Of a DNA stretch of 64,000 bases, positions 1-64,000 are shown piece by piece (within the stretch, counting starts at the first letter, position 1; the number at the start of each line of letters is the position of its first letter). The stretch comes from Kineococcus aurantiacus (GTDB taxonomy: Bacteria; Actinomycetota; Actinomycetes; Actinomycetales; Kineococcaceae). The stretch covers positions 1,736,001-1,800,000 of the forward strand of contig NZ_JACCBB010000001.1 in the NCBI RefSeq assembly GCF_013409345.1. The letters are read 5' to 3'. The notes under the pieces were generated by a model. It worked only from the letters and a program-made list of their open reading frames with translations, searched no databases and was not told the origin of the DNA. The translations under genes and the position numbers were made by a program.

Positions 1-224
1 CCGCCCAGGCCCGCGGCGACGGCCTCCTTGGCCGTGGCGACGAGGGACTCGCGCGTGTGCTGCACGACCCCCGGCAGCGTCCGGATCGGCTGGGCCTCCT
101 CGATGCCCTCCCGCACGAACACCGGCAGGACCAGGTCCCCCGGGTGCAGGTGCACGTCCGTCACCAGCCGACGCACGGCCGGGGTGGCGCGCAGGCGGCG
201 CGGGCGGATCGGCAACTGCCCCAC
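1..224 (-). CDS. hemB: Porphobilinogen synthase (5-aminolaevulinate dehydratase), N-terminal part
   Basis: Partial gene: 74 codons from the start, with the rest beyond the left edge. HemB condenses two 5-aminolaevulinate molecules into porphobilinogen in cytosolic tetrapyrrole synthesis. The visible N-terminus, with RRLRATPAVRRLV and then DLVLPVFVREG followed by IRTLPGVVQHT, is typical of HemB; the zinc and lysine active-site regions lie outside. The GTG start is chosen because GAAGGAG lies 5 bases upstream and the family motif begins immediately after. It is the last visible gene of the rex-hemA-hemC-hemD-hemB operon, 17 bases after hemD. Confidence 0.93.
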   Translation of the reverse strand, partial: MGQLPIRPRRLRATPAVRRLVTDVHLHPGDLVLPVFVREGIEEAQPIRTLPGVVQHTRESLVATAKEAVAAGLG

Positions 225-241
225 GGGGGACTCCTTCGGGT

Positions 242-2041
242 TCAGCGCGCCCGGCGGCGCGCGGACGACTTCTTCTGGCTGGGGCGCAGGACCGGCTCGC
301 CCGCCTCGGCGGCCGCGGCGCGCAGCAGGTCCCCGTAGGCGGCCAGGCCCTCCACGAGGGACTCCGCGCTGGGCTCGGCGGCCAGCACGTCGACGCGCAG
401 GCCGTGCTCCTCGGCGGTCTTCGCCGTCGCCGGGCCGATGCAGGCCACGACGGTCGACGGGTGCGGCTTGCCGGCGATCCCGACGAGGTTGCGCACCGTG
501 GAGCTGGAGGTGAAGACGACCGCGTCGAACGCGCCCGTCTTGATGGCGTCGCGCACGGGCGCGGCCGGCGGGGCGGCGCGCACCGTCCGGTACGCCGTGA
601 CGTCGTCGACCTCCCAGCCGTTCTCGACCAGGCCCGCCACGAGGGTGTCGGTGGCGATGTCGGCGCGCGGCAGGAACACCCGGTTGATGGGGTCCAGGAC
701 GTCGTCGTAGGGCGGCCACGCCTCCAGCAGACCCGCCGCGGACTGCTCACCCTCCGGCAGCAGGTCCGGCTCGATGCCCCACTCCCGCAGCGCGTCCGCC
801 GTCACGCCGCCGACCGCGGCGACCTTCAGGCCGGAGAACGCGCGGGCGTCGAGGCCGTACTCGGTGAACTTCTCCCGCACGGCCCGGACGGCGTTGACGG
901 ACGTGAAGCCGATCCACTCGTACCGGCCGGTCACCAGGCCCTTGACGGCCTTCTCCATCTGCTGCGGCGTGCGCGGCGGCTCGACGGAGATGGTCGGCAC
1001 GACCTCGGCGGTGGCGCCGTGGTCGGACAGCCGCGCCGTGATGCCGCCGGCCTGCTCCTTGGTGCGCGGCACCAGGACCCGCCAGCCGAACAGGGGCTTG
1101 GTCTCGTACCAGGAGTTCTGCTCGCGCAGGGCGACGACGTCGCCGATGACGGCCGTGGTGGGCGAGCCGTCGATGACCGTGGCGGCCGTCTCCAGGGTCC
1201 CCAGGGTGGCCGTGGTCGTCGTCTGGGTCGTCGTGGTGCCGTGGGAGGTCAGCGCGACGGGCGTCGCGGCGGACCGGCCCGCCGCGAGCAGCCCGCGGGC
1301 GGCGGCGGCGATGTCGTCGCCGGTGCCCAGGACCACGACGGTGGCGTCGGCGTCGGCGTGCCGGGACCAGTCGAGCGCGCGCCCGGCGGGGTGGACCACG
1401 TTGACGCTGGAGGTGCTCGGCGTCGTCATGGGGACCCCGGCGTAGGCGGGGACCGCGTTGACGGCCGAGACGCCGGGCACGACGTCGAAGGTGACGCCGG
1501 CCTTGCGGCAGGCCGCGACCTCCTCGACGAGCCCGGTGAACGTCGACGGGTCGCCGTCCATGAGCCGCACGACCCGGCCGCCGGCCTTGGCGGCCCTCAC
1601 GACGAGCTTGGCGCGCGCGGCGCGGGTCAGCGGCTGGCCGTCGTCGCCGAACCCGGCGTCGAGGACCTCCGCGCCCGCCCGGCAGAAGCGGGCGACGAGG
1701 TCCTGGCGGCTGCCCTGGTCGAGCACGACGACGTCCGCCGCGCCGAGCAGGTCCACCGCGCGCACGGTCAGCAGGCCCGGGTCCCCCGGGCCGGCCCCGA
1801 CGAACGAGACGTGGCCGAGGAGCTTGTCCGCCTTGGCGGCCTTGTCCGACTTCTTCGCCGCGGCACCGGACCGGCCCGCCGACTTCCTCGACCGGGACTG
1901 CGCGGGCAGCTCGTCGCGGTCCTTCTTCGCGTCGACGACCTCGGTCAGGGCGCTCACCTCGACGGGAGCGTCCACCAGCGTGTCGACCGGCGCCTCGAGG
2001 GCCGGCTCGGCGACCACCGGGCTGTTCGTCATCGTGCTCAC
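242..2041 (-). CDS. hemD: Uroporphyrinogen-III C-methyltransferase / uroporphyrinogen-III synthase fusion
   Basis: A 599-residue bifunctional protein. Residues about 1-65 are an acidic then Lys/Ala-rich linker. About 65-330 is a SUMT (CobA-type) SAM methyltransferase with FVGAGPGDPGLLT, MDGDPSTFTG and VVPGVSAVNAVPAYAGVPMT. The rest is HemD-like, from WRVLVPRTKEQAGG to the C-terminus, and would close hydroxymethylbilane to uroporphyrinogen III. The methyltransferase half feeds precorrin-2/sirohaem/B12. Start: GTG at 2041 overlaps the hemC stop by 4 bases (GTGA) and has GGAG 8 bases upstream; an in-frame ATG at 2032 is an alternative. The fusion is common in actinobacteria. Cotranscribed with hemC and hemB. 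Confidence 0.93.
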   Translation of the reverse strand: MSTMTNSPVVAEPALEAPVDTLVDAPVEVSALTEVVDAKKDRDELPAQSRSRKSAGRSGAAAKKSDKAAKADKLLGHVSFVGAGPGDPGLLTVRAVDLLGAADVVVLDQGSRQDLVARFCRAGAEVLDAGFGDDGQPLTRAARAKLVVRAAKAGGRVVRLMDGDPSTFTGLVEEVAACRKAGVTFDVVPGVSAVNAVPAYAGVPMTTPSTSSVNVVHPAGRALDWSRHADADATVVVLGTGDDIAAAARGLLAAGRSAATPVALTSHGTTTTQTTTTATLGTLETAATVIDGSPTTAVIGDVVALREQNSWYETKPLFGWRVLVPRTKEQAGGITARLSDHGATAEVVPTISVEPPRTPQQMEKAVKGLVTGRYEWIGFTSVNAVRAVREKFTEYGLDARAFSGLKVAAVGGVTADALREWGIEPDLLPEGEQSAAGLLEAWPPYDDVLDPINRVFLPRADIATDTLVAGLVENGWEVDDVTAYRTVRAAPPAAPVRDAIKTGAFDAVVFTSSSTVRNLVGIAGKPHPSTVVACIGPATAKTAEEHGLRVDVLAAEPSAESLVEGLAAYGDLLRAAAAEAGEPVLRPSQKKSSARRRAR

Positions 2042-3027
2042 GAGCCACTCTCCGGATCGGGACGTGGACCGTCGTCGGAACGGTCCTGGGGGTGGTTCTC
2101 CAACGTGACTTCGGGCTCCCCTCCGCGGGCGGCGGGGGTCTGGCGCAGCTCGTGCTGCAGCAGGTCGTGGGCGGCCCGGGCACCCGAGGCGCGGGCGGCC
2201 GCCTCGTCCGGGACGGCTCCCAGGGGCCGGGCGCGCCGCACGAGCGCGCCCGCGGGGTCCTCGACGGCCACGTGCAGCGTGCCGGCGTCGACGTGCGCGC
2301 CGACGGGCGCCGAGCACCCGGCCTCCAGGGTGGCGAGCACCTGCCGCTCGGCGGCGACGGCCCGCCGCACGTGCGGGGCGTCGAGGGCGGCCAGGGCGGT
2401 GAGCACCTGCGCGTCGTCGGCGCGGCACTCCACGGCCAGCGCCCCCTGCCCGGGGGCGGGCACGAAGACGTCGGGGGCGAACAGCTCGGTGGCCTCCCCC
2501 AGCCGGCCCAGGCGGGCCAGCCCGGAGGCGGCCAGCACGACCGCGTCGAGCTGACCGGCGCTGACGAACCCGATGCGGGTGTCGACGTTGCCGCGGATCT
2601 CGACGACCTCGACGTCGGGGCGCAGCCCCCGCAGCAGGGCCCGCCGCCGCGGGGACCCGGTGCCCACCCGGGCGCCGGGGGGCAGGTCGGCGAGCGTGCG
2701 CCCGCCGGAGGCGACGAGCACGTCGCGCGGGTCCTCGCGCTCGGGCACGGCCCCCAGGGCCAGCCCGTCGGCGGGGGTGGTCGGCAGGTCCTTGAGGGAG
2801 TGCACGGCCAGGTCGACCTCGCCGGCCAGCAGCGCGTCGCGCAGGGCCGAGACGAAGACGCCCGTGCCGCCGATCTGCGCCAGCGGGGCGCGGTCGACGT
2901 CGCCGCGGGTCGTCACCTCGACGAGCTCGACCCGGGCCCCGTCGCGGCGCAGCAGGTCGGCCACCCAGGAGCTCTGGGTGGTGGCCAGGGCGCTGCGGCG
3001 GGTGCCGAGCCGGAGCACACGGGTCAC
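2038..3027 (-). CDS. hemC: Hydroxymethylbilane synthase (porphobilinogen deaminase)
   Basis: A 329-residue protein that polymerises four porphobilinogens into hydroxymethylbilane, the step before HemD. Visible family features: LRLGTRRSALATTQS at the N-terminus, HSLKDLPT near residue 77, GTGSPRRRALL near 122, and LEAGCSAPVGA, where Cys238 should carry the covalent dipyrromethane cofactor. The GTG start at 3027 overlaps the hemA stop by 4 bases, and its own stop overlaps hemD by 4 bases, so translational coupling along the operon is likely. Length is normal for the family and no active-site residue seems missing. Confidence 0.96.
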   Translation of the reverse strand: MTRVLRLGTRRSALATTQSSWVADLLRRDGARVELVEVTTRGDVDRAPLAQIGGTGVFVSALRDALLAGEVDLAVHSLKDLPTTPADGLALGAVPEREDPRDVLVASGGRTLADLPPGARVGTGSPRRRALLRGLRPDVEVVEIRGNVDTRIGFVSAGQLDAVVLAASGLARLGRLGEATELFAPDVFVPAPGQGALAVECRADDAQVLTALAALDAPHVRRAVAAERQVLATLEAGCSAPVGAHVDAGTLHVAVEDPAGALVRRARPLGAVPDEAAARASGARAAHDLLQHELRQTPAARGGEPEVTLENHPQDRSDDGPRPDPESGS

Positions 3028-4352
3028 GACACGCGTCCCACCGCGTCGGCGACGGTCCCCGACAGCGGGGCGTCGCCGGGCAGCGCGCCGGTGGGACCCA
3101 CCTCGAGGTCGAACAGCGTCCGCAGCGCGGCCGCGTACCCGACGCCGCCGGGGGCCTCGGCCAGTTCCTTGACCCGCACGGTCGGGGTGTGCAGCAGCTT
3201 CTCCACGATGCGGTGCACCGCGCGGTCGACCTCGGCGCGCGTCGCGTCGTCGAGGTCGACGCGGCTGGCGAGCCGGCGCATCTCCCCCTCCACGACGTGC
3301 CGGGCCTGGGCGCGCAGCGCGACGACCGTGGGGGCCACGTCGGCCGCGCGCAGCGAGGCGGCGTGCGCGGCGACCTCCTCGGCGACGATGGCGCGGACCG
3401 CGCACAGGTCCTCGGCCACGGCCGAGCTGGCCAGGTCCGAGCCCAGGCCCTCGAGGTCCACCAGGTGCACCCCGCGCAGGGTCCCCACGTCGGGCTGGAC
3501 GTCGCGGGGCAGGGCGAGGTCGGCGACCAGGAGCGGGCGCTGCGGGCGGTCCAGGACCGCCGCGGCGACCGTGGCCACGTCCAGGACGTGCCCCAGGGCG
3601 CCCGTGCAGCTGGCGACGACGTCGGCGGCGGCCACCTCGGCGCGCAGGTCGTCCAGGCCGGTGGCGCGGCCGCCGACGGCCGCGGCGAGGCGCTGGGCGC
3701 GGTCGGGGGTGCGGTTGGCGACGACGACGTCCAGACCGGCGCGGGCGAACGTCGTCGCGACGAGCGCGCTCATCGCCCCGGCGCCCACGACGAGGGCGCG
3801 GCGGCCCGCCAGGGGCCCGCCGACGACCGCCTCGGCCCGCTTCAGGGTGGCGTCGACCAGGCCGGCGCCGGCGGCGTCCAGGCCCGTCTCGGAGTGGGCG
3901 CGCTTGCCCACCCGCAGCGCGCTCTGCAGCAGGCGGTCCAGCGTCCCGCCGGCCAGGCCGCGCTCGTGCAGGTCCCGCAGCGCCAGGCGCAGCTGGCCCA
4001 GGATCTGGCTCTCCCCGACCGCCATGGAGTCCAGGCCGCAGGCGACCCGGAACAGGTGCTCGACGCCGGCGTCCTCGTAGTGGACGTACAGCTGCTCGCC
4101 GAGCTGGTCCAGCCCCAGGCCGATGCGGCGGCACAGCGCGTCGCCGACGTCGGCGACACCGCCGTGGAAGCGGGAGACGTCGCAGTACAGCTCAACGCGG
4201 TTGCACGTCGAGAGGACGAACACCTCCTCGACGTGCGGGGAGGCCGAGAGGGCGTCGACGACCTGCGCGGCGCCCGCGGCGTCGAAGCTGGCGCGCTCCA
4301 GGACGTCGAGGGAGGCCGTCCGGTGGGACAGGCCCACCACCATGAGCGCCAC
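3024..4352 (-). CDS. hemA: Glutamyl-tRNA reductase
   Basis: A 442-residue enzyme that reduces glutamyl-tRNA(Glu) to glutamate-1-semialdehyde with NADPH, the first committed step of the C5 route to haem. The N-terminus MVVGLSHRTASLDVLE, the catalytic Cys50 in STCNRVELY, MAVGESQILGQL (about 110-121) and the Rossmann segment VVGAGAMSALVATTFARAG are all present. The GTG start at 4352 directly abuts the rex stop codon (TGAGTG), which indicates coupled translation; an ATG at 4343 is the alternative start. No glutamate-1-semialdehyde aminotransferase (hemL) is in the window. Confidence 0.96.
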   Translation of the reverse strand: MALMVVGLSHRTASLDVLERASFDAAGAAQVVDALSASPHVEEVFVLSTCNRVELYCDVSRFHGGVADVGDALCRRIGLGLDQLGEQLYVHYEDAGVEHLFRVACGLDSMAVGESQILGQLRLALRDLHERGLAGGTLDRLLQSALRVGKRAHSETGLDAAGAGLVDATLKRAEAVVGGPLAGRRALVVGAGAMSALVATTFARAGLDVVVANRTPDRAQRLAAAVGGRATGLDDLRAEVAAADVVASCTGALGHVLDVATVAAAVLDRPQRPLLVADLALPRDVQPDVGTLRGVHLVDLEGLGSDLASSAVAEDLCAVRAIVAEEVAAHAASLRAADVAPTVVALRAQARHVVEGEMRRLASRVDLDDATRAEVDRAVHRIVEKLLHTPTVRVKELAEAPGGVGYAAALRTLFDLEVGPTGALPGDAPLSGTVADAVGRVS

Positions 4353-5069
4353 TCAGACCACCTCCCCGACGCGGTCGCTGACCGGGACCGAGGGGTTGGG
4401 CAGGGGGGTGCGCAGGGCGGCGCGCACGGCGCGGCGCTGGGCGTGGAAGGCGAGGATCTGGAGCTCCGAGGCGAGGTCGACCTTGCGCACGTCCACGTCG
4501 GCGGGCACGCGCAGCACGGTGGGGGCGAAGTTCAGGACGCTGGTGACACCGGCGGCGACGAGCCGGTCGCAGACGCCCTGGGCGTGCTCGGCCGGGACGG
4601 CCAGCACGCCGATGGTGGGTTCCCCGGGCCGCACGACGGTGCCGAGGTCGGCCAGCGGGCGCACGCGCAGGCCGTTGACGAGCTCCCCGACGACGTGGGG
4701 GCCGTCGTCGAACAGCCCCACGACCCGGAAGCCGCGGGTGGCGAAGCCGCCGTACCCGGCGAGGGCGTGCCCGAGGTTGCCGATGCCGACGATGACGACG
4801 TTCCAGGGGGTGGTCTGGCCCAGCCGGTCGGCGATCTGGCGGTGCAACCCGTTCACGTCGTAGCCGACCCCGCGGGTGCCGTAGCTGCCCAGGTGGGACA
4901 GGTCCTTGCGCAGCTTGGCCGAGCCGACGCCGACGGCCTCGGCCAGGGCCTCGGAGGAGACGGTCCGCAGACCGGCCTCGGCCAGCTCGGCGAGCGCGCG
5001 CAGATACTGCGGCAGACGCGCCACGGTCGCTTCGGGGACGTCGACCGTCCCCACCTCGTCCTCGTCCAC
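4353..5069 (-). CDS. rex: Redox-sensing transcriptional repressor Rex
   Basis: A 238-residue repressor that senses the NADH/NAD+ ratio. The N-terminal winged helix carries SSEALAEAVGVGSAKLRKDLSHLGSYG (split here by family use: recognition helix at AKLRKDLS), followed by YDVNGLHRQI and the Rossmann fold VVIVGIGNLGHALAGYGGF. The C-terminal helix used for domain swapping follows. It heads the hem operon, the arrangement known from Streptomyces (rex-hemACD). A Rex operator overlaps the predicted promoter at 5144-5172, so autoregulation is likely. The GTG start at 5069 gives MDEDEVGTVDVPEATVARL, normal for the family. Confidence 0.95.
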   Translation of the reverse strand: MDEDEVGTVDVPEATVARLPQYLRALAELAEAGLRTVSSEALAEAVGVGSAKLRKDLSHLGSYGTRGVGYDVNGLHRQIADRLGQTTPWNVVIVGIGNLGHALAGYGGFATRGFRVVGLFDDGPHVVGELVNGLRVRPLADLGTVVRPGEPTIGVLAVPAEHAQGVCDRLVAAGVTSVLNFAPTVLRVPADVDVRKVDLASELQILAFHAQRRAVRAALRTPLPNPSVPVSDRVGEVV

Positions 5070-5143
5070 AGCGGTCAGACCGGCACCCTCGTACGCGTTG
5101 CTCAGGCTCCGGGCGGACCCGGAACCACTGGTCGTGCGCCAGC

Positions 5144-5172
5144 AGCCTAGGCTCTTGTGAAGCCGCGCACAA
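5144..5172 (-). promoter_or_regulatory. Promoter of the rex-hem operon with a Rex operator
   Basis: Read on the minus strand, -35 TTGTGC (5167-5172) and -10 TAGGCT (5144-5149) are 17 bases apart. The element TTGTGAAGCCGCGCACAA at 5155-5172 covers the -35 and most of the spacer. The known Rex consensus is TTGTGAAN4TTCACAA; only the fourth half-site region deviates (CGCACAA). Position and sequence predict repression when Rex is not bound by NADH, with a leader of about 68 bases before the rex GTG. Confidence 0.82.
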
Positions 5173-5229
5173 AGTGGCGCCGTGCTCGCGTGACGAGAGA
5201 CACGTCGCCCCTGACCTGCGCCTTCACAG

Positions 5230-5248
5230 GCAGGTGAGCCTCACCTCA
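5230..5248. promoter_or_regulatory. Candidate DtxR/IdeR iron box upstream of the rex-hem operon
   Basis: GCAGGTGAGCCTCACCTCA contains the perfect 7-1-7 palindrome AGGTGAG-C-CTCACCT (5232-5246). It matches 14 of 19 positions of the DtxR/IdeR consensus TTAGGTTAGCCTAACCTAA, and the CTCACCT half is the form often seen in Streptomyces iron boxes. It lies between the glutaredoxin stop (5265) and the rex promoter, about 58 bases upstream of the -35. Binding is inferred, not shown. Confidence 0.5.
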
Positions 5249-5264
5249 CCACCGCGGCGGTCCG

Positions 5265-5546
5265 TCACGCGCGGCGGCGCCGCCACCACCGGCGCCCCGC
5301 CAGCGCCTCGGTCAGCCGGCCGGCGTCCAGCCGCCCGAAGTCGCGCTCCACGCCGTCGACGAGCACCACGGGCACCTTGTCCGAGAACCGCCGCAGCAGC
5401 TCGGGGTCGGCGTCCACGTCGACCTCGGACCAGCCCACGCCCCGCGCGGCCGCGACGGCGCGCACCACCTCGCGGCCGTCGTCGCACAGGTGGCAACCCA
5501 CCCTGGAGACGAGCACCACCCGGGGATCCCCCTCGCTCACCAGCAC
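5265..5546 (-). CDS. Small glutaredoxin-like protein (DUF836 family)
   Basis: A 93-residue cytosolic thioredoxin-fold protein: beta strand VVLVSRVGCHLC with the redox pair C-H-L-C near residue 18-21, then WSEVDVDADPELLRRFSDKVPVVLVDG, where the cis-Pro follows KV, and a basic C-terminal tail WWRRRRA. Family members are glutaredoxin-like thiol proteins of unknown substrate. Start: GTG at 5546. It reads towards rex, 195 bases away, and is divergent from the HAD phosphatase gene with only 37 bases between the starts. A glutaredoxin-like gene is also recalled beside hemA in mycobacteria. Confidence 0.85.
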   Translation of the reverse strand: MLVSEGDPRVVLVSRVGCHLCDDGREVVRAVAAARGVGWSEVDVDADPELLRRFSDKVPVVLVDGVERDFGRLDAGRLTEALAGRRWWRRRRA

Positions 5547-5571
5547 ACCCTCCCTCGTCGGTCCCGCGGCC

Positions 5572-5577
5572 TACGAT
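5572..5577 (+). promoter_or_regulatory. -10 element of a probable leaderless transcript (HAD phosphatase)
   Basis: TACGAT lies 6 bases before the GTG at 5584 and there is no Shine-Dalgarno sequence. This spacing places the transcription start at the start codon. Confidence 0.55.
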
Positions 5578-5583
5578 GCCGCA

Positions 5584-6375
5584 GTGCCCCAGCCCACGAC
5601 GCCGTCGGCCGCACCGCTGCAGGCGGCGTTCTTCGACCTCGACAACACCGTGGTCCGGGGGGCGTCGCTGTTCTACTTCGCCCGGGGCTTGGCCGCCCGC
5701 GGGTTCTTCTCCCGCCGCGAGCTGCAGGGCTTCGCCCGCCGGGCCCTGCGCTACGCGCTGCGCGGGGAGGAGCTGGGGCACCTGGGCGAGGTCCGCGACC
5801 TGGCCCTGGCCTTCGTGGCCGGGCACTCCTCGGAGGAGATCCGCCGCATCGGGGAGGAGGTCTACGACGAGCACGTCGGGGCCAAGGTGCGCGCCGGCGC
5901 CCACGCGCTGGCCCACGGGCACCTGGCCGCCGGCGCCCCCGTGTGGCTGGTCACGGCCGCGCCCGTGGAGCTGGCCGACGTCGTCGCCCGCCGGCTGGGG
6001 CTGACCGGGGCGCTGGGGACGGTGGCCGAGACCGTCGACGGGACGTACACGGGGCGGCTGCTGGGCGAGCCGCTGCACGGGCAGGCCAAGGCCGACGCCG
6101 TGCGCGCCCTGGCCGCCCGGGCGGGGCTGGACCTGAGCCGCTGCGCGGCGTACTCCGACTCGGCCAACGACCTGCCGCTGCTGTCGATGGTCGGCTCCCC
6201 CGTGGCCGTGAACCCCGACCGGGCGCTGCGCCGGCACGCCCGCGCCCACGCCTGGCCCGTGCACGAGTTCCGCCGCTGGCAGCACGCGGCGCGCTGGACG
6301 GTGCGGGCCGGGACCGTGGGGGCCGGGGCGGTCGGGGTGGCGGTGCTCGTCGCGGGGGCCTGGCGCCGGCGCTGA
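5584..6375 (+). CDS. HAD-IB family phosphatase (SerB-like) with a C-terminal membrane segment
   Basis: A 263-residue HAD-superfamily hydrolase. Motif I is FFDLDNTVVRGAS (nucleophile Asp and acid/base Asp), motif II is the Thr in VWLVTAAPVE, and motif IV is AYSDSANDLPLL. Family members dephosphorylate phosphoserine or similar small phosphomonoesters; the substrate here is not fixed. The C-terminus GTVGAGAVGVAVLVAGAWRRR looks like one membrane helix ending in Arg, so the enzyme may be membrane-tethered. Start: GTG at 5584, six bases after a -10-like TACGAT (leaderless). It corresponds in position to serB1 in the mycobacterial hem neighbourhood. Confidence 0.85.
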   Translation: MPQPTTPSAAPLQAAFFDLDNTVVRGASLFYFARGLAARGFFSRRELQGFARRALRYALRGEELGHLGEVRDLALAFVAGHSSEEIRRIGEEVYDEHVGAKVRAGAHALAHGHLAAGAPVWLVTAAPVELADVVARRLGLTGALGTVAETVDGTYTGRLLGEPLHGQAKADAVRALAARAGLDLSRCAAYSDSANDLPLLSMVGSPVAVNPDRALRRHARAHAWPVHEFRRWQHAARWTVRAGTVGAGAVGVAVLVAGAWRRR

Positions 6376-6392
6376 GCCCGCCCGCGAGGGGG

Positions 6393-6445
6393 CGGATCGT
6401 TGTGACAACGCTCGCAGTCATCGCGAGCGTTGCCGCAACGATCCG
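6393..6445. repeat. 53-base inverted-repeat element, copy 1
   Basis: The element begins CGGATCGTTGTGACAACG and ends with the near-complement, GCGTTGCCGCAACGATCCG; 23-base arms (two mismatches) flank a 7-base loop. Each arm itself contains a small palindrome (CGTTGT-G-ACAACG on the left). A second copy of exactly the same length lies at 48180-48232 with 46 of 53 identical bases. It sits between the convergent HAD phosphatase and bS22 genes. Confidence 0.85.
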
Positions 6446-6477
6446 GACCCCCACCCGCGCCGCGGCCCCGGACGCAC

Positions 6478-6509
6478 GAAGGGCGGGCCCCCGCGGGGGC
6501 CCGCCCTTC
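6478..6509 (-). terminator. Terminator hairpin of the bS22 gene
   Basis: A perfect 16+16-base palindrome beginning GAAGGGCGGGCCCCCG lies 6 bases beyond the bS22 stop codon; the run of T expected of a classical terminator is absent, as is usual in actinobacteria. Confidence 0.75.
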
Positions 6510-6515
6510 AGCGGA

Positions 6516-6629
6516 TCACTTCTTGTTGCGGCGCTGGTGGCGCGTGCGGCGGAGCAGCTTGCGGTGCTTCTTCTTCGCCATGCGCTTGCGACGCTTCTTG
6601 ATGACAGAGCCCAAGGGGTCCTCGCTCAC
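6516..6629 (-). CDS. Small ribosomal subunit protein bS22 (AURKAIP1/COX24-type)
   Basis: A 37-residue, extremely basic protein: MSEDPLGSVIKKRRKRMAKK, then KHRKLLRRTRHQRRNKK. From memory it matches the 33-residue actinobacterial ribosomal protein bS22 (MGSVIKKRRKRM... in mycobacteria), which binds 16S rRNA in the 30S subunit. Start: GTG at 6629; an internal start at the Met of KRRKRMAKK would remove the conserved part. It is followed by a strong hairpin. The leader (6630-6711) contains -10-like TAGACT at 6706-6711 and a hairpin TGCCGCTC-GG-GAGCGGCA at 6677-6694, and 12-base tandem repeats lie at 6739-6762. It neighbours the HTH gene exactly as in mycobacteria. Confidence 0.9.
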   Translation of the reverse strand: MSEDPLGSVIKKRRKRMAKKKHRKLLRRTRHQRRNKK

Positions 6630-6788
6630 TCGATACGGCTGGGTTGCTGCCGGCACACCCCGGAGCGTGGCCGGCGTGCCGCTCGGGAGCGGCAGACCGT
6701 CGTCGAGTCTACCCGCCCCGCGGGACCCGTCGGCGACGCCGACCGGGCAGCCGACCGGGCAGCCGAGCGGACACGGGCCGGACCTGGG

Positions 6789-6989
6789 TCAGGCGGTGTC
6801 GATGTACGACTGCCGCAGGTACTCGTGGACGGCGTCCTCGGGCACCCGGAAGGAGCGGCCGACCCGCACGGCGGGCAGCTCCCCGTTGTGCACCAGGCGG
6901 TACACCGTCATCTTCGACACGCGCATCATCGACGCGACCTCGGCCACGGTCAGGAACCTGACCTCCGACAGCGGGCGATCCTCAGGCAT
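6789..6989 (-). CDS. Small helix-turn-helix (excisionase/MerR-like) DNA-binding protein
   Basis: A 66-residue protein. The core is FLTVAEVASMMRVSKMTVYR, LVHNGELPAVRVGRSFRVPE, then a C-terminal helix, the winged helix-turn-helix of the excisionase/BldC-like family. Such proteins bind DNA; the target is unknown, and the name excisionase is misleading because no phage genes are near. Start: ATG at 6989; a GTG at 6995 is possible and AAGGG lies 10 bases before the ATG. It lies upstream of bS22 on the same strand. The 189 bases upstream hold an AT-richer stretch (about 7100-7165) and a -10-like TACAGT at 7069-7074, a likely promoter. Confidence 0.82.
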   Translation of the reverse strand: MPEDRPLSEVRFLTVAEVASMMRVSKMTVYRLVHNGELPAVRVGRSFRVPEDAVHEYLRQSYIDTA

Positions 6990-7178
6990 CCCCACAGCAC
7001 CCTTCAGTTCGCGCGCCAGCGATGCGCCGTCCCCCGCGGACGGCCCGGTGGGGGCGCGTTCACAGTCCACTGTAGGGGCACGTGTGACGAACGTGGAAGA
7101 TCTCCGTGCGCAAAAAGTCACGCTGAGTGATCTAAACAGGCTGTGACCAGCGCTGACGCTGCGTAAAAACCCTGGGGA

Positions 7179-8375
7179 TCAGTCGAAGTCCGGGTCCAGA
7201 CCGTGCAGCGGGAACGCCGCCCGCCGCGTCGCGAGGATCGCGCGGTCCACGGCGTCGTCCGGGTCGTACCCCGACTCCCACCCCGTGAACGTCGCCGGTT
7301 CACCGTCCGTCATCGCCGTCGGCGCCTCCCGGCCGAACGTGCGCCGCACGTGCTCGCGCCACGCCGCCGGCACGGGCGTCGTGGGGTCCAGGGGCTGCTG
7401 GGAGGCCTCGGCCACCAGGTGCGCCCACGTGCGCGGCACCACGTCGACGACCTCGTACCCGCCACCGCCCAGCGCCAGCCACCGGCCCCCGGAGGCCTCG
7501 TGCGCCAGCGCGTGCATCGACGCCGCCGCCACCCGCTGGGCGTCCACCGAGACCCGCAGGTGACCCAGCGGGTCCAGCGCGTGGGTGTCGCACCCGTGCT
7601 GGGTGACCAGCACGTCCGGGGCGAAGGAGCGCACGAGCTGCGGGACGACGGCGTGCACCGCCCGCAACCAGCCCCCGTCCCCCGTGCGCGCCGGCAGCGC
7701 CAGGTTCACCGCACCGCCCAGCGCCCCCGGGCCCCCCAGCTCGTCGGCGAAGCCCGTCCCCGGGAACAGGGTCGTGCCGGACTCGTGGACGCTGATCGTC
7801 AGGACGCGCGGGTCGTCCCAGAACACCGCCTCCGTGCCGTCGCCGTGGTGGCAGTCCAGGTCGACGTAGACGACGCGCTCGGCCCCGTCGCGCAGCATCG
7901 CCACGATCGCCGCGGCCGCGTCGTTGTACACGCAGAACCCGCTCGCGCAGCCGGGCTTGGCGTGGTGCATGCCGCCCGTGAAGTTCACCCCGTGCCGCGT
8001 CCGGCCGGCCACCAGGGCCCGCCCCAGGTCCACCGAGCCCCCGACGATCCGGGCCGCGGCCTCGTGCATGCCCGGGAAGGCCGGGTCGTCCTCGGTGCCC
8101 AGGCCGAAGACCGCCTGGGCCTGCTGCGGGTCGGCCGAGGCCGCCTTGACGGCCTCGACGTACGCCGGGTCGTGGACCATCCGCAGCAGGTCGTCGTCGG
8201 CCGGCTCGGCCCCCACGACGCTCACCCCGGGGCGGTCGAACAGGCCCAGGTCCGCGCACAGCCGCGCGGTCAGCTCCAGCCGGACGGGCGCCATCGGGTG
8301 CCAGCGGCCGAAGTCGTACCCGTTGAACACCGGGTCCCAGACGACCTGCACCTCGTCGCGCGACGGCTCGCTCAC
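7179..8375 (-). CDS. acuC: AcuC-type zinc-dependent deacetylase (histone deacetylase superfamily)
   Basis: A 398-residue arginase/deacetylase-fold enzyme. GGMHHAKPGCASGFCVYND holds the paired active-site histidines, YVDLDCHHGDGTEAVF holds the zinc-binding Asp and His, and an ISVHESGTTLFPGTG segment follows. Bacterial AcuC proteins remove acyl groups from lysines (for example of acetyl-CoA synthetase) or act on small acylated amines; which applies is not visible. Start: GTG at 8375, 3 bases after the proC stop, so it is the distal gene of a ppx-isomerase-proC-acuC unit. No acetyltransferase or acs gene is adjacent. Confidence 0.88.
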   Translation of the reverse strand: MSEPSRDEVQVVWDPVFNGYDFGRWHPMAPVRLELTARLCADLGLFDRPGVSVVGAEPADDDLLRMVHDPAYVEAVKAASADPQQAQAVFGLGTEDDPAFPGMHEAAARIVGGSVDLGRALVAGRTRHGVNFTGGMHHAKPGCASGFCVYNDAAAAIVAMLRDGAERVVYVDLDCHHGDGTEAVFWDDPRVLTISVHESGTTLFPGTGFADELGGPGALGGAVNLALPARTGDGGWLRAVHAVVPQLVRSFAPDVLVTQHGCDTHALDPLGHLRVSVDAQRVAAASMHALAHEASGGRWLALGGGGYEVVDVVPRTWAHLVAEASQQPLDPTTPVPAAWREHVRRTFGREAPTAMTDGEPATFTGWESGYDPDDAVDRAILATRRAAFPLHGLDPDFD

Positions 8376-8378
8376 GGC

Positions 8379-9176
8379 TCAGCCCCCCGAGAGCTGCTTC
8401 GAGCGGGCCGCGGCCGCCTCGACGGCCGAGACCAGCGCCGCCCGCACCCCCGAGTCGTCCAGCTGGCGCAGCGCCGCGGCCGTCGTCCCGGCCGGGGAGG
8501 TGACCTGCTCGCGCAGCACCGTGGGGTGCTGGCCGGTCTCGCGCAGCATGGCGCCCGCACCGACGACCGTCTGCACGACCAGCTCGGTCGCCGTCGCGCG
8601 CGGCAACCCCAGCAGCACCCCCGCCTCGACCATGGCCTCCACCACGTAGAAGACGTACGCCGGGCCCGACCCGCTCAGCGCCGTCACCGCGTCGAGGTGC
8701 TTCTCGGCGAGCACGACGGCCCGCCCGCACGAGCGCAGCAGGTCCTCGGCCTCGGCGAGCTGGGAGTCCGCGCAGTGCGACCCCGCCGCGATCCCGGCCA
8801 TCCCCTCGTCCACCAGCGACGGCGTGTTCGGCATGACCCGCACGACGGCCGTCCCGGCCGGCACGCGCGCCTCGATGGCGGCGGTCGTGATCCCCGCGGC
8901 CAGCGAGATGAGCAGGACGTCCTCGGCCAGGTGCGGCGCGATGGAGTCCAGCAGCGCCGGCAGGTCCTGCGGCTTGACGGCCAGCAGCACCGTCCGCGCC
9001 GAGCGCACGGCCGTGACGTCCTCGACGACGCGGACCCCGAACCGCTCGTGCAGCTCCTGCCCCCGCCCCGCCCGGCGGTCCACCACGAGCACGTCGTCCG
9101 CGGCGCGGCCGGCGCGCAGCAGACCGCCCAGCAGCGTCTGGCCCATCACCCCGGCCCCGATCAGCGCGAGCGTCAC
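8379..9176 (-). CDS. proC: Pyrroline-5-carboxylate reductase
   Basis: A 265-residue enzyme of the last step of proline synthesis, reducing pyrroline-5-carboxylate with NAD(P)H. The Rossmann motif [17 protein letters not shown] starts at residue 4; [15 protein letters not shown] and [16 protein letters not shown], with the C-terminal dimer helix [29 protein letters not shown] in two conserved parts, are characteristic. The GTG start at 9176 overlaps the upstream isomerase stop by 4 bases. Order matches the actinobacterial ppx-isomerase-proC group. Confidence 0.94.
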
Positions 9177-9985
9177 GCCGTCACCTCCGGGGTCCGGGCC
9201 AGGTGCTCCCGGGCGAACTCCAGCGTGCGGGCCAGCGCGGCCTCCCGCGCCACCCGGCCCTTGGCCCTGCGCGTGTTCACCTCGGCCACCACCGTCCCCC
9301 CGAAACCGTTGCGCGCCAACTCCTGCAGCGCCGCGGCGACGGGTTGCGACCCGTCCCCCGGCACCAGGTGCTCGTCCTTGGCCGACCCCGCCCCGTCGCA
9401 CAGGTGCACGTGCGCGAGCCGGTCGCCGAAGGCCCGGGTGAGCTCCAGGCTGTCCTGGCCGGACGTCGCGGCGTGCGAGTAGTCCAGCGTCAGGTGGCGG
9501 TACCCCAGGTCCGTGGGGTCCCAGCCGGGTGCGTACATGACCAGCTCCCGCCCCCGGGCGCGCCAGGGGAACATGTTCTCCACGGCCATCGTCACCCCGG
9601 TCCGCGCCTCCAGCTCCCCGATCCCGGCGACGAAGCCGGCGGCGTAGTCGCGCTGCCACCGGAACGGCGGGTGCACCACGACCGTGCCCGCGCCCAGCTC
9701 GGCGGCCAGCTCGGCGGACTTCTCCAGCTTGCCCCACGGGTCGCGGCCCCACGTGCCCTGCGTCAGCAGCAGGGTCGGGGCGTGGACCGACAGGACGGGG
9801 ACCCCGAAGTGGTCCACGAGGCGGCGCAGCGCGGCCGCGTCCTGGCTCACGGGGTCGGTCCAGACCAGCACCTCGACACCGTCGTAGCCCAGCCGCGAGG
9901 CGATCTCGAAGGCCGCGGTCGTCGACTCCGGGTAGGAGCACGACGTCGACAGCCCGACCGGGGTGCGCGCGTCCACGGCGGCCAC
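9173..9985 (-). CDS. Sugar phosphate isomerase/epimerase-like TIM-barrel protein
   Basis: A 270-residue xylose-isomerase-like TIM barrel. Conserved metal-site segments are [22 protein letters not shown] (metal-binding Glu), [12 protein letters not shown] (Asp/His), HVHLCDGAG and VVAEVN near the end. The substrate is unknown; family members isomerise sugars or cleave AP sites. The GTG start at 9985 lies 1 base after the ppx stop (an in-frame GTG at 9976 is an alternative), and the stop overlaps proC by 4 bases. Recalled as the Rv0498 position in M. tuberculosis. Confidence 0.82.
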
Positions 9986-9986
9986 G

Positions 9987-10928
9987 CTAGTTCGCGCCCT
10001 GCGCCGTGATGGCGTCCAGGCGCCGCAGGATGATCCCCTCGCGCAGCGCCCACGGGCCCACGAGGGCCTCCTCCACGCCCAGCAGCTCGAACGCGGCCTC
10101 GGCCACCAGCGCACCGGCCAGCAGCTGCGGCGCGCGCTCCACGCTGACGCCGGGCAGGTCCGCGCGCTGCTTGCAGGTCATCCCCGCCAGCCGCGGCACC
10201 CACGCGGACAGGTCCTCGCGGCGCAGGACGCGGCGCACCACCGGGCCCTCCTCGGCGGGCGCGGCGCCGGCCAGCCGGGCCAGGCTGCGGAACGTCTTCG
10301 ACGTCACGACGACGCGGTCGGGCACCCCCGCGCGGGTGACGTCGCGGACGCGGGAGGCGATCTGCTGGCGCACGTACCGGCGCACGTCGCGCACGTCCCC
10401 GGCCGCCGGCGGGTCCCCGGCGAGGCGGTCGCGCGTCAGCCGGCCCGCGCCCAGCGGCAGCGAGAACGAGACGTCGGGGGCCTCGTCGAGCCCGGCGGCG
10501 ATCTCCAGGGAGCCGCCGCCGATGTCCAGGACGAGCAGCCGCCCCGCGGACCAGCCGAACCAGCGCCGCACGGCCAGGAACGTCAGGTCGGCCTCGGCCG
10601 TGCCCGGCAGCACCTGCAGCCGGACGCCCGTGCGCGCCTCCACGTGGTCCAGGACGGCCTCGCCGTTGGCGGCCTCGCGGACCGCGGACGTGGCGAAGGC
10701 CAGCAGCTCCTCCACCCCGGCGTCCTCGGCGGCCGCCGCGGCCGCCGAGACGGCGTCGGTCAGCGCGCCCACGCCGGAGTCGTCGATGGCCCCGTCGGGG
10801 GTGAGGTGCTCGGCCAGCCGCAGCAGCCGGCGGGTGGAGTGCGCCGCCAGCGGGTGGGCCCCCGGGTGGGCGTCGACGACGAGCAGGTGGACAGTGTTGC
10901 TGCCCACGTCCAGGACACCCAAGCGCAC
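9987..10928 (-). CDS. Ppx/GppA-family phosphatase (exopolyphosphatase-like)
   Basis: A 313-residue member of the ASKHA sugar-kinase fold: [19 protein letters not shown] is the phosphate-1 loop, TSAVREAAN and [13 protein letters not shown] the second loop. The family degrades polyphosphate or (p)ppGpp-type substrates; short actinobacterial forms of this length have been reported as exopolyphosphatases. First gene of the ppx-isomerase-proC-acuC run. The GTG start at 10928 is six bases after TAGGGT (10935-10940, minus strand), so the mRNA is probably leaderless. Divergent from the Cys-rich gene with 65 bases between the starts. Confidence 0.87.
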
Positions 10929-10934
10929 GCGCTG

Positions 10935-10940
10935 ACCCTA
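10935..10940 (-). promoter_or_regulatory. -10 element of a probable leaderless transcript (ppx operon)
   Basis: On the minus strand TAGGGT is followed by 6 bases and then the GTG of the Ppx/GppA gene; no Shine-Dalgarno sequence is visible. Confidence 0.55.
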
Positions 10941-10981
10941 CTGTCCCCCGCGCGGTGCTCCCGACGCGCTCGCGCCGTGCT

Positions 10982-10987
10982 TACCCT
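10982..10987 (+). promoter_or_regulatory. -10 element of a probable leaderless transcript (Cys-rich protein)
   Basis: TACCCT lies 6 bases before the GTG at 10994. It is back-to-back with the ppx promoter, making a compact divergent promoter pair. Confidence 0.55.
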
Positions 10988-10993
10988 GCACCG

Positions 10994-11806
10994 GTGCACC
11001 TGGAGACCCCGCTGGACACCGCCCGCCTGTGGCTGGAGTTCCCCGACCCGCAGGACGTCGCGGACGCGACCGACCCCGAGCACCAGCCCGAGACGGTCTA
11101 CCGCGTCGACCTGACCTGGCTGACGAGCGACTACACGTGCATCTTCGGCGCCGGCTGCCCCGGCATCTACGCCGACCGGCCCGACGTCGGCTGCTGCGCC
11201 CTGGGCGCCCACTTCACCGAACCGGCCGACGAGGAGCGCGTCGCGGCCGTCGTCGCGCGGCTCACCCCCGAGGTGTGGCAGTTCCACGACGAGGGCCGGG
11301 CGCACGGCTGGACGGAGCTGGAGGACGGCGCGCGCAAGACCCGCGTGTTCGAGGGCGGCTGCGTCCTGGCCAACCGCCCCGGGTTCGCCGCCGGCGCCGG
11401 CTGCGCGCTGCACCTGCAGGCCCTGCGCGACGGGGTGGACCCGCTGAGGTACAAGCCCGACGTGTGCTGGCAGCTGCCGCTGAAGCGCTCCTACCGGACG
11501 GTGGAGCGCGGCGACGGGACGACCTACCTGGAGGTCAGCATCGCCGAGTACGACCGCCGCGGCTGGGGCGAGGGCGGGCACGACCTGGACTGGTACTGCA
11601 CGGGCAACCCCGCGGCCCACGTCGGTGAGCGCCCGGTGTTCCGCAGCTGCGAGAACGAGCTGCGGGAGATGGTGGGCGACGCCCCCTACGAGGAGCTCGC
11701 GCGGCACTGCGAGGCGCTGGTGGCGACGACGCGCGGGGGGTCGGCGCACCGGCGGCTGCTGCCGCTGACGGTCCACCCCGCCGACCGGACCCGCGCGGGC
11801 CGGTGA
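10994..11806 (+). CDS. Conserved hypothetical cysteine-rich protein, possible metal-binding
   Basis: A 270-residue cytosolic protein with no membrane segment. It has ten cysteines, several in tight arrays: [53 protein letters not shown] and WYCTGN. The spacing recalls zinc- or iron-sulfur-binding YkgJ-like proteins, but I cannot assign a family with certainty and give no function. Start: GTG at 10994 behind a leaderless-type -10 (TACCCT). Its stop overlaps the start of the methyltransferase gene by 4 bases, so the two are expressed together and may work together. Confidence 0.75.
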
Positions 11807-12495
11807 ACGGGGTCGTCCCCAGCCCGAACGTCTGGAACTCCCCCGACGTCTACGAGCTGGAGAACCTCGCCGTCGACCGCGGGCAGCTCATCGAGGCCCG
11901 GGTGCGCGAGGTCCACGACTGGGCCGGGCTCGACGTCCTCGACGTCGGCTGCGGGACGGGTTTCCACCTGCCCCGCTTCGCCGCGACCGCGCGGTCGGTG
12001 ACGGGGGTCGAGCCGCACCCGCCGCTGCTGCGCCGGGCCCTGGCCCGGGTCCGGGACCTGGGCCTGGACGGCGTGCGGGTCCTGCACGGGGAGGCGGGGG
12101 CGCTGCCGCTACCGCCGGCCAGCGTCGACGTCGTCCACGCCCGCTGGGCGTACTTCTTCGGCCCGGGCTGCGAACCGGGGCTGGCCGAGCTGGACCGGGT
12201 CGTGCGCCGCGGCGGGACCGCGTTCGTCGTCGACAACGACGCGACGCGCTCCACGTTCGGGCGCTGGTTCTCCCGGTCGCTGCCGCAGTACGACGCCGTC
12301 GCCGTCGACCGGTTCTTCGCCCGCCGGGGCTGGACGACGGACCGGCTGGAGGTGGCCTGGGAGTTCGACTCCCGCGCCGACCTCGAGGCCGTGGTCCGCA
12401 TCGAGTTCGCGCCCCGGCAGGCCGAGGCCGTCCTCGCCGAGCACTCCGGCACGGTCGTCGACTACGCCGTCGTCCTGCGCCACCGCTCGTTCTGA
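11803..12495 (+). CDS. Class I SAM-dependent methyltransferase
   Basis: A 230-residue Rossmann-fold methyltransferase. Motif I is [17 protein letters not shown] (about 44-60), the acidic end of strand 2 is TGVEPHP, and [15 protein letters not shown] is the motif IV region, followed by [17 protein letters not shown]. The substrate cannot be told; small-molecule (UbiE-like) action is as likely as others. The GTG start overlaps the Cys-rich gene's stop (GTGA). Its 3' end overlaps the convergent EAL gene by 34 bases (12462-12495), an overlap of coding ends that leaves no room for a terminator. Confidence 0.85.
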
Positions 12496-14186
12496 CGCAG
12501 GTGCTCGACGGCCGCGTCCTCGGTGAGCGGTCGCGCGAAGAGGTACCCCTGCCCCCAGGTGCAGCCGGCCGAGGCGACGAGGGAGCGGACCTGGTCGGTC
12601 TCGATGCCCTCGGCGACGGTCACCAGGCCCAGGGCGCGGGCCAGCTCCACGATGCCGGACAGCACCGCGACCCCGGACTCCTCGGCGACGTCGTCGAGGA
12701 AGGACTTGTCGACCTTGAGGATGTCGACGGGCAGCCGGCGCAGGTACGACAGCGAGGAGTACCCCGTCCCGAAGTCGTCCAGGGCCGTGCGGACCCCCAG
12801 CGCGCGCAGGCCCCCCAGCACCTCCCGCGCCGCGGCGAGGTCGGCCACGGCCGCGCTCTCGGTCACCTCCAGGCACAACCGGGAGGGCTCGACGCCGTGG
12901 TGCCGCAGCCGGCCGGCGACGAGGTCGGCCAGGCCGGGGCGCAGCAGCTGCTGCCCGGACAGGTTGACGCTGACCTCGACGTCGCCGCCGAAGCGGGCCG
13001 CGGCGGCCAGCGCGGTGTCCAGGACGAACTCCCCGACCTCCAGGATCGTCTCGGACTCCTCGGCGATCGGCACGAACACCGCCGGCGGCACGTTCCCGCG
13101 CTGGGGGTGCTGCCAGCGCACGAGGGCCTCGAAGCCGACGGTCCGGTCGCGGGCGAGGTCGACGAGCGGCTGGTAGACCACGTGCATCTCCCCGGCACCC
13201 ACGGCGTACCGCAGGTCGGCGGCCAGCTCGGCCCGCTCGTGGGCGGCGTCGAGCAGGGCGTGGGAGAAGGGCACGGCCCGGTCGCGGCCGCCCTGCTTGG
13301 CGGCGGTGAGGGCGACGTCGGCCCGGCGGAACAGCTCCCGCCCGTCCTCGGCGCCGTGGGCGGCCCCCACGACGGCGGTGCCGACGCTGGCCGTGACGCT
13401 CACGGGGCGCCCGGCGACCTCGACGGGTTCGCGCACGGCCCGCACGACCTGCCCGGACAGGGCCGCGAGCGCGCGCCCCACGGTGGCCTCCGGCCCGTGC
13501 AGCAGCACCGCGAACTCGTCGCCGTCGAGGCGGGCGAGGTGGCCGTCGGCGCCGACGACGTCGCCGAGGCGGTCGGCGACGCGGCGCACGACCTCGTCCC
13601 CGGCGCCGTGGCCGTAGCGGTCGTTGACGGCCTTGAGCCCGTCGAGCCCGACGAGCAGCAGCCCGCTGGTGGGGGCCCGCGTGGCCAGGGACGCGGTGAG
13701 GTGGCGCCGGTTGGGCAGCCCGGTCAGGGGGTCGTGGGTGGCGTGGTGCCGCAGCGCCTCCAGGGTGCGGCGCTCGTCGGTGGTGTCGCGGCAGTTCCAC
13801 ACGACGCCGCGCACGCCCGGCACGTGCCGGGCGTCGCTGAAGCGGACGCGGGTCCAGCGCACCTCCCCGGTGGAGCGCACGAGGTAGCGGTGGTCGCTGT
13901 CGCGGGGCCCGGCGCCGGGCTCGCAGGCGGCGGTGAGGACCGCGCGGGCGGCGGCCCGGTCCTCGGGGTGGACCCACCCGAAGGCGTCGTGGCCGAGCAG
14001 GGCCCACCGGTCGATGCCCCAGCGGCGGCTGAACGTGGGGCTGCAGAACTTGATCGAGCCGTCGGCGCCGGTGACGAGGACCTCGTCGCTGGCCTCGCGG
14101 GCCAGCGCCTCGTAGCTGGGGGAGACGGCCGGCACGCCGAGGCCGCGCAGCCGCTCGCCCAGGCGCAGCCAGCGGCCGCGGCTCAC
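12462..14186 (-). CDS. PAS-GGDEF-EAL cyclic di-GMP signalling protein
   Basis: A 574-residue cytosolic protein with three domains. PAS lies about 20-145, with SYEALAREASDEVLVTGADG. GGDEF lies about 145-310, with THDPLTGLPNRRHL and the catalytic loop as LDGDEFAVLL (Asp in the first Gly position). EAL lies about 320-565, with FEALVRWQHP, CLEVTESA, LDDFGTGYSSLSYL and VTVAEGIET. All EAL metal and catalytic signatures look intact, so phosphodiesterase activity is likely; cyclase activity is less certain. The GTG start overlaps the membrane GGDEF gene stop by 4 bases, so synthesis and breakdown enzymes are made together. Confidence 0.92.
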   Translation of the reverse strand: MSRGRWLRLGERLRGLGVPAVSPSYEALAREASDEVLVTGADGSIKFCSPTFSRRWGIDRWALLGHDAFGWVHPEDRAAARAVLTAACEPGAGPRDSDHRYLVRSTGEVRWTRVRFSDARHVPGVRGVVWNCRDTTDERRTLEALRHHATHDPLTGLPNRRHLTASLATRAPTSGLLLVGLDGLKAVNDRYGHGAGDEVVRRVADRLGDVVGADGHLARLDGDEFAVLLHGPEATVGRALAALSGQVVRAVREPVEVAGRPVSVTASVGTAVVGAAHGAEDGRELFRRADVALTAAKQGGRDRAVPFSHALLDAAHERAELAADLRYAVGAGEMHVVYQPLVDLARDRTVGFEALVRWQHPQRGNVPPAVFVPIAEESETILEVGEFVLDTALAAAARFGGDVEVSVNLSGQQLLRPGLADLVAGRLRHHGVEPSRLCLEVTESAAVADLAAAREVLGGLRALGVRTALDDFGTGYSSLSYLRRLPVDILKVDKSFLDDVAEESGVAVLSGIVELARALGLVTVAEGIETDQVRSLVASAGCTWGQGYLFARPLTEDAAVEHLRQNERWRRTTA

Positions 14187-15373
14187 GGAGCCACCCCTCC
14201 GACCAGCCGCTCGACGACCTGCTCGGCCACCCGCTCGACGACCCGGTCCCGGCCGGCGGCCTTGGCCGCGTAGACGGCCCGGTCGGCCTGCGCGAACGCC
14301 TGCTCCCACGCACCGGTGGCCGCTCCCACGCTCACCGTGACGACACCCCCGGCGGGGTGGGGCAGGGCCAGGTCCCGCACGGCGGTGCGCAGCCGCTCCC
14401 CCGCGGCCGCGGCGTCGCCGCCGTCGGTCAGCACGACGACGAACTCCTCCCCGCCCAGGCGCGCCACGACGTCGTCGGGCCGCGAGCCGGCGGTCAGGGC
14501 GGCGGCGACGCTCGCCAGGCACCGGTCGCCCTGCAGGTGGCCCACCCGGTCGTTGTACTGCTTGAAGTGGTCGACGTCGACCACGAGGACGCCGACGGGA
14601 CCGGCGGGCAGCCGCTCGGCCAGCCCGCGCCGGTTGAGCAGGCCGGTGAGCTCGTCGCGCACGGCGGCCTCGGCCAGGGCGGTGATGAGCTGCTCCCGCT
14701 CGGCGGCCAGGGCGCGCTCGCGGCGCACGGCGGTGAAGCGGGCGCGTTCGCTGCGCTCGACGTCGTGCGCCATGACGAGGCCGAACAGGCCGCTGACGGC
14801 GACGGCGAGGAGGGCGGCGACCTCGACGGGCCCGGAGTCGGCGCCGACGAGCGCCTGGCCCCAGGCGAAGGCCGCGAGCATGGCCGTGAGGCAGCCCGCC
14901 GCCCAGCGCACGTCGGTGCGCAGCAGCGTCACGAAGAAGACGACCACGACGAAGGAGCCGCCGAAGTAGGCGCCGCCGAGGGCGCCGGGGGCGTGGTGCT
15001 GCACGACGCCCAGGGAGGCCACGACGAGGACGGCGGTCCCGCAGGCGACGAGGCCGTCGACCGCGGAGGCCGGTTCGGCCCGCAGCCGGCGGGACCGGAG
15101 GAGGAGGCCGGCGAGCACCAGGGGCGTGACGAGCCCGAACCGCAGCGCGAGGGAGAGCCCGAGGACCTGCGGGGCGAGGACGGCGTCGACGAGGGCGTAG
15201 GCGTCGAACAGCAGCAGCCCCATGACGGCGGTGAGGGTGAACCAGCGCGAGCGCGCCGCGTTGCGCGCGACCCGGTACTCGCGCTCGACGTCGGGGGCGA
15301 ACAGCTCGGGGAAGCGCGGCAGCGGCACCGGTCGCGGGGTCACCCAGGTGTCCTCGGCCCGCGGGGGCGGCAC
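14183..15373 (-). CDS. Membrane-bound GGDEF diguanylate cyclase
   Basis: A 396-residue protein. The N-terminal half has about six hydrophobic helices (for example TLTAVMGLLLFDAYALV, LRFGLVTPLVLAGLLL, GGSFVVVVFFVTLL, VAALLAVAVSGLFGLVM), then a short coiled segment rich in Arg and Glu, then a GGDEF domain with DELTGLLNRRGL and the intact signature ARLGGEEFVVVL. It should make c-di-GMP from GTP. No I-site RxxD directly before GGEEF is apparent. Start: GTG at 15373; a later GTG (VTPRPVPLP) is possible. Overlaps the PAS-GGDEF-EAL gene by 4 bases and is divergent from the small membrane protein gene. Confidence 0.9.
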   Translation of the reverse strand: MPPPRAEDTWVTPRPVPLPRFPELFAPDVEREYRVARNAARSRWFTLTAVMGLLLFDAYALVDAVLAPQVLGLSLALRFGLVTPLVLAGLLLRSRRLRAEPASAVDGLVACGTAVLVVASLGVVQHHAPGALGGAYFGGSFVVVVFFVTLLRTDVRWAAGCLTAMLAAFAWGQALVGADSGPVEVAALLAVAVSGLFGLVMAHDVERSERARFTAVRRERALAAEREQLITALAEAAVRDELTGLLNRRGLAERLPAGPVGVLVVDVDHFKQYNDRVGHLQGDRCLASVAAALTAGSRPDDVVARLGGEEFVVVLTDGGDAAAAGERLRTAVRDLALPHPAGGVVTVSVGAATGAWEQAFAQADRAVYAAKAAGRDRVVERVAEQVVERLVGGVAP

Positions 15374-15458
15374 CCGGAGCGCGCGTCACCCGCGCGGCGT
15401 AGGTGTCCGTGCGCCACCTGGGTCGCCGCGGGGGGCCCCGAGCGTGGATGATGGGGGC

Positions 15459-15821
15459 ATGAGCGCGCACACCACCCCGTCCCGTCACGAGGAACAGCGG
15501 GCGATCGCCCCGATCCGCTGGCCCAGGCCCAGCGGCGGCACGGTCGTCGCCCTGGTCATCTGGCTGGTCGGCGTGCTGGTCTCGGCGGTCGTGCCGCTGC
15601 TGCTGCTCGGCGCGGACCCGTACGAGGCGGCCCCCGGTGGCCGGATCGTGGTCGGGCTGGTCTTCACGCTCGTCGGCGCGCTCATCATGGTGTTCTCCGC
15701 GTACCTGCTGTACCGCAAGAGCGGCAGCATCGGCGCGGCGATCCTCGCCTTCGTGCCGAGCTTCGTGATGGCCGTCCTGGGCATCCTCATGACGACCATG
15801 AAGGTCCTGTACGGGGTCTGA
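15459..15821 (+). CDS. Small membrane protein of unknown function
   Basis: A 120-residue protein with a polar N-terminus (about 30 residues) and three hydrophobic helices: VVALVIWLVGVLVSAVVPLL, VVGLVFTLVGALIMVFSAYL and AILAFVPSFVMAVLGILM. No motif gives a function. The ATG at 15459 is preceded by GATGAT with 6 bases between, resembling a weak leaderless promoter; there is no clear Shine-Dalgarno. It lies between the divergent GGDEF gene and radA and has a hairpin terminator right after its stop. Confidence 0.75.
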   Translation: MSAHTTPSRHEEQRAIAPIRWPRPSGGTVVALVIWLVGVLVSAVVPLLLLGADPYEAAPGGRIVVGLVFTLVGALIMVFSAYLLYRKSGSIGAAILAFVPSFVMAVLGILMTTMKVLYGV

Positions 15822-15837
15822 CCCCTCCCCCGCTCCG

Positions 15838-15875
15838 ACACGACCCCCTCGCCGGCCCGGCGGGGGGGTCGTGTC
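15838..15875 (+). terminator. Hairpin terminator after the small membrane protein gene
   Basis: ACACGACCCCCT pairs with GGGGGGTCGTGT around a GC-rich middle that can also pair (GCCGG/CCGGC). It lies 16 bases after the stop at 15821 and ahead of the radA promoter. Confidence 0.6.
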
Positions 15876-15887
15876 GTACCCGGCGCC

Positions 15888-15893
15888 TACGGT
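15888..15893 (+). promoter_or_regulatory. -10 element of a probable leaderless transcript (radA)
   Basis: TACGGT lies 7 bases before the GTG at 15901, without a Shine-Dalgarno sequence. Confidence 0.5.
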
Positions 15894-15900
15894 GGCCGGT

Positions 15901-17334
15901 GTGCCCGCCAAGACCACCGCGAAAGCCCCCCGACCGTCGTACAAGTGCGCCGAGTGCGGCTGGACGACGGCCAAGTGGGTCGGCCGCTGCGGGGAGTGCC
16001 AGGCGTGGGGCACGGTCGAGGAGGTCGCCGGGGCCGCGAAGGTGGTGGGGCTGAAGTCCTCCTCGACGGGCACGGCCCCGGTCCGCCCGGCCCGGCGGAT
16101 CTCGGAGATCTCCCGCGCCCGGGTCACCGACCGGCTGAGCACGGGGCTGGCGGAGTTCGACCGGGTCCTGGGCGGGGGGCTGGTGGCCGGGCAGGTGCTG
16201 CTGCTGTCCGGGGAGCCGGGCGCGGGCAAGAGCACCCTGCTGCTGACGACGGCGAACAGCGTGGCCTCCTCCACGGGCCGGCCGGTGCTGTACGTCTCGG
16301 GCGAGGAGTCCGTGGAGCAGATCGCCACCCGGGCCCACCGCATCGGCGCCACCTCCGAGCAGCTCTTCCTGGCCGACACCAACGACCTGGCCGAGGCCAT
16401 CGGCCACCTCGACGCCCTCGGCCCCGACGTGGCCCTGGTGATCGTGGACTCGGTGCAGACGATGGCCTCGGGGGACGTGGAGGGCCGCGCCGGCGGGGTG
16501 TCGCAGGTCATGGAGGTCGCGGGGACGCTGACCCGGCTGGCGAAGGCCCGCGGCATCGCGCACTGCCTGGTCGGGCAGGTCACCAAGGAGTCGACGGTGG
16601 CCGGGCCACGGGCGCTGGAGCACGTCGTGGACACGACGCTGGCCCTGGAGGGCGACCGGCACACGACCCTGCGGCTGCTGCGGGCGGTGAAGAACCGCTA
16701 CGGCGCGGCGGAGGAGATCGCCTGCTTCGAGCAGACCGACGCGGGCATGGTCGAGGTCGCCGACCCCAGCGCCCTGTTCCGCGCCTCCCGCGAGGCCCCC
16801 GTCCCGGGGACGTGCCTGGCCGTGACGATCGAGGGCCGCCGGCCCCTCATCACCGAGATGCAGGCCCTGGTCTCGCACACGAAGGCGCCCAACCCGCGCC
16901 GGGGCGTCACCGGCCTGGACTCCGCGCGCGTCAACATGCTCGTCGCGGTGACCGACAACAACTCCGGGCTGCGGCTGTGGGAGCAGGACGTCTACGCCGC
17001 GACGGTGGGCGGGTTGCGCTCCAACGACCCCGGCGGCGACCTCGCGGTGTGCCTGGCGATCGCCTCGGCCTCGGGGGGCTTCCCGGTGCCCCTGGACGTC
17101 GCGGCCGTCGGGGAGGTCTCGCTGTCCGGCGACATCCGCCGCGTGACGATGCTGGGGCAGCGCATCGCCGAGGCCGCCCGGCTGGGGCAGCGCCGCATCC
17201 TCGCGCCCCCCGGGGCCCGCGAGGCCGTCGCGCGCCAGCAGGTGAAGGCCGACGTCGTGGAGGTGGGGACGCTGGCCGAGGCCGTGCGCACGGTGCGCGG
17301 CTGGGCTCCCCGGGAGGAGCCGCCGCGCGGCTGA
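15901..17334 (+). CDS. radA: DNA repair protein RadA (Sms)
   Basis: A 477-residue RecA-related branch-migration helicase used in recombinational repair. The N-terminal zinc finger has Cys16, Cys19, Cys30 and Cys33 (YKCAECG...GRCGEC). Then come the RecA-like ATPase with Walker A GEPGAGKSTL, Walker B VALVIVDSVQTM, the RadA signature KNRYG, and a C-terminal Lon-protease-like domain (GGDLAVCLAIASASGGFPVPL). Length and domains are complete. Start: GTG at 15901, seven bases after TACGGT. disA follows 82 bases later in the same direction; radA-disA pairing is widely conserved. Confidence 0.97.
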   Translation: MPAKTTAKAPRPSYKCAECGWTTAKWVGRCGECQAWGTVEEVAGAAKVVGLKSSSTGTAPVRPARRISEISRARVTDRLSTGLAEFDRVLGGGLVAGQVLLLSGEPGAGKSTLLLTTANSVASSTGRPVLYVSGEESVEQIATRAHRIGATSEQLFLADTNDLAEAIGHLDALGPDVALVIVDSVQTMASGDVEGRAGGVSQVMEVAGTLTRLAKARGIAHCLVGQVTKESTVAGPRALEHVVDTTLALEGDRHTTLRLLRAVKNRYGAAEEIACFEQTDAGMVEVADPSALFRASREAPVPGTCLAVTIEGRRPLITEMQALVSHTKAPNPRRGVTGLDSARVNMLVAVTDNNSGLRLWEQDVYAATVGGLRSNDPGGDLAVCLAIASASGGFPVPLDVAAVGEVSLSGDIRRVTMLGQRIAEAARLGQRRILAPPGAREAVARQQVKADVVEVGTLAEAVRTVRGWAPREEPPRG

Positions 17335-17368
17335 ACCGTGCGGCCCTCCCGTCCCACCAGCACCCCGC

Positions 17369-17374
17369 TAGACT
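17369..17374 (+). promoter_or_regulatory. Possible -10 element for disA
   Basis: TAGACT lies 42 bases upstream of the disA GTG, giving a short leader that contains the GGAGGT ribosome-binding site. No convincing -35 hexamer is visible. Confidence 0.35.
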
Positions 17375-17416
17375 CCGCGCCAGGATCGTTCGCAGCGGAG
17401 TTCTCGGAGGTGCCCG

Positions 17417-18496
17417 GTGGTGGATCGGACTCCCGAGGAGGTCCTCCGGGCGACACTGGCGACGGTGGCGCCCGGGACGGAACTGCGCGACGGTCTGGAG
17501 CGCATCCTGCGCGGCCGCACGGGCGCCCTCATCGTCCTGGGTTTCGACCGGGTCGTGGACTCGCTGTCCACGGGGGGTTTCGCCCTCGACGTGGAGTTCT
17601 CCGCGACCCGCCTGCGGGAACTGGCCAAGATGGACGGCGCGATCGTGCTGGACCGCGACGTCTCGCGCATCGTGCGGGCCGCCGTCCAGCTCGTGCCGGA
17701 CTCCTCCATCGAGACCAGCGAGTCCGGGACGCGGCACCGCACCGCCGAGCGCGTCGCGAAGCAGACCGGTTTCCCGGTCATCTCGGTGTCGCAGTCCATG
17801 CGGATCGTCGCCGTCTACACCGGCAACCGCCGGTACGTGCTGGAGGGGTCCGACGCGATCCTGGGCCGCGCGAACCAGGCCCTGCAGACGCTGGAGCGCT
17901 ACCGCGCCCGCCTCGACGAGGTGACCGGCACGCTGTCGGCCCTGGAGATCGAGGACCTCGTGACGGTCCGCGACGTGTGCTCGGTCGTGCAGCGCATCGA
18001 GATGGTCTCCCGGATCGCCGACGAGATCTCCGGCTACGTCGTCGAACTCGGCGTCGACGGCCGGCTGCTGTCGCTGCAGCTGGACGAACTGGTCGGCGGG
18101 GTGGGTCCCGACCGCGAACTCGTCGTGCGCGACTACCTGGAGGCCTCCCGGCACGAGGGTCCGCTGGAGGACGTGCTGGACTCCCTGGCGGCCCTGCACT
18201 CCTCGGACCTGGTCGACCTGGCGTCCGTCGCCCGGGTCCTGGGGTTCTCCGTGGGCGGCGACTCGCTCGACTCGGCCGTGTCCCCCAAGGGTTTCCGCCT
18301 CCTCAACCGCATCCCCCGGCTGCCCGGGGCGATCGTGGAACGTCTGGTGGACCAGTTCGGCGACCTGCAGAAACTGCTCGCCGCGAGCATCGACGACCTC
18401 ATGACGGTCGACGGCGTCGGCGAGCAGCGCGCGCGGGCCGTGCGCGAGGGGCTGTCGCGGCTGGCCGAGAGCTCGATCCTCGAGCGCTACGTCTGA
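17417..18496 (+). CDS. disA: DNA integrity scanning diadenylate cyclase DisA
   Basis: A 359-residue octameric enzyme that makes c-di-AMP from two ATP and scans DNA for branched structures. The N-terminal DAC domain carries the catalytic DGA (73-75, KMDGAIVLD) and RHR (106-108, [11 protein letters not shown]) motifs. A linker helical region follows, and the C-terminal HhH region is [19 protein letters not shown]. Start: GTG at 17417 with GGAGGT 5 bases upstream (a second GTG follows directly). Downstream of radA and 7 bases from the convergent secreted-protein gene. It places c-di-AMP synthesis about 2 kb from two c-di-GMP enzymes. Confidence 0.97.
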
Positions 18497-18503
18497 GGCC
18501 GCC

Positions 18504-19196
18504 TCAGCTGGTCAGCGCGACGGTGACGGGCTGGGCGTCCACGCCGTTCCAGCTGCCGTCGATCGTGTAGTTGCCGGGCTCGACCATCGGCTGGCCGGTG
18601 GGGCACCCGGACTCCGAGCGCTGCCGGGACCACGTCACCGGCATGGCCCGCCGGCCGCCCGGTTCGAGGTCGTAGACCTGCGAGGCGGTCTGCGTCTGGC
18701 AGTCGGCGCTGGACCACACCTGCCGGCCGTCGAGGCTGGCGGTGAAGGTGCGCACCGCGGTGCCGACCTCCACCGAGCACGTCGTCTGCGACGTGTTCTC
18801 CACGGTGAGCACCAGCCTGACCGTCTTGCCGGGGCCGTAGGCGGAGTAGTCGGAGGTCAGCGTCAGGCTCAGCGACTGCGCCGGGCAGGCCCCGCCGCTG
18901 GTCCGGCTCGCGGTGTCGGTGGCGGTGGCCGTCCCCGTGGCGGTGCCGCTCGCGGTGGGGCTGCCGGTGGGTGACCCGGTGGGCGTCCCGGTCGGTGAGG
19001 CGGTGGTGCCGCTGGCCACGGTGCTGGGGTCGAGCTTCGTCGGCTGCTGGGCGGCCGCGTCGTCGGACCCGGTCAGCGCGCGGACCCCCAGGACGGCGAG
19101 CGCCGCGACGACGACGAGCACGAGCACCACGACGAGGCGTCGCCGCCAGTAGGTGCCCTTGTCCTCCGGTCCGACCGGGTGCAGGACGCTGCTCAC
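18504..19196 (-). CDS. Secreted or membrane-anchored protein with Thr/Ser/Pro-rich stalk
   Basis: A 230-residue protein. A short cytosolic N-terminus is followed by one hydrophobic helix (RRRLVVVLVLVVVAALAVLGV, about 21-41). An extracellular low-complexity stalk of Thr/Ser/Gly/Pro (TASPTGTPTGSPTGSPTAS and similar) leads to a C-terminal beta-rich domain with four cysteines, likely two disulfides (CPAQSLSLTL, TTCSVEVG, DCQTQT, SGCPTGQ). No enzyme motif; function unknown. The GTG start at 19196 is six bases after TACCTT (leaderless). It is divergent from mutY with 64 bases between the starts. Confidence 0.8.
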   Translation of the reverse strand: MSSVLHPVGPEDKGTYWRRRLVVVLVLVVVAALAVLGVRALTGSDDAAAQQPTKLDPSTVASGTTASPTGTPTGSPTGSPTASGTATGTATATDTASRTSGGACPAQSLSLTLTSDYSAYGPGKTVRLVLTVENTSQTTCSVEVGTAVRTFTASLDGRQVWSSADCQTQTASQVYDLEPGGRRAMPVTWSRQRSESGCPTGQPMVEPGNYTIDGSWNGVDAQPVTVALTS

Positions 19197-19202
19197 GGCG
19201 CG

Positions 19203-19208
19203 AAGGTA
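19203..19208 (-). promoter_or_regulatory. -10 element of a probable leaderless transcript (secreted protein)
   Basis: On the minus strand TACCTT is followed by 6 bases and the GTG at 19196. Confidence 0.55.
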
Positions 19209-19260
19209 GGGGCCCGGTCCGGGTCGGCGGTGGAGGCGCGCCGTGCGACGATCCTGCGCG

Positions 19261-20148
19261 ATGACGACCACGACCCCCGACGTGCTGCACACCCGCGTGC
19301 TGGACTGGTACGCCGACCACGCCCGCTCGCTGCCCTGGCGGGAGCCGGGCTGCTCCCCGTGGGGGGTGCTGGTCAGCGAGGTGATGCTCCAGCAGACGCC
19401 CGTGGCGCGGGTGCTGCCGCGGTGGCGGGAGTGGCTGGACCGGTGGCCGACGCCGTCCGACCTGGCCGCCGAACCGCCCGGGGAGGCCGTGCGGGCCTGG
19501 GACCGCCTGGGGTACCCGCGCCGGGCGCTGCGGCTGCACGCCGCGGCCGTGGCGATCCGCGACGAGCACGGTGGCCGGGTGCCGGCCGACCACGCGCAGC
19601 TGCTGGCGCTGCCGGGCATCGGCGCCTACACGGCCGCGGCGGTGGCGTCGTTCGCCTTCGGGCAGCGGCACGCCGTCGTGGACACCAACGTCCGGCGCGT
19701 CCACGCCCGGGCCGTCACGGGCGACGCCGAACCGGCCCCGTCGCTGACGGCGGCGGAGAACCGGCTCGCCGTGGCGCTGCTGCCGCAGGACGAGGCGACG
19801 GCCGCGCGGTGGGCCGTGGCCGTCATGGAGCTGGGGGCGCTGGTCTGCACGGCCCGCTCACCGCGCTGCGACGCGTGCCCGCTGCTGGACCGCTGCGCGT
19901 GGGTCCTGGCGGGCCGGCCCGCGCACGCGGGCCCGACCCGGCGCGGTCAGGCGTGGGCCGGCACCGACCGGCAGGTGCGCGGGAAGCTGCTGGCCGTCCT
20001 GCGGGCCAGCCCGGACCCGGTGCCCGCCGCCGACCTCGACGCCTGCTGGCCCGACGCGGCCCAGCGCGCCCGCTGCCTGGACGGCCTGGTCGCCGACGGC
20101 CTCGTCGAACCGCTGGCGGACGGCCGGTTCACCCTGCCCCGCACCTGA
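19261..20148 (+). CDS. mutY: A/G-specific adenine glycosylase MutY
   Basis: A 295-residue base-excision repair enzyme that removes adenine opposite 8-oxoguanine. LPWREPGCSPWGVLVSEVMLQQT is the N-terminal signature (catalytic Glu in SEVMLQQT), LPGIGAYTAAAVASFAFG is the helix-hairpin-helix, VVDTNVRRVHAR carries the catalytic Asp, and CTARSPRCDACPLLDRC is the C-x6-C-x2-C-x5-C 4Fe-4S cluster. The C-terminal NUDIX-like domain is short or absent, as in other actinobacteria. Start: ATG at 19261. Together with radA and disA it forms a conserved genome-maintenance group. Confidence 0.94.
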   Translation: MTTTTPDVLHTRVLDWYADHARSLPWREPGCSPWGVLVSEVMLQQTPVARVLPRWREWLDRWPTPSDLAAEPPGEAVRAWDRLGYPRRALRLHAAAVAIRDEHGGRVPADHAQLLALPGIGAYTAAAVASFAFGQRHAVVDTNVRRVHARAVTGDAEPAPSLTAAENRLAVALLPQDEATAARWAVAVMELGALVCTARSPRCDACPLLDRCAWVLAGRPAHAGPTRRGQAWAGTDRQVRGKLLAVLRASPDPVPAADLDACWPDAAQRARCLDGLVADGLVEPLADGRFTLPRT

Positions 20149-20191
20149 CCCGCCGCACCCGACCCGAAGTGCTCTGGTGGTCGGGCCCGGG

Positions 20192-20611
20192 TCAGTCGTC
20201 GGTGCTGCGGCGCAGGCGCTTGGTCTGCCCGCGACGGCTCTTGGCCTCCAGGCGGCGGCGCTGGGACCCCCTCGTGGGCCTGGTCGGGCGGCGCGCGGCC
20301 GGGCCGGGGGCGAACGCCTCGGCGAGCAGGACCCGCAGCCGCTCGGCCGCCGCGGCGCGGTTGCGCAGCTGGGCGCGGTGCTCGGAGGCGACCACCGTGA
20401 CGACACCGTCGACGAGCCGGCCCCGCAGCCGTTCCAGCGCCCGGGCCCGCAGGTCGTCGGGCACCGACGGCGAGTGCTGGAGGTCGAAGAGGAGCTCGAC
20501 GCGGGAGTCGGTCGTGTTGACGCCCTGGCCCCCCGGGCCACCGGCCCGGGAGAACCGCTCGAACAGCTCGGCCTCGGGGATCGTCACCCGGCGGTTCACG
20601 ACGAGGTCCAC
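20192..20611 (-). CDS. arfB: ArfB-type peptidyl-tRNA hydrolase (alternative ribosome rescue factor)
   Basis: A 139-residue release-factor-like protein. SRAGGPGGQGVNTTDSRVEL holds the catalytic GGQ (about 27-29), and the C-terminal tail RGSQRRRLEAKSRRGQTKRL is the basic helix that enters the empty mRNA channel of a stalled ribosome. It should release peptides from ribosomes without stop codons. Start: GTG at 20611 with GGGGAG 4 bases upstream, 10 bases downstream of the gntP stop, so it may be cotranscribed with gntP or be read from its own promoter. Confidence 0.92.
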   Translation of the reverse strand: MDLVVNRRVTIPEAELFERFSRAGGPGGQGVNTTDSRVELLFDLQHSPSVPDDLRARALERLRGRLVDGVVTVVASEHRAQLRNRAAAAERLRVLLAEAFAPGPAARRPTRPTRGSQRRRLEAKSRRGQTKRLRRSTDD

Positions 20612-20621
20612 GGTGCTCCCC

Positions 20622-22067
20622 TCACACGACCAGGCTCAGCAGCAGCACGCCGAGCAGGCCGCACACCGAGATGACGGTCTCCATCACCGACCAGCTCTTG
20701 AGCGTCTGCCCCACGGTCAGCCCGAAGTACTGCTTCACGAGCCAGAACCCGACGTCGTTGACGTGGGAGAAGAACAGCGACCCGGCGCCGATCGACAGGG
20801 CCAGGAGCGCGAGGTGGTTGGCGCTGAGGTCGCCGGCGAGGGGGGCGACGATGCCGGCCGCGGTGATGGTGGCGACCGTCGCCGACCCGGTCGCGAGCCG
20901 GATGAAGACGGCGACGAGCCAGCCGAGGATCAGCGGCGACAGGGCGAGGGAGGCCGCCTGGGTCCCCACGAGCTGGCCGACCCCGGCGTCGATGAGGACC
21001 TGCTTGAAGCCGCCGCCGGCGGCGATGATGAGCAGCGTCGAGGCGATCGGCGGCAGCGAGCCGTCGATGGTGGCGCCGATCGCGCGGCGGTCCATGCCGA
21101 CGCCCAGGCCCAGCAGCACGATGGCGACCAGCGCGCCGATGAGCAGCGCCACCAGCGGCGTCCCCAGCGCGTACAGCAGGTCGTGGACCGCGTTGCCCTT
21201 CTCCGAGACGATCTCGGCGACGGCGCGGGCCAGCATGAGGACGACGGGCAGCAGCACCACGGTGAGCACCGCGACCAGCTTCGGGCGGCGGGTGTGCTCC
21301 TGCGCGCCGCCGAGGTCGCCGCCGGACGTCGGCAGGTGCTCGGCGTCCTGCGGGCCGAACCGGGAGACCAGCGGGGCCAGGAGCGGGCCGGCGACCACCA
21401 CCGTGGGGATGGCCAGCAGCAGCCCGAACCCGAGCGTGAGGCCCAGGTCGGCCTTGAGGTTGGAGATGGCCACCAGCGGGCCGGGGTGCGGGGGCACGAA
21501 CCCGTGCAGGACGGACAGCCCGGCCAGGGCGGGGATGCCGAGCGCCAGGACGGGCCGGCCCGTCCGCTTGACGACGAGCAGCACGATCGGGACGAGCAGC
21601 ACCAGCCCGATCTCGAAGAACATCGGCAGCCCGACGAGGGCGGCGGCCCCGGCCAGCGCCCACGGCAGCGCCTTGCCGTGGACGCGGTCGACGATCCGGT
21701 CGACGATCTCGTTGGCGCCGCCGGAGTCGGCGAGGAACCGGCCCAGGACGGCCCCCAGGGCCACGAGGATCCCGACGTCAGCGAACGTCTTCCCCGCACC
21801 GCCCGCGGCACCGTCGGCGTCACCGAGCCCGATGGAGAAGGAGGTGACGATGTCGCTCACCGACAGCCCGGCGACCAGGCCGAGGACGGCCGACCCGAGC
21901 AGCAGCGCGATGAACGCGTTGAGCTTGGCCCAGGAGACGGTGACGACGACGACGGCGATGCCGAGCAGCGCCGCGACCACCAGCCGCGTGTCGTGGCCGG
22001 TCCAGGCGGCGGCCTGGACCGCCGCCGGGACGACCCCCGGCACGGACAGGGGGACGGACACGGGCAT
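20622..22067 (-). CDS. gntP: GntP-family gluconate:H+ symporter
   Basis: A 481-residue polytopic membrane protein with about 12-14 helices. The family segments LVGLPMFFEIGLVLLVPIV, SVLHGFVPPHPGP and LFFSHVNDVGFWLVKQYFG identify the GntP family; gluconate or a related sugar acid is imported with protons. ATG at 22067 with GGAGGT 7 bases upstream decides the start. It follows gntK by 16 bases; kinase plus permease makes a gluconate uptake and phosphorylation unit. The N-terminal helix starts near residue 27. Confidence 0.93.
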   Translation of the reverse strand: MPVSVPLSVPGVVPAAVQAAAWTGHDTRLVVAALLGIAVVVVTVSWAKLNAFIALLLGSAVLGLVAGLSVSDIVTSFSIGLGDADGAAGGAGKTFADVGILVALGAVLGRFLADSGGANEIVDRIVDRVHGKALPWALAGAAALVGLPMFFEIGLVLLVPIVLLVVKRTGRPVLALGIPALAGLSVLHGFVPPHPGPLVAISNLKADLGLTLGFGLLLAIPTVVVAGPLLAPLVSRFGPQDAEHLPTSGGDLGGAQEHTRRPKLVAVLTVVLLPVVLMLARAVAEIVSEKGNAVHDLLYALGTPLVALLIGALVAIVLLGLGVGMDRRAIGATIDGSLPPIASTLLIIAAGGGFKQVLIDAGVGQLVGTQAASLALSPLILGWLVAVFIRLATGSATVATITAAGIVAPLAGDLSANHLALLALSIGAGSLFFSHVNDVGFWLVKQYFGLTVGQTLKSWSVMETVISVCGLLGVLLLSLVV

Positions 22068-22083
22068 GGGCGCTACCTCCGGG

Positions 22084-22578
22084 TCAGAGGTGGCGCAGCA
22101 CCTCGTCGAGAACTTGGGCGGGTCCACCCTGCACCCGGACGCGGAAGCCGCGCTCGTCGGGGTGCAGGTCCTCCAGGGTGTCGAGCTGGCTGCGCAGCAG
22201 CGAGGCCGGCATGTAGTGCCCCTCGCGGTGGGCGAGCCGCTCCTGGAGCACCTCGTCGGGCACCTTCAGCTCGCAGAAGACGACGGAGGGGTTGTCCTGG
22301 GCGAGCAGGTCCCGGTAGGCGCGCTTGAGCGCGGAGCACGTGACGACGGCCGACTCCCCCGCCTCCTCGCGCTCGCCGATCCACGCCGCGATGGACCGCA
22401 GCCACGGCCAGCGGTCCTCGTCGGTCAGGGGGTGCCCCGACCGCATCTTCTCGACGTTGGCCTGGCTGTGGAAGTCGTCGCCCTCGGCGTACGTCCACCC
22501 CCTGGCCTTCGACAGGTCCTGGGCCAGGGTCGTCTTCCCGCTGCCCGAGACGCCCATGACGATGACGGTGGTGCTCAC
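22084..22578 (-). CDS. gntK: Gluconokinase
   Basis: A 164-residue P-loop kinase: VIVMGVSGSGKTTLAQDLS is Walker A, YAEGDDFHSQANVEKMRSG the substrate loop, GHPLTDEDRWPWL the family signature and VVTCSALKRAYRD the second conserved block. It phosphorylates gluconate to 6-phosphogluconate for the pentose phosphate route. The GTG start has GGAGG 6 bases upstream and overlaps the argA stop by 4 bases; gntP follows. No GntR regulator is adjacent, so control is not visible. Confidence 0.94.
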   Translation of the reverse strand: MSTTVIVMGVSGSGKTTLAQDLSKARGWTYAEGDDFHSQANVEKMRSGHPLTDEDRWPWLRSIAAWIGEREEAGESAVVTCSALKRAYRDLLAQDNPSVVFCELKVPDEVLQERLAHREGHYMPASLLRSQLDTLEDLHPDERGFRVRVQGGPAQVLDEVLRHL

Positions 22579-23108
22579 GCGTTGCCTCCTGTGACCCGCA
22601 GCATCCTGCTGTTGCCCAACGTGTTCGGTTTGACGCGCGCCAGGTCGAGGAACTCCGCGACCCCCTCGTCGTGGCTGCGCAGCATCTCGGCGTAGACCTC
22701 CGGCTCGACGGGTGTCCCCTCGATCTCTACGAAGCCGTGGCGTTCGAAGAAGGCCGTCTCGAAGGTCAGGCAGAAGAGCCGGGTGAGGCCGAGGGCGTCG
22801 GCGCGGTCCAGCAGCGCGGTGAGGATGAGGTGGCCCGTGCCCGTGCCGCGGACGGCGGGGTCGACGGCGAGGGTGCGCACCTCGCCGAGGTCCTCCCACA
22901 GCACGTGCAGCGCCCCGCACCCCACGACCCGCCCCTCGTGCTCGGCGACGACGAACTCCTGGACGGCCTCGTACAGGGTGATGAGCTCCTTGCCGAGCAG
23001 GATGCGCTGCCGGGCGTACTCCTCCACCAGGCGGCGGACGTCGCGGACGTCGCCGGTGCGGGCGGGGCGGACCGTGATGTCGGCGCTGACGTTCGTGGGG
23101 CTCGGCAC
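22575..23108 (-). CDS. argA: Amino-acid N-acetyltransferase (GNAT; short ArgA type)
   Basis: A 177-residue GNAT-fold enzyme: [20 protein letters not shown] at the N-terminus, VVGCGALHVLWEDLGEVRTL, then VRGTGTGHLILTALLDRA for acetyl-CoA binding, and RLFCLTFETAFFERHGF. It resembles the stand-alone actinobacterial glutamate N-acetyltransferase that starts arginine synthesis. Glutamine or another amino acid as substrate cannot be excluded. Start: GTG at 23108 with GGAGG 8 bases upstream. First gene of an argA-gntK-gntP run, with a 4-base overlap to gntK, an unexpected pairing. Confidence 0.8.
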   Translation of the reverse strand: MPSPTNVSADITVRPARTGDVRDVRRLVEEYARQRILLGKELITLYEAVQEFVVAEHEGRVVGCGALHVLWEDLGEVRTLAVDPAVRGTGTGHLILTALLDRADALGLTRLFCLTFETAFFERHGFVEIEGTPVEPEVYAEMLRSHDEGVAEFLDLARVKPNTLGNSRMLRVTGGNA

Positions 23109-23192
23109 GCCCCGATCCTCCCAGACGGACCGCGCGTCCGGGCGCGCCGCCACTGGACGGGCCGCGGCCGGGCGCGGGGGCCGGGACGCGGA

Positions 23193-23226
23193 ACGGCCCG
23201 GCACCCCGTGCGGGGTGCCGGGCCGT
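23193..23226 (-). terminator. Hairpin terminator downstream of clpC
   Basis: ACGGCCCGGCACCCC and its complement GGGGTGCCGGGCCGT form a perfect 15-base stem with a 4-base loop, 13 bases beyond the clpC stop and before argA. Confidence 0.75.
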
Positions 23227-23239
23227 CAGCCCTGCGGGG

Positions 23240-25744
23240 TCAGTCCTCGGTGGGGACGTCCCCGACGGGGACGGTCACCGGGAGGTCCTCCTGCGAGGTG
23301 CCCTCGAAGGTGAACTTCTGCTCCTGGCCCTCGCCCTCGGTGTCGACCGAGACGATCTGGCCGGGGCGCAGGTCGCCGAAGAGGATCTTCTCGGACAGGA
23401 CGTCCTCGATGTCGCGCTGGATGGTGCGGCGCAACGGGCGGGCGCCCAGGACCGGGTCGTAGCCCTTGGTCGCCAGCAGCACCTTGGCCGAGGGCGTGAG
23501 CTCGATGCCCATGTCCTTGTCCTTGAGGCGGTCGTCGACCCGCTTGATGAACAGGTCGACGATCTGGATGATCTCCTCCTGCGTCAGCTGCGGGAACACG
23601 ACGATGTCGTCGACGCGGTTGAGGAACTCGGGCCGGAAGTGCTGCTTGAGCTCCTCGTTGACCTTCGACTTCATCCGCTCGTAGTTCGTCAGCTGGGTCT
23701 GGGACCCGGCCGCGAACCCGGTGCCGACGCCCTTGGAGATGTCCCGGGTGCCGAGGTTCGTGGTCATGATGATCACGGTGTTCTTGAAGTCCACCTGGCG
23801 GCCCTGGGAGTCGGTCAGGCGACCGTCCTCGAGGATCTGCAGCAGCGAGTTGAAGATGTCCGGGTGGGCCTTCTCGACCTCGTCGAAGAGGACGACCGAG
23901 AACGGCTTGCGGCGCACCTTCTCCGTCAGCTGGCCACCCTCCTCGTACCCGACGTAGCCGGGGGGCGAGCCGAACAGCCGCGAGACGGTGTGCTTCTCGG
24001 AGAACTCGCTCATGTCGAGCTGGATGAGCGCGTCCTCCTCGCCGAAGAGGAACTCCGCGAGGGCCTTGGCGAGCTCGGTCTTCCCGACGCCGGTGGGGCC
24101 GGCGAAGATGAACGACCCGCCGGGGCGCTTGGGGTCCTTCAGACCCGCACGCGTGCGCCGGATGGCCTGCGACAGCGCCTTGATGGCGTCGTTCTGGCCG
24201 ATGACGCGCTTGTGCAGCTCATCCTCCATGTGGAGCAGCCGCGAGGACTCCTCCTCGGTCAGCCGGACGACCGGGATGCCGGTGGCGGTGGCCAGGACCT
24301 CCGCGATCAGCTCCTCGTCGACCTCGGCGACGACGTCCATGTCACCGGACTTCCACTGCTTCTCGCGCTCGCCCTTCTGCGCGAGGAGCTTCTTCTCCTT
24401 GTCGCGCAGGGAGGCCGCCTTCTCGAAGTCCTGCGCGTCGATCGCGCTCTCCTTCTCGCGGCGGACGTCGGCGATGCGCTCGTCGAACTCGCGCAGGTCC
24501 GGCGGTGCGGTCATGCGGCGGATGCGCAGTCGCGCGCCCGCCTCGTCGATGAGGTCGATCGCCTTGTCCGGCAGGTACCGGTCGTTGACGTAGCGGTCGG
24601 CCAGCGTCGCGGCGGCCACCAGCGCGGCGTCGGTGATCGAGACGCGGTGGTGCGCCTCGTACCGGTCGCGCAGACCCTTGAGGATCTCGATGGCGTGGGC
24701 GAGGTTGGGCTCGGGGACCTGGATCGGCTGGAAGCGCCGCTCGAGGGCCGGGTCCTTCTCGATGTGCTTGCGGAACTCGTCCAGGGTCGTGGCCCCGACG
24801 GTCTGCAGCTCACCGCGGGCCAGCATGGGCTTGAGGATGCTGGCGGCGTCGATGGCGCCCTCGGCGGCACCGGCCCCGACGAGGGTGTGGATCTCGTCGA
24901 TGAACAGGATGATGTCGCCGCGGGTGCGGATCTCCTTGAGGACCTTGCGCAGCCGCTCCTCGAAGTCACCGCGGTAGCGGGACCCGGCGACGAGGGCGCC
25001 GAGGTCGAGGGTGTAGATCTGCTTGTCCTTGAGGGTCTCGGGCACCTCGCCGCGCACGACGGCCTGCGCGAGGCCCTCGACGACGGCGGTCTTCCCGACA
25101 CCGGGCTCGCCGATGAGGATCGGGTTGTTCTTCGTGCGGCGCGAGAGGACCTGCATGACGCGCTCGATCTGCGGGTCGCGGCCGATGACCGGGTCCAGCT
25201 TGCCCTCGCGGGCGGCCTGGGTGAGGTTGCGGCCGAACTGGTCCAGCACGAGGGACCCGGACGGGGTGCCCTCCTGGGGACCGCCGGCGGTCGCGGGCTC
25301 CTTGCCCTGGTAGCCGGACAGCAGCTGGATGACCTGCTGACGCACCCGGTTGAGGTCGGCGCCGAGCTTGACGAGCACCTGGGCGGCGACGCCCTCGCCC
25401 TCGCGGATGAGGCCGAGCAGGATGTGCTCGGTCCCGATGTAGTTGTGCCCGAGCTGCAGCGCCTCGCGCAGCGACAGCTCGAGGACCTTCTTCGCGCGGG
25501 GGGTGAAGGGGATGTGCCCGGACGGGGCCTGCTGGCCCTGACCGATGATCTCCTGGACCTGCTCGCGGACCGCGTCCAAGGAGATGCCCAGCGACTCGAG
25601 GGCCTTGGCGGCGACGCCTTCGCCCTCGTGGATCAGGCCGAGCAGGATGTGCTCGGTCCCGATGTAGTTGTGGTTGAGCATCCGGGCCTCTTCCTGGGCC
25701 AGGACGACGACCCGTCGGGCGCGGTCGGTGAACCTCTCGAACAT
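23240..25744 (-). CDS. clpC: ATP-dependent Clp protease ATP-binding subunit ClpC
   Basis: An 834-residue HSP100/Clp AAA+ unfoldase that feeds substrates to ClpP. Two N-terminal repeats have [19 protein letters not shown] and [19 protein letters not shown] (about 24 and 100). The first AAA+ has Walker A GEPGVGKT (212-219), followed by a UVR-like middle helix ([19 protein letters not shown]) and the second AAA+ with [14 protein letters not shown] and [18 protein letters not shown]. Length is as in other actinobacterial ClpC1. ATG at 25744 with GAGGAG 6 bases upstream. Monocistronic between a terminator and citrate synthase. Confidence 0.98.
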
Positions 25745-25811
25745 GCGGCGCTCCTCGCGGGTGGTCGAGTCCGGGGTGCACGGGGGGTCATCCCCCGACC
25801 GGACCATTCCG

Positions 25812-25817
25812 ATGCTA
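25812..25817 (-). promoter_or_regulatory. Possible -10 element of clpC
   Basis: TAGCAT on the minus strand lies 67 bases upstream of the clpC ATG; the -35 region 17 bases further is poor (GTGAGA). Confidence 0.35.
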
Positions 25818-25930
25818 GTCCCGAGCCCCGACACTCTCACTCCCACCAGCGTCGCCGCAGTGGTCGTGAGCCGATCGTGACCCGGTTGTCCTGACCAACC
25901 TGCGCCTCCGGCGTGCTGTTCCGCCACTTC

Positions 25931-25948
25931 GTTCGCCGTCGGCGCAAC
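25931..25948. promoter_or_regulatory. ClgR-like palindrome upstream of clpC
   Basis: GTTCGCCGTCGGCGCAAC contains, on the minus strand, CGCCGACGGCGAAC, which fits the core of the ClgR motif (CGCYNANRGCGWWS as known from corynebacteria). ClgR activates clp genes in actinobacteria. It lies about 115 bases upstream of the possible -10, rather far, so confidence is low. Confidence 0.3.
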
Positions 25949-25951
25949 GGC

Positions 25952-27091
25952 TCAGGTCCGCTCCCGCGCGGCCGGGGGGGCCGGCCGGCGGCCCGGCTCG
26001 GGGCCCACGTAGCGGGCCGAGGGCCGGATGATCCGGGGGTCGGTCGCCTGCTCCAGCACGTTCGCGGTCCACCCCACGACCCGGCTGGTGGCGAACGTGG
26101 GGGTGAACAGGGCCGGCTCCAGCCCGCACAGCGACATGACGACGCCGGCGTAGTACTCGACGTTGGCGTGCAGCGCCCGGCCCGGCTTGAGCTCGGCCAG
26201 CGTCCGCACCACGCGCCGCTCGACCTCGACGGCCAGGTCGACCAGGGGCCCGCCGAGCTCCAGGGCGGTCTCGCGCAGCAGCACCGACCGCGGGTCCTCC
26301 GTCCGGTAGACGGCGTGCCCGAAGCCCATGACGCGCCCGCCGGCGGCGAGCTGGGCGCGCACCCAGCCCTCGGCCCGGTCCGGGGTGCCGATCTCCTCCA
26401 GGGCCGCCAGCGCCCGGTCGGGGGCCCCGCCGTGCAGGGGGCCGGAGAACGCCCCGAGCGCGGCGACGACGGCGGCGGGCACGTCGGCGCCGGTGGAGGC
26501 CACGACGCGCGCGGTGAACGTGGAGGCGTTGAAGCCGTGGTCGACGGTGGCGACGAGGTAGCGGCGCAGCGCGTCGGCGTGCCGGGGGTCGGCCTCGGTG
26601 CCGTGCAGCAGCCACAGCCAGTGCGCGGCGGCGTCGAGGTCGTCGCGGGGCGCCACGGGCGGCAGGCCGCGGCGGTGCCGGTGCAGGGCGGCCAGCACGG
26701 TGGGGGTCAGGGCGCACACGCGCAGCGCGTCCGCGGCCCGCTCGGCGGGGTCGGCGTCGTAGACGGGCCGCGCGCCGGGCAGCGCGGACAGCGCCGTCCG
26801 CAGCCCGGCCAGCGGCGGCAGCGGGGCCAGGGCCGGCAGCAGGGCGGTCAGCTCCGCGGGCAGGGCGCGGGCGGCGGCGACCTCGGCGCGGAAGGCGGCC
26901 AGCTCGGGGGGCGAGGGCAGCCGGCCGCGGTGCAGCAGGTGCCAGACGTCCTCGACCGTGCGCGTGCGGGCCAGGTCGACGGCCGAGTGCTGCCGGTAGT
27001 GGAAGAACCCCTCCTCGCCCCGGACGTCGCCGAGCTCGGTGGTCGTGACGACCACGCCCTTCAGCCCCGGGGGCACCTGCGTGTCGGTCAT
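25952..27091 (-). CDS. Citrate synthase (short actinobacterial type)
   Basis: A 379-residue citrate synthase-fold enzyme joining acetyl-CoA (or propionyl-CoA) to oxaloacetate. Active-site segments are GPLHGGA (His), GFGHAVYRTEDPR (His and Arg) and HANVEYYAGVV, where the position usually filled by Asp (NVD in most citrate synthases) is Glu; FTPTFATSRVVGW closes the core. The Glu may be normal for this subfamily. Start: ATG at 27091, with TTGACC-N17-GACGCT six bases upstream and no Shine-Dalgarno, pointing to a leaderless mRNA. Divergent from a HTH-fused citrate synthase. Confidence 0.88.
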   Translation of the reverse strand: MTDTQVPPGLKGVVVTTTELGDVRGEEGFFHYRQHSAVDLARTRTVEDVWHLLHRGRLPSPPELAAFRAEVAAARALPAELTALLPALAPLPPLAGLRTALSALPGARPVYDADPAERAADALRVCALTPTVLAALHRHRRGLPPVAPRDDLDAAAHWLWLLHGTEADPRHADALRRYLVATVDHGFNASTFTARVVASTGADVPAAVVAALGAFSGPLHGGAPDRALAALEEIGTPDRAEGWVRAQLAAGGRVMGFGHAVYRTEDPRSVLLRETALELGGPLVDLAVEVERRVVRTLAELKPGRALHANVEYYAGVVMSLCGLEPALFTPTFATSRVVGWTANVLEQATDPRIIRPSARYVGPEPGRRPAPPAARERT

Positions 27092-27097
27092 CACCGC

Positions 27098-27126
27098 AGC
27101 GTCCGCGGGTTGACGGGGCCGGTCAA
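27098..27126 (-). promoter_or_regulatory. Promoter of the short citrate synthase gene
   Basis: On the minus strand -35 TTGACC (27121-27126), a 17-base spacer and -10 GACGCT (27098-27103) precede the ATG at 27091 by 6 bases. Confidence 0.6.
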
Positions 27127-27138
27127 CGTTGATCGGAT
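27110..27138 (+). promoter_or_regulatory. Promoter of the HTH-citrate synthase gene
   Basis: -35 TTGACG (27110-27115), a 17-base spacer and -10 TCGGAT (27133-27138) lie 5 bases before the GTG at 27144. It runs back-to-back with the opposite promoter; the two -35 elements form the inverted pair GTTGAC/GTCAAC. Confidence 0.5.
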
Positions 27139-27142
27139 CAAC
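27128..27142. promoter_or_regulatory. Perfect palindrome in the citrate synthase divergent promoter (operator candidate)
   Basis: GTTGATC-G-GATCAAC is a perfect 7-1-7 palindrome covering the -10 of the HTH-citrate synthase gene and adjoining the -35 of the opposite promoter. The HTH protein encoded next to it is the obvious candidate binder. Confidence 0.5.
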
Positions 27143-27143
27143 C

Positions 27144-28235
27144 GTGGACGAGATCCCCACGGCCGAGGCCGCGCACCGGCTGGGCGTGAAGACGGCGACG
27201 CTGTACGCCTACGTCAGCCGCGGTCTGCTGACCCCGCGCCGGACCGCGGCGGGCAGCCTGTTCGACGCCGGGCAGGTCGCGGCGCTCGCCCGCCGCGGCC
27301 GCGACCGACCGTCGGGGGCCGTGGAGACGGTGCGCAGCGGCCTGACGTCGCTGGACGGGGACCGGCTGCGCTACCGGGGCCGCGACGCCGTGGAGCTGAG
27401 CCGGACGGCCTCGTTCGAGGAGGTGGCGCGGCTGCTGTGGACGGGCACCGCGGTCGCGGGCGCCCTCGCCCGCGACGAGGAGCTGACCGCCGGGGTGGCC
27501 GCCGTCGTGGGCGGGCTGCCGCCGCGGGTCCGGCCACCGGCCCGGCTGCGGGTGGCGGTCGCGGTGGCCGGCGCGCTGCGTCCCGCCTCGGCCGGGGCCG
27601 ACCCCGAGCCGCTGCTGGCGGCCGTGCTGGGCGTCACGACGACGGTCGCCGACGCGGTGGACGCCACCCTGGGCTCCCCCGGCGGCTGGGGCCCGGCGCT
27701 GGTCCTGCTCGCCGACCACGGCCTGGCGGTCTCCACGGTGGCGGCGCGGGTCGCGGCCAGCGCGCGGGCCCCGCTGTCCTCGGTCCTGTCGGCGGCCCTG
27801 GGCGCGGCGGACGGCCCGCTGCACGCCAGCGCCAGCACCGCGGCGCACCGGTTCCTGGAGCAGGCGCTGGCCGACGGGCCGGCGCGCGCGGTCGCCGAGC
27901 GGCGCCGCAGCCAGGAGCGGCCGCCGGGGTTCGGCCACGTCCTGTACGCCGCGCGCGACCCCCGGGCCGAGGAGCTGCTCGGTGCCCTGCCGCCGGGCCC
28001 GGTGGCGGACGTGGTGCCGCCGCTGGTGGAGCAGGTGGTCCGCGCCCACGGGGCGGCGGCCTTCCCGAACGTCGACCTGGGGCTGGCGGCGCACGCCCTG
28101 GCGCACGGGCTGGCGGCCGACGCCGGGGAGTTCGTCTTCGAGGTGGCCCGCACGGCGGGCTGGGTGGCGCACGCCCTGGAGGAGTACCGGGCGCCGGGGC
28201 TGCGGTTCCGCGTCCGGGGCCTGCACGGGCAGTGA
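27144..28235 (+). CDS. Citrate synthase fused to an N-terminal helix-turn-helix domain
   Basis: A 363-residue protein. Residues about 1-50 are a MerR/excisionase-like HTH: IPTAEAAHRLGVKTATLYAY, VSRGLLTPRRT, SLFDAGQVAALARRG. The rest is a citrate synthase fold, divergent but with the catalytic set visible: GPLHASAS (His), GFGHVLYAARDPR (His and Arg), AFPNVDLGLA (Asp) and HALEEYRAPGLRFR (C-terminal Arg). It may be a sensor-regulator, an enzyme or both. Start: GTG at 27144; a TTG at 27129 was rejected because it lies inside the operator-like palindrome. Divergent from the other citrate synthase. Confidence 0.85.
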   Translation: MDEIPTAEAAHRLGVKTATLYAYVSRGLLTPRRTAAGSLFDAGQVAALARRGRDRPSGAVETVRSGLTSLDGDRLRYRGRDAVELSRTASFEEVARLLWTGTAVAGALARDEELTAGVAAVVGGLPPRVRPPARLRVAVAVAGALRPASAGADPEPLLAAVLGVTTTVADAVDATLGSPGGWGPALVLLADHGLAVSTVAARVAASARAPLSSVLSAALGAADGPLHASASTAAHRFLEQALADGPARAVAERRRSQERPPGFGHVLYAARDPRAEELLGALPPGPVADVVPPLVEQVVRAHGAAAFPNVDLGLAAHALAHGLAADAGEFVFEVARTAGWVAHALEEYRAPGLRFRVRGLHGQ

Positions 28236-28284
28236 CCACCGGGACGACCCGCCGGCCGGTCCGGCCGGCGGGTCGTCCCGGTGG
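28236..28284. terminator. Bidirectional terminator between HTH-citrate synthase and ABC permease genes
   Basis: A perfect 24+24-base inverted repeat around one T starts CCACCGGGACGACCCGCC directly after the stop at 28235. The convergent permease gene ends at 28311. Confidence 0.85.
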
Positions 28285-28310
28285 CCGGGCCCGCCGCCCG
28301 GCCGGGTCGC

Positions 28311-29141
28311 TCAGACGTCGCGCGTGCGCAGCGCCAGCGCGGCGAGCGCGCCGAGGCCGACGACCCACAGGGCGAAGACCGCGACCCCCGGACCGTTGTC
28401 CAGGTACCCCGGGACCGGGTCGAGGCTGCCCAGGTTCATGACGCTGTTGGTGAGGAAGAACTTGTTGATCTCCTCCCCGCCCCAGGAGTCGGGGATCAGG
28501 CCGAGCAGGTTGGGCACGATGAACAGGGCCGCGACGACCGTGACGATCGCCCCCGCCGGGTTGCGCAGCAGCGCACCGACGGCGAGCCCGACGAGGGAGA
28601 CGCCGACGAGGGTGAGGACGGTCCCGGCCAGGGCCCGCAGCACGTGGTCGTCACCCAGGGAGATCCCGAAGCCGCGGGTGTCCAGGACGGCCTGGCCGAG
28701 GAGGAAGGCCACGAGGACGGCCACGCCCTGCAGCACCAGGACGTTCACCGCCAGCACGACGGCCTTGGCCAGCAGCACCCCCACCCGGCCCGGGGCCGCG
28801 GCGAAGGAGGTGCGGATCATCCCGGTGGAGAACTCCCCGGCGATGAGGATGACCCCGACGGCCGCCACGACGAGCGAGGCGAACTGCGCGCCCATCATGC
28901 TGAAGGTGAAGGGGTCCACACCCGCCTCGGCGGCCGCGGCCCCGCCGGAGCTGAGCGCCGAGCGGGCCGCGAGGGAGAACAGGACGCCGAGGCCGACGGT
29001 GGCCACGACCGAGGCCAGCATCGTGATGACGACGGAGCGGACGCTCCAGAACTTGATCCACTCCGAGCGCAGGAGACCGGCGGGGGTCACCCGCCGCTCG
29101 ACGGGGCGGAACGGCTGGACCTGGACGGTCGCGGCGCTCAT
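28311..29141 (-). CDS. ABC transporter permease (ABC-2 type)
   Basis: A 276-residue membrane protein with six helices (for example VVITMLASVVATVGLGVLFS, FASLVVAAVGVILIAGEF, VLLAKAVVLAVNVLVLQGVA) and the ABC-2 signature GEFSTGMIRTSFAAAPGR in the first loop. Partner of the ATPase encoded upstream, overlapping by 4 bases (ATGA). Such pairs export peptides, lipids or antibiotics in Gram-positive bacteria; the cargo is unknown. Start: ATG at 29141. The permease is followed by a long bidirectional terminator. Confidence 0.9.
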   Translation of the reverse strand: MSAATVQVQPFRPVERRVTPAGLLRSEWIKFWSVRSVVITMLASVVATVGLGVLFSLAARSALSSGGAAAAEAGVDPFTFSMMGAQFASLVVAAVGVILIAGEFSTGMIRTSFAAAPGRVGVLLAKAVVLAVNVLVLQGVAVLVAFLLGQAVLDTRGFGISLGDDHVLRALAGTVLTLVGVSLVGLAVGALLRNPAGAIVTVVAALFIVPNLLGLIPDSWGGEEINKFFLTNSVMNLGSLDPVPGYLDNGPGVAVFALWVVGLGALAALALRTRDV

Positions 29142-30109
29142 CGGGCGACCTCCTCTCGCACGGGGGTCGCGGGTTCGGGGACGACGACGGGGGGCTGGTC
29201 CCCGCCGCGGTGGGCCTGGTACTCGACGGCGTTCGCGGTGAGCTCCATGAAGGCCTCCTCCAGGGACGCCTTGACGGTGGTGAGCTCGTGCAGGGCGACG
29301 CCGCGGCGGGCGGCGGCGTCCCCGATGCGCTCGGCGGACAGGTCCCGCACGTCGAAGCTGCCGTCCTCGCGGGGCGCCAGGGTGCCGCCCTCGGCGGTGA
29401 CGAGCTCGCGCAGCTGCTCCACCTGCGGGGAGCGGACCGTGACGCCGCGCGGCTGCACGCGGTCGACGAACGCCTTGACGCTCTCGTCGGCGATGAGCCG
29501 GCCCTTGCCGATGACGACGAGGTGCTCGGCGGTCAGCGCCATCTCGCTCATGAGGTGCGAGGACACGAAGACCGCGCGCCCCTGCCGGGCGAGCTCCTTC
29601 ATGAGGTTGCGGATCCACAGGATGCCGTCGGGGTCGAGGCCGTTGACGGGCTCGTCGAACATGACGGTCGCGGGGTCGCCGAGCAGCGCCGAGGCGATGC
29701 CGAGGCGCTGGCCCATGCCGAGGGAGAACCCGCCGGCGCGCTTGCGGGCGACCTCGCCCAGACCGACGAGGTCGACGACCTCGTGCACGCGGGAGGCGGG
29801 GATGCCCGCGGTGGCGGCCATCGCCTGCAGGTGCCGGTAGGCCGAGCGGCCGGTGTGGACGGCCTTGGCGTCCAGCAGCGCCCCGACGGTGGACAGCGGG
29901 GCCCGGTGGGCGGAGAACGGCTTGCCGTCGACCAGCACCTGCCCCGCGGTCGGCCGGTCGAGGCCGACGATCATCCGCATCGTCGTGGACTTGCCGGACC
30001 CGTTGGGCCCGAGGAACCCGGTGACGATGCCCGGGCGCACGGTGAAGCTGAGGTCGTGCACGGCCACCTTCTTGCCGTAGACCTTGCGCAGGCCGACCGC
30101 CTCGATCAT
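29138..30109 (-). CDS. ABC transporter ATP-binding protein
   Basis: A 323-residue DRA/CcmA-type ATPase: GFLGPNGSGKSTTMRMI is Walker A, GGFSLGMGQRLGIASALLG the LSGGQ-like signature (here SLGMGQ), VMFDEPVNGLDP Walker B and VFVSSHLMSEM the H-loop. SLGMGQRLGIA is the form seen in lantibiotic- and drug-export ATPases. A C-terminal extension of about 100 residues ends in a Pro/Val-rich tail. ATG at 30109 with GAGAGG 6 bases upstream. Same strand as lsr2 but separated by a terminator. Confidence 0.93.
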   Translation of the reverse strand: MIEAVGLRKVYGKKVAVHDLSFTVRPGIVTGFLGPNGSGKSTTMRMIVGLDRPTAGQVLVDGKPFSAHRAPLSTVGALLDAKAVHTGRSAYRHLQAMAATAGIPASRVHEVVDLVGLGEVARKRAGGFSLGMGQRLGIASALLGDPATVMFDEPVNGLDPDGILWIRNLMKELARQGRAVFVSSHLMSEMALTAEHLVVIGKGRLIADESVKAFVDRVQPRGVTVRSPQVEQLRELVTAEGGTLAPREDGSFDVRDLSAERIGDAAARRGVALHELTTVKASLEEAFMELTANAVEYQAHRGGDQPPVVVPEPATPVREEVAR

Positions 30110-30296
30110 GAGGAGCCTCTCGGTGAGTGGTGGGAGGAGCGGGATCGGGAGCGCCGCGCGGCCACCGGGGGTGGCCGCCGCAGCGGGACGGCCCGATCCT
30201 CACGCACCGTCACCGAGGGCCGCATCAGCCGTTGGGCGCACCCGGTGTCCGCAGGAGGGATGGTCCCCACCCCCCGCGGGGCACCGGCAGGACGAC

Positions 30297-30332
30297 GCAG
30301 GGCCCGACCACCGGGTGGTGGTCGGGCCCTGC
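30297..30332 (-). terminator. Terminator hairpin of lsr2
   Basis: GCAGGGCCCGACCACC pairs with GGTGGTCGGGCCCTGC around a 4-base loop, 14 bases beyond the lsr2 stop codon. The remaining bases between it and the ABC ATPase gene (30110-30296) show no further feature I can support. Confidence 0.75.
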
Positions 30333-30346
30333 GGGGTGGACGGGCG

Positions 30347-30700
30347 TCAGTGCGCGGCGTCGAAGGCCTGCAGCACCTCGGCGGAGATGCGGCCGCGGTC
30401 GGAGACCGTGTAGCCGTTCTCGCGGGCCCAGGTGCGGACCTCGCCGGTGTCGCGCTCGGAGCCGCCGGCGGACTTGGCGGCCGGGCGGGGAGCGGCGGCG
30501 GCCTTGCGGCCGGACCCGGCGCGACCGCCGACCCGGCGGGCGTGCCCGACCCACGGCGCGAAGGCCTCGCGCAGGGCGGCGGCGTGCTCGTCGGAGAGGT
30601 CGATCTCGTAGTTGACCCCGTCGAGGGAGAAGGTCACCGTCTCGGTGGCCTCACCGTCGTCGATGTCGTCGACGAGGAGGACCTGGACCTTCTGCGCCAT
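30347..30700 (-). CDS. lsr2: Nucleoid-associated xenogeneic silencer Lsr2
   Basis: A 117-residue histone-like protein that binds AT-rich DNA in the minor groove and silences horizontally acquired genes. N-terminal dimerisation domain MAQKVQVLLVDDIDDGEA...TVTFSLDGVNYEIDLS; basic Ala/Pro-rich linker; C-terminal DNA-binding domain VRTWARENGYTVSDRGRIS with the RGR hook at 102-104. ATG at 30700 with AAAGGAAAG upstream. The 121 bases upstream (30701-30821), including a run near 30785-30810, are AT-richer than the surroundings, which would suit autoregulation by Lsr2. Confidence 0.96.
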   Translation of the reverse strand: MAQKVQVLLVDDIDDGEATETVTFSLDGVNYEIDLSDEHAAALREAFAPWVGHARRVGGRAGSGRKAAAAPRPAAKSAGGSERDTGEVRTWARENGYTVSDRGRISAEVLQAFDAAH

Positions 30701-30821
30701 GGCCGGCTTTCCTTTCGAACAAAGTGGACGACCGACCGCTGGTGCGCCGGACGAAGAACACTCTGTCGCATTCATGAGCGCCGGGTCAAATCACCGGAGA
30801 AAGCGAAAACCGTGTCGCGCC

Positions 30822-30989
30822 TCAGGAAGCCCGGTCCTTCGGCGCGCTTTCCCCGGCGGCCCGCCGCTCGGCGCGCGCGCGGGCCGCCGCGGCCCGTTCC
30901 CGGCGGTCGGCGTGCAGGATCGAGCGCATCAGCAGCACGAAGAGCACGGCCAGGCCGGCCGAGGGCAGGAGCGCGGCGAGGTATTCCAC
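30822..30989 (-). CDS. Small single-pass membrane protein of the lysS-lsr2 region
   Basis: A 55-residue protein: one hydrophobic helix (MEYLAALLPSAGLAVLFVLL) then a charged tail [21 protein letters not shown]. Small proteins of this layout are recalled between lysS and lsr2 in other actinobacteria; function unknown. GTG at 30989 has both GGAGGG directly upstream and TACCCT six bases away, so it could be translated as a leaderless message. It lies 41 bases downstream of lysS and is probably a separate transcript. Confidence 0.65.
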   Translation of the reverse strand: MEYLAALLPSAGLAVLFVLLMRSILHADRRERAAAARARAERRAAGESAPKDRAS

Positions 30990-30995
30990 CCCTCC

Positions 30996-31001
30996 AGGGT
31001 A
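30996..31001 (-). promoter_or_regulatory. -10 element of a probable leaderless transcript (small membrane protein)
   Basis: TACCCT on the minus strand is followed by GGAGGG (6 bases) and the GTG at 30989. Confidence 0.5.
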
Positions 31002-31030
31002 CGTCGCCGCCGCCCGCCCCGCGGCGCGCC

Positions 31031-32545
31031 TCAGCGGGGCTTGACCAGCGGGAAGGTGATGGTCTCGCGGATGCCGAGGCCGGTCAGGGCCATGAGGAGG
31101 CGGTCGATGCCCATGCCCATTCCGCCCGTGGGCGGCATCCCGTGCTCCTGGGCGCGCAGGAAGTCCTCGTCGATCCGCATGGCCTCGTCGTCGCCGAGGT
31201 CGGCCAGGCGGGCCTGCTCGACGAAGCGCTGCCGCTGCACGACGGGGTCGACCAGCTCGGAGTAGCCGGTGGCGAGCTCGAAACCCCGGACGTACAGGTC
31301 CCACTTCTCCACCACACCCGGCACGGAACGGTGCGCGCGCACCAGCGGCGACGTTTCCACGGGGAAGTCGCGGACGAAGGTCGGGGATTCCAGGGAATCA
31401 CCCAGCCGGTGTTCCCACAGTTCTTCCACCAGTTTCCCGGCCGTCCAGCGCGCCTCGTCCACGCTGATCCCCAGCTTCTCCGCCAGCTCCAGCAGACGGG
31501 CCCGCGGGGTCTGGGGGGTGATCTCCTCGCCGAGGGACTCCGACAGCGACGGGTACATGGAGATCTGCTTCCACTCCCCGCCGAGGTCGTGCTCGGTGCC
31601 GTCGGCCCACGTCACCACGTGCGACCCGAAGGCGGCCTGGGCGGCCTCCTGGACGATCGTCCGGGTCAGCTCGGCGATCGAGTCGTAGTCGCCCCAGGCC
31701 TCGTACGCCTCGAGCATCGCGAACTCCGGCGAGTGCGTGGAGTCCGCGCCCTCGTTGCGGAAGTTGCGGTTGATCTCGAAGACGCGCTCGATGCCGCCGA
31801 CGACGAGCCGCTTGAGGAACAGCTCCGGAGCGATGCGCAGGTACAGGTCGGTGTCGAAGGCGTTCGACCGCGTGACGAACGGCCGGGCGCTGGCCCCGCC
31901 GTGCAGGGTCTGCAGCATGGGCGTCTCGACCTCGAGGAACCCGCGGTCCTCCAGCGTGCGCCGCACCGAGCGCACCACGGTCGAGCGGGCGCGCACGTTC
32001 TCCCGGGCGGTCTCGCGCACGATGAGGTCGACGTAGCGCTGCCGGACGCGGGTCTCCTCGGACAGCTCCTTGTGCAGGACGGGCAAGGGGCGCAACGACT
32101 TCGCCGCCATCTGCCAGCCGTCGGCGAGCACCGACAGCTCCCCGCGCCGGGAGGAGATCACCGTGCCGTGGACGAAGACGACGTCGCCGAGGTCGACGTC
32201 GGCCTTCCAGCTCGCCAGCGCCTCCTCCCCGGCCCCGTCGCGGGAGACCATGACCTGCAGCCGGGTGCCGTCCCCCTCCTGCAGCGTGGCGAACACCAGC
32301 TTGCCGGTGCCGCGCAGGAACACGACGCGGCCGGTGACGCCGACCTCGTCGGTCGTCTCCTCGCCGGCCTCCAGGTGGGCGTAGCGCGCCCGCAGGTCCG
32401 CCAGCGACGTGGTGCGCGGGACCGAGACCGGGTAGGCCTCCCGGCCGGAGCCGAGGATCCGGTCGCGCTTCTCGCGGCGGACCCGGACCTGCTCGGGCAG
32501 GTCCTCGAACTCGTCCTCGGGCGGGGCGGGCGTCTGTTCACTCAC
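31031..32545 (-). CDS. lysS: Lysyl-tRNA synthetase (class II)
   Basis: A 504-residue class IIb synthetase. N-terminal OB-fold anticodon domain ([20 protein letters not shown]); motif 2 region [20 protein letters not shown]; motif 3 [38 protein letters not shown] is the class II lysine-site block. The GTG start at 32545 is six bases after TAACCT, so the message is likely leaderless. panC ends 18 bases upstream, where panD and coaX would be expected. Confidence 0.97.
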
Positions 32546-32551
32546 CCCTCA

Positions 32552-32557
32552 AGGTTA
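32552..32557 (-). promoter_or_regulatory. -10 element of a probable leaderless transcript (lysS)
   Basis: TAACCT on the minus strand is followed by TGAGGG (6 bases) and the GTG of lysS. Confidence 0.55.
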
Positions 32558-32563
32558 GTGCGG

Positions 32564-33418
32564 TCAGTTGTCCGGTCGGCCCACGACGAGGGGCAGGTTG
32601 TCGATGAGGCGCGTGGAGCCGACCTTCGCGGCGACGGCCAGCAGCGCCTCGCCCCGGTAGTGCTCGCGGACGTCCGCCAGGTCGTGCGGGTCGACCAGCG
32701 CGAGGTAGTCGACGCGGGCGGCGGGCTCGGCCACCAGGACGTCGCGCGCGGCGCGCCGCACGGCCGAGGGGCCCTCGGGGGCGGCGGCCGCACCGGCGCG
32801 CAGCGCCCGCTGCAGCACGAGGGCGACCTCCCGGTCGAAGGGCGTGAGGTAGCGGTTCCGGCTCGACATGGCCAGGCCGTCGGCCTCGCGCACGGTCGGC
32901 ACCGCGACGACCTCCACCCCGAGGTCGAGGTCGCGCACCATGCGCCGCACCAGCAGGAGCTGCTGGGCGTCCTTCTGCCCGAAGAACGCCAGGTCGGCGC
33001 GCGTGAGGTGGAACATCTTGGCGACCACGGTGAGCACGCCGTCGAAGTGCCCGGGCCGGCTGGCGCCCTCGAGCACCTCCCCCAGCGGGCCGGCCGCGAC
33101 CCGGACCCCGGGGTCGCCATCGGGGTAGACGACGTCGGGGCCGGGGGCGAACACGACGTCGGCGCCGTGCTCGGCCGCCAGCGCCAGGTCCTCGTCGAGG
33201 GTGCGCGGGTACCGGGCCAGGTCCTCCCCGGGCCCGAACTGCAGCGGGTTGAGGAAGACGGTGACGAGCACCGAGGCGGCGCGGCGGCGGGCCTGCCGGA
33301 TCAGCTCGGCGTGCCCGGCGTGCAGCGCACCCATGGTCATGACGACGGCGACGGGCCCGGTGAGGGCGTCGCGGGCCGCGGCCAGCTCGGTGCGGGTGCG
33401 GGTGACGGTCAGGCTCAC
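32564..33418 (-). CDS. panC: Pantothenate synthetase (pantoate-beta-alanine ligase)
   Basis: A 284-residue nucleotidyltransferase-like enzyme that joins pantoate and beta-alanine with [23 protein letters not shown] is the HIGH-type motif, [18 protein letters not shown] and [20 protein letters not shown] the pantoate site, and [11 protein letters not shown] the KMSKS-like loop (here MSSRN). The GTG start at 33418 overlaps the DUF2520 stop by 4 bases. panD and coaX, its usual neighbours, are absent here. Confidence 0.96.
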
Positions 33419-34287
33419 GGTTCTCCTGCGGTGAGTGCACCGCGGACGGCCTTCGCCGCGGTGTCGGTCAGCCGGCCGGCGGCCTGCGCGCGGTCGGCGG
33501 CGACGCCGGCCAGCTGCGCGTAGGTGGCGGCCGTCGCGGGGTCCTGCGCGGCGAGGACGCGCAGGTGGGTGGCGACGGTGCCGGCGTCGCCGCGCGCGAC
33601 GGGGCCGGTGAGGGCCTCGTCGCCGTCGCGCAGCGCGTTGTCCAGGGCGGCCTGCAGCAACGGGCGCAGCACCCGCCCGGCGTCCTCGCCCACCGCGGCG
33701 CGCGCGGCGTCCAGGGCCTGGGCGACGAGGGTGACGAGGTGGTTGGAGCCGTGGGCGAGGGCGGCGTGGTAGAGCGGGCGGTCGGCGTCGGCCACCACGA
33801 CGGGCGTCGAGCCCCACTCGCGGACCAGGGCGTCGGCCACGGGGGCCAGCACCGGGGAGCTGGTGACGGCGACGGCGGCCCCCAGCAGCCGCTGCAGGTC
33901 CAAGGAGGTGCCCGTGAACGTCATCGCCGGGTGCAGCGCCAGCGGCAGCGCCCCCCGCTGCGCGGCGGGGTCGAGCACGCCGAGGCCGTGCAGGCCGCAG
34001 GTGTGGACGACGAGCTGCCCGGCGCGCACGTGCGGGGCGAGGTCGGCCACCAGCGGGCCCAGGGTGTCGTCGGGGACGGCGAGCAGGACGAGGTCGGCGG
34101 CGAACGCCTGCGCCGGTTCGATCCACGGCACGTCGGGCAGCAGCGCCTCGACGCGTTCGGCGTCCCGGCGGGTGCGGGCCGCGACGCCGGTCACGCGGTG
34201 TCCCGCGGCGCGCAGGGCGGCCCCCAGGACGGGCCCGACGCGGCCTGCTCCGACGACCGCGACGTCGAGCCTGCCCGCGGTGTTCAC
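33415..34287 (-). CDS. Rossmann-like and DUF2520 domain-containing oxidoreductase
   Basis: A 290-residue protein. The N-terminal NAD(P) fold [21 protein letters not shown] is followed by [14 protein letters not shown], then [12 protein letters not shown] and [16 protein letters not shown] in the DUF2520 part, resembling 6-phosphogluconate/ProC-type reductases. Proteins of this family next to panC are suspected to serve as ketopantoate reductase or in related pantothenate reactions; this is inference. GTG at 34287 is seven bases after TAAGGT. It is the first gene of the DUF2520-panC unit. Confidence 0.86.
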
Positions 34288-34294
34288 GTCGGGA

Positions 34295-34300
34295 ACCTTA
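34295..34300 (-). promoter_or_regulatory. -10 element of a probable leaderless transcript (DUF2520-panC)
   Basis: TAAGGT on the minus strand is followed by 7 bases and the GTG at 34287. Confidence 0.5.
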
Positions 34301-34307
34301 ACGCGAA

Positions 34308-34411
34308 CGCGCGAAGCACACTCCGGGCCCCTGTTCCGGGCCGGTGAGGGCTCGAAGCGTGCTTCGGACCCTCGGGAGGGACCGTGCGGGGCGCGGAGTG
34401 TGCTTCGCGCG
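34308..34411. repeat. Inverted repeat cluster of a CGAAGC-containing unit
   Basis: CGCGCGAAGCACACTCCG (34308-34325) is exactly complementary to CGGAGTGTGCTTCGCGCG (34394-34411). Between them lies a third related copy, CGAAGC-GT-GCTTCG (34353-34366). The three are spaced about 40 bases apart and fill the gap between the SAF-gene end (34428) and the DUF2520 promoter. It may act as terminator for the sugar operon or as a binding region. Confidence 0.7.
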
Positions 34412-34427
34412 AGTGGTGCGGGGTCGG

Positions 34428-35717
34428 TCAGCCCTTCAGCAGCGCGGCCTGCTCCAGGCGCAGCGCGTCGATGAGACGCCCCTGCGGCAGGACCACGTCG
34501 TCGTACGTCAGGACCTGGTCCTTCTTCACGTCGCGCTTGAGGACGCAGCCCTCGGCGACGCCCATCGGGAGCAGGTTCTGCGCCTTGGTCGCCGCGTACG
34601 TCTCGGCCACGCCGTAGGAGTCGTAGCCGCCGAGGCGGTCGATCTCCTTGCCGGCGGCGAGGTCGGTCTTGGCCGTGGTGACGACCTCGACCTTCACCTC
34701 GTCACCGGGCACGATGGCGGCGTCGGCGAACAGGACCGCGCGGGCGACGGTCAGCGGCACCTCGAAGTGGCACAGGTGGTACGGCGTGTAGAACGAGTAC
34801 AGCGGCCCGGTGCCGAGCTTGTACAGGTTCAGGTAGTGCTGCTGCTTGGGGTCGTCGTGCGTGCCGAGGACGTACACGCCCGGGCCCGGCTTGGACCCCA
34901 CGACGTAGTCCACGACGCCGCCGAGCTCCTTGAGCTGGTCCACGTCGTAGTGCGTCGTGAGCTCGTCGACGTGCCCGCGGTGGTCGGCGCCGCGCATGCC
35001 GCGCTTCTCCACGCTGAACCCGGCCGCGTTGGCGACCAGGGCCTGCTCGAAGGACACCTTGGTGCCGTCGGCGAAGCTCGTCACCATGTAGGGGTCCTGC
35101 CCCCACTGCTTGGCGAACCCCTCCTGGGTGGTGGGGTTGCGGTACTCGTCCTGCAGGCCCTTGATGTTCCCCGAGACCAGCGGCGTGACGCCGATGGACC
35201 GCACGAAGCGGATGAGGTTCATCTGCACGCCGGGCTGGTCGCCGTCGCAGCCGGTGTAGACCACACCGGCCTTCTCGGCGCGGGTGCGCAGGGCCAGGCC
35301 CGCGGTCCCGTCGACCTCGGCGTTGAGCAGGACGATGTGCTTGCCCTGCTCGATGGCCCGGACGACGACGTGCGCGCCGTACTCGGTGTTGCCCGTCGCC
35401 TCGACGACGGCCTCGACCTGGCCGGCGTCGACGACCGCCTCGTAGGAGCCGGACACGACGGGCTTGCCCTGCGCGATGGCCTTGTCGACCGCCGCGGCGG
35501 AGTCGGCCTCGACCACGCCGGTGACCCCGGCCTGCTCGTAGGCGTCGCGCGCCTTGGACACCGTGCGGTTGGCGATGGCGACGAGCTCCATGCCGGGCAC
35601 GGAGTTCACGACCTGGTTGACGAACCCGCGGCCCATGAACCCGGCGCCGACGAGGGCGACGCGGATGGGCCGCCCCTCGGCCTGGCGCTGCTGGAGCGCC
35701 TTGTCGACGATGATCAA
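34428..35717 (-). CDS. SAF-domain NAD(P)-dependent dehydrogenase of nucleotide-sugar type
   Basis: A 429-residue protein. Residues about 15-170 are a homoserine-dehydrogenase-like Rossmann domain (VALVGAGFMGRGFVNQVV, IVLLNAEVDGTAG). The middle is specific (GCDGDQPGVQMNLIRFVRSI, TGPLYSFYTPYHLCHFEVPL). The C-terminus, about 360-429, is a SAF beta-clip (AAGKEIDRLGGYDSYG...VLKRDVKKDQVLTYDDV). Proteins of this sort occur in surface-sugar clusters with unknown reactions. Start: TTG at 35717, overlapping the epimerase stop by 4 bases; no ATG or GTG fits. Last gene of the rfbF-SDR-epimerase-SAF operon. Confidence 0.8.
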   Translation of the reverse strand: MIIVDKALQQRQAEGRPIRVALVGAGFMGRGFVNQVVNSVPGMELVAIANRTVSKARDAYEQAGVTGVVEADSAAAVDKAIAQGKPVVSGSYEAVVDAGQVEAVVEATGNTEYGAHVVVRAIEQGKHIVLLNAEVDGTAGLALRTRAEKAGVVYTGCDGDQPGVQMNLIRFVRSIGVTPLVSGNIKGLQDEYRNPTTQEGFAKQWGQDPYMVTSFADGTKVSFEQALVANAAGFSVEKRGMRGADHRGHVDELTTHYDVDQLKELGGVVDYVVGSKPGPGVYVLGTHDDPKQQHYLNLYKLGTGPLYSFYTPYHLCHFEVPLTVARAVLFADAAIVPGDEVKVEVVTTAKTDLAAGKEIDRLGGYDSYGVAETYAATKAQNLLPMGVAEGCVLKRDVKKDQVLTYDDVVLPQGRLIDALRLEQAALLKG

Positions 35718-36259
35718 GAGAGTTCGGCCCCGTCCGCGAGGAGGGTCCAGCTCTTGTCCTTGTCGCTGATGACCGCGACCTCGCGCGCCCAGGGCAGGGC
35801 GAGGTCGGGGTCGTCGTACCGCAGGCCGCGCTCGGTGCCCGGGGTGTAGCTCTGGGACACCTGGTACACGACCTCGGCGCCGTCGGTCAGCGTCAGGTAG
35901 CCGTGCGCGAAGTACTCCGGCACGTACAGGGCCGTGCGGTTCTCGGCGGTCAGCTCGACCGCGACGTGCTGGAACCGCGTGGGCGAGCCCGGGCGCAGGT
36001 CGACGATGATGTCCTGGATCGCGCCGGCGGTGCAGCGCACCAGCTTGGCCTCCGGCGCGGGGTCGACCTGCGTGTGCATGCCGCGCAGCGTCCCGGCCTT
36101 GTGGTTGTAGGACAGGTTGCACTGCTCGACGGCCGGGTTCAGGCCGGCCGCGAGGAACTCCTCGCGGCAGAACGTGCGGGCGAAGAAGCCGCGGTCGTCC
36201 GCGCGCTCCTCGAGCTCGACGATCGCGACGCCCTCGATGTGGGTCCCGGTGATCTTCAC
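35714..36259 (-). CDS. RmlC-type nucleotide-sugar 3,5-epimerase
   Basis: A 181-residue cupin. VEQCNLSYNHKAGTLRGMH carries the catalytic His within LRGMH, VRCTAGAIQDIIVDLRPGSPT follows, and LYVPEYFAHGYLTLTDGAEV precedes a C-terminal Tyr (YQVSQSYTPGTERG). These are the marks of dTDP-4-dehydrorhamnose 3,5-epimerases. The context (cytidylyltransferase) suggests a CDP- rather than dTDP-linked substrate. GTG at 36259 overlaps the SDR stop by 4 bases and its stop overlaps the SAF gene TTG start. Confidence 0.88.
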   Translation of the reverse strand: MKITGTHIEGVAIVELEERADDRGFFARTFCREEFLAAGLNPAVEQCNLSYNHKAGTLRGMHTQVDPAPEAKLVRCTAGAIQDIIVDLRPGSPTRFQHVAVELTAENRTALYVPEYFAHGYLTLTDGAEVVYQVSQSYTPGTERGLRYDDPDLALPWAREVAVISDKDKSWTLLADGAELS

Positions 36260-37305
36260 TTGGCGATCCCGCTGGTCGGAGCGACCTTCCAGAACAGTTC
36301 CTTGTCGAGCTGCTCGGTGCGGATGAGGTGCTCGAGCTGCTTGAGGCGGGTGTGCCCCCGGCCCTTGAACGTGGCCTCGTCCAGGTCGATCGCCTTGAAG
36401 ACGTCGACGAGCTGCTGGGCGCCCTTGTCGGCGTTCCAGTCGCAGCGGAAGCCCTCGAGCGTGGAGTGGATCTTGTCGAAGTTCACCTTGTACGAGCGGT
36501 TGTCGCCGTTGTTGCTCTCACCGAAGGTGATCTCGGCCTCGGGCAGGGCCCGGCCGACGGCCTCGGCGATCTCGCGGACGCGGTAGACCTGCTCGGAGTC
36601 GCCCACGTTGAAGATCTGGTTGTGGACGGCCTCGCGCGGGGCGTCGAGGACGGCGCGGATCGACTTGGCGATGTCCAGGCCGTGGACCAGCGGGCGCCAG
36701 GGCGACCCGTCGGAGGTCATGGCGATCTTGCCCGTGGTCCAGGCCAGGCCCGCGAGGTTGTTCAGCACGATGTCGAAGCGCTGACGGGGCGAGGCGCCGT
36801 ACGCGGTGGCGTTGCGCATGAACGTCGGGGAGAACTCGTCGTCGGCCAGCAGCGCGACGTCGCGCTCGACGAGCGCCTTGCACTCGGCGTACGCGGTCTG
36901 CGGGTTCACGGCCGACGTCTCGTCGACGGTGTCCTCGGCCACGCCGTAGACGGAGCAGCTCGACATGTAGACGAACTTCTGGACGCCGGCCTGCTTGGCG
37001 ACCTCGGCCAGGCGCACCGACCCCTTGTGGTTCACGGTGAACGTGACGTCGGGGATGAGCTCACCGAGCGGGTCGTTGGACAGCTCGGCCATGTGCACGA
37101 CGGCGTCGGCCCCGGCGAGGTCCTCGACGGTCACGTGGCGGATGTCCTTGGCCAGCGTCTCGACCGAGGCGGTGACGCCGTTGTAGAGCCAGCCCTGCTT
37201 GTAGTAGCCGGTGTCGATGCCGAGCACCGAGTGGCCGGACTCGAGCAGGGTGGGGGCGAGCAGGGCGCCGAGGTAGCCCTCGGTCCCGGTGACGACGATC
37301 TTCAC
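36256..37305 (-). CDS. NAD-dependent nucleotide-sugar epimerase/dehydratase (extended SDR)
   Basis: A 349-residue extended SDR. VTGTEGYLGALLAPTLLESG is the cofactor loop (GxxGxxG), MSSCSVYG contains the catalytic Ser, and TAYAECKAL the YxxxK pair. The last 100 residues (AEITFGESNNGDNRSYKVNF) match sugar-nucleotide substrate domains. It probably acts on the CDP-hexose made by the cytidylyltransferase; epimerase or 4,6-dehydratase activity is not decided by sequence. GTG at 37305, with GGAGAA 5 bases upstream. 25 bases downstream of rfbF. Confidence 0.87.
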   Translation of the reverse strand: MKIVVTGTEGYLGALLAPTLLESGHSVLGIDTGYYKQGWLYNGVTASVETLAKDIRHVTVEDLAGADAVVHMAELSNDPLGELIPDVTFTVNHKGSVRLAEVAKQAGVQKFVYMSSCSVYGVAEDTVDETSAVNPQTAYAECKALVERDVALLADDEFSPTFMRNATAYGASPRQRFDIVLNNLAGLAWTTGKIAMTSDGSPWRPLVHGLDIAKSIRAVLDAPREAVHNQIFNVGDSEQVYRVREIAEAVGRALPEAEITFGESNNGDNRSYKVNFDKIHSTLEGFRCDWNADKGAQQLVDVFKAIDLDEATFKGRGHTRLKQLEHLIRTEQLDKELFWKVAPTSGIAK

Positions 37306-37330
37306 TTCAGTTCTCCGGTTCTCGGGGGTC

Positions 37331-38158
37331 TCAGTCTTCCCAGGTCTTCCACGGGGCCTTGCCGGAGTCCCAGAGCTTGTTGAACTCGGTCCACTCGCGG
37401 AAGGTGTCCATGCCCAGCCAGTAGCCCTCGTGCTGCGAGACCGTCAGCTGGCCGTCGCGCGCCACCGTCTGCAGCGGCTTCTGCTCGAGCATCATGTCGG
37501 GGTCGTCCTCGAGGTACTTGTCCGCGAAGGCGCGGTCGAAGACGAAGAACCCGCCGTTGACCCAGCCGTCGGCCAGGGTCGGCTTCTCGTTGAACTCGGT
37601 GACGGTGTCGCCCGTGACGTGCATCTCGCCGTAGCGCGAGCTGGGGTGCACGGCGGTCACGGTGGCCAGGCGGCCGCCGGCCTCGTGGTCGCGCAGCGTC
37701 TTGAGGATGTCGACGTCGCCGAGGCCGTCGCCGTAGGTCAGCACGAACTTGTCGGCGGTCAGGTGCTGCTCGACGCGCTTGATGCGGGCCGCGGTCGCGG
37801 TGGTCAGGCCGGTCTCGACGAAGGTCACGTCCCAGTCCTCCTGCACACCGTTGGTGTGGAAGGTCGGGGCGTCCTGGGTCGACAGGTTCAGCGTGAAGTC
37901 ACCGGCGTTGATCCGGTAGTCGAGGAAGTAGCGCTTGATGAGGTCGCTCTTGTAGCCCAGGCAGAGGACGAACTTGCGGAAGCCGTAGGAGCTGTAGAGC
38001 TTCATGATGTGCCACAGGATCGGCCGGCCACCGATGTCGACGAGCGGCTTGGGCAGCTTCTCGCTGGCCTCGCGCAGCCGGGTGCCCATGCCACCGCAGA
38101 GGATGACGACGGGGATCTCGGAGACGGGCGTCCCGCCGGGAGCAACGGACTCGGTCAT
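37331..38158 (-). CDS. rfbF: Glucose-1-phosphate cytidylyltransferase
   Basis: A 275-residue nucleotidyltransferase: VVILCGGMGTRLREASEKLPKPLV in the RfbF form, LWHIMKLYSSYGFRKFVLCLGY, and LTYGDGLGDVDIL for the metal/sugar site. It makes CDP-glucose from CTP and glucose-1-phosphate, the entry to CDP-linked deoxy sugars. ATG at 38158 with GAGGGAAG 4 bases upstream. First gene of a four-gene operon with SDR, 3,5-epimerase and SAF dehydrogenase. No separate CDP-glucose 4,6-dehydratase (rfbG) or rfbH is visible. The 248 bases upstream (38159-38406) hold an inverted repeat at about 38270-38310 and no gene. Confidence 0.95.
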   Translation of the reverse strand: MTESVAPGGTPVSEIPVVILCGGMGTRLREASEKLPKPLVDIGGRPILWHIMKLYSSYGFRKFVLCLGYKSDLIKRYFLDYRINAGDFTLNLSTQDAPTFHTNGVQEDWDVTFVETGLTTATAARIKRVEQHLTADKFVLTYGDGLGDVDILKTLRDHEAGGRLATVTAVHPSSRYGEMHVTGDTVTEFNEKPTLADGWVNGGFFVFDRAFADKYLEDDPDMMLEQKPLQTVARDGQLTVSQHEGYWLGMDTFREWTEFNKLWDSGKAPWKTWED

Positions 38159-38406
38159 GTCTTCCCTCACTCGAACCTGATCGGTCGGATCTCGTCGGCC
38201 CGGTCGGGGGACCCCGGCTGGACCACACGTGGGGGAACGCAGCACCCGTCGATGAGCGGGCGAGTCGTCCGGTGGCGGTTCGAACCCCCCACGAATCCGA
38301 GCCACCGGTTTCCCCGTCGAGGTGCTGCCGCGAGGCTACTACAGCGGCACGATCACAGAGCGTGAAGTTGGGCAGAGCGGGTGAAAAGACGACCCCGCCC
38401 GCCCAA

Positions 38407-39579
38407 TCAGCTACGGATAGACGACAGCAGGTCACGCAGAGGAGTCATGGCGGATTCCCAGGAGAACCCGCGGCCGATCTGCGCCCCCGCCGCGCCCAGG
38501 GCGCGGACCTGCTCGGGGTGCTCCAGCAGGTCCACCAGCGCCGCCGCGAACGCCTCGGCCCCGTCGGCCGTGCGCACCGCCGCCGCGTGCTCCTCCAGCC
38601 CCTCCAGCCCCAGCGACGTCGTGACGACCGCCCGGCCCCGCGACAGCGCCTCCACCAGCTTGATCTTGGTCCCGCCCCCCGACAGCAGCGGCACGACGCA
38701 GATGTCGGCGGCGTCGTAGAACGGGTCGACCGCGGCGACGTCGGAGTGGAAGCGGACCCCCGCCGGCTCCCCCGCCGGCCGCGGGTGCGAGGCCGCCAGC
38801 CCGCGGCCCACGACGTCGAACCGCGCGTCGGGGACCCGGCGCAGCACCAGCGGCCACACCTCGTCGAGGAACCAGCGCAGCGACGCCTTGTTCGGGCCGT
38901 AGTCCATCGCCCCCACGAACAGCACCCGCCCCTCCCCGCGCAGCGGCGCCGGGTCGGCGCCGGCGCCGGTCAGCACGCCGTTGGGCACGAAGGTGCTCTC
39001 CACGCCCGCCGCCGCCAGGACCTCCTGGTCGCGCCGCGAGCAGGCCGTCACCCGCCGCGCCCGGCGCGCCTGGGCGAACTCGAAGCGGCGGAAGCGCGCG
39101 ACCTCCAGCCCCAGCGCGCGCCGCAGCCGCGGGTGCTCCGAGCGCAGGCGGCGCTCCAGCAGGTCGGACTCGACGTTGTGCAGGTCCAGGACGTCGACGT
39201 GGACGTCCGCGGGCACGTTGACGGCCATCTGCGGGAAGTCGACGTGCACGACGTCGCGGGCGCGCACCCCCACCGACAGCAGCCGGTGGATCGCCGGGGA
39301 GAACCACTTGCCCGCGAACACCGAACCGCGCAGCACCGCCCCCGGCCGCGGGGACGGCGAACCGACCTCGTGCACCGTCACGTGCCCGGGCAGCTGGGCC
39401 CGCCAGTCCGGCCAGGCGTCGAAGCCGACGACGTGGACCTCCTCGAAGACCGCGGCGTAGGCGTCGATGACGGCGCGGGTGCGCTGGCGCCCCCCGGAGT
39501 CGGTCGTCGCCGGCAACTGCTTGGCCACCACCCAGGCCGTCCGCCGCCCCGGACCGCCCACGTTCCCGTTCCCCTGCAC
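38407..39579 (-). CDS. Glycosyltransferase, GT4 (GT-B fold)
   Basis: A 390-residue retaining-type glycosyltransferase. N-terminal AWVVAKQLPATTDSGGRQRT; VDVLDLHNVESDLLERRL; the donor domain has VLFVGAMDYGPNKASLRWFLDEVWP and SGGGTKIKLVEALSRGRAVVTTS, where the Glu of the GT4 E-x7-E region lies. The acceptor and donor are unknown. Start: GTG at 39579. It lies alone on the minus strand between rfbF and the divergent GT2 gene; part of the polysaccharide region. Confidence 0.88.
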   Translation of the reverse strand: MQGNGNVGGPGRRTAWVVAKQLPATTDSGGRQRTRAVIDAYAAVFEEVHVVGFDAWPDWRAQLPGHVTVHEVGSPSPRPGAVLRGSVFAGKWFSPAIHRLLSVGVRARDVVHVDFPQMAVNVPADVHVDVLDLHNVESDLLERRLRSEHPRLRRALGLEVARFRRFEFAQARRARRVTACSRRDQEVLAAAGVESTFVPNGVLTGAGADPAPLRGEGRVLFVGAMDYGPNKASLRWFLDEVWPLVLRRVPDARFDVVGRGLAASHPRPAGEPAGVRFHSDVAAVDPFYDAADICVVPLLSGGGTKIKLVEALSRGRAVVTTSLGLEGLEEHAAAVRTADGAEAFAAALVDLLEHPEQVRALGAAGAQIGRGFSWESAMTPLRDLLSSIRS

Positions 39580-39769
39580 TGCCGCCCCCCGTCACGTCGA
39601 ACCCTCGTCGTCGTGGCCCCAGCATGGACCACCGCGGCGGTGCTCCCGGGGCGCCGGGTGCGGGTCCCGGCCCCGGACGCCGCGCGCGAACCCTCCCGGG
39701 TGCACCCGGACGTGTGGCTCCGGGCCCCCGCACAGGTCGCGGACCGCTCCCGCCAGGGTGCCACGTGGG

Positions 39770-39775
39770 TAACCT
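39770..39775 (+). promoter_or_regulatory. -10 element of a probable leaderless transcript (GT2)
   Basis: TAACCT lies 6 bases before the GTG at 39782. The 202 bases between the divergent glycosyltransferase genes contain no other clear feature. Confidence 0.55.
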
Positions 39776-39781
39776 GACGCC

Positions 39782-40690
39782 GTGCGCGACGTCGAACTCG
39801 TCCTGGTCAGCTACCGCAGCGCCCACCAGATCTCCGGGCTGCTCGACGGGTTGCCCGCCGACCTGCCCGTGGTCGTCGTGGACAACGCCCGGAACTCCGA
39901 CGGGGTCAAGGAGGTCGTCGAGGCGCGACCGCACGGCCGCTACGTCGACTCCGGCGGCGGCAAGGGTTTCGCCAAGGCCGCCAACCTCGGCGCCCGCACC
40001 TCCACCCACGAGTTCGTCGTGTTCGGCAACCCCGACTCCCGCCCCACCGCGCAGGTCCTGGAGGCCCTCGTCGAGGACGTCGCCACCGACGCCCGGTGCG
40101 CGGCCAGCGCCGCCACGATGGTCGGCGTCGACGGGCACGTCGAACTCGGCGTCGGGGGCTGGGAACCGACCGTCGCCCGCGCCCTGGTGCACTCCAGCGG
40201 GCTGCACAAGCTGCTGCCGAAGGCCGGGCTGTACGCCCGCCCGCGCCCCCACGAGGACATCACCGTCGACTGGACCACGGGTGCCTGCATGGCGGTGCGG
40301 CGCAGCACCTTCCTGGAGCTCGGCGGTTTCGACGAGGACTTCTACGTCTACAACGAGGACATGGCCTTCGGCCGCGCCGCCCGCGACCGCGGGCTGCACG
40401 AGAAGCTGCGCACCGACCTCCTCGTCCCGCACTCCGCGGGCGGCTCGGGCGCCCCGTCGCTGGAGATGCTGCAGCTGCGCGGGGCCGCCATGTCGCGGTA
40501 CCTGTCGCGGTACCACTCCCCCGCGACGCACAAGCTCCTGACGCTCGCCCTGGCCAGCGGTTACGCCGTGCGGACCGCCCAGCGCCGGGTGCTCAAGCAG
40601 CACGACCTCGCCGAGCAGCACTGGGCCTACGTGCGCGGGGTGCTCACCGGGACCGCCACGGTCGCCGGGCGGGTCGTCATGTCCCGCTGA
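39782..40690 (+). CDS. Glycosyltransferase family 2 (rhamnosyltransferase-like)
   Basis: A 302-residue GT-A enzyme: LVLVSYRSAHQISGLL, VVVVDNARNSDGV, VVFGNPDSRPTAQVLEAL with the acidic metal motif region, and WTTGACMAVRRSTFLELGGFDEDFYVYNEDMAFG in which D and E near FDEDF/NED fit the catalytic region of WbbL-like rhamnosyltransferases. Donor uncertain (dTDP- or CDP-sugar). The GTG start at 39782 is six bases after TAACCT. Followed by a strong bidirectional hairpin. Confidence 0.87.
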   Translation: MRDVELVLVSYRSAHQISGLLDGLPADLPVVVVDNARNSDGVKEVVEARPHGRYVDSGGGKGFAKAANLGARTSTHEFVVFGNPDSRPTAQVLEALVEDVATDARCAASAATMVGVDGHVELGVGGWEPTVARALVHSSGLHKLLPKAGLYARPRPHEDITVDWTTGACMAVRRSTFLELGGFDEDFYVYNEDMAFGRAARDRGLHEKLRTDLLVPHSAGGSGAPSLEMLQLRGAAMSRYLSRYHSPATHKLLTLALASGYAVRTAQRRVLKQHDLAEQHWAYVRGVLTGTATVAGRVVMSR

Positions 40691-40733
40691 ACGGCCCGCG
40701 CCCGCGCGCCCGGAGGGGCGGCGGGCGGGACCG

Positions 40734-40776
40734 GCACGACGAAAGGCCCCGGGTTTCCCGGGGCCTTTCGTCGTGC
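40734..40776. terminator. Bidirectional terminator between the two GT2 genes
   Basis: GCACGACGAAAGGCCCCGGG and its exact complement flank TTT; it separates convergent genes ending at 40690 and 40782. The right arm abuts the stop of the minus-strand gene. Confidence 0.85.
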
Positions 40777-40781
40777 GGTCC

Positions 40782-41894
40782 TCAGCGGGCGGGTTTCTCC
40801 CAGCGCAGCACGCGGTCGCCGCGCAGGTAGCGCCGCATGCCGCCGAACGCCACGATCTGCAGGTACAGCACCTGGGCCACGACGCGACCGGGCAGCGGGA
40901 CGCGGACGCCCTTCTCCTGGGCGACCAGGGCCGCGGCGCCGACCGCGTGGCCGGCGAGGAACACCCGGGCGGTGCGGCTGCGCCGCGCGGAGGCGGCCGC
41001 GACGCCCAGCAGGGCCAGGTGCGAGACGGGGCCGACGGTGGAGCGCCACAGCTTGTGGCCCCACAGCTCGGCGCTGACGAGCCCGCGACGGGGGTCCAGC
41101 AGCCGGCGCTTGCGCCACATGACGTGCAGCCCGCCGCCGAGCACGCGGGTCTTGCGCTCCCAGGACAGGTTGAACGCCCCGATGGAGGGTTCGGTCATGA
41201 GGGCGCGCGGCTCGTAGCCGACGGCCCAGCCGCGCTCCATCTGGTCCAGGGCGATCCAGAAGTCGTCGTTGGAGATGTCGGCCGGGATCGGCTCCCACGC
41301 CTCGCGGCGGACGGCGCACAGGCCGCCGTCGAGGCCCAGGGTGGTGCCCAGCCGGGCCTCGTTGCGCTTGATCCAGGACTCGAAGCGCCAGTAGGCCAGC
41401 TCGCCGCCGGTGCCCTCGAGCTTCTCGCCCGCGACGGCACCGGTGCCGTCGACCACGAGGCGGGAGACGAGGTAGGCCAGCGCGTCGTACTCCAGCTCGG
41501 AGTTGGCGTCGGAGATGACGATGAGGTCGTGGGAGGCGGCCGCGACGCCCTTGTTGAGCGCCTGGGACTTGCCGTGGCGCTCCTCCAGGAGCAGCACCCG
41601 GGCCCCGGCCGCACGGGCGACGTCCGCGGTCTGCGGGTCCCCGTCGGCCACGACGAGGACCTCCAGCTCGCCCTGGTAGCCGTTCTTGCGGACGTTGTCG
41701 ATCTTGGCGGCGATGACGCCGGTCTCCAGGTAGGCCGGGACGAGCACCGTCACGGCCGGCCACTGGGCGGGCGCGGGGACGGGCTCGTCGGTGCGGCGCC
41801 GGGCCGCGGCGGCCACCGCGAGCGGGTAGACGACGTGCCCGACGGCAGCCGAGACCCCCAGCGCGACCGCCAGGACGGACGTCTTGCTCGCCAT
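40782..41894 (-). CDS. Membrane-associated processive-type glycosyltransferase, GT2
   Basis: A 370-residue protein with an N-terminal hydrophobic segment (VLAVALGVSAAVGHVVYPLA). The GT-A core has PAVTVLVPAYLETGVIAAKI, EVLVVADGDPQ, DLIVISDANSEL (metal-binding D-x-N/D), WEPIPADISNDDFWIALDQM with DD, and a SWERKTRV segment in the position of the QxxRW motif. It resembles poly-GlcNAc/hyaluronan-like GT2 synthases but is shorter and has few helices. Start: ATG at 41894 with GGGGGG upstream. The upstream 294 bases (41895-42188) hold only a hairpin and no gene. Confidence 0.85.
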   Translation of the reverse strand: MASKTSVLAVALGVSAAVGHVVYPLAVAAAARRRTDEPVPAPAQWPAVTVLVPAYLETGVIAAKIDNVRKNGYQGELEVLVVADGDPQTADVARAAGARVLLLEERHGKSQALNKGVAAASHDLIVISDANSELEYDALAYLVSRLVVDGTGAVAGEKLEGTGGELAYWRFESWIKRNEARLGTTLGLDGGLCAVRREAWEPIPADISNDDFWIALDQMERGWAVGYEPRALMTEPSIGAFNLSWERKTRVLGGGLHVMWRKRRLLDPRRGLVSAELWGHKLWRSTVGPVSHLALLGVAAASARRSRTARVFLAGHAVGAAALVAQEKGVRVPLPGRVVAQVLYLQIVAFGGMRRYLRGDRVLRWEKPAR

Positions 41895-42121
41895 GCGTTT
41901 CCCCCCAAGCATCGACGGACGGTGACCGTCCGGCTCGTTCCCCGACCGCCCTCGCCCCCGTCGGGGCCCCCCGGCCCCGCACTGCGGTCTCCGCAAGGGT
42001 AGCGGCGCAGGGAGTCCCGGGGAAGCGCTCGACACCCCCGGATGGCGCAGCGGGTCGGGGGGATGCCCCACTTGGTCACTCAGAGTGATACGACCGGCAC
42101 CACGAGTCGCGCCGGAACGCG

Positions 42122-42156
42122 GAACGGGCCAGGACCGTGGAGGTCCTGACCCGTTC
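42122..42156 (-). terminator. Terminator hairpin after the malectin-GH26 gene
   Basis: GAACGGGCCAGGACC and GGTCCTGACCCGTTC form a 15-base stem with one G-T pair and a 5-base loop, 33 bases beyond the stop at 42189. Confidence 0.65.
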
Positions 42157-42188
42157 AGCGGTTCAGCTCAGCCGGCGCGGCGCACCGC

Positions 42189-43733
42189 TCAGAAGAGCTC
42201 GCGGTACTTCGCGGCCGACTTCGGCATGCGGGTGTCGCCCGTGAGGATCCAGCGCTTGTTGTCGCGGTCGACGTTGAACTGCACCTCGTACAGGAGCTTG
42301 CCGGCGCCGGTGCCGCCGTTGGCCTCGAAGAAGTCGTGCATGCCCTGGATGAAGGCCGGGGAGTCACCGTTGTCGGCGTTGCCGGACCACTCCGAGATGG
42401 ACAGCGGCAGACCCACGCTCTTGGCGAAGGCGAGGTGCTGGGCCAGGCCCTTGGGGGCGCCGAAGCCGTCCTTCTCCTGGATGGCCGAGGCGAAGGTCGC
42501 CGCGTCACCCGCGTACGGGTACTGGTTGTAGTAGTCGACACCCATGACGTCGACGTACTGCGCACCCGGGAAGGTCTGACGCCAGTCCATGCCCGTCCCG
42601 ACCGACTCGCGGTTGAGGTTGAAGACCAGCTTCGCGCCCGGGAAGATCTCCTTCTGCAGCGCGCGGTAGCGCTTCCAGGAGGTGATGAAGTCCTGGTAGT
42701 TGTTCTTGTTGACCGACCAGGCGTACCAGTTGCCGTTCATCTCGTGCGCGAACCGGATGTACGCGGTGCCGGGACGGTTGCCCCACTTGTTCTTCAGCGT
42801 GGTCAGCGAGGCGCGCCAGCGGGCGTCGTAGGAACCCCGCGCGGCGTTGGCCCAGGTCTCACCGGAACCGATGCCGCCGACGGCGATGTCCAGGTCCTTG
42901 TCCCAGGAACCGAACTCGGCGCCCCGGTCGAGCTGCCAGAAGTTCGCGGCCGCGGTGTTGTTGTCGGCCCACGTGGCGGAGACCTCGACGGCCGAACCGC
43001 GCCAGGAGGCGAACGTGCCGGAGGCGACACCGACACCGGAGGCGCCGGAGTGCCAGTCACCGGAGGTCACCGGGGTGCTGGGCGTGGTGGGCGCCGGGGT
43101 GGTCGGCGCCGGGGTGGTCGGCGTGGGGGTCGGCTGCGTGGGACGCGGGCTCGGCGTCACGACGGGCGTCGAACCGGTGCCGCTGGTCGTGCCGGCCGAC
43201 TTCACCAGGATGCCGTCGACCTTCGCGTTGTTCTTCGTGGCCGAGAAACCCAGGTCGATCGAACCGTCGGCCACCTTCACCTGGAACGTCTTGTCCAGGC
43301 GGGCGTTCTTGCCGACCGCGGCGAAGATGTCCAGGTTCTCGACGACCTTCTGGCCCTCGGCGGTGACCGAGAACACGCGGGTGTTCGCCGTGGTGAAGTA
43401 GGTCTCGGCGAACTTCAGCGTGACGTCGTAGGTGCCGTTGGGGACCTGCGCGGCCCACTTCGACATGCCCCAGTGCTCGTTCTGGTAGAGCCCGGAGGAC
43501 GTGGTGCCGGCGATGCTCGCGGTGGTGACGTTCGAGACCTGGTACCCGCCGACGAAACCGGCGTCCTTCTTCCAGACGTTGCCGGCCGCGTCGGTGTAGT
43601 CGACCTTGCCGGTGCCCTGGCGGATCGTGACGCCGGTGTCGGCGGAGGCGGCCGAGGCACCGGCCGTGGTGAAACCGCCGGCGACGGTGGCGACGGCAGC
43701 GGCGGACAGGAGGAACTTCGAAACCTTGGACAT
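42189..43733 (-). CDS. Secreted glycoside hydrolase: malectin-like domain plus GH26-type catalytic domain
   Basis: A 514-residue exported protein. Signal peptide 1-32 (MSKVSKFLLSAAAVATVAGG...ASAASA). About 34-180 is a malectin/CBM57-like carbohydrate-binding beta-sandwich (VDYTDAAGNVWKKDAG, KFAETYFTTANTRVFSVT, GFSATKNNAKVDGILV). A Pro/Thr linker lies about 182-218. The catalytic domain about 225-514 has RFAHEMNGNWYAW (acid/base Glu about 331) and LPLSISEWSGN (nucleophile Glu about 446), the GH26 arrangement. It should cleave a beta-mannan or related secreted polysaccharide, possibly the one made by this region. Start: ATG at 43733. Confidence 0.9.
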   Translation of the reverse strand: MSKVSKFLLSAAAVATVAGGFTTAGASAASADTGVTIRQGTGKVDYTDAAGNVWKKDAGFVGGYQVSNVTTASIAGTTSSGLYQNEHWGMSKWAAQVPNGTYDVTLKFAETYFTTANTRVFSVTAEGQKVVENLDIFAAVGKNARLDKTFQVKVADGSIDLGFSATKNNAKVDGILVKSAGTTSGTGSTPVVTPSPRPTQPTPTPTTPAPTTPAPTTPSTPVTSGDWHSGASGVGVASGTFASWRGSAVEVSATWADNNTAAANFWQLDRGAEFGSWDKDLDIAVGGIGSGETWANAARGSYDARWRASLTTLKNKWGNRPGTAYIRFAHEMNGNWYAWSVNKNNYQDFITSWKRYRALQKEIFPGAKLVFNLNRESVGTGMDWRQTFPGAQYVDVMGVDYYNQYPYAGDAATFASAIQEKDGFGAPKGLAQHLAFAKSVGLPLSISEWSGNADNGDSPAFIQGMHDFFEANGGTGAGKLLYEVQFNVDRDNKRWILTGDTRMPKSAAKYRELF

Positions 43734-43948
43734 GGGGGTGGATCAACCTCGCTGTGGTCAGGGTCCCAGCCGCAGGAGGGGGGCGGCGGAACCGGTAAGG
43801 CCCGTTCGGGGTGACAAAGGAGTCATCGGGCCGGGGCCGCGAGGCCTTGAGGAAAAAGTTCTGACGGACCTGTAACGCGCAGGCTCCCGCCAGCGATAGG
43901 GGATGCCCACGCGTGATCACGACACCCGAACGGGTGAGGGCTCCTCGC

Positions 43949-43954
43949 TACGAT
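43949..43954 (+). promoter_or_regulatory. -10 element of a probable leaderless transcript
   Basis: TACGAT lies 6 bases before the GTG at 43961. The 227 bases between the divergent genes contain no other clear feature. Confidence 0.55.
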
Positions 43955-43960
43955 CGGGGG

Positions 43961-44791
43961 GTGCTCATCCACGTCGTCTACCGCTCCCACGGCGGTGAGA
44001 ACAGCAAGGCTCGGCCGAACTGGTACTCCAAGCTCGTGGGCCTGCAGTCCTTCTGCCGCGCGGTCCAGACGCTGACCGCGCAGCGCCCCGCGGCCGGCCC
44101 GGAGGTGGTCTTCCTCAACGACGGGCCCCTCCCCGCCGACCGCGCCGCGCTCATGGCCGCCTGGGGCGACCCCGTGACCATCACGGCCGGGTCCAACCGC
44201 CGCAGCTACCTCACCGGGCTGTCGCTGGCCCGCCGTCGCGGCTGGGCCGACGACGACCTCGTGCTGCTGGCCGAGGACGACTACCTGTGGCGCCCCGAGG
44301 CCCTCGTCAGCCTCCTCGACGCCGCGAGCGACCCGCGCTCGGCCCGCGCGGACTACTTCGCCCCCTACGGCGAGCCCGTCCCCGACGACGGGCGGCCGGC
44401 GCGCTGGGCGCCCCTGGAGTCCACGACCAGCACCTTCGCCGTGCGCGTGCGCGCCCTGCGCCAGGACGAGCGCCTGCTGCAGCTGTGCGCCTACTCCGGC
44501 GGGGACTTCGACTACGCCAGCTGCCTGACGCTGCAGGGCCGGCGCCGCTTCGGCCTGCGGGAGCTGTTCGACCACCACGCCGAGGACGGCGGCTCCTCAC
44601 CGCTGCGGGCGCTCGCGCGCGGCGTCTACCTGACCGGCATGCGCACGGCCGTGGACCTGCGCTCCCTGCGCCGGCCCTCGCGCCGGCGCGTGCTCCTGGG
44701 CGCGCAGCCCGCGCTGGCCACGCACATGGAGGAGGGCTGGATCTCCCCCGGCCCCTGGGAGCAGGTCGCCCGCGACGCCCACGACCTCTGA
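43961..44791 (+). CDS. Glycosyltransferase-like protein of unknown specificity
   Basis: A 276-residue protein without membrane segment. It has the look of a GT-A enzyme: N-terminal IHVVYRSHGGENSKARPNWY, VVFLNDGPLPADRAAL, then LVLLAEDDYLWRPEAL with an acidic EDDY in the place of a DxD motif, and LCAYSGGDFDYASCLTLQGR. Family not recognised with certainty. The GTG start at 43961 follows TACGAT by 6 bases. It lies within the polysaccharide region between the GH26 gene and the co-polymerase gene. Confidence 0.75.
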   Translation: MLIHVVYRSHGGENSKARPNWYSKLVGLQSFCRAVQTLTAQRPAAGPEVVFLNDGPLPADRAALMAAWGDPVTITAGSNRRSYLTGLSLARRRGWADDDLVLLAEDDYLWRPEALVSLLDAASDPRSARADYFAPYGEPVPDDGRPARWAPLESTTSTFAVRVRALRQDERLLQLCAYSGGDFDYASCLTLQGRRRFGLRELFDHHAEDGGSSPLRALARGVYLTGMRTAVDLRSLRRPSRRRVLLGAQPALATHMEEGWISPGPWEQVARDAHDL

Positions 44792-44804
44792 GCGCGACCG
44801 GGCC

Positions 44805-44860
44805 CGCACGCGCGAAGAGGGGCACCCCCACCGGTGGGGGTGCCCCTCTTCGCGCGTGCG
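44805..44860. terminator. Perfect 28-base-pair palindrome, bidirectional terminator
   Basis: A 56-base perfect palindrome starting CGCACGCGCGAAGAGGGGCA, with no unpaired loop. It lies between convergent genes ending at 44791 and 44877. Confidence 0.85.
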
Positions 44861-44876
44861 GTGCTGCGGGACCGGG

Positions 44877-46373
44877 TCAGCCGCGGCGGCCCGCGACCTC
44901 CGGGGAGACCTGCTGGCTGCCGCCGGCCGGGCGCGGCCGCTGCTCCAGGCGGTGGTTCTCCCCGCCGCCCGAGCTCGACGTGTCACCCACGACGACCTGC
45001 GCCACGACGTCCGGCGCCGCGATCGACAGCTGGGCCAGCGTCTTGCTGACGACCTCGGCGCGCGGGTCGGCCTCCACCTGGACCAGGACGGCGTCGACCT
45101 CACCGGCCACCGCGAACGCCACCGGGCTGGAGACGACCGAGCCACCCACGAAGATCACCAGGTAGCCGGCCTCGACGAGGTGGCGGACACCGGACCCCAC
45201 GGCGTGCGGCTGCAGCGAGCGGGCGTCCAGCGGCAGGATGCCGACGACGGCCCCGCCGCCGACGACCCACGGGCGGATCTCCTCGCTCCAGCGGCCCTGC
45301 GGGACGTTGGCGCTCGCCTCGGCGACCGGCGCGCCGAAGACGGCCAGCCGGCTGCCGGACTCGTCGGCGTCGACCATGACGACGCGACGGCCCGAGCGGG
45401 CGGCCGACGCGGCCAGCCCCAGGGCCAGCGCCCCGGCGTTGCCCGAGGCCGCCGTGACCAGCACGCTGCTGACCTCCAGGCGCGGGGTGCGCAGGTGGCC
45501 CAGGTGCTGCAGACCGACGAGCACGACCCCCGTGGAGCGGCTCGGCTCGCTCAGCGGGTCGCTCAGCGCGCGGAAGGAGGGCAGGTTGCCCCAGCGCGCC
45601 AGCTCCGCGATGCCCCCCAGCGGCGGAGCGGTGACGCGCTGCTTGAGGTGGGCCGCCCACGCCACCGCACCGGCGGCGGCGAGCAGGCCGACGATCCCGG
45701 CGACGAGAGCGATCTGCCACGGGTACGGCGCGGCCGCGCCGTTCGGCACCGTCGCGGCGTCGACGCTCGCCACGCCCGAGCCGTACGTCGTCGCGGCGAG
45801 GTTGATCTGCTGCACCGTCGTGGTGTCGCTGCTCTCGACGTTCGCCAGCGCCGCGTCGCGGGCCGTCGTGACGTTCTGCGCGGACAGCGCCTGGTAGGCG
45901 TACGCGACGGCGTCGGCGGTGTCCGCGGCGTCCTGCGCGCTGGAGGCCGAGCTCGTCACGGTGATCTGGTTGGTGTCGGTCTGGGCCGTCACCGTCAGGC
46001 CGTCGCGGAACGTGTCGACGTCCTCGGCCGGCACCTGCACCGTCGCGGCGCCGGTCCCCGTCGGCACCGGCGCGGTGGCGGCCTGCAGGACCGCGCTGGA
46101 CTTCACCACGGCGGCCTGCAGCGCCGCCCACTGCGTGGGGTCGCCGAGCTGGGCGCCGTTGTTGCCCGTCGCCGTCGCGTCGAACGGGCGGTCCTTGGAC
46201 AGCGTGATCGTCGTCGTCGCCGTGTAGACCGGCGGGATGAAGTTCGCCGCCCCCAGGTAGCCGAGCACCGCCATCACGACGGCGACCGCGAGCACCTTCC
46301 AGCGGTGCCGGAAGACGGCCGCCCAGGCCCCCGGGCCGTTCCGTTCCGTCATCCCCGTCGTCGTCGCCGCCAC
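44877..46373 (-). CDS. Wzz/BY-kinase-like polysaccharide co-polymerase, Walker A degenerate
   Basis: A 498-residue inner-membrane protein. First membrane helix WKVLAVAVVMAVLGYLGAA (about 24-42), an extracellular Wzz-like domain, second helix QIALVAGIVGLLAAAGAVAW, then a cytosolic CpsD-like ATPase domain. In that domain the expected P-loop lies at VLVTAASGNAGALALGLA and has no Lys/Ser-Thr, while VVMVDADESG (Walker A') remains. The C-terminus has no tyrosine cluster. It may set chain length without kinase activity. Start: GTG at 46373 with GGAGGGG 7 bases upstream; an ATG at 46352 is possible. Confidence 0.85.
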   Translation of the reverse strand: MAATTTGMTERNGPGAWAAVFRHRWKVLAVAVVMAVLGYLGAANFIPPVYTATTTITLSKDRPFDATATGNNGAQLGDPTQWAALQAAVVKSSAVLQAATAPVPTGTGAATVQVPAEDVDTFRDGLTVTAQTDTNQITVTSSASSAQDAADTADAVAYAYQALSAQNVTTARDAALANVESSDTTTVQQINLAATTYGSGVASVDAATVPNGAAAPYPWQIALVAGIVGLLAAAGAVAWAAHLKQRVTAPPLGGIAELARWGNLPSFRALSDPLSEPSRSTGVVLVGLQHLGHLRTPRLEVSSVLVTAASGNAGALALGLAASAARSGRRVVMVDADESGSRLAVFGAPVAEASANVPQGRWSEEIRPWVVGGGAVVGILPLDARSLQPHAVGSGVRHLVEAGYLVIFVGGSVVSSPVAFAVAGEVDAVLVQVEADPRAEVVSKTLAQLSIAAPDVVAQVVVGDTSSSGGGENHRLEQRPRPAGGSQQVSPEVAGRRG

Positions 46374-46682
46374 TCGAGCCCCTCCTGGTTCCTCGGATGT
46401 CCCCCACCCGGCTGACCGCCCGCGGGCGGTCCGTGTCGCGGTCACTATCCCACCCGTCCGCCGGTCCGCGGTCTCCCGGGAGAGCCTCGGAGCGCGGTGT
46501 GACCCGTCCGGAGCAGCCTTCCGCCACTCCGACCGGGTGAAGCGGCGACCCCGAGCGCACGGATGCGGGATCCACAGCTGATCGGACCCCCCGGCCGGCG
46601 CGCCGCCACCTACGATGACACGCACGGCGCCGTCCTCGACCGCCGTTCACAGATCTCCTACCTCCGACCCCGGGAGCGGCGC

Positions 46683-48089
46683 GTGACGACGACCTCCGAC
46701 CTGACGACGCCGGGCGGGACGGCCCGCGGTCGGTGGGGCCGGTCCGGCGCCAGCACCGTCGCCGACCGCCGCGCCCTCACCGTGCTGACGGTCGTCATCG
46801 TCTCGATCACCCTGCTGCAGCGCGTCGGGATCCCCCTCGGGGGCACCCAGCTGTCGGTCAGCGTCCCCGTCGCGCTCGGCGGGATCGCCTACCTGCTCTA
46901 CCACGGCGACGCCGTGGAGAACGCGCGCGCGACGCGGGTCTTCGTCGTCGCGATGGCCGTCGCCTTCCTCGTCGCCGGCCTCGTCATGGTGGGCGACGGT
47001 TCGGGGGCGCTGACGTCGCTGGTCTACCTGCCGCTGATCTGGGTCGTGTTCTGCTTCCGGCTCCACCCGGCCCGCCACCACCTCTACGAGCGGGTCGTCG
47101 ACCGCTTCGAGACCGTCATGGCCGTCCTGGGCGGTGTCGGTGTCCTGCAGACCGTCGCGCAGGCCGTCGGGGCGTGGACGTACGTCGACGTCGTCAAGCA
47201 GGTCGTGCCCAACGCGTTCCTGTTCCTCGGGTACAACACGTCCTACCCGATCCAGTACGGGTCCTCGATCGTCAAGGCCAACGCGTTCGTGTTCGTCGAG
47301 CCCTCGGTGTACGCGCAGTTCCTCGCGCTGGCGATCCTGTCCTCGATGGTCCGCCGCGTCGGCACGTTCCGCGCGATCGTCATGGCGATCGCCCTGGTGT
47401 GCACCATCTCCGGCACCGGCCTGCTGTTCCTGGCCTTCGGCATCGCCGTGCTGGCCCTGCGCCGCGGCGGCCGCTGGACCGCCCGCATCGTCGCCGCCGT
47501 CGTCGTCATCGGCGGCGGGGCGCTCCTGACGCCGTTCGGGCGGATCATCCTCAGCCGCACCACCGAGACGTCGCAGACGAACTCCTCCGGCAGCCTGCGC
47601 TTCGTCCAGCCGTACGAGCGGATCGCCGAGCAGTGGGGGCAGGACCCGCTGACGCTGCTCATCGGCCGCGGCGCCGGCAGCGCCGACCGGCTCGCCGACC
47701 AGATCTTCGCCGCCACCGGGCTGCCCATCAACTTCTCCGGGCTGGCCAAGCTCCTCATGGAGTACGGGATCCCCGCCACCGTCCTGTTCTGCGCCTTCGT
47801 CGCGTACGCGGTCATCGTCCGCTCGCCCTCGCCGACGCTGTCGCTGGCGTCGGTGTTCGCGAGCGCCTTCCTCACCGGCTCCCTGCTGCAGCCGCAGGTG
47901 CTGTACGTGATGCTGCCGCTGTGCTCGCTGTTCCTGGGGTACCGGTTCGAGCGGGACCGCGACCGGGACCGGCGGACGTACCGGTTGGAGCACCAGCACC
48001 ACCGGGTGGCGACCGCCGCGAGCGCGGGGGGCCCGCTGCCCGTGACGGTCCCGCCGGCCTCGCCGGACGGCGGGTTGCGCCGGGCCTGA
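46683..48089 (+). CDS. Wzy-like polysaccharide polymerase
   Basis: A 468-residue polytopic protein with about 10-12 helices (ALTVLTVVIVSITLLQRVG, FVVAMAVAFLVAGLVMVG, LVYLPLIWVVFCF, AIVMAIALVCTISGTGLLFL, ARIVAAVVVIGGGALLTPF), a large loop with NSSGSLRFVQPYERIAEQW, and a charged C-terminal tail. This fits O-antigen ligase/polymerase proteins that join lipid-linked repeat units. GTG at 46683 has GGGAG 4 bases upstream. The 309-base divergent gap 46374-46682 contains TACGAT at 46611-46616, a possible -10, and no gene. Confidence 0.78.
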   Translation: MTTTSDLTTPGGTARGRWGRSGASTVADRRALTVLTVVIVSITLLQRVGIPLGGTQLSVSVPVALGGIAYLLYHGDAVENARATRVFVVAMAVAFLVAGLVMVGDGSGALTSLVYLPLIWVVFCFRLHPARHHLYERVVDRFETVMAVLGGVGVLQTVAQAVGAWTYVDVVKQVVPNAFLFLGYNTSYPIQYGSSIVKANAFVFVEPSVYAQFLALAILSSMVRRVGTFRAIVMAIALVCTISGTGLLFLAFGIAVLALRRGGRWTARIVAAVVVIGGGALLTPFGRIILSRTTETSQTNSSGSLRFVQPYERIAEQWGQDPLTLLIGRGAGSADRLADQIFAATGLPINFSGLAKLLMEYGIPATVLFCAFVAYAVIVRSPSPTLSLASVFASAFLTGSLLQPQVLYVMLPLCSLFLGYRFERDRDRDRRTYRLEHQHHRVATAASAGGPLPVTVPPASPDGGLRRA

Positions 48090-48110
48090 GGCCCTCGGGG
48101 GCCGGTTGGA

Positions 48111-48144
48111 GGAGGGGGTCCCGCCCGTGGGCGGGGCCCCCTCC
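48111..48144 (+). terminator. Terminator hairpin after the Wzy-like gene
   Basis: GGAGGGGGTCCCGCCC pairs with GGGCGGGGCCCCCTCC (one G-T pair), 21 bases after the stop codon. Confidence 0.7.
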
Positions 48145-48179
48145 GTCGTCCCGGGGCGGCGTCGGGGGTCCGGGGGGTT

Positions 48180-48232
48180 CGGATCGTTGTGACAACGCTC
48201 GCGGTGAACGGCAGCGTTGTCACAACGATCCG
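48180..48232. repeat. 53-base inverted-repeat element, copy 2
   Basis: Same element as at 6393-6445: begins CGGATCGTTGTGACAACGCT and ends with the exact complement AGCGTTGTCACAACGATCCG around a 13-base loop. Both arms pair perfectly over 20 bases. It lies between the convergent Wzy-like and Wzx-like genes, beside terminator hairpins. Confidence 0.85.
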
Positions 48233-48278
48233 AACCCCGGGCTCCCGCGGTGGGGGGACGGGGACGCGGGGGGACGCG

Positions 48279-48311
48279 GACGGCCCGGCCCCCTCGGGGA
48301 GCCGGGCCGTC
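48279..48311 (-). terminator. Terminator hairpin after the Wzx-like gene
   Basis: GACGGCCCGGC pairs with GCCGGGCCGTC around an 11-base loop, 20 bases beyond the stop at 48331. Confidence 0.65.
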
Positions 48312-48330
48312 GTGCCGTCGTGCCGGGCCG

Positions 48331-49623
48331 TCAGGTGATCGGGGCCGCGGGTTCCTCGGCGCGGGGGGCGGGCGTGACCGTCCGGCGCACGTGGCGGTGG
48401 GCGGCCAGGAACCACCAGGGGGCGGTGAGCCAGAACGCGGCCGCCATCCCCCAGGCCGTCCCGACGGCGCCCCAGAGGACGGCGCCGAGGGTCGACAGGC
48501 CGATGAGCAGGACCGCGTAGACGGTGTGCAGCCGGATGGTGACCTTCGCGCCGTCGCTGGCGTAGAGCACGGCGGCGGGGCCGACGGACAGCGCCGAGCC
48601 GGCCTGGCCGATGACGATCGGCACGAGCACCTCGCGGGTGCCGGCCCAGGAGTCCCCGAGGACGGCCAGGCCCACGGCGTCGGGCAGCAGCAGGAACAGC
48701 GAACCCCACACGACGCCGGTGGTGGCCACGAGCCCGGAGATGACCCACGCGGCGGCCGTCCACTGCCGCAGCGAGGTCCGCGACCGGCGGCGGGCCAGTT
48801 CGGGGACGGCGAAGCTCATCAGCCCGGTGGACAGGATGGTCGCCGGGACGGTGAGCATGTTCGCCCCGCGCAGCGAGCCCGCGGCGACGGTGCCGGCGAC
48901 GGCGGCGACGACGAGGACGGCGATCTGGGCGCCGGACTGCAGGAGCACGTACTCGGGCACGAGGTAGCGGGTCACCGAAGACTGCTCGCGCAGCCACGCC
49001 CACGCCTTCGCGGGCCGCGGCCGGGTCCGCATCGAGGCCAGCCCCACGAAGGAGGCGGCCAGCGCGGCCCCGCCCCAGGCGATGACGTAGGCCGAGACGG
49101 AGTCCACGCCGCGGGTGAACAGCAGCAGGACGGCGGTGAGCTGCAGCAGGCCCCAGGTGCCGTCGAGCAGGCAGGCCGCGGCGGGGCGCAGCCGGGCGAA
49201 CAGCACCTGGCGCCAGGCGTCCTGCAGGAGCAGGCCGGGGATGATCACGCCGAGGGCGATGAGCGAGTGGCCCAGGACCTGCGGGAACGGGAAGAGCAGG
49301 CCGGCCAGGACGAGGACCAGGCCCAGCAGCACGCTGCCGGTGAGGGTGAGCCCCACGGAGGCGGCGGTGACGCGCTTGAACTCGCGGTCGTCGGCGTCGG
49401 CGAAGCGCATGCCCAGGGGCGTCGTCGACAGGGCCCGGAAGAACCCGATGGCGACGGAGAAGATCGAGAAGACGATGGCGAACGTCCCGAAGTCGTCGTC
49501 GCTGACGGACTTGGCGATGACGATCTGCACCAGGAAGTTGTTGGCGCTGGAGATCAGCTGGTCGCCGATGTTCCAGACCCCGCGGGTCATGCCCCCGCGG
49601 CGCAGCTTGGCGAGCAGACCCAC
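48331..49623 (-). CDS. Wzx-like polysaccharide flippase (MATE/PST family)
   Basis: A 430-residue polytopic protein with about 12-14 helices. The N-terminus MTRGVWNIGDQLISSANNFLVQIVIAK and DFGTFAIVFSIFSVAIGFF followed by TTPLGMRFADADDREF are typical of oligosaccharide flippases that turn lipid-linked repeat units outward. Last residues are polar. GTG at 49623 with GGAGGGGG 7 bases upstream. The second GH26 gene is 67 bases upstream on the same strand, so they may share a transcript. Confidence 0.86.
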   Translation of the reverse strand: MGLLAKLRRGGMTRGVWNIGDQLISSANNFLVQIVIAKSVSDDDFGTFAIVFSIFSVAIGFFRALSTTPLGMRFADADDREFKRVTAASVGLTLTGSVLLGLVLVLAGLLFPFPQVLGHSLIALGVIIPGLLLQDAWRQVLFARLRPAAACLLDGTWGLLQLTAVLLLFTRGVDSVSAYVIAWGGAALAASFVGLASMRTRPRPAKAWAWLREQSSVTRYLVPEYVLLQSGAQIAVLVVAAVAGTVAAGSLRGANMLTVPATILSTGLMSFAVPELARRRSRTSLRQWTAAAWVISGLVATTGVVWGSLFLLLPDAVGLAVLGDSWAGTREVLVPIVIGQAGSALSVGPAAVLYASDGAKVTIRLHTVYAVLLIGLSTLGAVLWGAVGTAWGMAAAFWLTAPWWFLAAHRHVRRTVTPAPRAEEPAAPIT

Positions 49624-49690
49624 CGTCGTTCCCCCTCCGATCCGCCGGCGCGCGCTGGCGCACGGCGACCCTCCCCGACGTTACCGCGCG

Positions 49691-50833
49691 TCACGTACCG
49701 GTCGGCACCACGTCACCCGATGCGCCGAAGCGCGCCAGGTAGGCCGCGGAGCCGTTCGGGGCGTCCGCGAGGGTCATGCCGACGCCGCCGTCGGTGGTGT
49801 TGAAGTAGGCCTGGTAGCGCAGGTTCGCGGACGCCATGACGTCGGCCATCCGGTTGACGAAGTCCGGGCTGTCGCCGCCGCCCTGGGTGTCGCCCTCGGC
49901 GACCATGGCCCACTCGGGGAAGCTGACGGGCTTGTCGCGCTCCTCGGCGAAGGCGACGACGGCCGAGACGCTGTTGACCTTCTCGTCCTTGGCCTGCCAG
50001 CGGGCGGTCGGGTCGATCGGGGAGATGTAGGAGTCGTAGACGTCGACGCCGATGATGTCGACGTAGTCGTCACCGGGGTAGAGCTCCTCGATGGACACGG
50101 AGTTCTGCGGGCCCTCGGCGATGGTGAAGTCGACCTCGAAGTCGGACCCCTCGACCTCCATGGCCATGACGATGCGGCGGAAGTACTCCTTCCACTGCTC
50201 GCGCTTCTCCTCGGTGTCGCCGACGTAGTGGGTGGCGTACCACTTGCCGTTGAGCTCCCAGCCGATGCGGACGATCGAGGAGCCCAGGCCGACGTCGACG
50301 AGGTTCTGGCCGAACTTCCTCCAGTGCTCGTCGTACTCCCCCGCCGCGCCGCGGGCCCGCCAGTCCTCGTCGGGGTCCTTGGGGACCATGGCGGTGGAGA
50401 TGACGAGGGTGCGGTTGTCGGGGTCGTCGCGGACCCACTGCGCCCAGTCCTGCCCCTCGGGGGCGTCGATGGCGAACCAGGGGCCCTCGATGGCGGGCCA
50501 GTCGGTCTCGGCGCCGAAGACGACGACGCAGTCCAGCGGGCGGCCGAGGTAGTCCTCGAACCGCTCGGCGACGGCGACGTCGTGGGTCTGGACGCCGACC
50601 CACTTGGAGTCGAGGTCGGCGGCGGGCGTGTGGGCCCTGGGCCGCCAGGCGTACGGGGTCGGCTGGGGGGTGATCGGCGCGGACGTGTCGCGCGTGCCCC
50701 ACCAGACGCCGGCTCCCGCCGCGGCGGCGGCGAGCACGCCGACGCCGGCTCCGATGACCCCGCGGCGGCCGTGCTTGCGCGGCCGGCCGGGCCCCCCGGT
50801 CGTGGGGCTCTCCTGGTGCGTCGTGTCCACCAC
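49691..50833 (-). CDS. Anchored or exported glycoside hydrolase, GH26-type
   Basis: A 380-residue protein. Residues 18-45 (PRKHGRRGVIGAGVGVLAAA) look like a twin-arginine-type signal or membrane anchor (GRRGVIGAG). About 65-375 is a GH26-like TIM barrel: VRIGWELNGKWYATH (acid/base Glu about 193; Trp instead of the His that precedes Glu in GH26), and KPVSFPEWAMVAEG (nucleophile Glu about 307). The substrate is unknown; polysaccharide turnover in the same region is likely. GTG at 50833 (a second GTG follows). Divergent from the methyltransferase; the gap 50834-51111 contains TAGAGT on the minus strand near 50950, a weak -10. Confidence 0.85.
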   Translation of the reverse strand: MVDTTHQESPTTGGPGRPRKHGRRGVIGAGVGVLAAAAAGAGVWWGTRDTSAPITPQPTPYAWRPRAHTPAADLDSKWVGVQTHDVAVAERFEDYLGRPLDCVVVFGAETDWPAIEGPWFAIDAPEGQDWAQWVRDDPDNRTLVISTAMVPKDPDEDWRARGAAGEYDEHWRKFGQNLVDVGLGSSIVRIGWELNGKWYATHYVGDTEEKREQWKEYFRRIVMAMEVEGSDFEVDFTIAEGPQNSVSIEELYPGDDYVDIIGVDVYDSYISPIDPTARWQAKDEKVNSVSAVVAFAEERDKPVSFPEWAMVAEGDTQGGGDSPDFVNRMADVMASANLRYQAYFNTTDGGVGMTLADAPNGSAAYLARFGASGDVVPTGT

Positions 50834-51099
50834 TGCGCGGCTCCGCCTTCCCCCCTGGCACGGGGGTGACCGCTGCGGGCCGGACCCCCGTCTGCTTCGA
50901 CCGCACCGCCCCCCGGCCGTGCGAGCGCCCCGTCCGGCGCTGCGCCCGACTCTAGGTCAGGTCGCGCAACATTGACGCCACGGGAGAGTGGGCGTTCACG
51001 CAATCTTCGACCAGCTGGGCGAAGGTCGTGACTCCCCGCCGCAGCCTGCGCACCGGCAGTGACGGAAACGGGTGGTGGGCGGCGGGTTCCCCGTGATCG

Positions 51100-51105
51100 T
51101 AGGCT
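51100..51105 (+). promoter_or_regulatory. -10 element of a probable leaderless transcript (methyltransferase)
   Basis: TAGGCT lies 6 bases before the GTG at 51112. Confidence 0.55.
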
Positions 51106-51111
51106 GCCGAC

Positions 51112-51819
51112 GTGGGTCGATTCGAGAACGTCGCGAACCTCGCCGCCATCGCCCGGGGCTCCACCGCCCTCGACCTCGCCTGCGGCTCCGGGCGCACGAC
51201 CCGCGCCCTGCTCGCCGCCGGCCCCCGGCTCGTGCACGCCGTCGACGTCGGGGCGGCCCTCGACGACGACCTGCTGCTCGACCCCCGCGTCCGCGCCCAC
51301 ATCGCCGAGCTCGACAGCCTGCCCCTGGAGGACGGCAGCGTCGACCACGCCGTGACCCTCAACGCCGTCGAGCACCTCGCCGACGTCGGCGCCCACCTGC
51401 ACGAGGTGCATCGCGTCCTGCGCCCCGGCGGCACCGCCGTCCTGGCCCACTCCGACTGGGACACCGCCCTGTTCACCAGCGACGACGACGACCTCACCCG
51501 CGAGCTGCTGGACCGCTTCGTCGCCCACGTGCCCGCCCGCGGCGCCCGCACCGACGGCTTCGCCGGGCGCAAGCTCCTGCGGCACGCCGCCGCCAGCCCC
51601 TTCACGGTGGAGTCGGTGCACTCCTGGGCCGACCCGCACCGCCGCTTCGACGAGGGCTCGGTCGCCTGGAAGGTCGCCACGGGCGTCCTGGCCGCCGTCG
51701 GCGACGACGACGAGCTGACCGCGCGCGCCGCGGGCTGGATCGAGGGCCTGCGCCGCCACGCCCGGCACGGCACCTTCCTGTTCGCCGTCACCGACGTCGC
51801 GGTCGTCCTGCGCAAGTAG
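51112..51819 (+). CDS. Class I SAM-dependent methyltransferase
   Basis: A 235-residue Rossmann methyltransferase. TALDLACGSGRTTRALL is motif I, VHAVDVG the acidic end of strand 2, LEDGSVDHAVTLNAVEHLAD and LRPGGTAVLAHSDWDTALF the later motifs. The C-terminal part resembles sugar or small-molecule methyltransferases (DPHRRFDEGSVAWKV). At the edge of the polysaccharide region it could methylate a glycan, but that is inference. GTG at 51112 is six bases after TAGGCT. A small basic-protein gene follows. Confidence 0.84.
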   Translation: MGRFENVANLAAIARGSTALDLACGSGRTTRALLAAGPRLVHAVDVGAALDDDLLLDPRVRAHIAELDSLPLEDGSVDHAVTLNAVEHLADVGAHLHEVHRVLRPGGTAVLAHSDWDTALFTSDDDDLTRELLDRFVAHVPARGARTDGFAGRKLLRHAAASPFTVESVHSWADPHRRFDEGSVAWKVATGVLAAVGDDDELTARAAGWIEGLRRHARHGTFLFAVTDVAVVLRK

Positions 51820-51880
51820 TGCGGAACCGTCGATCCTCCTGCACCGTTGACCCCTGGGACGGACACCGAGGAGGTTCGAC

Positions 51881-52042
51881 GTGGCAGGGCTGGTCGGAAA
51901 GCTGGGCGCGTTCCTGAAGTCGCCCGAGGGCAAGCGGCTGAGCCAGCAGGTGCAGCGCGCGGCCAAGGACCCGGCGACGCGCCGGAAGCTCACGGACGCC
52001 GTCGCGCAACTGCGGAGCAAGGGCGGCAGCGGCCGCCGCTGA
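51881..52042 (+). CDS. Small basic conserved protein
   Basis: A 53-residue protein, MAGLVGKLGAFLKSPEGKRL, then SQQVQRAAKDPATRRKLTDA and a tail ending SKGGSGRR. Highly Lys/Arg rich, predicted helical, with no signal. Similar short actinobacterial proteins are recalled, without known function. GTG at 51881 with GAGGAGG and a 6-base spacer is a strong ribosome-binding site. It lies between the methyltransferase and the SulP gene on the same strand, 61 bases after the former. Confidence 0.72.
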   Translation: MAGLVGKLGAFLKSPEGKRLSQQVQRAAKDPATRRKLTDAVAQLRSKGGSGRR

Positions 52043-52102
52043 CCGGGTGAGGCGCCGGACCCGGGCGGGCGGGCGGCGGCCGACGGCACCCTGACGCAGG
52101 GT

Positions 52103-52108
52103 TAGAGT
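52103..52108 (+). promoter_or_regulatory. -10 element of a probable leaderless transcript (SulP)
   Basis: TAGAGT lies 6 bases before the GTG at 52115. Confidence 0.55.
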
Positions 52109-52114
52109 TCGCCG

Positions 52115-53593
52115 GTGGCCACCCCCTCCGCCCTGCCCGGCGCTGCGCGCCGCCCCGCGTGGTGGCGGTCGGCCCGGGTCCTGCGCACCGAGGTGCTCGC
52201 CGGGCTCGTCGTCGCGCTCGCGCTCGTCCCCGAGGCCGTCTCGTTCTCGGTCGTCGCCGGGGTCGACCCCCGCGTCGGCCTCGTCTCCTCCGTCGTCATG
52301 GGCATCACGACGTCGTTCGTCGGCGGCCGGCCCGCGATGATCTCCGCCGCCACCGGGGCCGTCGCGCTCGTCGTGGCCCCCCTCTCCCACAGCCACGGGG
52401 TGGGGTACCTCGTCGCCGCGATCCTGCTGGCCGGGGTCCTGCAGATCGGCCTGGGGCTGCTGGGCGTGGCCCGCCTCATGCGGTTCGTCCCCCGCAGCGT
52501 CACGACCGGGTTCGTCAACGCGCTCGCCATCTCGATCTTCCTGGCCCAGCTGCCGAACCTGCGCGGCGCCGGTGCCGCCGGGTACGCGGTGCTCGCCGCC
52601 GGGCTCGTCCTGCTCGTCCTCGTGCCGCGCTTCGTCAAGTCCGTCCCGGCGCCCCTGCTCACCGTCGCGCTGCTCACCCTCGTCACCGTCGTGGCCCACG
52701 TCGACGTCCGCACCGTCGGCGACGACGGGGCCCTGCCGCACGCGCTGCCCTCCCTCGGCCTGCCCGACGTCCCGCTGACCCTGGACACGCTGCGGACCAT
52801 CGCCCCGTTCTCCGTGGGCGTCGCGCTCGTCGGGCTCATGGAGTCCCTCATGACGGCCCAGCTCGTCGACGAGCTCACCGACACCGGCTCCAGCAAGACC
52901 CGCGAGTGCGTCGGGCAGGGCACCGCCCAGATCCTCACCGGGCTGTTCGGCGGGATGGGCGGGTGCGCCGTCATCGGGCAGACGATGATCAACGTGAAGG
53001 TCTCCGGGGCCCGCACCCGGCTCTCGACGTTCCTCGCCGGGGCGTTCCTGCTCGTCCTGGTCGTCGGGTTCGGCGACGTCGTCGCGCGGATCCCGATGGC
53101 GGCGCTCGTGGCCGTCATGTTCCTGGTCTGCTACGGCGCCTTCGACTGGCACAGCGTGCGTCCCGCCACGCTGCGGGCCCTGCCCCGCAGCGAGACGGGC
53201 GTCATGGTCGTCACCGTCGTCATCGTGCTGCTGACCCACAACCTCGCCTACGGCGTCCTGGGCGGGACGCTGCTGGCGTGCGTGCTCTTCGCCCGCCGCG
53301 TCGCCCACCTCGTCGAGGTCCGCCCCAGCGCGCCCGGGCGCTACACCGTGCACGGCCAGGTGTTCTTCGCCTCCTCCGGCGACCTCGTCACGCAGTTCGA
53401 CTACGCCGGCGACCCCCACCGCGTGACGATCGACTTCAGCGACGCCCACGTGTGGGACGCCAGTTCCGTCGCCGCCCTCGACGCGGTGAGCCGCAAGTAC
53501 GCCGACCACGGCAAGGAGGCCGAGATCGTGGGGATGAACGCGACGACGGCGGCCTTCTACGACCGGCTCGCCGGGCGGGTCAGCGCCGGCTGA
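52115..53593 (+). CDS. SulP-family anion transporter with STAS domain
   Basis: A 492-residue membrane transporter. LVVALALVPEAVSFSVVAGVDPRVGLVSSV is the SulP signature region, followed by about ten more helices; the cytosolic C-terminus (about 395-490) is a STAS domain (VHGQVFFASSGDLVTQFDY, VTIDFSDAHVWDASSVAALD). It may import sulfate, bicarbonate or another anion; the substrate is not decided. GTG at 52115 is six bases after TAGAGT. Convergent with the PH-domain gene. Confidence 0.9.
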   Translation: MATPSALPGAARRPAWWRSARVLRTEVLAGLVVALALVPEAVSFSVVAGVDPRVGLVSSVVMGITTSFVGGRPAMISAATGAVALVVAPLSHSHGVGYLVAAILLAGVLQIGLGLLGVARLMRFVPRSVTTGFVNALAISIFLAQLPNLRGAGAAGYAVLAAGLVLLVLVPRFVKSVPAPLLTVALLTLVTVVAHVDVRTVGDDGALPHALPSLGLPDVPLTLDTLRTIAPFSVGVALVGLMESLMTAQLVDELTDTGSSKTRECVGQGTAQILTGLFGGMGGCAVIGQTMINVKVSGARTRLSTFLAGAFLLVLVVGFGDVVARIPMAALVAVMFLVCYGAFDWHSVRPATLRALPRSETGVMVVTVVIVLLTHNLAYGVLGGTLLACVLFARRVAHLVEVRPSAPGRYTVHGQVFFASSGDLVTQFDYAGDPHRVTIDFSDAHVWDASSVAALDAVSRKYADHGKEAEIVGMNATTAAFYDRLAGRVSAG

Positions 53594-53658
53594 CCCGCGC
53601 TCGATCACGACAGTGCTCGATCACGACTGAGCGGCCGGCGGTGGTCGAGCACGGGTCA
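53591..53658. terminator. Bidirectional terminator with both stop codons in its arms
   Basis: TGACCCGCGCTCGATCAC (53591-53608) pairs with GTGGTCGAGCACGGGTCA (53641-53658) with two wobble or mismatch positions. The arms carry the stop codon of SulP (53591-53593) and that of the convergent PH gene (53656-53658). A direct repeat GCTCGATCACGAC occurs at 53599 and 53615. Confidence 0.7.
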
Positions 53659-55128
53659 GCCCTGCGCGGGGCCCGTCATCCACCGCTCGGGGCCCGCGCC
53701 GACGCGGGCCGCGCGCGCCCGCGCGGTCTGCTCGCGCAGCAGGCGGGCCGCGACGGCCTGGTCGAGGTGGTCCACGCGGGGGGAGACCTTCCCGGGCGTG
53801 GAGTGCAGCCGGACGCTGGCCAGGCCCAGGCGGCGTTGCCACGGCCCCTGCGTCAGGCCCAGGGACTGGGTGCGGGCGTGCGGGACGACGTCCAGGCCGC
53901 GGAGGAACCGGCCGTTGCGGGACAGGAACGCGTGCTCGGTGACGAGGTAGCCGCGGCGGCGCCAGCTCAGCAGGTCCAGCCAGCGCGCCTGCCGCGGCAC
54001 GGGCGTGAACCCGCCGTCGGTGCCCGAACCCGTCAGGCCCGCCCGCACGACGTCCAGCGGCGACGCCCCGTCCGTGCGCAGACCCGGCAGGACGATCGCC
54101 AGGACCAGGCCCAGCTCGTCGACCGTCCCCACCGGCAGCAGCGTCGTGCTCTGCTCCGAGGCCTTGCCGTTCTCCCCCGAGTAGCCCGCCACGTTGACCT
54201 CCACGCGCCACCACCCCTTGCTGCGCCACAGCAGCGGCTGGGTGATCCGCAACGCCTGCACCCGCCCCGGCGGGACCGTCTGGGACCGCTGCTCCAGCAG
54301 GCCGTGCGTCATCCGCAGCCCGTCCGGGGAGTCCCCGACGGTGAAGCCGAACCCCGTGCTGAACCGCTGCCACACCGCCGAGACGATGCCCAGCACCCCC
54401 GCGGCGGACCCGAACAGCGGCGCGAGGCTCTTCGCGAACCAGCACCCGACCCCGATGCCGACGATGCCCAGGACCATCCAGATCGTCAGCCCCGAGCGCA
54501 GCGTGGAGGTGATCAGCCGCACCGGCGGGACCTGCACGACCTCCCGCTCGGGCGCCTCGGGCGCCTCCTCGCCCTCGGCGACGACGACCCCCGCCGAGGC
54601 CGCCAGCAGCGCGTTGCGCACGCGCTGGGCCTCCTCCTCCTTCAGGTACGCCAGCGACACCCGCGACCCCGACCCGCCCGCGACCTCCAGCCGCAGCTCG
54701 GCCAGCCCGAACAACCGGCCCAGCAGCGGGCGGACCACGTCGACGGCCTGCAACCGGTCCAGCTGGGCCCGGCGCTGCTGCCGCCACAGGATGCCGCGCT
54801 CGACGTGCACGGCCTCGGCGTCGATGCGGTACCGCAGGCGCCGCCAGGCCAGGGCGCTGTAGGCGGCCCCCACGACCGCCAGCAGCAGCAACCCGCCCAG
54901 GACGCTCACCGTCAGCACCCACCCCGGCAGGTCCAGCCGCAGGATGTCGTCGACGTTCTGCCCCACCACGACGGCCAGGACCGCGGCGACGACCTTCCAG
55001 GCCCGCAGCACCGGGGTGACCGGGTGCAGCTTGCGCCAGCCGGCGTCGGCCAGGACCGCGCGGGTCGGGGCGTCCAGGCGGGCGGCGACGTCCTCGGGGA
55101 CCGCCTCGACCGCCGGTTCCTCGCTCAC
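53656..55128 (-). CDS. PH-domain (YdbT/bPH2-like) membrane protein
   Basis: A 490-residue protein with two membrane-helix pairs and repeated bacterial PH-like domains (SALAWRRLRYRIDAEAVHVE, RRAQLDRLQAVDVVRPLLGR, then MTHGLLEQRSQTVPPGRVQAL and RGYLVTEHAFLSRNGRFLRG). Family members are membrane proteins of unknown role, sometimes linked to envelope stress or lantibiotic resistance. GTG at 55128 overlaps the small PH gene stop by 4 bases, so they form a two-gene unit. Confidence 0.83.
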   Translation of the reverse strand: MSEEPAVEAVPEDVAARLDAPTRAVLADAGWRKLHPVTPVLRAWKVVAAVLAVVVGQNVDDILRLDLPGWVLTVSVLGGLLLLAVVGAAYSALAWRRLRYRIDAEAVHVERGILWRQQRRAQLDRLQAVDVVRPLLGRLFGLAELRLEVAGGSGSRVSLAYLKEEEAQRVRNALLAASAGVVVAEGEEAPEAPEREVVQVPPVRLITSTLRSGLTIWMVLGIVGIGVGCWFAKSLAPLFGSAAGVLGIVSAVWQRFSTGFGFTVGDSPDGLRMTHGLLEQRSQTVPPGRVQALRITQPLLWRSKGWWRVEVNVAGYSGENGKASEQSTTLLPVGTVDELGLVLAIVLPGLRTDGASPLDVVRAGLTGSGTDGGFTPVPRQARWLDLLSWRRRGYLVTEHAFLSRNGRFLRGLDVVPHARTQSLGLTQGPWQRRLGLASVRLHSTPGKVSPRVDHLDQAVAARLLREQTARARAARVGAGPERWMTGPAQG

Positions 55129-55640
55129 AGCCCCGCCAGCCGGGCCTCACCGCGCGCGGCGAGCCGGTCCCGCAGCCGCGCCGCCTCCTGCGGCCGCAGC
55201 CCCGGGATCGCCGCGTCGGTGTCCGAGCTGGCCGTGTGCAGCTGCACCTTCGCCAGCCCGAACCGGCGGTCCACCGGGCCGGCCTCGACGTCGACGTACT
55301 GCAACCGCCCGTAGGGCACCACGACCAGGGAGCGGAACAGGATCCCCTTCACCACGAGGAGGTCGTCGTCGCGCTCGGCGTACCCCCACGCCCGCACCTG
55401 CCGCGCCGCCCACCGGAAGTCCCACCACCACAACGGCACCGCGACGGCGAACCCCAGCCAGACCCACGGGGTCAGCAGCACCGCCAGCACCACCAGCACG
55501 ACCGCGACGAGACCGAAGACGATGCCGCCGACGAGGCGCTGCGCCGTCGCCCACGCCGGGTCGATGCGCTGCCAGGCGACGTCGGAGGGTGCGAAGGGCT
55601 CCTCGAGGGGCCCGTGAGCTGCGGGGTCGACGCCGGCCAT
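55125..55640 (-). CDS. Small PH-domain (YdbS-like) membrane protein
   Basis: A 171-residue protein. Two close helices (LVGGIVFGLVAVVLVVLAVL, PWVWLGFAVAVPLWWWDF) followed by one bPH2 domain: RWAARQVRAWGYAERDDDLL, KGILFRSLVVVPYGRLQYVD, GLAKVQLHTASSDT. Partner of the larger PH-domain protein, as in Bacillus YdbS-YdbT. ATG at 55640 with AAGGTGG upstream; GTG at 55649 is an alternative. Divergent from the OpuCA-like gene (118 bases). Confidence 0.83.
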   Translation of the reverse strand: MAGVDPAAHGPLEEPFAPSDVAWQRIDPAWATAQRLVGGIVFGLVAVVLVVLAVLLTPWVWLGFAVAVPLWWWDFRWAARQVRAWGYAERDDDLLVVKGILFRSLVVVPYGRLQYVDVEAGPVDRRFGLAKVQLHTASSDTDAAIPGLRPQEAARLRDRLAARGEARLAGL

Positions 55641-55758
55641 GGCGTCCACCTTGGCAGAGACCGGGCCCGCGGGTCCTCCGCCGAAGGTCTCGCCCGCGCC
55701 GGGCGGCCGGACCCCCGCGCGGTTGCCGGGGGCCGCGACCGTCGGCGAGGCTGGCGAG

Positions 55759-56928
55759 GTGATCACCGACCCGCAGGAGCTGGACACCGGCGTCGACGAG
55801 GTCATCCGCTTCGAGGGCGTCGTCAAGCGCTACGGGCGGCGGCAGGCCCCCGCCGTGACCGACCTGACGTTCTCGGTCCGCCGCGGGGAGCTCGTCGCCC
55901 TCGTGGGGCCCTCGGGCTGCGGGAAGTCGACGATCCTGCGGATGGTCAACCGGCTCGTCGAGCCCACCGCCGGCCGCGTCGTCGTCGACGGCCGCGACAC
56001 CGGCCACGTCGACGTCGTCACCCTGCGCCGCGGCATCGGCTACGTCATCCAGGCGGCGGGGCTCATGCCGCACCGCACGGTCCGGCACAACGTCGGCACC
56101 GTGCCGCGGTTGCTCGGCTGGGACCGCGACGTCACGGCCCGCCGCGTCGACGAGCTGCTCGACCTCGTCGGCCTGGACCCCGCCACCTACGGCGACCGCT
56201 ACCCCGCCCAGCTGTCCGGGGGCCAGCAGCAGCGCGTCGGCGTGGCCCGCGCGCTGGCCGCCGACCCGCCCGTGCTGCTCATGGACGAGCCGTTCGGCGC
56301 CGTCGACCCCGTCGTCCGGGACCGGCTGCAGACGGAGTTCCGGCGCATCCAGACCGACCTGCGCAAGACCGTGCTGTTCGTCACCCACGACCTCGACGAG
56401 GCCGTCCGGATCGCCGACCGCGTCGCCGTGTTCTCCAGCGGCGGGGTGCTGGAGCAGCTCGCCGACCCGCAGACGCTGCTGTCCGCGCCCGCGAACGACA
56501 CCGTCGTCGCGTTCACCGGTTCCGACCGGGGGCTGCGGCGGCTGGCCGTCACGCCGCTGCGCGCCGAGGACCTCGACAAACCCCTCGTGGTGGCCCCCGA
56601 GGACGGCGCCGCCTACGCCGCCACGGCCCTCGACGTCGACCGCGGCCAGTTCGCGGTCGTCGTCTCCCGCGGGGAGGTCGTGGGCTGGGTGCCGCGCGGG
56701 GCGCTGCGGGAGGCGGCCCGCTCCGGTCCCCGCGACGCGCGGGTGCGCGACGTCCTGCGCCCGTTCCGGGCCACCGCCACGACCCGCCAGGACCTGCGCG
56801 CCGCCTTCTCGGCGCTGCTGGCCCAGGACGCGCCGCTGCTGCCGGTCCTGGACGACGGCGGGTACGCCGGGGCCCTGACGCCCGACGTGGTGCTGCGGGC
56901 CCTGCGGCGGGAGACCACCGGGCCCTGA
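55759..56928 (+). CDS. Osmoprotectant-type ABC transporter ATP-binding protein (OpuCA/ProV-like)
   Basis: A 389-residue ATPase: VGPSGCGKSTILRM (Walker A), LSGGQQQRVGVARALAADPPVLLMDEPFGA (signature and Walker B in two adjoining motifs), VLFVTHDLDEAV (H-loop). The C-terminal 120 residues correspond to the CBS region of glycine-betaine/choline ATPases. GTG at 55759 with GAGG 8 bases upstream. No permease or substrate-binding gene adjoins it, so either it pairs with distant genes or the rest was lost. Confidence 0.85.
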   Translation: MITDPQELDTGVDEVIRFEGVVKRYGRRQAPAVTDLTFSVRRGELVALVGPSGCGKSTILRMVNRLVEPTAGRVVVDGRDTGHVDVVTLRRGIGYVIQAAGLMPHRTVRHNVGTVPRLLGWDRDVTARRVDELLDLVGLDPATYGDRYPAQLSGGQQQRVGVARALAADPPVLLMDEPFGAVDPVVRDRLQTEFRRIQTDLRKTVLFVTHDLDEAVRIADRVAVFSSGGVLEQLADPQTLLSAPANDTVVAFTGSDRGLRRLAVTPLRAEDLDKPLVVAPEDGAAYAATALDVDRGQFAVVVSRGEVVGWVPRGALREAARSGPRDARVRDVLRPFRATATTRQDLRAAFSALLAQDAPLLPVLDDGGYAGALTPDVVLRALRRETTGP

Positions 56929-57027
56929 CCCCCTACGGCGGAGCTACCCCGGGCGGGACGGGGGTCCGGGCCGGAACGGTCCCGCGGTGCGATGACCGCC
57001 ACCGGGGCCGGGCGCTTCGATCGACCC

Positions 57028-58254
57028 ATGCGGATCCTCATCGGAGCAGACACCTACGCCCCCGACGTCAACGGCGCCTCGACGTTCGCCCAGCGCCTCG
57101 CCGCCGGGCTGACCGCCCGCCACGAGGTGCACGTCGTGGCCCCCGCCCGCGGCCTGCGCGCGACCACCCGGCGGGTCCCCCCCGGCGTCACCGAGCACCG
57201 GCTGCCCGCCCTCCCCGTCGTCGCCGGCGGGACCGGGCTGCGGTTCTGCCCGCCCGTCGGGCTCGTGCGGGCCGCGACGCGCGTGCTGCGCGAGGTCCGT
57301 CCCGACGTCGTGCACGTGCAGAGCCACTTCCTCGTCGGGCGCGCCCTGGTGACCGCGGCGAACCGGCTGCGCATCCCCGTCGTCGCCACCAACCACTTCA
57401 TGCCCGAGAACCTCACCCACCACGTGCCGCTGGGCGCGGGGGCGCAGCGGCGGCTGCACGCGTGGGCCTGGGCCGACGCGGCCGCGGTGTTCACCCGCGC
57501 CGACGTCGTCACCGCCCCCACCCCCTACGCGGCGGCCCTCGCCGAACGCGCCGGGATCCCCGGCCCCGTCCTGCCGATCTCCTGCGGCATGGACCTGGGC
57601 CGGTTCGCCCCCGACCCCGGCGGGGAGCTGCGCCGGGGTTTCCGCGCGAAGCACGCCGTCCCCGACCGCCCCACCATCGGGTACGTCGGCCGCCTGGCGC
57701 CGGAGAAGAACGTCGGCGAACTCGTCGAGGCCCTCGCCCTGGTCCACCGCCTGCGACCCGACCTCGACGCGCAGCTGCTGCTCGTCGGCGACGGCGCGCA
57801 GCGACCGGCCCTGCTGGAGCGGGCCGCCGCCCTCGGCGTCGCCGACCGCGTCGTGTCCACCGGTTTCGTCCCCGACGAGGACCTGCCCGCCGCGTACCTG
57901 GCGTGCGACGTGTTCGCCAACGCCGGGACCGCGGAACTGCAGTCGCTCGTCGTGCTGGAGGCCATGGCCTGCGGTCTGCCGGTGCTCGGCGTCGACGCCT
58001 GTGCCCTGCCGCACCTGGTGCGCGACGGCGACAACGGGTTCCTCTTCCCGCACGCCCGGCCGTCGGCGCTCGCGGCCCGGCTGGCCCTCCTGCTGGCCGA
58101 CCCCGGCCTGCGGTCGCGGATGGGCGCGCGCAGCCACGAGATCGCCGCCGAGCACGACGAGCGGCACACCCTCGCCCGGTTCGAGGAGCTGTACGCGCTG
58201 CGCACCCGGTCCCTGCCCACCGCTCCCGCCGCCCTGACCGCCGGAGCGCTGTAG
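57028..58254 (+). CDS. Glycosyltransferase, GT4 (PimB/MgtA-like)
   Basis: A 408-residue GT-B enzyme: MRILIGADTYAPDVNGASTF, VPHVQ-like segment DVVHVQSHFLVGRALV, the donor domain TIGYVGRLAPEKNVGELVEAL and GTAELQSLVVLEAMACGLPVLGV with the E-x7-E region. Similar enzymes add mannose or glucose to lipids in actinobacteria (PimB, MgtA). ATG at 57028, six bases after the weak -10 TTCGAT; an in-frame ATG at 56992 would add an unconserved N-terminus. Next gene follows 12 bases later. Confidence 0.87.
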   Translation: MRILIGADTYAPDVNGASTFAQRLAAGLTARHEVHVVAPARGLRATTRRVPPGVTEHRLPALPVVAGGTGLRFCPPVGLVRAATRVLREVRPDVVHVQSHFLVGRALVTAANRLRIPVVATNHFMPENLTHHVPLGAGAQRRLHAWAWADAAAVFTRADVVTAPTPYAAALAERAGIPGPVLPISCGMDLGRFAPDPGGELRRGFRAKHAVPDRPTIGYVGRLAPEKNVGELVEALALVHRLRPDLDAQLLLVGDGAQRPALLERAAALGVADRVVSTGFVPDEDLPAAYLACDVFANAGTAELQSLVVLEAMACGLPVLGVDACALPHLVRDGDNGFLFPHARPSALAARLALLLADPGLRSRMGARSHEIAAEHDERHTLARFEELYALRTRSLPTAPAALTAGAL

Positions 58255-58266
58255 CAGGATGGGCGG

Positions 58267-59289
58267 GTGCCCCCGACGCCGAGCCGGCGCCCGGGGTGGC
58301 GCCGCGTCCCCCGCGACCTCACCGTCGGGTACGGCGTCCTGGCCACCGCGGCCCTCGTCGTCGTCCTGGTCGTCTCCGACGGCCACACCGTCAGCTACGT
58401 GCTCGGGTTGTTCGCCGTGTGGTGGCTGGCCCCGGCCCTCGTCCTCGTGCCGTTCACCACGGCGTTCCGCTCCCGCGCGGCGTTCGCCGCGGTCCTCGTC
58501 CCCGCCGTCGCGGCGGGCGCGCTGCTGGGCCCCTACGCCCTGAACCGGCTCACCCCCGTCCGCACGGCCGCGGACCTGCGGGTCGCCACGTTCAACACCT
58601 CCACCTGGAAGGGCGCCTCCGGGCTGACCGACCTCGTGCAGCAGCACGACCCCGACGTGCTGGCGCTGCAGGAGATCGCGCCCGCCCAGCGCACCGGGTA
58701 CGACCGGTGGTTCGCGGCCCGGTACCCGTACCGCAGCTACACGACCACCAGCAGCCAGGGCGACGGGGACGCCGTCTGGTCGAAGCACCCCATCACCTCC
58801 GTGCGGGCCGTGACGGGGCTGCCCGACGGGGCCCGCCCCGCCGACGTCGTGACCCTCGACGTCGAGGGCCGCCCGCTGGCCGTCCTGTCCGTCCACCTCG
58901 CCTCCCCGTGCCTGCTGTGCTCACCGCGGGCCGCCGCGAGCAGCCCCGCCGGCACGACGGGCCACGCCGCCCGCGTCCGCGTCGGGGAGGCGCAGCGGTT
59001 CTCGGCGCTGGCCTCGCAGCTGCGCGCGGCCGGGGACGCCGTCGTCGTCGCCGGGGACCTGAACTCCGCCGAGCTCAACGAGCCGCTGCGGGAACTGCGC
59101 TCGAACGGCCTCGTCGACACCCACCTGGCCGTCGGGACGAGACCGGGCCTCACCCGGGGTTCCTCCCCGGGGTTCGCGCGCGTCGACGTCGTCCTCGTGG
59201 CCGGTCTGGACCCCGTCGCCACGCTCGAGGGCGCCCCGGGCGACAGCACCCACTCCCCCGTCGTCGCCGACCTCGCTTGGCCGGGCTGA
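58267..59289 (+). CDS. Membrane-anchored endonuclease/exonuclease/phosphatase-fold protein
   Basis: A 340-residue protein. Three N-terminal helices (LATAALVVVLVVSDGHTVSY region, WLAPALVLVPFTTAF, FAAVLVPAVAAGALLGPYAL) precede an EEP domain: RVATFNTSTWKG, VLALQEIAPAQRTG (metal-binding Glu), VVVAGDLNSAELNEPLRELR (Asp and Asn) and DSTHSPVVADL (His). Could be a phosphodiesterase on nucleic acid or a phospholipid; no specific substrate. GTG at 58267 follows CAGGAT by 6 bases and the GT4 stop by 12. Confidence 0.85.
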   Translation: MPPTPSRRPGWRRVPRDLTVGYGVLATAALVVVLVVSDGHTVSYVLGLFAVWWLAPALVLVPFTTAFRSRAAFAAVLVPAVAAGALLGPYALNRLTPVRTAADLRVATFNTSTWKGASGLTDLVQQHDPDVLALQEIAPAQRTGYDRWFAARYPYRSYTTTSSQGDGDAVWSKHPITSVRAVTGLPDGARPADVVTLDVEGRPLAVLSVHLASPCLLCSPRAAASSPAGTTGHAARVRVGEAQRFSALASQLRAAGDAVVVAGDLNSAELNEPLRELRSNGLVDTHLAVGTRPGLTRGSSPGFARVDVVLVAGLDPVATLEGAPGDSTHSPVVADLAWPG

Positions 59290-59464
59290 GAACTCCTCGC
59301 CGCCCGGCGCCCGCGCGGTCCCGGTCAGCGGGATCGAGCTGTCCGGGCCGGTGCTGGACCGGTTGCGCGCCGAGGACGGCGCCGCCGCTCTCGACCTGGC
59401 CCTCGACCCGGCCCGCCGGGCACGACCTCGTGGCCCGCACCGCCGGGCTGGCACCGGCCGGAGT
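59290..59464. other. Convergent gap with a coding-like remnant
   Basis: On the plus strand a short stretch translates as VPVSGIELSGPVLDRLR followed by a frame break near 59410, after which GHDLVARTAGLAPAGVHR reads in another frame. No start, ribosome-binding site or family was found. It may be chance GC-rich sequence or the eroded end of a lost gene. No hairpin terminator was found. Confidence 0.25.
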
Positions 59465-60673
59465 TCACCGCGGCGTCGCGCTCGCACGTGCCGGTGCGGC
59501 GGGAACCGTCTTGAGGAACTCCCCGACCCGGCGCAGCCCCTCCGTCAGCTCCGCCCGCGAGGCGGCGTACGACAACCGGACGTGCGTCGCGGCGGTCGTC
59601 GCCGAGAAGTCCCGGCCCGGGGTGAGCGCGACGTGGTGCTCGGCCAGCGCGCGGGCGCAGAACTCCCACGCGTCCAGGCCCGTGGAGGCCACGTCGAAGT
59701 ACACGTAGAACGCGCCGTCGGGAACCACCGGGACGGGAAGGCCGAGCGCGGCCAGCCCGTCGAGGACGAGGCGGCGGCGGTGCGTGAACTCGACCCGGCG
59801 TTCCTCGCACACCGCCAGCGACGCGGGGGTGAAGCACGCCAGCGCTGCGTGCTGCACGGGGGTGGAGGCGGCGATGAAGTAGTTCTGCGCCAGCCGTTCC
59901 ACGGGCGCCACCAGGTCCGGCGGCAGCACCGCCCAGCCCAGCCGCCAGCCCGTCATGCCGAAGAACTTCGAGAAGCTGCCGACGACGACCGCGTCCGGGT
60001 CGGCCGCCAGGACCGTGCGCGCCGGGCTGCCGTCGGGGGCCGGGTCGGCCAGGTCCAGGTAGATCTCGTCGACGACGCGCCAGGCCCCGCGGTCGCGGGC
60101 CTGCGCGCACACCGCGGCCAGTTCGGCGAACGGCACCGATGTCCCCGTCGGGTTCGACGGGGAGGCCACCATGACGACGCTCGTCCGGTCCGTCCACGCC
60201 GCGCGCAGCAGGTCCGCGCTCAGCTGGTACCGCGTGGCCGCCGTCGTCGGCAGCGTCACCGCCCGGCCGCCGAACGTCGAGACGAGCTGCCGGTTGCACG
60301 GGTACGACGGGTCGGCCAGGAGGACGTCGTCGCCGGGGTCGACCGTGGCGGCCAGCACCAGCAGCAGCGCCGCGGAGGCCCCCGCGGTGATGAGCACGCG
60401 GGCCGGGTCGACGTCGACGCCGTGGCGGGTGCGGTAGTCCGCGGCGATGGCCGCGCGCAGCTCCGGCAGGCCCAGCGCCGGGGTGTACGGCAGCGGACGG
60501 CCGTCCACGACGGCGCGCATGGCCTCCCGCACGTCCGGCGGGGCGCCGAAGTCCGGTTCGCCGATGGACAGCTTCACGACGTGGTGGCCGGCGGCCTCCA
60601 GCGCCGCGGCCCGCGCCCCGAAGGCGAGGGCGTGGAACGGCTCGGTCGTCGCGGCCCGGGTGGACAGCTTCAC
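59465..60673 (-). CDS. PLP-dependent aminotransferase, class I/II
   Basis: A 402-residue fold-type I aminotransferase: KLSIGEPDFGAPPDVREAM, the PLP-phosphate loop ITAGASAALLLVLAA, PSNPTG (Asn), VVDEIYLDL (Asp and Tyr) and SFSKFFGMTGWRLGW with the Schiff-base Lys; the C-terminal Arg lies in HVRLSYAASRAEL. Substrate amino acid not decided. GTG at 60673 overlaps the DUF3180 stop by 4 bases; last gene of the folE-folP-folB-folK-DUF3180 run. Not the folate aminotransferase (PabC), which is a different fold. Confidence 0.9.
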   Translation of the reverse strand: MKLSTRAATTEPFHALAFGARAAALEAAGHHVVKLSIGEPDFGAPPDVREAMRAVVDGRPLPYTPALGLPELRAAIAADYRTRHGVDVDPARVLITAGASAALLLVLAATVDPGDDVLLADPSYPCNRQLVSTFGGRAVTLPTTAATRYQLSADLLRAAWTDRTSVVMVASPSNPTGTSVPFAELAAVCAQARDRGAWRVVDEIYLDLADPAPDGSPARTVLAADPDAVVVGSFSKFFGMTGWRLGWAVLPPDLVAPVERLAQNYFIAASTPVQHAALACFTPASLAVCEERRVEFTHRRRLVLDGLAALGLPVPVVPDGAFYVYFDVASTGLDAWEFCARALAEHHVALTPGRDFSATTAATHVRLSYAASRAELTEGLRRVGEFLKTVPAAPARASATPR

Positions 60674-61137
60674 GCGGGCGCCCCCCGGTCGTCGTCCTCG
60701 TCGGCCGGGACGCGGCACCAGCGCTCCACGAGCAGGCCCGCCACCAGCAGCAGCACCGAGACGACGACGTCGGCCGCCGCGACGACCCCCTCGCTGCGCC
60801 GCGCGGCGATGTGCAGCGTCGGGACGTAGTGCACGCCCCAGCCGGCGAAGACCCCCACGAGCATCGACCCGGCGACCGAGGCCGCCTTGGCCAGCGCGGC
60901 GGTGCGGGCCGCGCGCAGGGCGTCGATGCGCCGGGACTTGTCGCCGTCGACCCACTGCTTGACGGGCCAGCCGACGCCGAAGACCGCGACGGCGAGCAGG
61001 CCGATGGTCAGCGTCGTGCGCCACATCAGGTCGGGTTCGGAGTGCCCGCCGGACACCCAGATCCGCAGCCCCGACCAGGCCAGGACGGCGGCGAGGACCC
61101 CCAGGCCCACGAGCAGCCCGGGCCGCGACGGCCTCAC
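60670..61137 (-). CDS. DUF3180 membrane protein
   Basis: A 155-residue protein with four hydrophobic helices: GLLVGLGVLAAVLAWSGLRI, TTLTIGLLAVAVFGVGWPV, VAGSMLVGVFAGWGVHYV and AADVVVSVLLLVAGLLVERW, and a charged cytosolic loop (VDGDKSRRIDALRAARTAAL). The family is actinobacterial and located after folK by conservation; its role is unknown. GTG at 61137 overlaps folK by 4 bases. Confidence 0.86.
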   Translation of the reverse strand: MRPSRPGLLVGLGVLAAVLAWSGLRIWVSGGHSEPDLMWRTTLTIGLLAVAVFGVGWPVKQWVDGDKSRRIDALRAARTAALAKAASVAGSMLVGVFAGWGVHYVPTLHIAARRSEGVVAAADVVVSVLLLVAGLLVERWCRVPADEDDDRGAPA

Positions 61138-61595
61138 GGCGCGACCCGGGCGAGCAGGTCCGCGACCGGGCCCTGCGGCAGCCGCGCGTGCGGGTCCAGC
61201 TCCAGCCAGGGCCCCAGGACGAAGGCGCGCTCGTGGGCGCGGGGGTGCGGCAGGACCAGGCCGTCCTCGTCGAGCTCGACGTCGCCGTACGCGACGACGT
61301 CGACGTCGATCGGGCGCGGGCCGTCGGGCACCTTCGTCGACCGGTCCAGCCCCAGCGCGGCCTCGACGGCGTGGGCGGCGGCCAGCAGCTCGTGCGGGCC
61401 GAGGGTCGTGGTGACCAGCGCGACGGCGTTGAGGAAGTCCGGCTGGTCGGGCACGGCCCCGACGGGCGCGGACTCCACGAACGTCGAGACCGCGTCGACG
61501 GTGATGCCGTCGGTGGCGGTGAGCGCGTCGACGGCGGCGCGCAGGGTCGCGGCGCGGTGGCCGACGTTGGCCCCCAGGGCGAGCACGGCGTGCAC
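61134..61595 (-). CDS. folK: 2-amino-4-hydroxy-6-hydroxymethyldihydropteridine pyrophosphokinase
   Basis: A 153-residue folate enzyme that transfers pyrophosphate from ATP to hydroxymethyldihydropterin. LALGANVGHRAATLRAAVDAL, GPRPIDVDVVAYGDVEL and LPHPRAHERAFVLGPWLELD contain the pterin and ATP sites. GTG at 61595 shares one base with the folB TAG stop; its own stop overlaps DUF3180 by 4 bases. Confidence 0.96.
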   Translation of the reverse strand: MHAVLALGANVGHRAATLRAAVDALTATDGITVDAVSTFVESAPVGAVPDQPDFLNAVALVTTTLGPHELLAAAHAVEAALGLDRSTKVPDGPRPIDVDVVAYGDVELDEDGLVLPHPRAHERAFVLGPWLELDPHARLPQGPVADLLARVAP

Positions 61596-62005
61596 TAGCG
61601 GGTCCTCCGGATCGCCAGTTCCACGTCGTCGAACGGCGTGGGGACGGGGGCGTGCGGTTTGTGGACGACGACGTCGACGGCCCGCACCCGCGGCGAGGCG
61701 GCGAGGCAGACGTCGGCGGCCCGCTGGGCGAGCGTCTCCAGCAGGTCGACGGGGTCGCCGGTGAGGACCGCGACGAGCTCCACGGCGAGGGTGCCGTAGT
61801 TCACGGTGGCGGTCAGGTCGTCCCCCGCGGCGGCCTCGCGGGTGTCCAGGTGCAGCGCGACGTCCAGGCCGAAGGGCTGGCCCTGCTCGCGTTCGAAGCC
61901 CAGGACGCCGTGGTGGCCGCGGCCGGTCAGCCCGCGCAGGACGATGCGGTCCAGGACGCGGCCCTCGGCGTCCAGGACGGGGCCCGCGGCCTCCAGGGAG
62001 CTCAC
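61595..62005 (-). CDS. folB: Dihydroneopterin aldolase
   Basis: A 136-residue enzyme that cleaves dihydroneopterin to hydroxymethyldihydropterin. GLTGRGHHGVLGFEREQGQP contains the substrate-binding Glu in FERE, VNYGTLAVELVAVL the Tyr, and VVVHKPHAPVP the catalytic Lys. The GTG start at 62005 overlaps the folP stop by 4 bases; the first 15 residues are variable. Part of folE-folP-folB-folK. Confidence 0.95.
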   Translation of the reverse strand: MSSLEAAGPVLDAEGRVLDRIVLRGLTGRGHHGVLGFEREQGQPFGLDVALHLDTREAAAGDDLTATVNYGTLAVELVAVLTGDPVDLLETLAQRAADVCLAASPRVRAVDVVVHKPHAPVPTPFDDVELAIRRTR

Positions 62006-62841
62006 GCGGGGACCCCGCGGCGGGCCGCGGTCCACGCCGCGGCGACCTTGACGGCCGCGACGGTCGAGGGCACGTCGTGCACCCGCACGCCCCACACCCC
62101 CTGCGCCGCGGCCAGCGCGGACACGGCCGCCGTCGCGGCGTCGCGCTCGGCGGGCGGGGGGACGTCCCCGCCGGCGGCCAGCAGCGCCCCGAGGAAGCGC
62201 TTGCGGGAGGCGCCCACGAGCAGCGGCAGCCCGAGCGCGGCGAGCTCGTCGAGCCCGGCCAGCAGCGCCCAGTCGTGCTCGGCGGTCTTGGCGAACCCCA
62301 GGCCGGGGTCCAGCACGATGCGCTCACGGGCGACCCCCGCGGCGGTCACGGCGGCGAGGCGGTCGGCCAGCTCGGCGCGGACCTCGGCGACCGGGTCGGC
62401 GTACACGGCGAGCGAGCCCATCACGTCGGAGAACCCGCGCCAGTGGCTCAGCACGTACACGCAGTCCAGCTCGGCGACCGCGGCCGCGGTGCCCGGGTCG
62501 GCCAGGCCGCCGGAGACGTCGTTGACGACGGCCGCGCCCGCGGCGACGACCGCGCGGGCCGTCGCGGCGCGCATCGTGTCGACGCTCACGGGCACCCCCG
62601 CGGCGACCAGCCCCTCCACGACGGGCAGGACGCGCCGCAGCTCCTCGGCGGCCCCCACGCGCGTGGCGCCGGGCCGGGTCGACTCCCCGCCGACGTCGAC
62701 GAGGTCGGCGCCCGCGGCGTGCAGCGCGACCCCCCGCGCGACGGGGTCGGCGGTGTGCCGGCCGCCGTCGGAGAAGGAGTCGGGGGTGACGTTCAGGACG
62801 CCCACGACCCGCGTCGGGCCCGGCGCCAGCAGCGGGTTCAC
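62002..62841 (-). CDS. folP: Dihydropteroate synthase
   Basis: A 279-residue TIM-barrel enzyme, target of sulfonamides, joining p-aminobenzoate to the pterin pyrophosphate. [51 protein letters not shown] and GASRKRFLG are the conserved loops. GTG at 62841 overlaps folE by 4 bases. Normal length; no substitution in the visible sulfonamide-binding loops can be judged as resistance. Confidence 0.97.
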
Positions 62842-63443
62842 CGGTGCCCCGCGACGATGAGGCTCATGGCCTCGGCGCGGGTCGCGGCGTTGCGCAGCGC
62901 CCCCCGCACGGCCGAGGTGACGGTCTTCGCACCGGGTTTGCGGACCCCGCGGTACGTCATGCAGGAGTGCTCGGCCTCCACCACGACGATCACCCCGCGC
63001 GGGTGCAGGTGCTCCACGAGCGCGTCGGCGACCTGCGTCGTGAGCCGTTCCTGCAGCTGCGGACGACGCGCGTACACGTCGACGAGCCGGGCCAGCTTCG
63101 ACAGGCCCGTCACGCGGCCGTGCTCACCGGGGATGTACCCGACGTGGGCGACGCCGTGGAAGGGCAGCAGGTGGTGCTCGCAGGTGGACTGGACCTCGAT
63201 GTCCTTGACCAGCACCAGCTCGTCGTGCTCGAGGCCGAAGTCGGTGACCAGGACGTCGGCCGGGTCCTGCCACAGCCCCGCGAACAGCTCCGTGGCGGCC
63301 TTGGCCACCCGCTTCGGGGTGTCCCGCAGGCCCTCGCGGTCCGGGTCCTCCCCGATGGCGAGGAGGAACTCCCGGACCGCGTTCTCAGCCCGTGCCCGGT
63401 CGAACGCCCGACCGTCCGTGGCGGGCGTCCCCGTCGTGCTCAC
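62838..63443 (-). CDS. folE: GTP cyclohydrolase I
   Basis: A 201-residue enzyme converting GTP to dihydroneopterin triphosphate, first step of folate synthesis. [37 protein letters not shown] with a zinc-binding Cys and His, then [20 protein letters not shown] and [14 protein letters not shown] with the second zinc Cys. GTG at 63443 overlaps the ftsH stop by 4 bases, so the folate genes are read after ftsH. Confidence 0.97.
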
Positions 63444-64000
63444 GGCTGCTCGTTCGACCCGTTCTCGTAGGTGACGGGCGTCTGGAACCCGCCCGCGTGC
63501 CCGTTGAGGGAACCGTTCTCCCCCGGGCCCTTCACCGGCGGGATGTCGGAGACGTGGCGGCGCTCGGAGGACAGCCACACGGGCCGCTGCGGCCGCTTCA
63601 CCACGGGGGCGAAGATCTCGGCCAGCTCCGCCTGGTTCAGCGTCTCCTTGTCCAGCAGCGCCAGCACCAGCGCGTCCAGGACAGGGCGGTGCTCGACGAG
63701 GATCTCCCACGCCTCGTCGTGCGCGGCCTCGATGAGCCGGCGCACCTCCTCGTCGACGATCCCGGCGACGCCCTCGGAGTAGTCCCGCTCGTGGCCCATG
63801 TCACGGCCCAGGAAGACCTCGCCGCCGCCGTTGCCGAGCTTGATCGCCCCGACGCGCTCGCTCATGCCGTACTGGGTGACCATCTTGCGGGCCATCCCGG
63901 TGGCCTTCTCGATGTCGTTCGAGGCGCCCGTGGTGGGGTCGTGGAAGACGAGCTCCTCGGCGACGCGGCCGCCGAGGGCGTACGCGAGCTGGTCGAGGAT
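63440..64000 (-). CDS. ftsH: ATP-dependent zinc metalloprotease FtsH, C-terminal part
   Basis: Partial: only the last 186 residues are in the window, running in from the right edge. [61 protein letters not shown] and [20 protein letters not shown] are the C-terminal protease-domain signatures; the AAA+ domain and HExxH lie outside. It degrades membrane and regulatory proteins. A tail of about 60 polar residues ends the protein. Followed by folE with a 4-base overlap. Confidence 0.96.

What the first reader, a model, noticed from the sequence alone, without database searches (positions are those of the whole stretch)
34428..38158. Four-gene CDP-sugar operon with an SAF-domain dehydrogenase
Glucose-1-phosphate cytidylyltransferase, an SDR, an RmlC-type 3,5-epimerase and a SAF-domain, homoserine-dehydrogenase-like protein are tightly packed, with 4-base overlaps between the last three. 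The usual partner genes (rfbG, rfbH) are absent. The set predicts a CDP-activated deoxy or unusual sugar whose final step is done by a protein class without an established reaction. This is the best candidate in the window for an undescribed pathway.
Basis: partly seen in the sequence, partly recalled or inferred. Interest (0 to 1): 0.7.

Follow-up and report, generated by a model that had tools for sequence, protein, structure and literature searches.

The report
CDP-sugar operon with DXR-like enzyme
A Kineococcus four-gene operon, whose relatives recur in several bacterial phyla and in a streptomycin-type gene cluster, probably turns glucose-1-phosphate into an unusual CDP-linked sugar, with a last step done by a relative of an isoprenoid-pathway reductoisomerase.

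Summary
In detail: four minus-strand genes (34428-38158) with 4-base overlaps at the two later junctions. Two labels change. The 'SAF, homoserine-dehydrogenase-like' protein D is a full-length homologue of DXR type II (Brucella DRL; model TM 0.94), in a separate clade that fits the uncharacterised DLO1 family. The SDR (B) is not a dehydratase: its best solved relative is 6VO6 (recalled as Cj1427, a C4-dehydrogenase that turns 2-oxoglutarate into L-2-hydroxyglutarate). Fittingly, an L-2-hydroxyglutarate oxidase gene precedes B in 29 of 33 cyanobacterial loci and 3 of 3 Deinococcus loci opened; only 2 of 11 Kineococcus genomes have one, the window's not. In Persicobacter a CDP-glucose 4,6-dehydratase takes B's place. 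Most likely pathway: glucose-1-P, CDP-glucose, CDP-4-keto-glucose (not deoxy), 3,5-epimer, then reduction by D to a CDP-L-hexose. Homologues of all four genes lie in a streptomycin-type cluster of Streptomyces griseocarneus (recalled strQ/P/X/U), so the pathway is not wholly undescribed. A bolder reading stays open: D may contract the ring as DXR rearranges its substrate, giving a branched, streptose-like sugar. No product is shown.

The parts
37331..38158 (-). A: glucose-1-phosphate cytidylyltransferase (CDP-glucose synthase)
   Evidence: TIGR02623 299.4 bits, E 2e-89, cut-off 300.25; PDB 1TZF E 1.2e-71
36256..37305 (-). B: SDR, proposed CDP-glucose C4-dehydrogenase (no dehydration)
   Evidence: only PDB relative at E<=1e-15 is 6VO6/6VO8; profile 165.2 bits against 108.6 for the next; (M/A)S(S/T)CS(V/I)YG and YxxxK in 59 of 59
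35714..36259 (-). C: RmlC-type 3,5-epimerase
   Evidence: TIGR01221 over cut-off; S52, H64, K74, Y134 invariant in 76 of 76
34428..35717 (-). D: DXR-II/DRL homologue with SAF domain (fits DLO1), proposed terminal NAD(P)H-dependent step
   Evidence: PF21135; 3UPL E 5e-63; model pLDDT 95.1, 3UPY TM 0.94/0.93; own clade
36256..36259 (-). 4-base GTGA overlap of B stop and C start
35714..35717 (-). 4-base TTGA overlap of C stop and D start
38407..39579 (-). neighbouring GT4-like glycosyltransferase, possible consumer of the sugar
   Evidence: PF13692; a homologue precedes the cassette in 3 of the 5 other Kineococcus genomes examined for it (L069 and L071 are the same contig by length and count once)

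Best explanation
The operon makes a CDP-activated, non-deoxy sugar by the logic of the rhamnose pathway without the dehydration. A makes CDP-glucose. B oxidises C4 to CDP-4-keto-glucose, probably keeping its NAD bound and re-oxidising it with 2-oxoglutarate, as its closest solved relative is reported to do. C epimerises C3 and/or C5 next to the ketone. D, a DXR-II-like oxidoreductase, ends the pathway with NAD(P)H; most likely it simply reduces the C4 ketone, giving a CDP-L-hexose (by analogy with rhamnose, L-manno: a rhamnose that keeps its 6-OH), which a neighbouring glycosyltransferase puts into exopolysaccharide. Shown: the gene families, the conserved cassette, the predicted fold of D. 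Inferred: every reaction of B, C and D, and the product.
For: Cassette conservation: A 55, B 58, C 76 of 80 named loci, 0 of 20 control loci; seen in Actinomycetota, Pseudomonadota, Cyanobacteriota and Deinococcota. Of the 22 loci without B, 12 genomes were searched and 12 of 12 have a B homologue elsewhere at E<=1e-30 (36-74% identity). B as C4 oxidase: closest to 6VO6; no dehydratase motif; L-2-hydroxyglutarate oxidase directly before B in 29 of 33 cyanobacterial loci, within the flanks in 7 of 47 others, and between A and B in 3 of 3 Deinococcus plasmids opened, against 0 of 20 controls; Cj1427 is reported to turn 2-oxoglutarate into L-2-hydroxyglutarate (PMC10680097, passages). In both Persicobacter plasmids a CDP-glucose 4,6-dehydratase (488 and 459 bits, cut-off 278) and two RmlC-like genes precede D, so what D's partners share is a CDP-4-keto sugar. 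C. jejuni makes GDP-L-gluco-heptose in the same order: C4-dehydrogenase, C3/C5-epimerase, C4-reductase. A streptomycin-type cluster carries homologues of all four, with RmlB and RmlD homologues about 13 kb away; N-methyl-L-glucosamine, an L-hexose, is then the sugar left for them (inference). The own genome has DXR-I, so D is not needed for isoprenoids.
Against: No L-2-hydroxyglutarate oxidase over cut-off in the window's own genome, and in only 2 of 11 genomes of the genus; none in the 13 Pseudomonadota loci of the set, and in Gemmobacter only a homologue under the cut-off (187.7 against 299): the 2-oxoglutarate loop is not supported there. In those 13 loci any B found is only 35-38% identical. 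D's nearest characterised relatives rearrange the carbon skeleton as well as reduce; nothing here shows that D does not. L106 has full flanks but no A, B or C nearby. The 80 loci were chosen by likeness to D. Stereochemistry and cofactor are untested.
Confidence: 0.55

Rival explanations
1. D is a ring-contracting reductoisomerase: as in the DXR reaction, C2 moves from C3 to the C4 ketone, C3 becomes an aldehyde branch, and NAD(P)H reduces it, giving a CDP-3-C-hydroxymethyl-pentofuranose (dihydrohydroxystreptose type).
For: D has the whole DXR-II fold. The chemistry is formally that of DXP to MEP (known chemistry, recalled). PMC3847144 lists Coxiella burnetii and Streptomyces griseus NBRC 13350 among DLO1 holders; PMC9095892 says that dihydrohydroxystreptose and streptose are each made by one organism, these two, and that two activities for the former (making the 6-OH 4-keto substrate, and the sugar synthase) are unidentified. 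The solved RmlC with the lowest E-value to C is 7PVI (recalled as CBU1838), only narrowly ahead of 3RYK.
Against: In the S. griseocarneus cluster RmlB and RmlD homologues, as expected for the dTDP route to streptose, are present (RmlA and RmlC of that route were not looked for), leaving N-methyl-L-glucosamine, an uncontracted hexose, for the cassette. The authors of PMC9095892 favour an RmlD paralogue for the contraction. Residues kept between D and DXR-II may be those of reductases in general. Where the Coxiella DLO1 gene lies was not seen (one search found no paper).
Confidence: 0.25
2. D oxidises or reduces another carbon (for instance C2, preparing amination), or epimerises, and the 4-ketone is handled by an enzyme elsewhere.
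For: Aminotransferase-family genes lie in the S. griseocarneus cluster and about 6 kb from a Rhizobium D (L241).
Against: Six annotated plasmid loci with a cassette-type D list no aminotransferase; the other loci were not scanned for one. A conserved gene beside a 4-keto-sugar epimerase is most simply the step that ends the 4-keto state.
Confidence: 0.15
3. D is a true DXR-II for the MEP pathway placed by chance in a sugar operon.
For: PF21135 and fold.
Against: T229 of DXR-II is I, V or L in 86 of 86 cassette D proteins and one of the two anchor lysines is lost; separate clade; DXR-I present; four DLO1/DLO2 proteins failed to complement a dxr mutant (PMC3847144).
Confidence: 0.03

Closest known systems
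strP/strQ/strX(/strU) genes of the streptomycin cluster
   Same: homologues of B, A, C and D together (S. griseocarneus: B 47%, A 55%, C 62%, D 66% identical)
   Different: there split over two strands and inside an antibiotic cluster; here an exopolysaccharide-type locus, with no aminotransferase among the ten neighbours scanned; gene names matched to A-D by recall
GDP-D-glycero-L-gluco-heptose pathway of Campylobacter jejuni (Cj1427, Cj1430, Cj1428)
   Same: C4-dehydrogenase, C3/C5-epimerase, reductase, without dehydration (PMC10680097, passages)
   Different: GDP-heptose instead of CDP-glucose; another protein family ends it (an SDR, recalled)
dTDP-L-rhamnose pathway RmlABCD
   Same: nucleotidyltransferase, SDR, RmlC, terminal reductase (recalled)
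   Different: CDP; no 4,6-dehydration; DXR-II-like D in place of RmlD
DXR type II (DRL) and its sister family DLO1
   Same: whole fold, SAF domain
   Different: substrate-anchor residues changed; genomic setting; no DXR activity expected
Proposed Coxiella dihydrohydroxystreptose pathway
   Same: a 4-keto non-deoxy sugar and an RmlC double epimerase (PMC9095892); a DLO1 gene in the genome (PMC3847144)
   Different: dTDP-based; two enzymes unidentified in the 2022 paper

Membership tests
CDP-3,6-dideoxyhexose (rfbFGH) pathway | CDP-glucose 4,6-dehydratase RfbG | tested here: not met
   best 82.9 bits against cut-off 278.45 in the whole genome
CDP-3,6-dideoxyhexose (rfbFGH) pathway | 3-dehydrase RfbH | tested here: not met
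   best 129.4 against 423 in the whole genome; none of the 14 control genomes passes either
DXR type II (DRL) | fold and DRL catalytic domain | tested here: met
   PF21135 180 bits; model matches 3UPY, TM 0.94
DXR type II (DRL) | Thr229, Lys191 and Lys193 that hold the inhibitor/substrate (PMC3847144) | tested here: not met
   T229 is V here; only one of the two lysines is kept: one search aligns it with K193, with K191
DXR type II (DRL) | complements a dxr mutant | not testable with these tools
   -
DLO1 | Leu, Ile or Val at position 229 | tested here: met
   V here; I, V or L in 86 of 86 cassette D proteins
DLO1 | falls in the published DLO1 clade | tested here: inconclusive
   separate from DXR-II-like rows and Kineococcus radiotolerans is listed as DLO1, but the listed sequences themselves were not available
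Cj1427-type C4-dehydrogenase | sequence relationship | tested here: met
   6VO6 the only hit at 1e-15, first by 56.6 bits with a profile; identity of 6VO6 as Cj1427 recalled
Cj1427-type C4-dehydrogenase | 2-oxoglutarate-dependent turnover with tightly bound NAD(H) | not testable with these tools
   indirect: L-2-hydroxyglutarate oxidase beside B in many loci, over cut-off in only 2 of 11 Kineococcus genomes
RmlC 3,5-epimerase | His base and Tyr acid, Ser and Lys at the sugar site | tested here: met
   76 of 76
RmlC 3,5-epimerase | accepts a substrate with 6-OH (Phe at 123 replaced, as in CBU1838) | tested here: inconclusive
   Tyr in 60, Phe in 16 of 76; Tyr here
strPQXU streptomycin genes | homologues inside a streptomycin-type cluster | tested here: met
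   L114/L153/L154 with APH(6)-type kinase, StrB-like amidinotransferase (by eye), alkaline phosphatase, RmlB and RmlD homologues
strPQXU streptomycin genes | make N-methyl-L-glucosamine | not testable with these tools
   function recalled as proposed only

The most novel reading that the evidence does not exclude
DLO1 proteins, D among them, are DXR-like ring-contracting reductoisomerases of nucleotide sugars: the same rearrangement-plus-reduction chemistry as the isoprenoid enzyme, used on a 4-keto-hexose to make branched, streptose-like furanoses in several phyla; they would supply the contraction step reported missing for dihydrohydroxystreptose.
Probability: 0.25. Interest if true: 0.85.

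Novelty: new variant of a known kind. Interest (0 to 1): 0.6.

Why it matters
It gives an unassigned branch of the DXR-II superfamily (DLO1) a concrete context: the last step of a conserved CDP-sugar cassette found in several phyla. It offers a testable source for the L-sugar of streptomycin and, in the bolder reading, for the unexplained ring contraction in streptose-type sugars. The link of the SDR to L-2-hydroxyglutarate recycling is also a clear prediction.

Tried and rejected
CDP-3,6-dideoxyhexose pathway: rejected, no RfbG/RfbH over cut-off. D as housekeeping DXR: rejected. D as homoserine dehydrogenase: the PDB homoserine dehydrogenase is only at E 1.2e-4, and those in the 50 structure matches listed have a query TM of at most 0.43.

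B as UDP-glucose 4-epimerase: GalE model 79.9 bits against 262.3; not excluded by sequence alone. The amidinotransferase search PF02274 in S. griseocarneus hit places on another contig (the first looks like arginine deiminase, by eye); the StrB-like gene was recognised by eye. The promoter/terminator scan gave no promoter and one terminator-like site against 1.4 expected. The sister group (L055, L057-L059, 'NKM') sits near A and C in two of four, near C alone in one (contig end), near none in one; its other neighbours (UDP-glucose dehydrogenase, SDRs) did not tell the reaction. Paper searches for cbu1831-1837 (0 papers) and for StrU or hydroxystreptomycin (0 papers) gave nothing; passages of PMC3539893 and PMC10663253 added nothing on the reaction. 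In one search I used a wrong residue offset for C position 123; one search corrects it. In one search a small alignment shifts the two lysine positions; both are reported.
Full report
1. The thing itself. Four minus-strand genes run from 38158 down to 34428. A (275 aa) is a glucose-1-phosphate cytidylyltransferase (PDB 1TZF). B (349 aa) is an extended SDR. C (181 aa) is an RmlC epimerase. D (429 aa, TTG start) has an NAD-binding domain, the catalytic domain of oxidoreductase DRL (PF21135) and a SAF domain. B/C and C/D overlap by 4 bases. The window is G000:C1:1736001-1800000 of a 5.03 Mb genome; its nearest named relatives are Kineococcus (D 89-97% identical; the four genes 82-97%).

2. Conservation. 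D is in 11 of 11 genomes of the genus; B, C and D are adjacent in the other 10. The order glycosyltransferase-A-B-C-D-panE-panC-lysS holds in 3 of 5 other Kineococcus genomes examined for it (L068, L069 = L071, L070); L072 and L073 show no glycosyltransferase hit, and in L073 panE lies about 3.6 kb further off. Of the 80: C 76, B 58, A 55, all three 53, order A-B-C-D 50; of the 57 with at least 9 kb on both sides: C 56, B 46, A 45, all three 43. The four without C are L090, L102, L121 (contig end close before D) and L106 (full flanks, a real exception). In 20 control loci around more distant PF21135-type proteins of Pseudomonadota, 18 with about 8 kb on each side and two cut short on one, none of A, B, C was found. 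Of the 22 loci without B, 12 genomes were searched and all 12 had a B homologue elsewhere. The cassette is uncommon: PF21135 of any type is in 64 of 396 Actinomycetota genomes, and of 18 loci that I took with flanks from that sample only 3 were full cassettes, a fourth (L059) showing a weak partial B; in Pseudomonadota 48 of 398 genomes had a D hit at 1e-30 but only two exceeded 50% identity, one of them the centre of the search.

3. D. By sequence D's only close solved relatives are 3UPL and 3UPY, the Brucella DRL (E 5e-63). An AlphaFold2 model from 24 aligned sequences (pLDDT 95.1, pTM 0.93) matches 3UPY over its whole length (TM 0.94/0.93, 32% identity); apart from the DRL chains, the 50 matches listed have a query TM of at most 0.43. 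PMC3847144 (parts 1-3 of 8 and passages read) divides the family into DXR-II (makes MEP) and two uncharacterised sister families, DLO1 and DLO2; four DLO1/2 proteins failed to complement a dxr mutant; position 229 is Thr in DXR-II, Leu/Ile/Val in DLO1, Pro/Ser/Ala in DLO2. With the published numbering reproduced (K191, K193, T229, E174, F178, R320, Y322, G121 all agree), 86 of 86 cassette D proteins have I, V or L at 229 and keep only one of the two anchor lysines (which one depends on the alignment). A tree of 131 rows puts 65 cassette D proteins on one side of a branch with SH-aLRT 100, apart from the DXR-II-like rows (quick method, long branches flagged). The genome has its own DXR-I. So D looks like a DLO1-type enzyme that is not needed to make MEP.

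4. B. No dehydratase model passes its cut-off. The motif at the dehydratase acid positions is (M/A)S(S/T)CS(V/I)YG in 59 of 59 B proteins, with YxxxK in all; the dehydratase motif is recalled knowledge, and the Persicobacter dehydratase shows TTDK. Its only PDB hit at 1e-15 is 6VO6/6VO8, which also leads a profile search by 165.2 to 108.6 bits. I recall these entries as Cj1427; the PDB table calls the molecule a putative sugar-nucleotide epimerase/dehydratase. PMC10680097 (passages) reports that Cj1427 oxidises C4 of GDP-heptose, holds NADH tightly and recycles it by turning 2-oxoglutarate into L-2-hydroxyglutarate, after which a C3/C5-epimerase and a C4-reductase act.

5. An independent clue. 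A homologue of L-2-hydroxyglutarate oxidase lies just before B in 29 of 33 cyanobacterial loci and within the flanks of 7 of 47 others, in none of the 13 Pseudomonadota loci; L099's copy scores 625 bits on the oxidase model (cut-off 299). Three of three Deinococcus plasmid loci opened (of four Deinococcus hits) read rfbF-lhgO-SDR-rfbC-D (one copy 588 bits). None of 20 controls has it. This fits a B that makes L-2-hydroxyglutarate. Against it: the window's own genome has no such oxidase over cut-off, only 2 of 11 genomes of the genus do, and the Gemmobacter locus has only a homologue under the cut-off, so another way of disposal, or another oxidant, must serve there.

6. A substitution. In two Persicobacter plasmids D follows two RmlC-like genes and a CDP-glucose 4,6-dehydratase (488 and 459 bits; the two RmlC-like proteins scored are just under the RmlC cut-off). 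What dehydratase and B have in common is a CDP-4-keto-hexose. That is the best evidence that D and C work downstream of a 4-keto sugar, deoxy or not.

7. Streptomycin. In Streptomyces griseocarneus L114, C and D lie next to A and B on the other strand, among an APH(6)-type kinase, another APH, a DegT aminotransferase, an alkaline phosphatase, two ABC half-transporters, a StrB-like amidinotransferase (by eye), an inositol-dehydrogenase-like protein (under its model's cut-off), and, about 13 kb from A and B, RmlB and RmlD homologues. I recall the corresponding genes as strQ (A), strP (B), strX (C), strU (D), proposed for N-methyl-L-glucosamine. PMC12498427 (passages) names strP, strQ, strX as essential streptomycin genes without saying in those passages which sugar they serve. 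If streptose is made by the RmlB/RmlD-type genes, an L-hexose is the likelier product of the cassette there. This favours plain reduction by D.

8. The bolder reading. PMC3847144 lists Coxiella burnetii and S. griseus as holders of DLO1, and PMC9095892 (introduction part 1, discussion and passages) says dihydrohydroxystreptose and streptose are each known from one organism, these two, and that two activities for the former are unidentified; its authors favour an RmlD paralogue for the contraction. A DXR-like enzyme is chemically apt. I could not see where the Coxiella DLO1 gene lies; PMC9095892 names two gene ranges as suggested for this sugar, of which PMC5843353 (passages) assigns one, cbu1831-1838, to other O-antigen sugars.

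9. C. Its sugar-site residues S52, H64, K74, Y134 are invariant in 76 of 76 sequences; position 123, Met in CBU1838 and Phe in other RmlC orthologues according to PMC9095892, is Tyr in 60 and Phe in 16: suggestive, not decisive.

10. In print. Searches for the gene set (0 papers), COG4091 (1, an isoprenoid study; passage), StrU with streptose (0), N-methyl-L-glucosamine genes (6 listed, one opened; the same one) and two or more of hydroxystreptomycin, griseocarneus, dihydrostreptose, strU, CDP-glucose, DLO1 (0) showed me no characterised product. The library holds only openly licensed papers, so this does not show that none exists.

11. Verdict. A real, conserved cassette; its first three steps can be predicted with fair confidence, the last enzyme's family is identified, the final reaction is open between two well-defined alternatives that one labelling experiment can separate.

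Noticed in passing
L239:8001-9341 (Priestia aryabhattai plasmid NZ_CP128554.1): A DXR-II-type (KKT) homologue beside sugar-binding regulators, an MFS transporter and an FGGY carbohydrate kinase: a catabolic-looking setting for a DXR-like enzyme.
   Followed up: no
L236:6813-10263 and L238:6827-10281 (Persicobacter plasmids): CDP-glucose 4,6-dehydratase, two tandem RmlC-like genes and a cassette-type D: perhaps a 6-deoxy version of the pathway.
   Followed up: partly
L200 and L201 (both in genome G557): One genome carries two cassette-type D genes (56% and 52% identical to the window's), each near B and a GT2 glycosyltransferase; A is clear in L200 (46%) and only weak in L201 (33%, no Pfam family at 1e-8).
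   Followed up: partly
L057:2737-5070: A 777-aa reading frame with Gfo/Idh/MocA and SDR domains fused, directly before an A-D-C set of the sister group.
   Followed up: no
window 42189-43733 and 49691-50833: A malectin-domain protein with a GH26-like part and a second GH26-like protein near a Wzz-like chain-length protein (44877-46625) and glycosyltransferases: an exopolysaccharide-type locus.
   Followed up: no
L097:4831-6099, L202:10778-12205, L203:10415-11857: A sugar C-methyltransferase (PF08484 in L097) or its homologue lies in 13 of the 80 named loci and near B and C homologues in two Frankia loci, suggesting C-methylated variants of the 4-keto sugar.
   Followed up: partly
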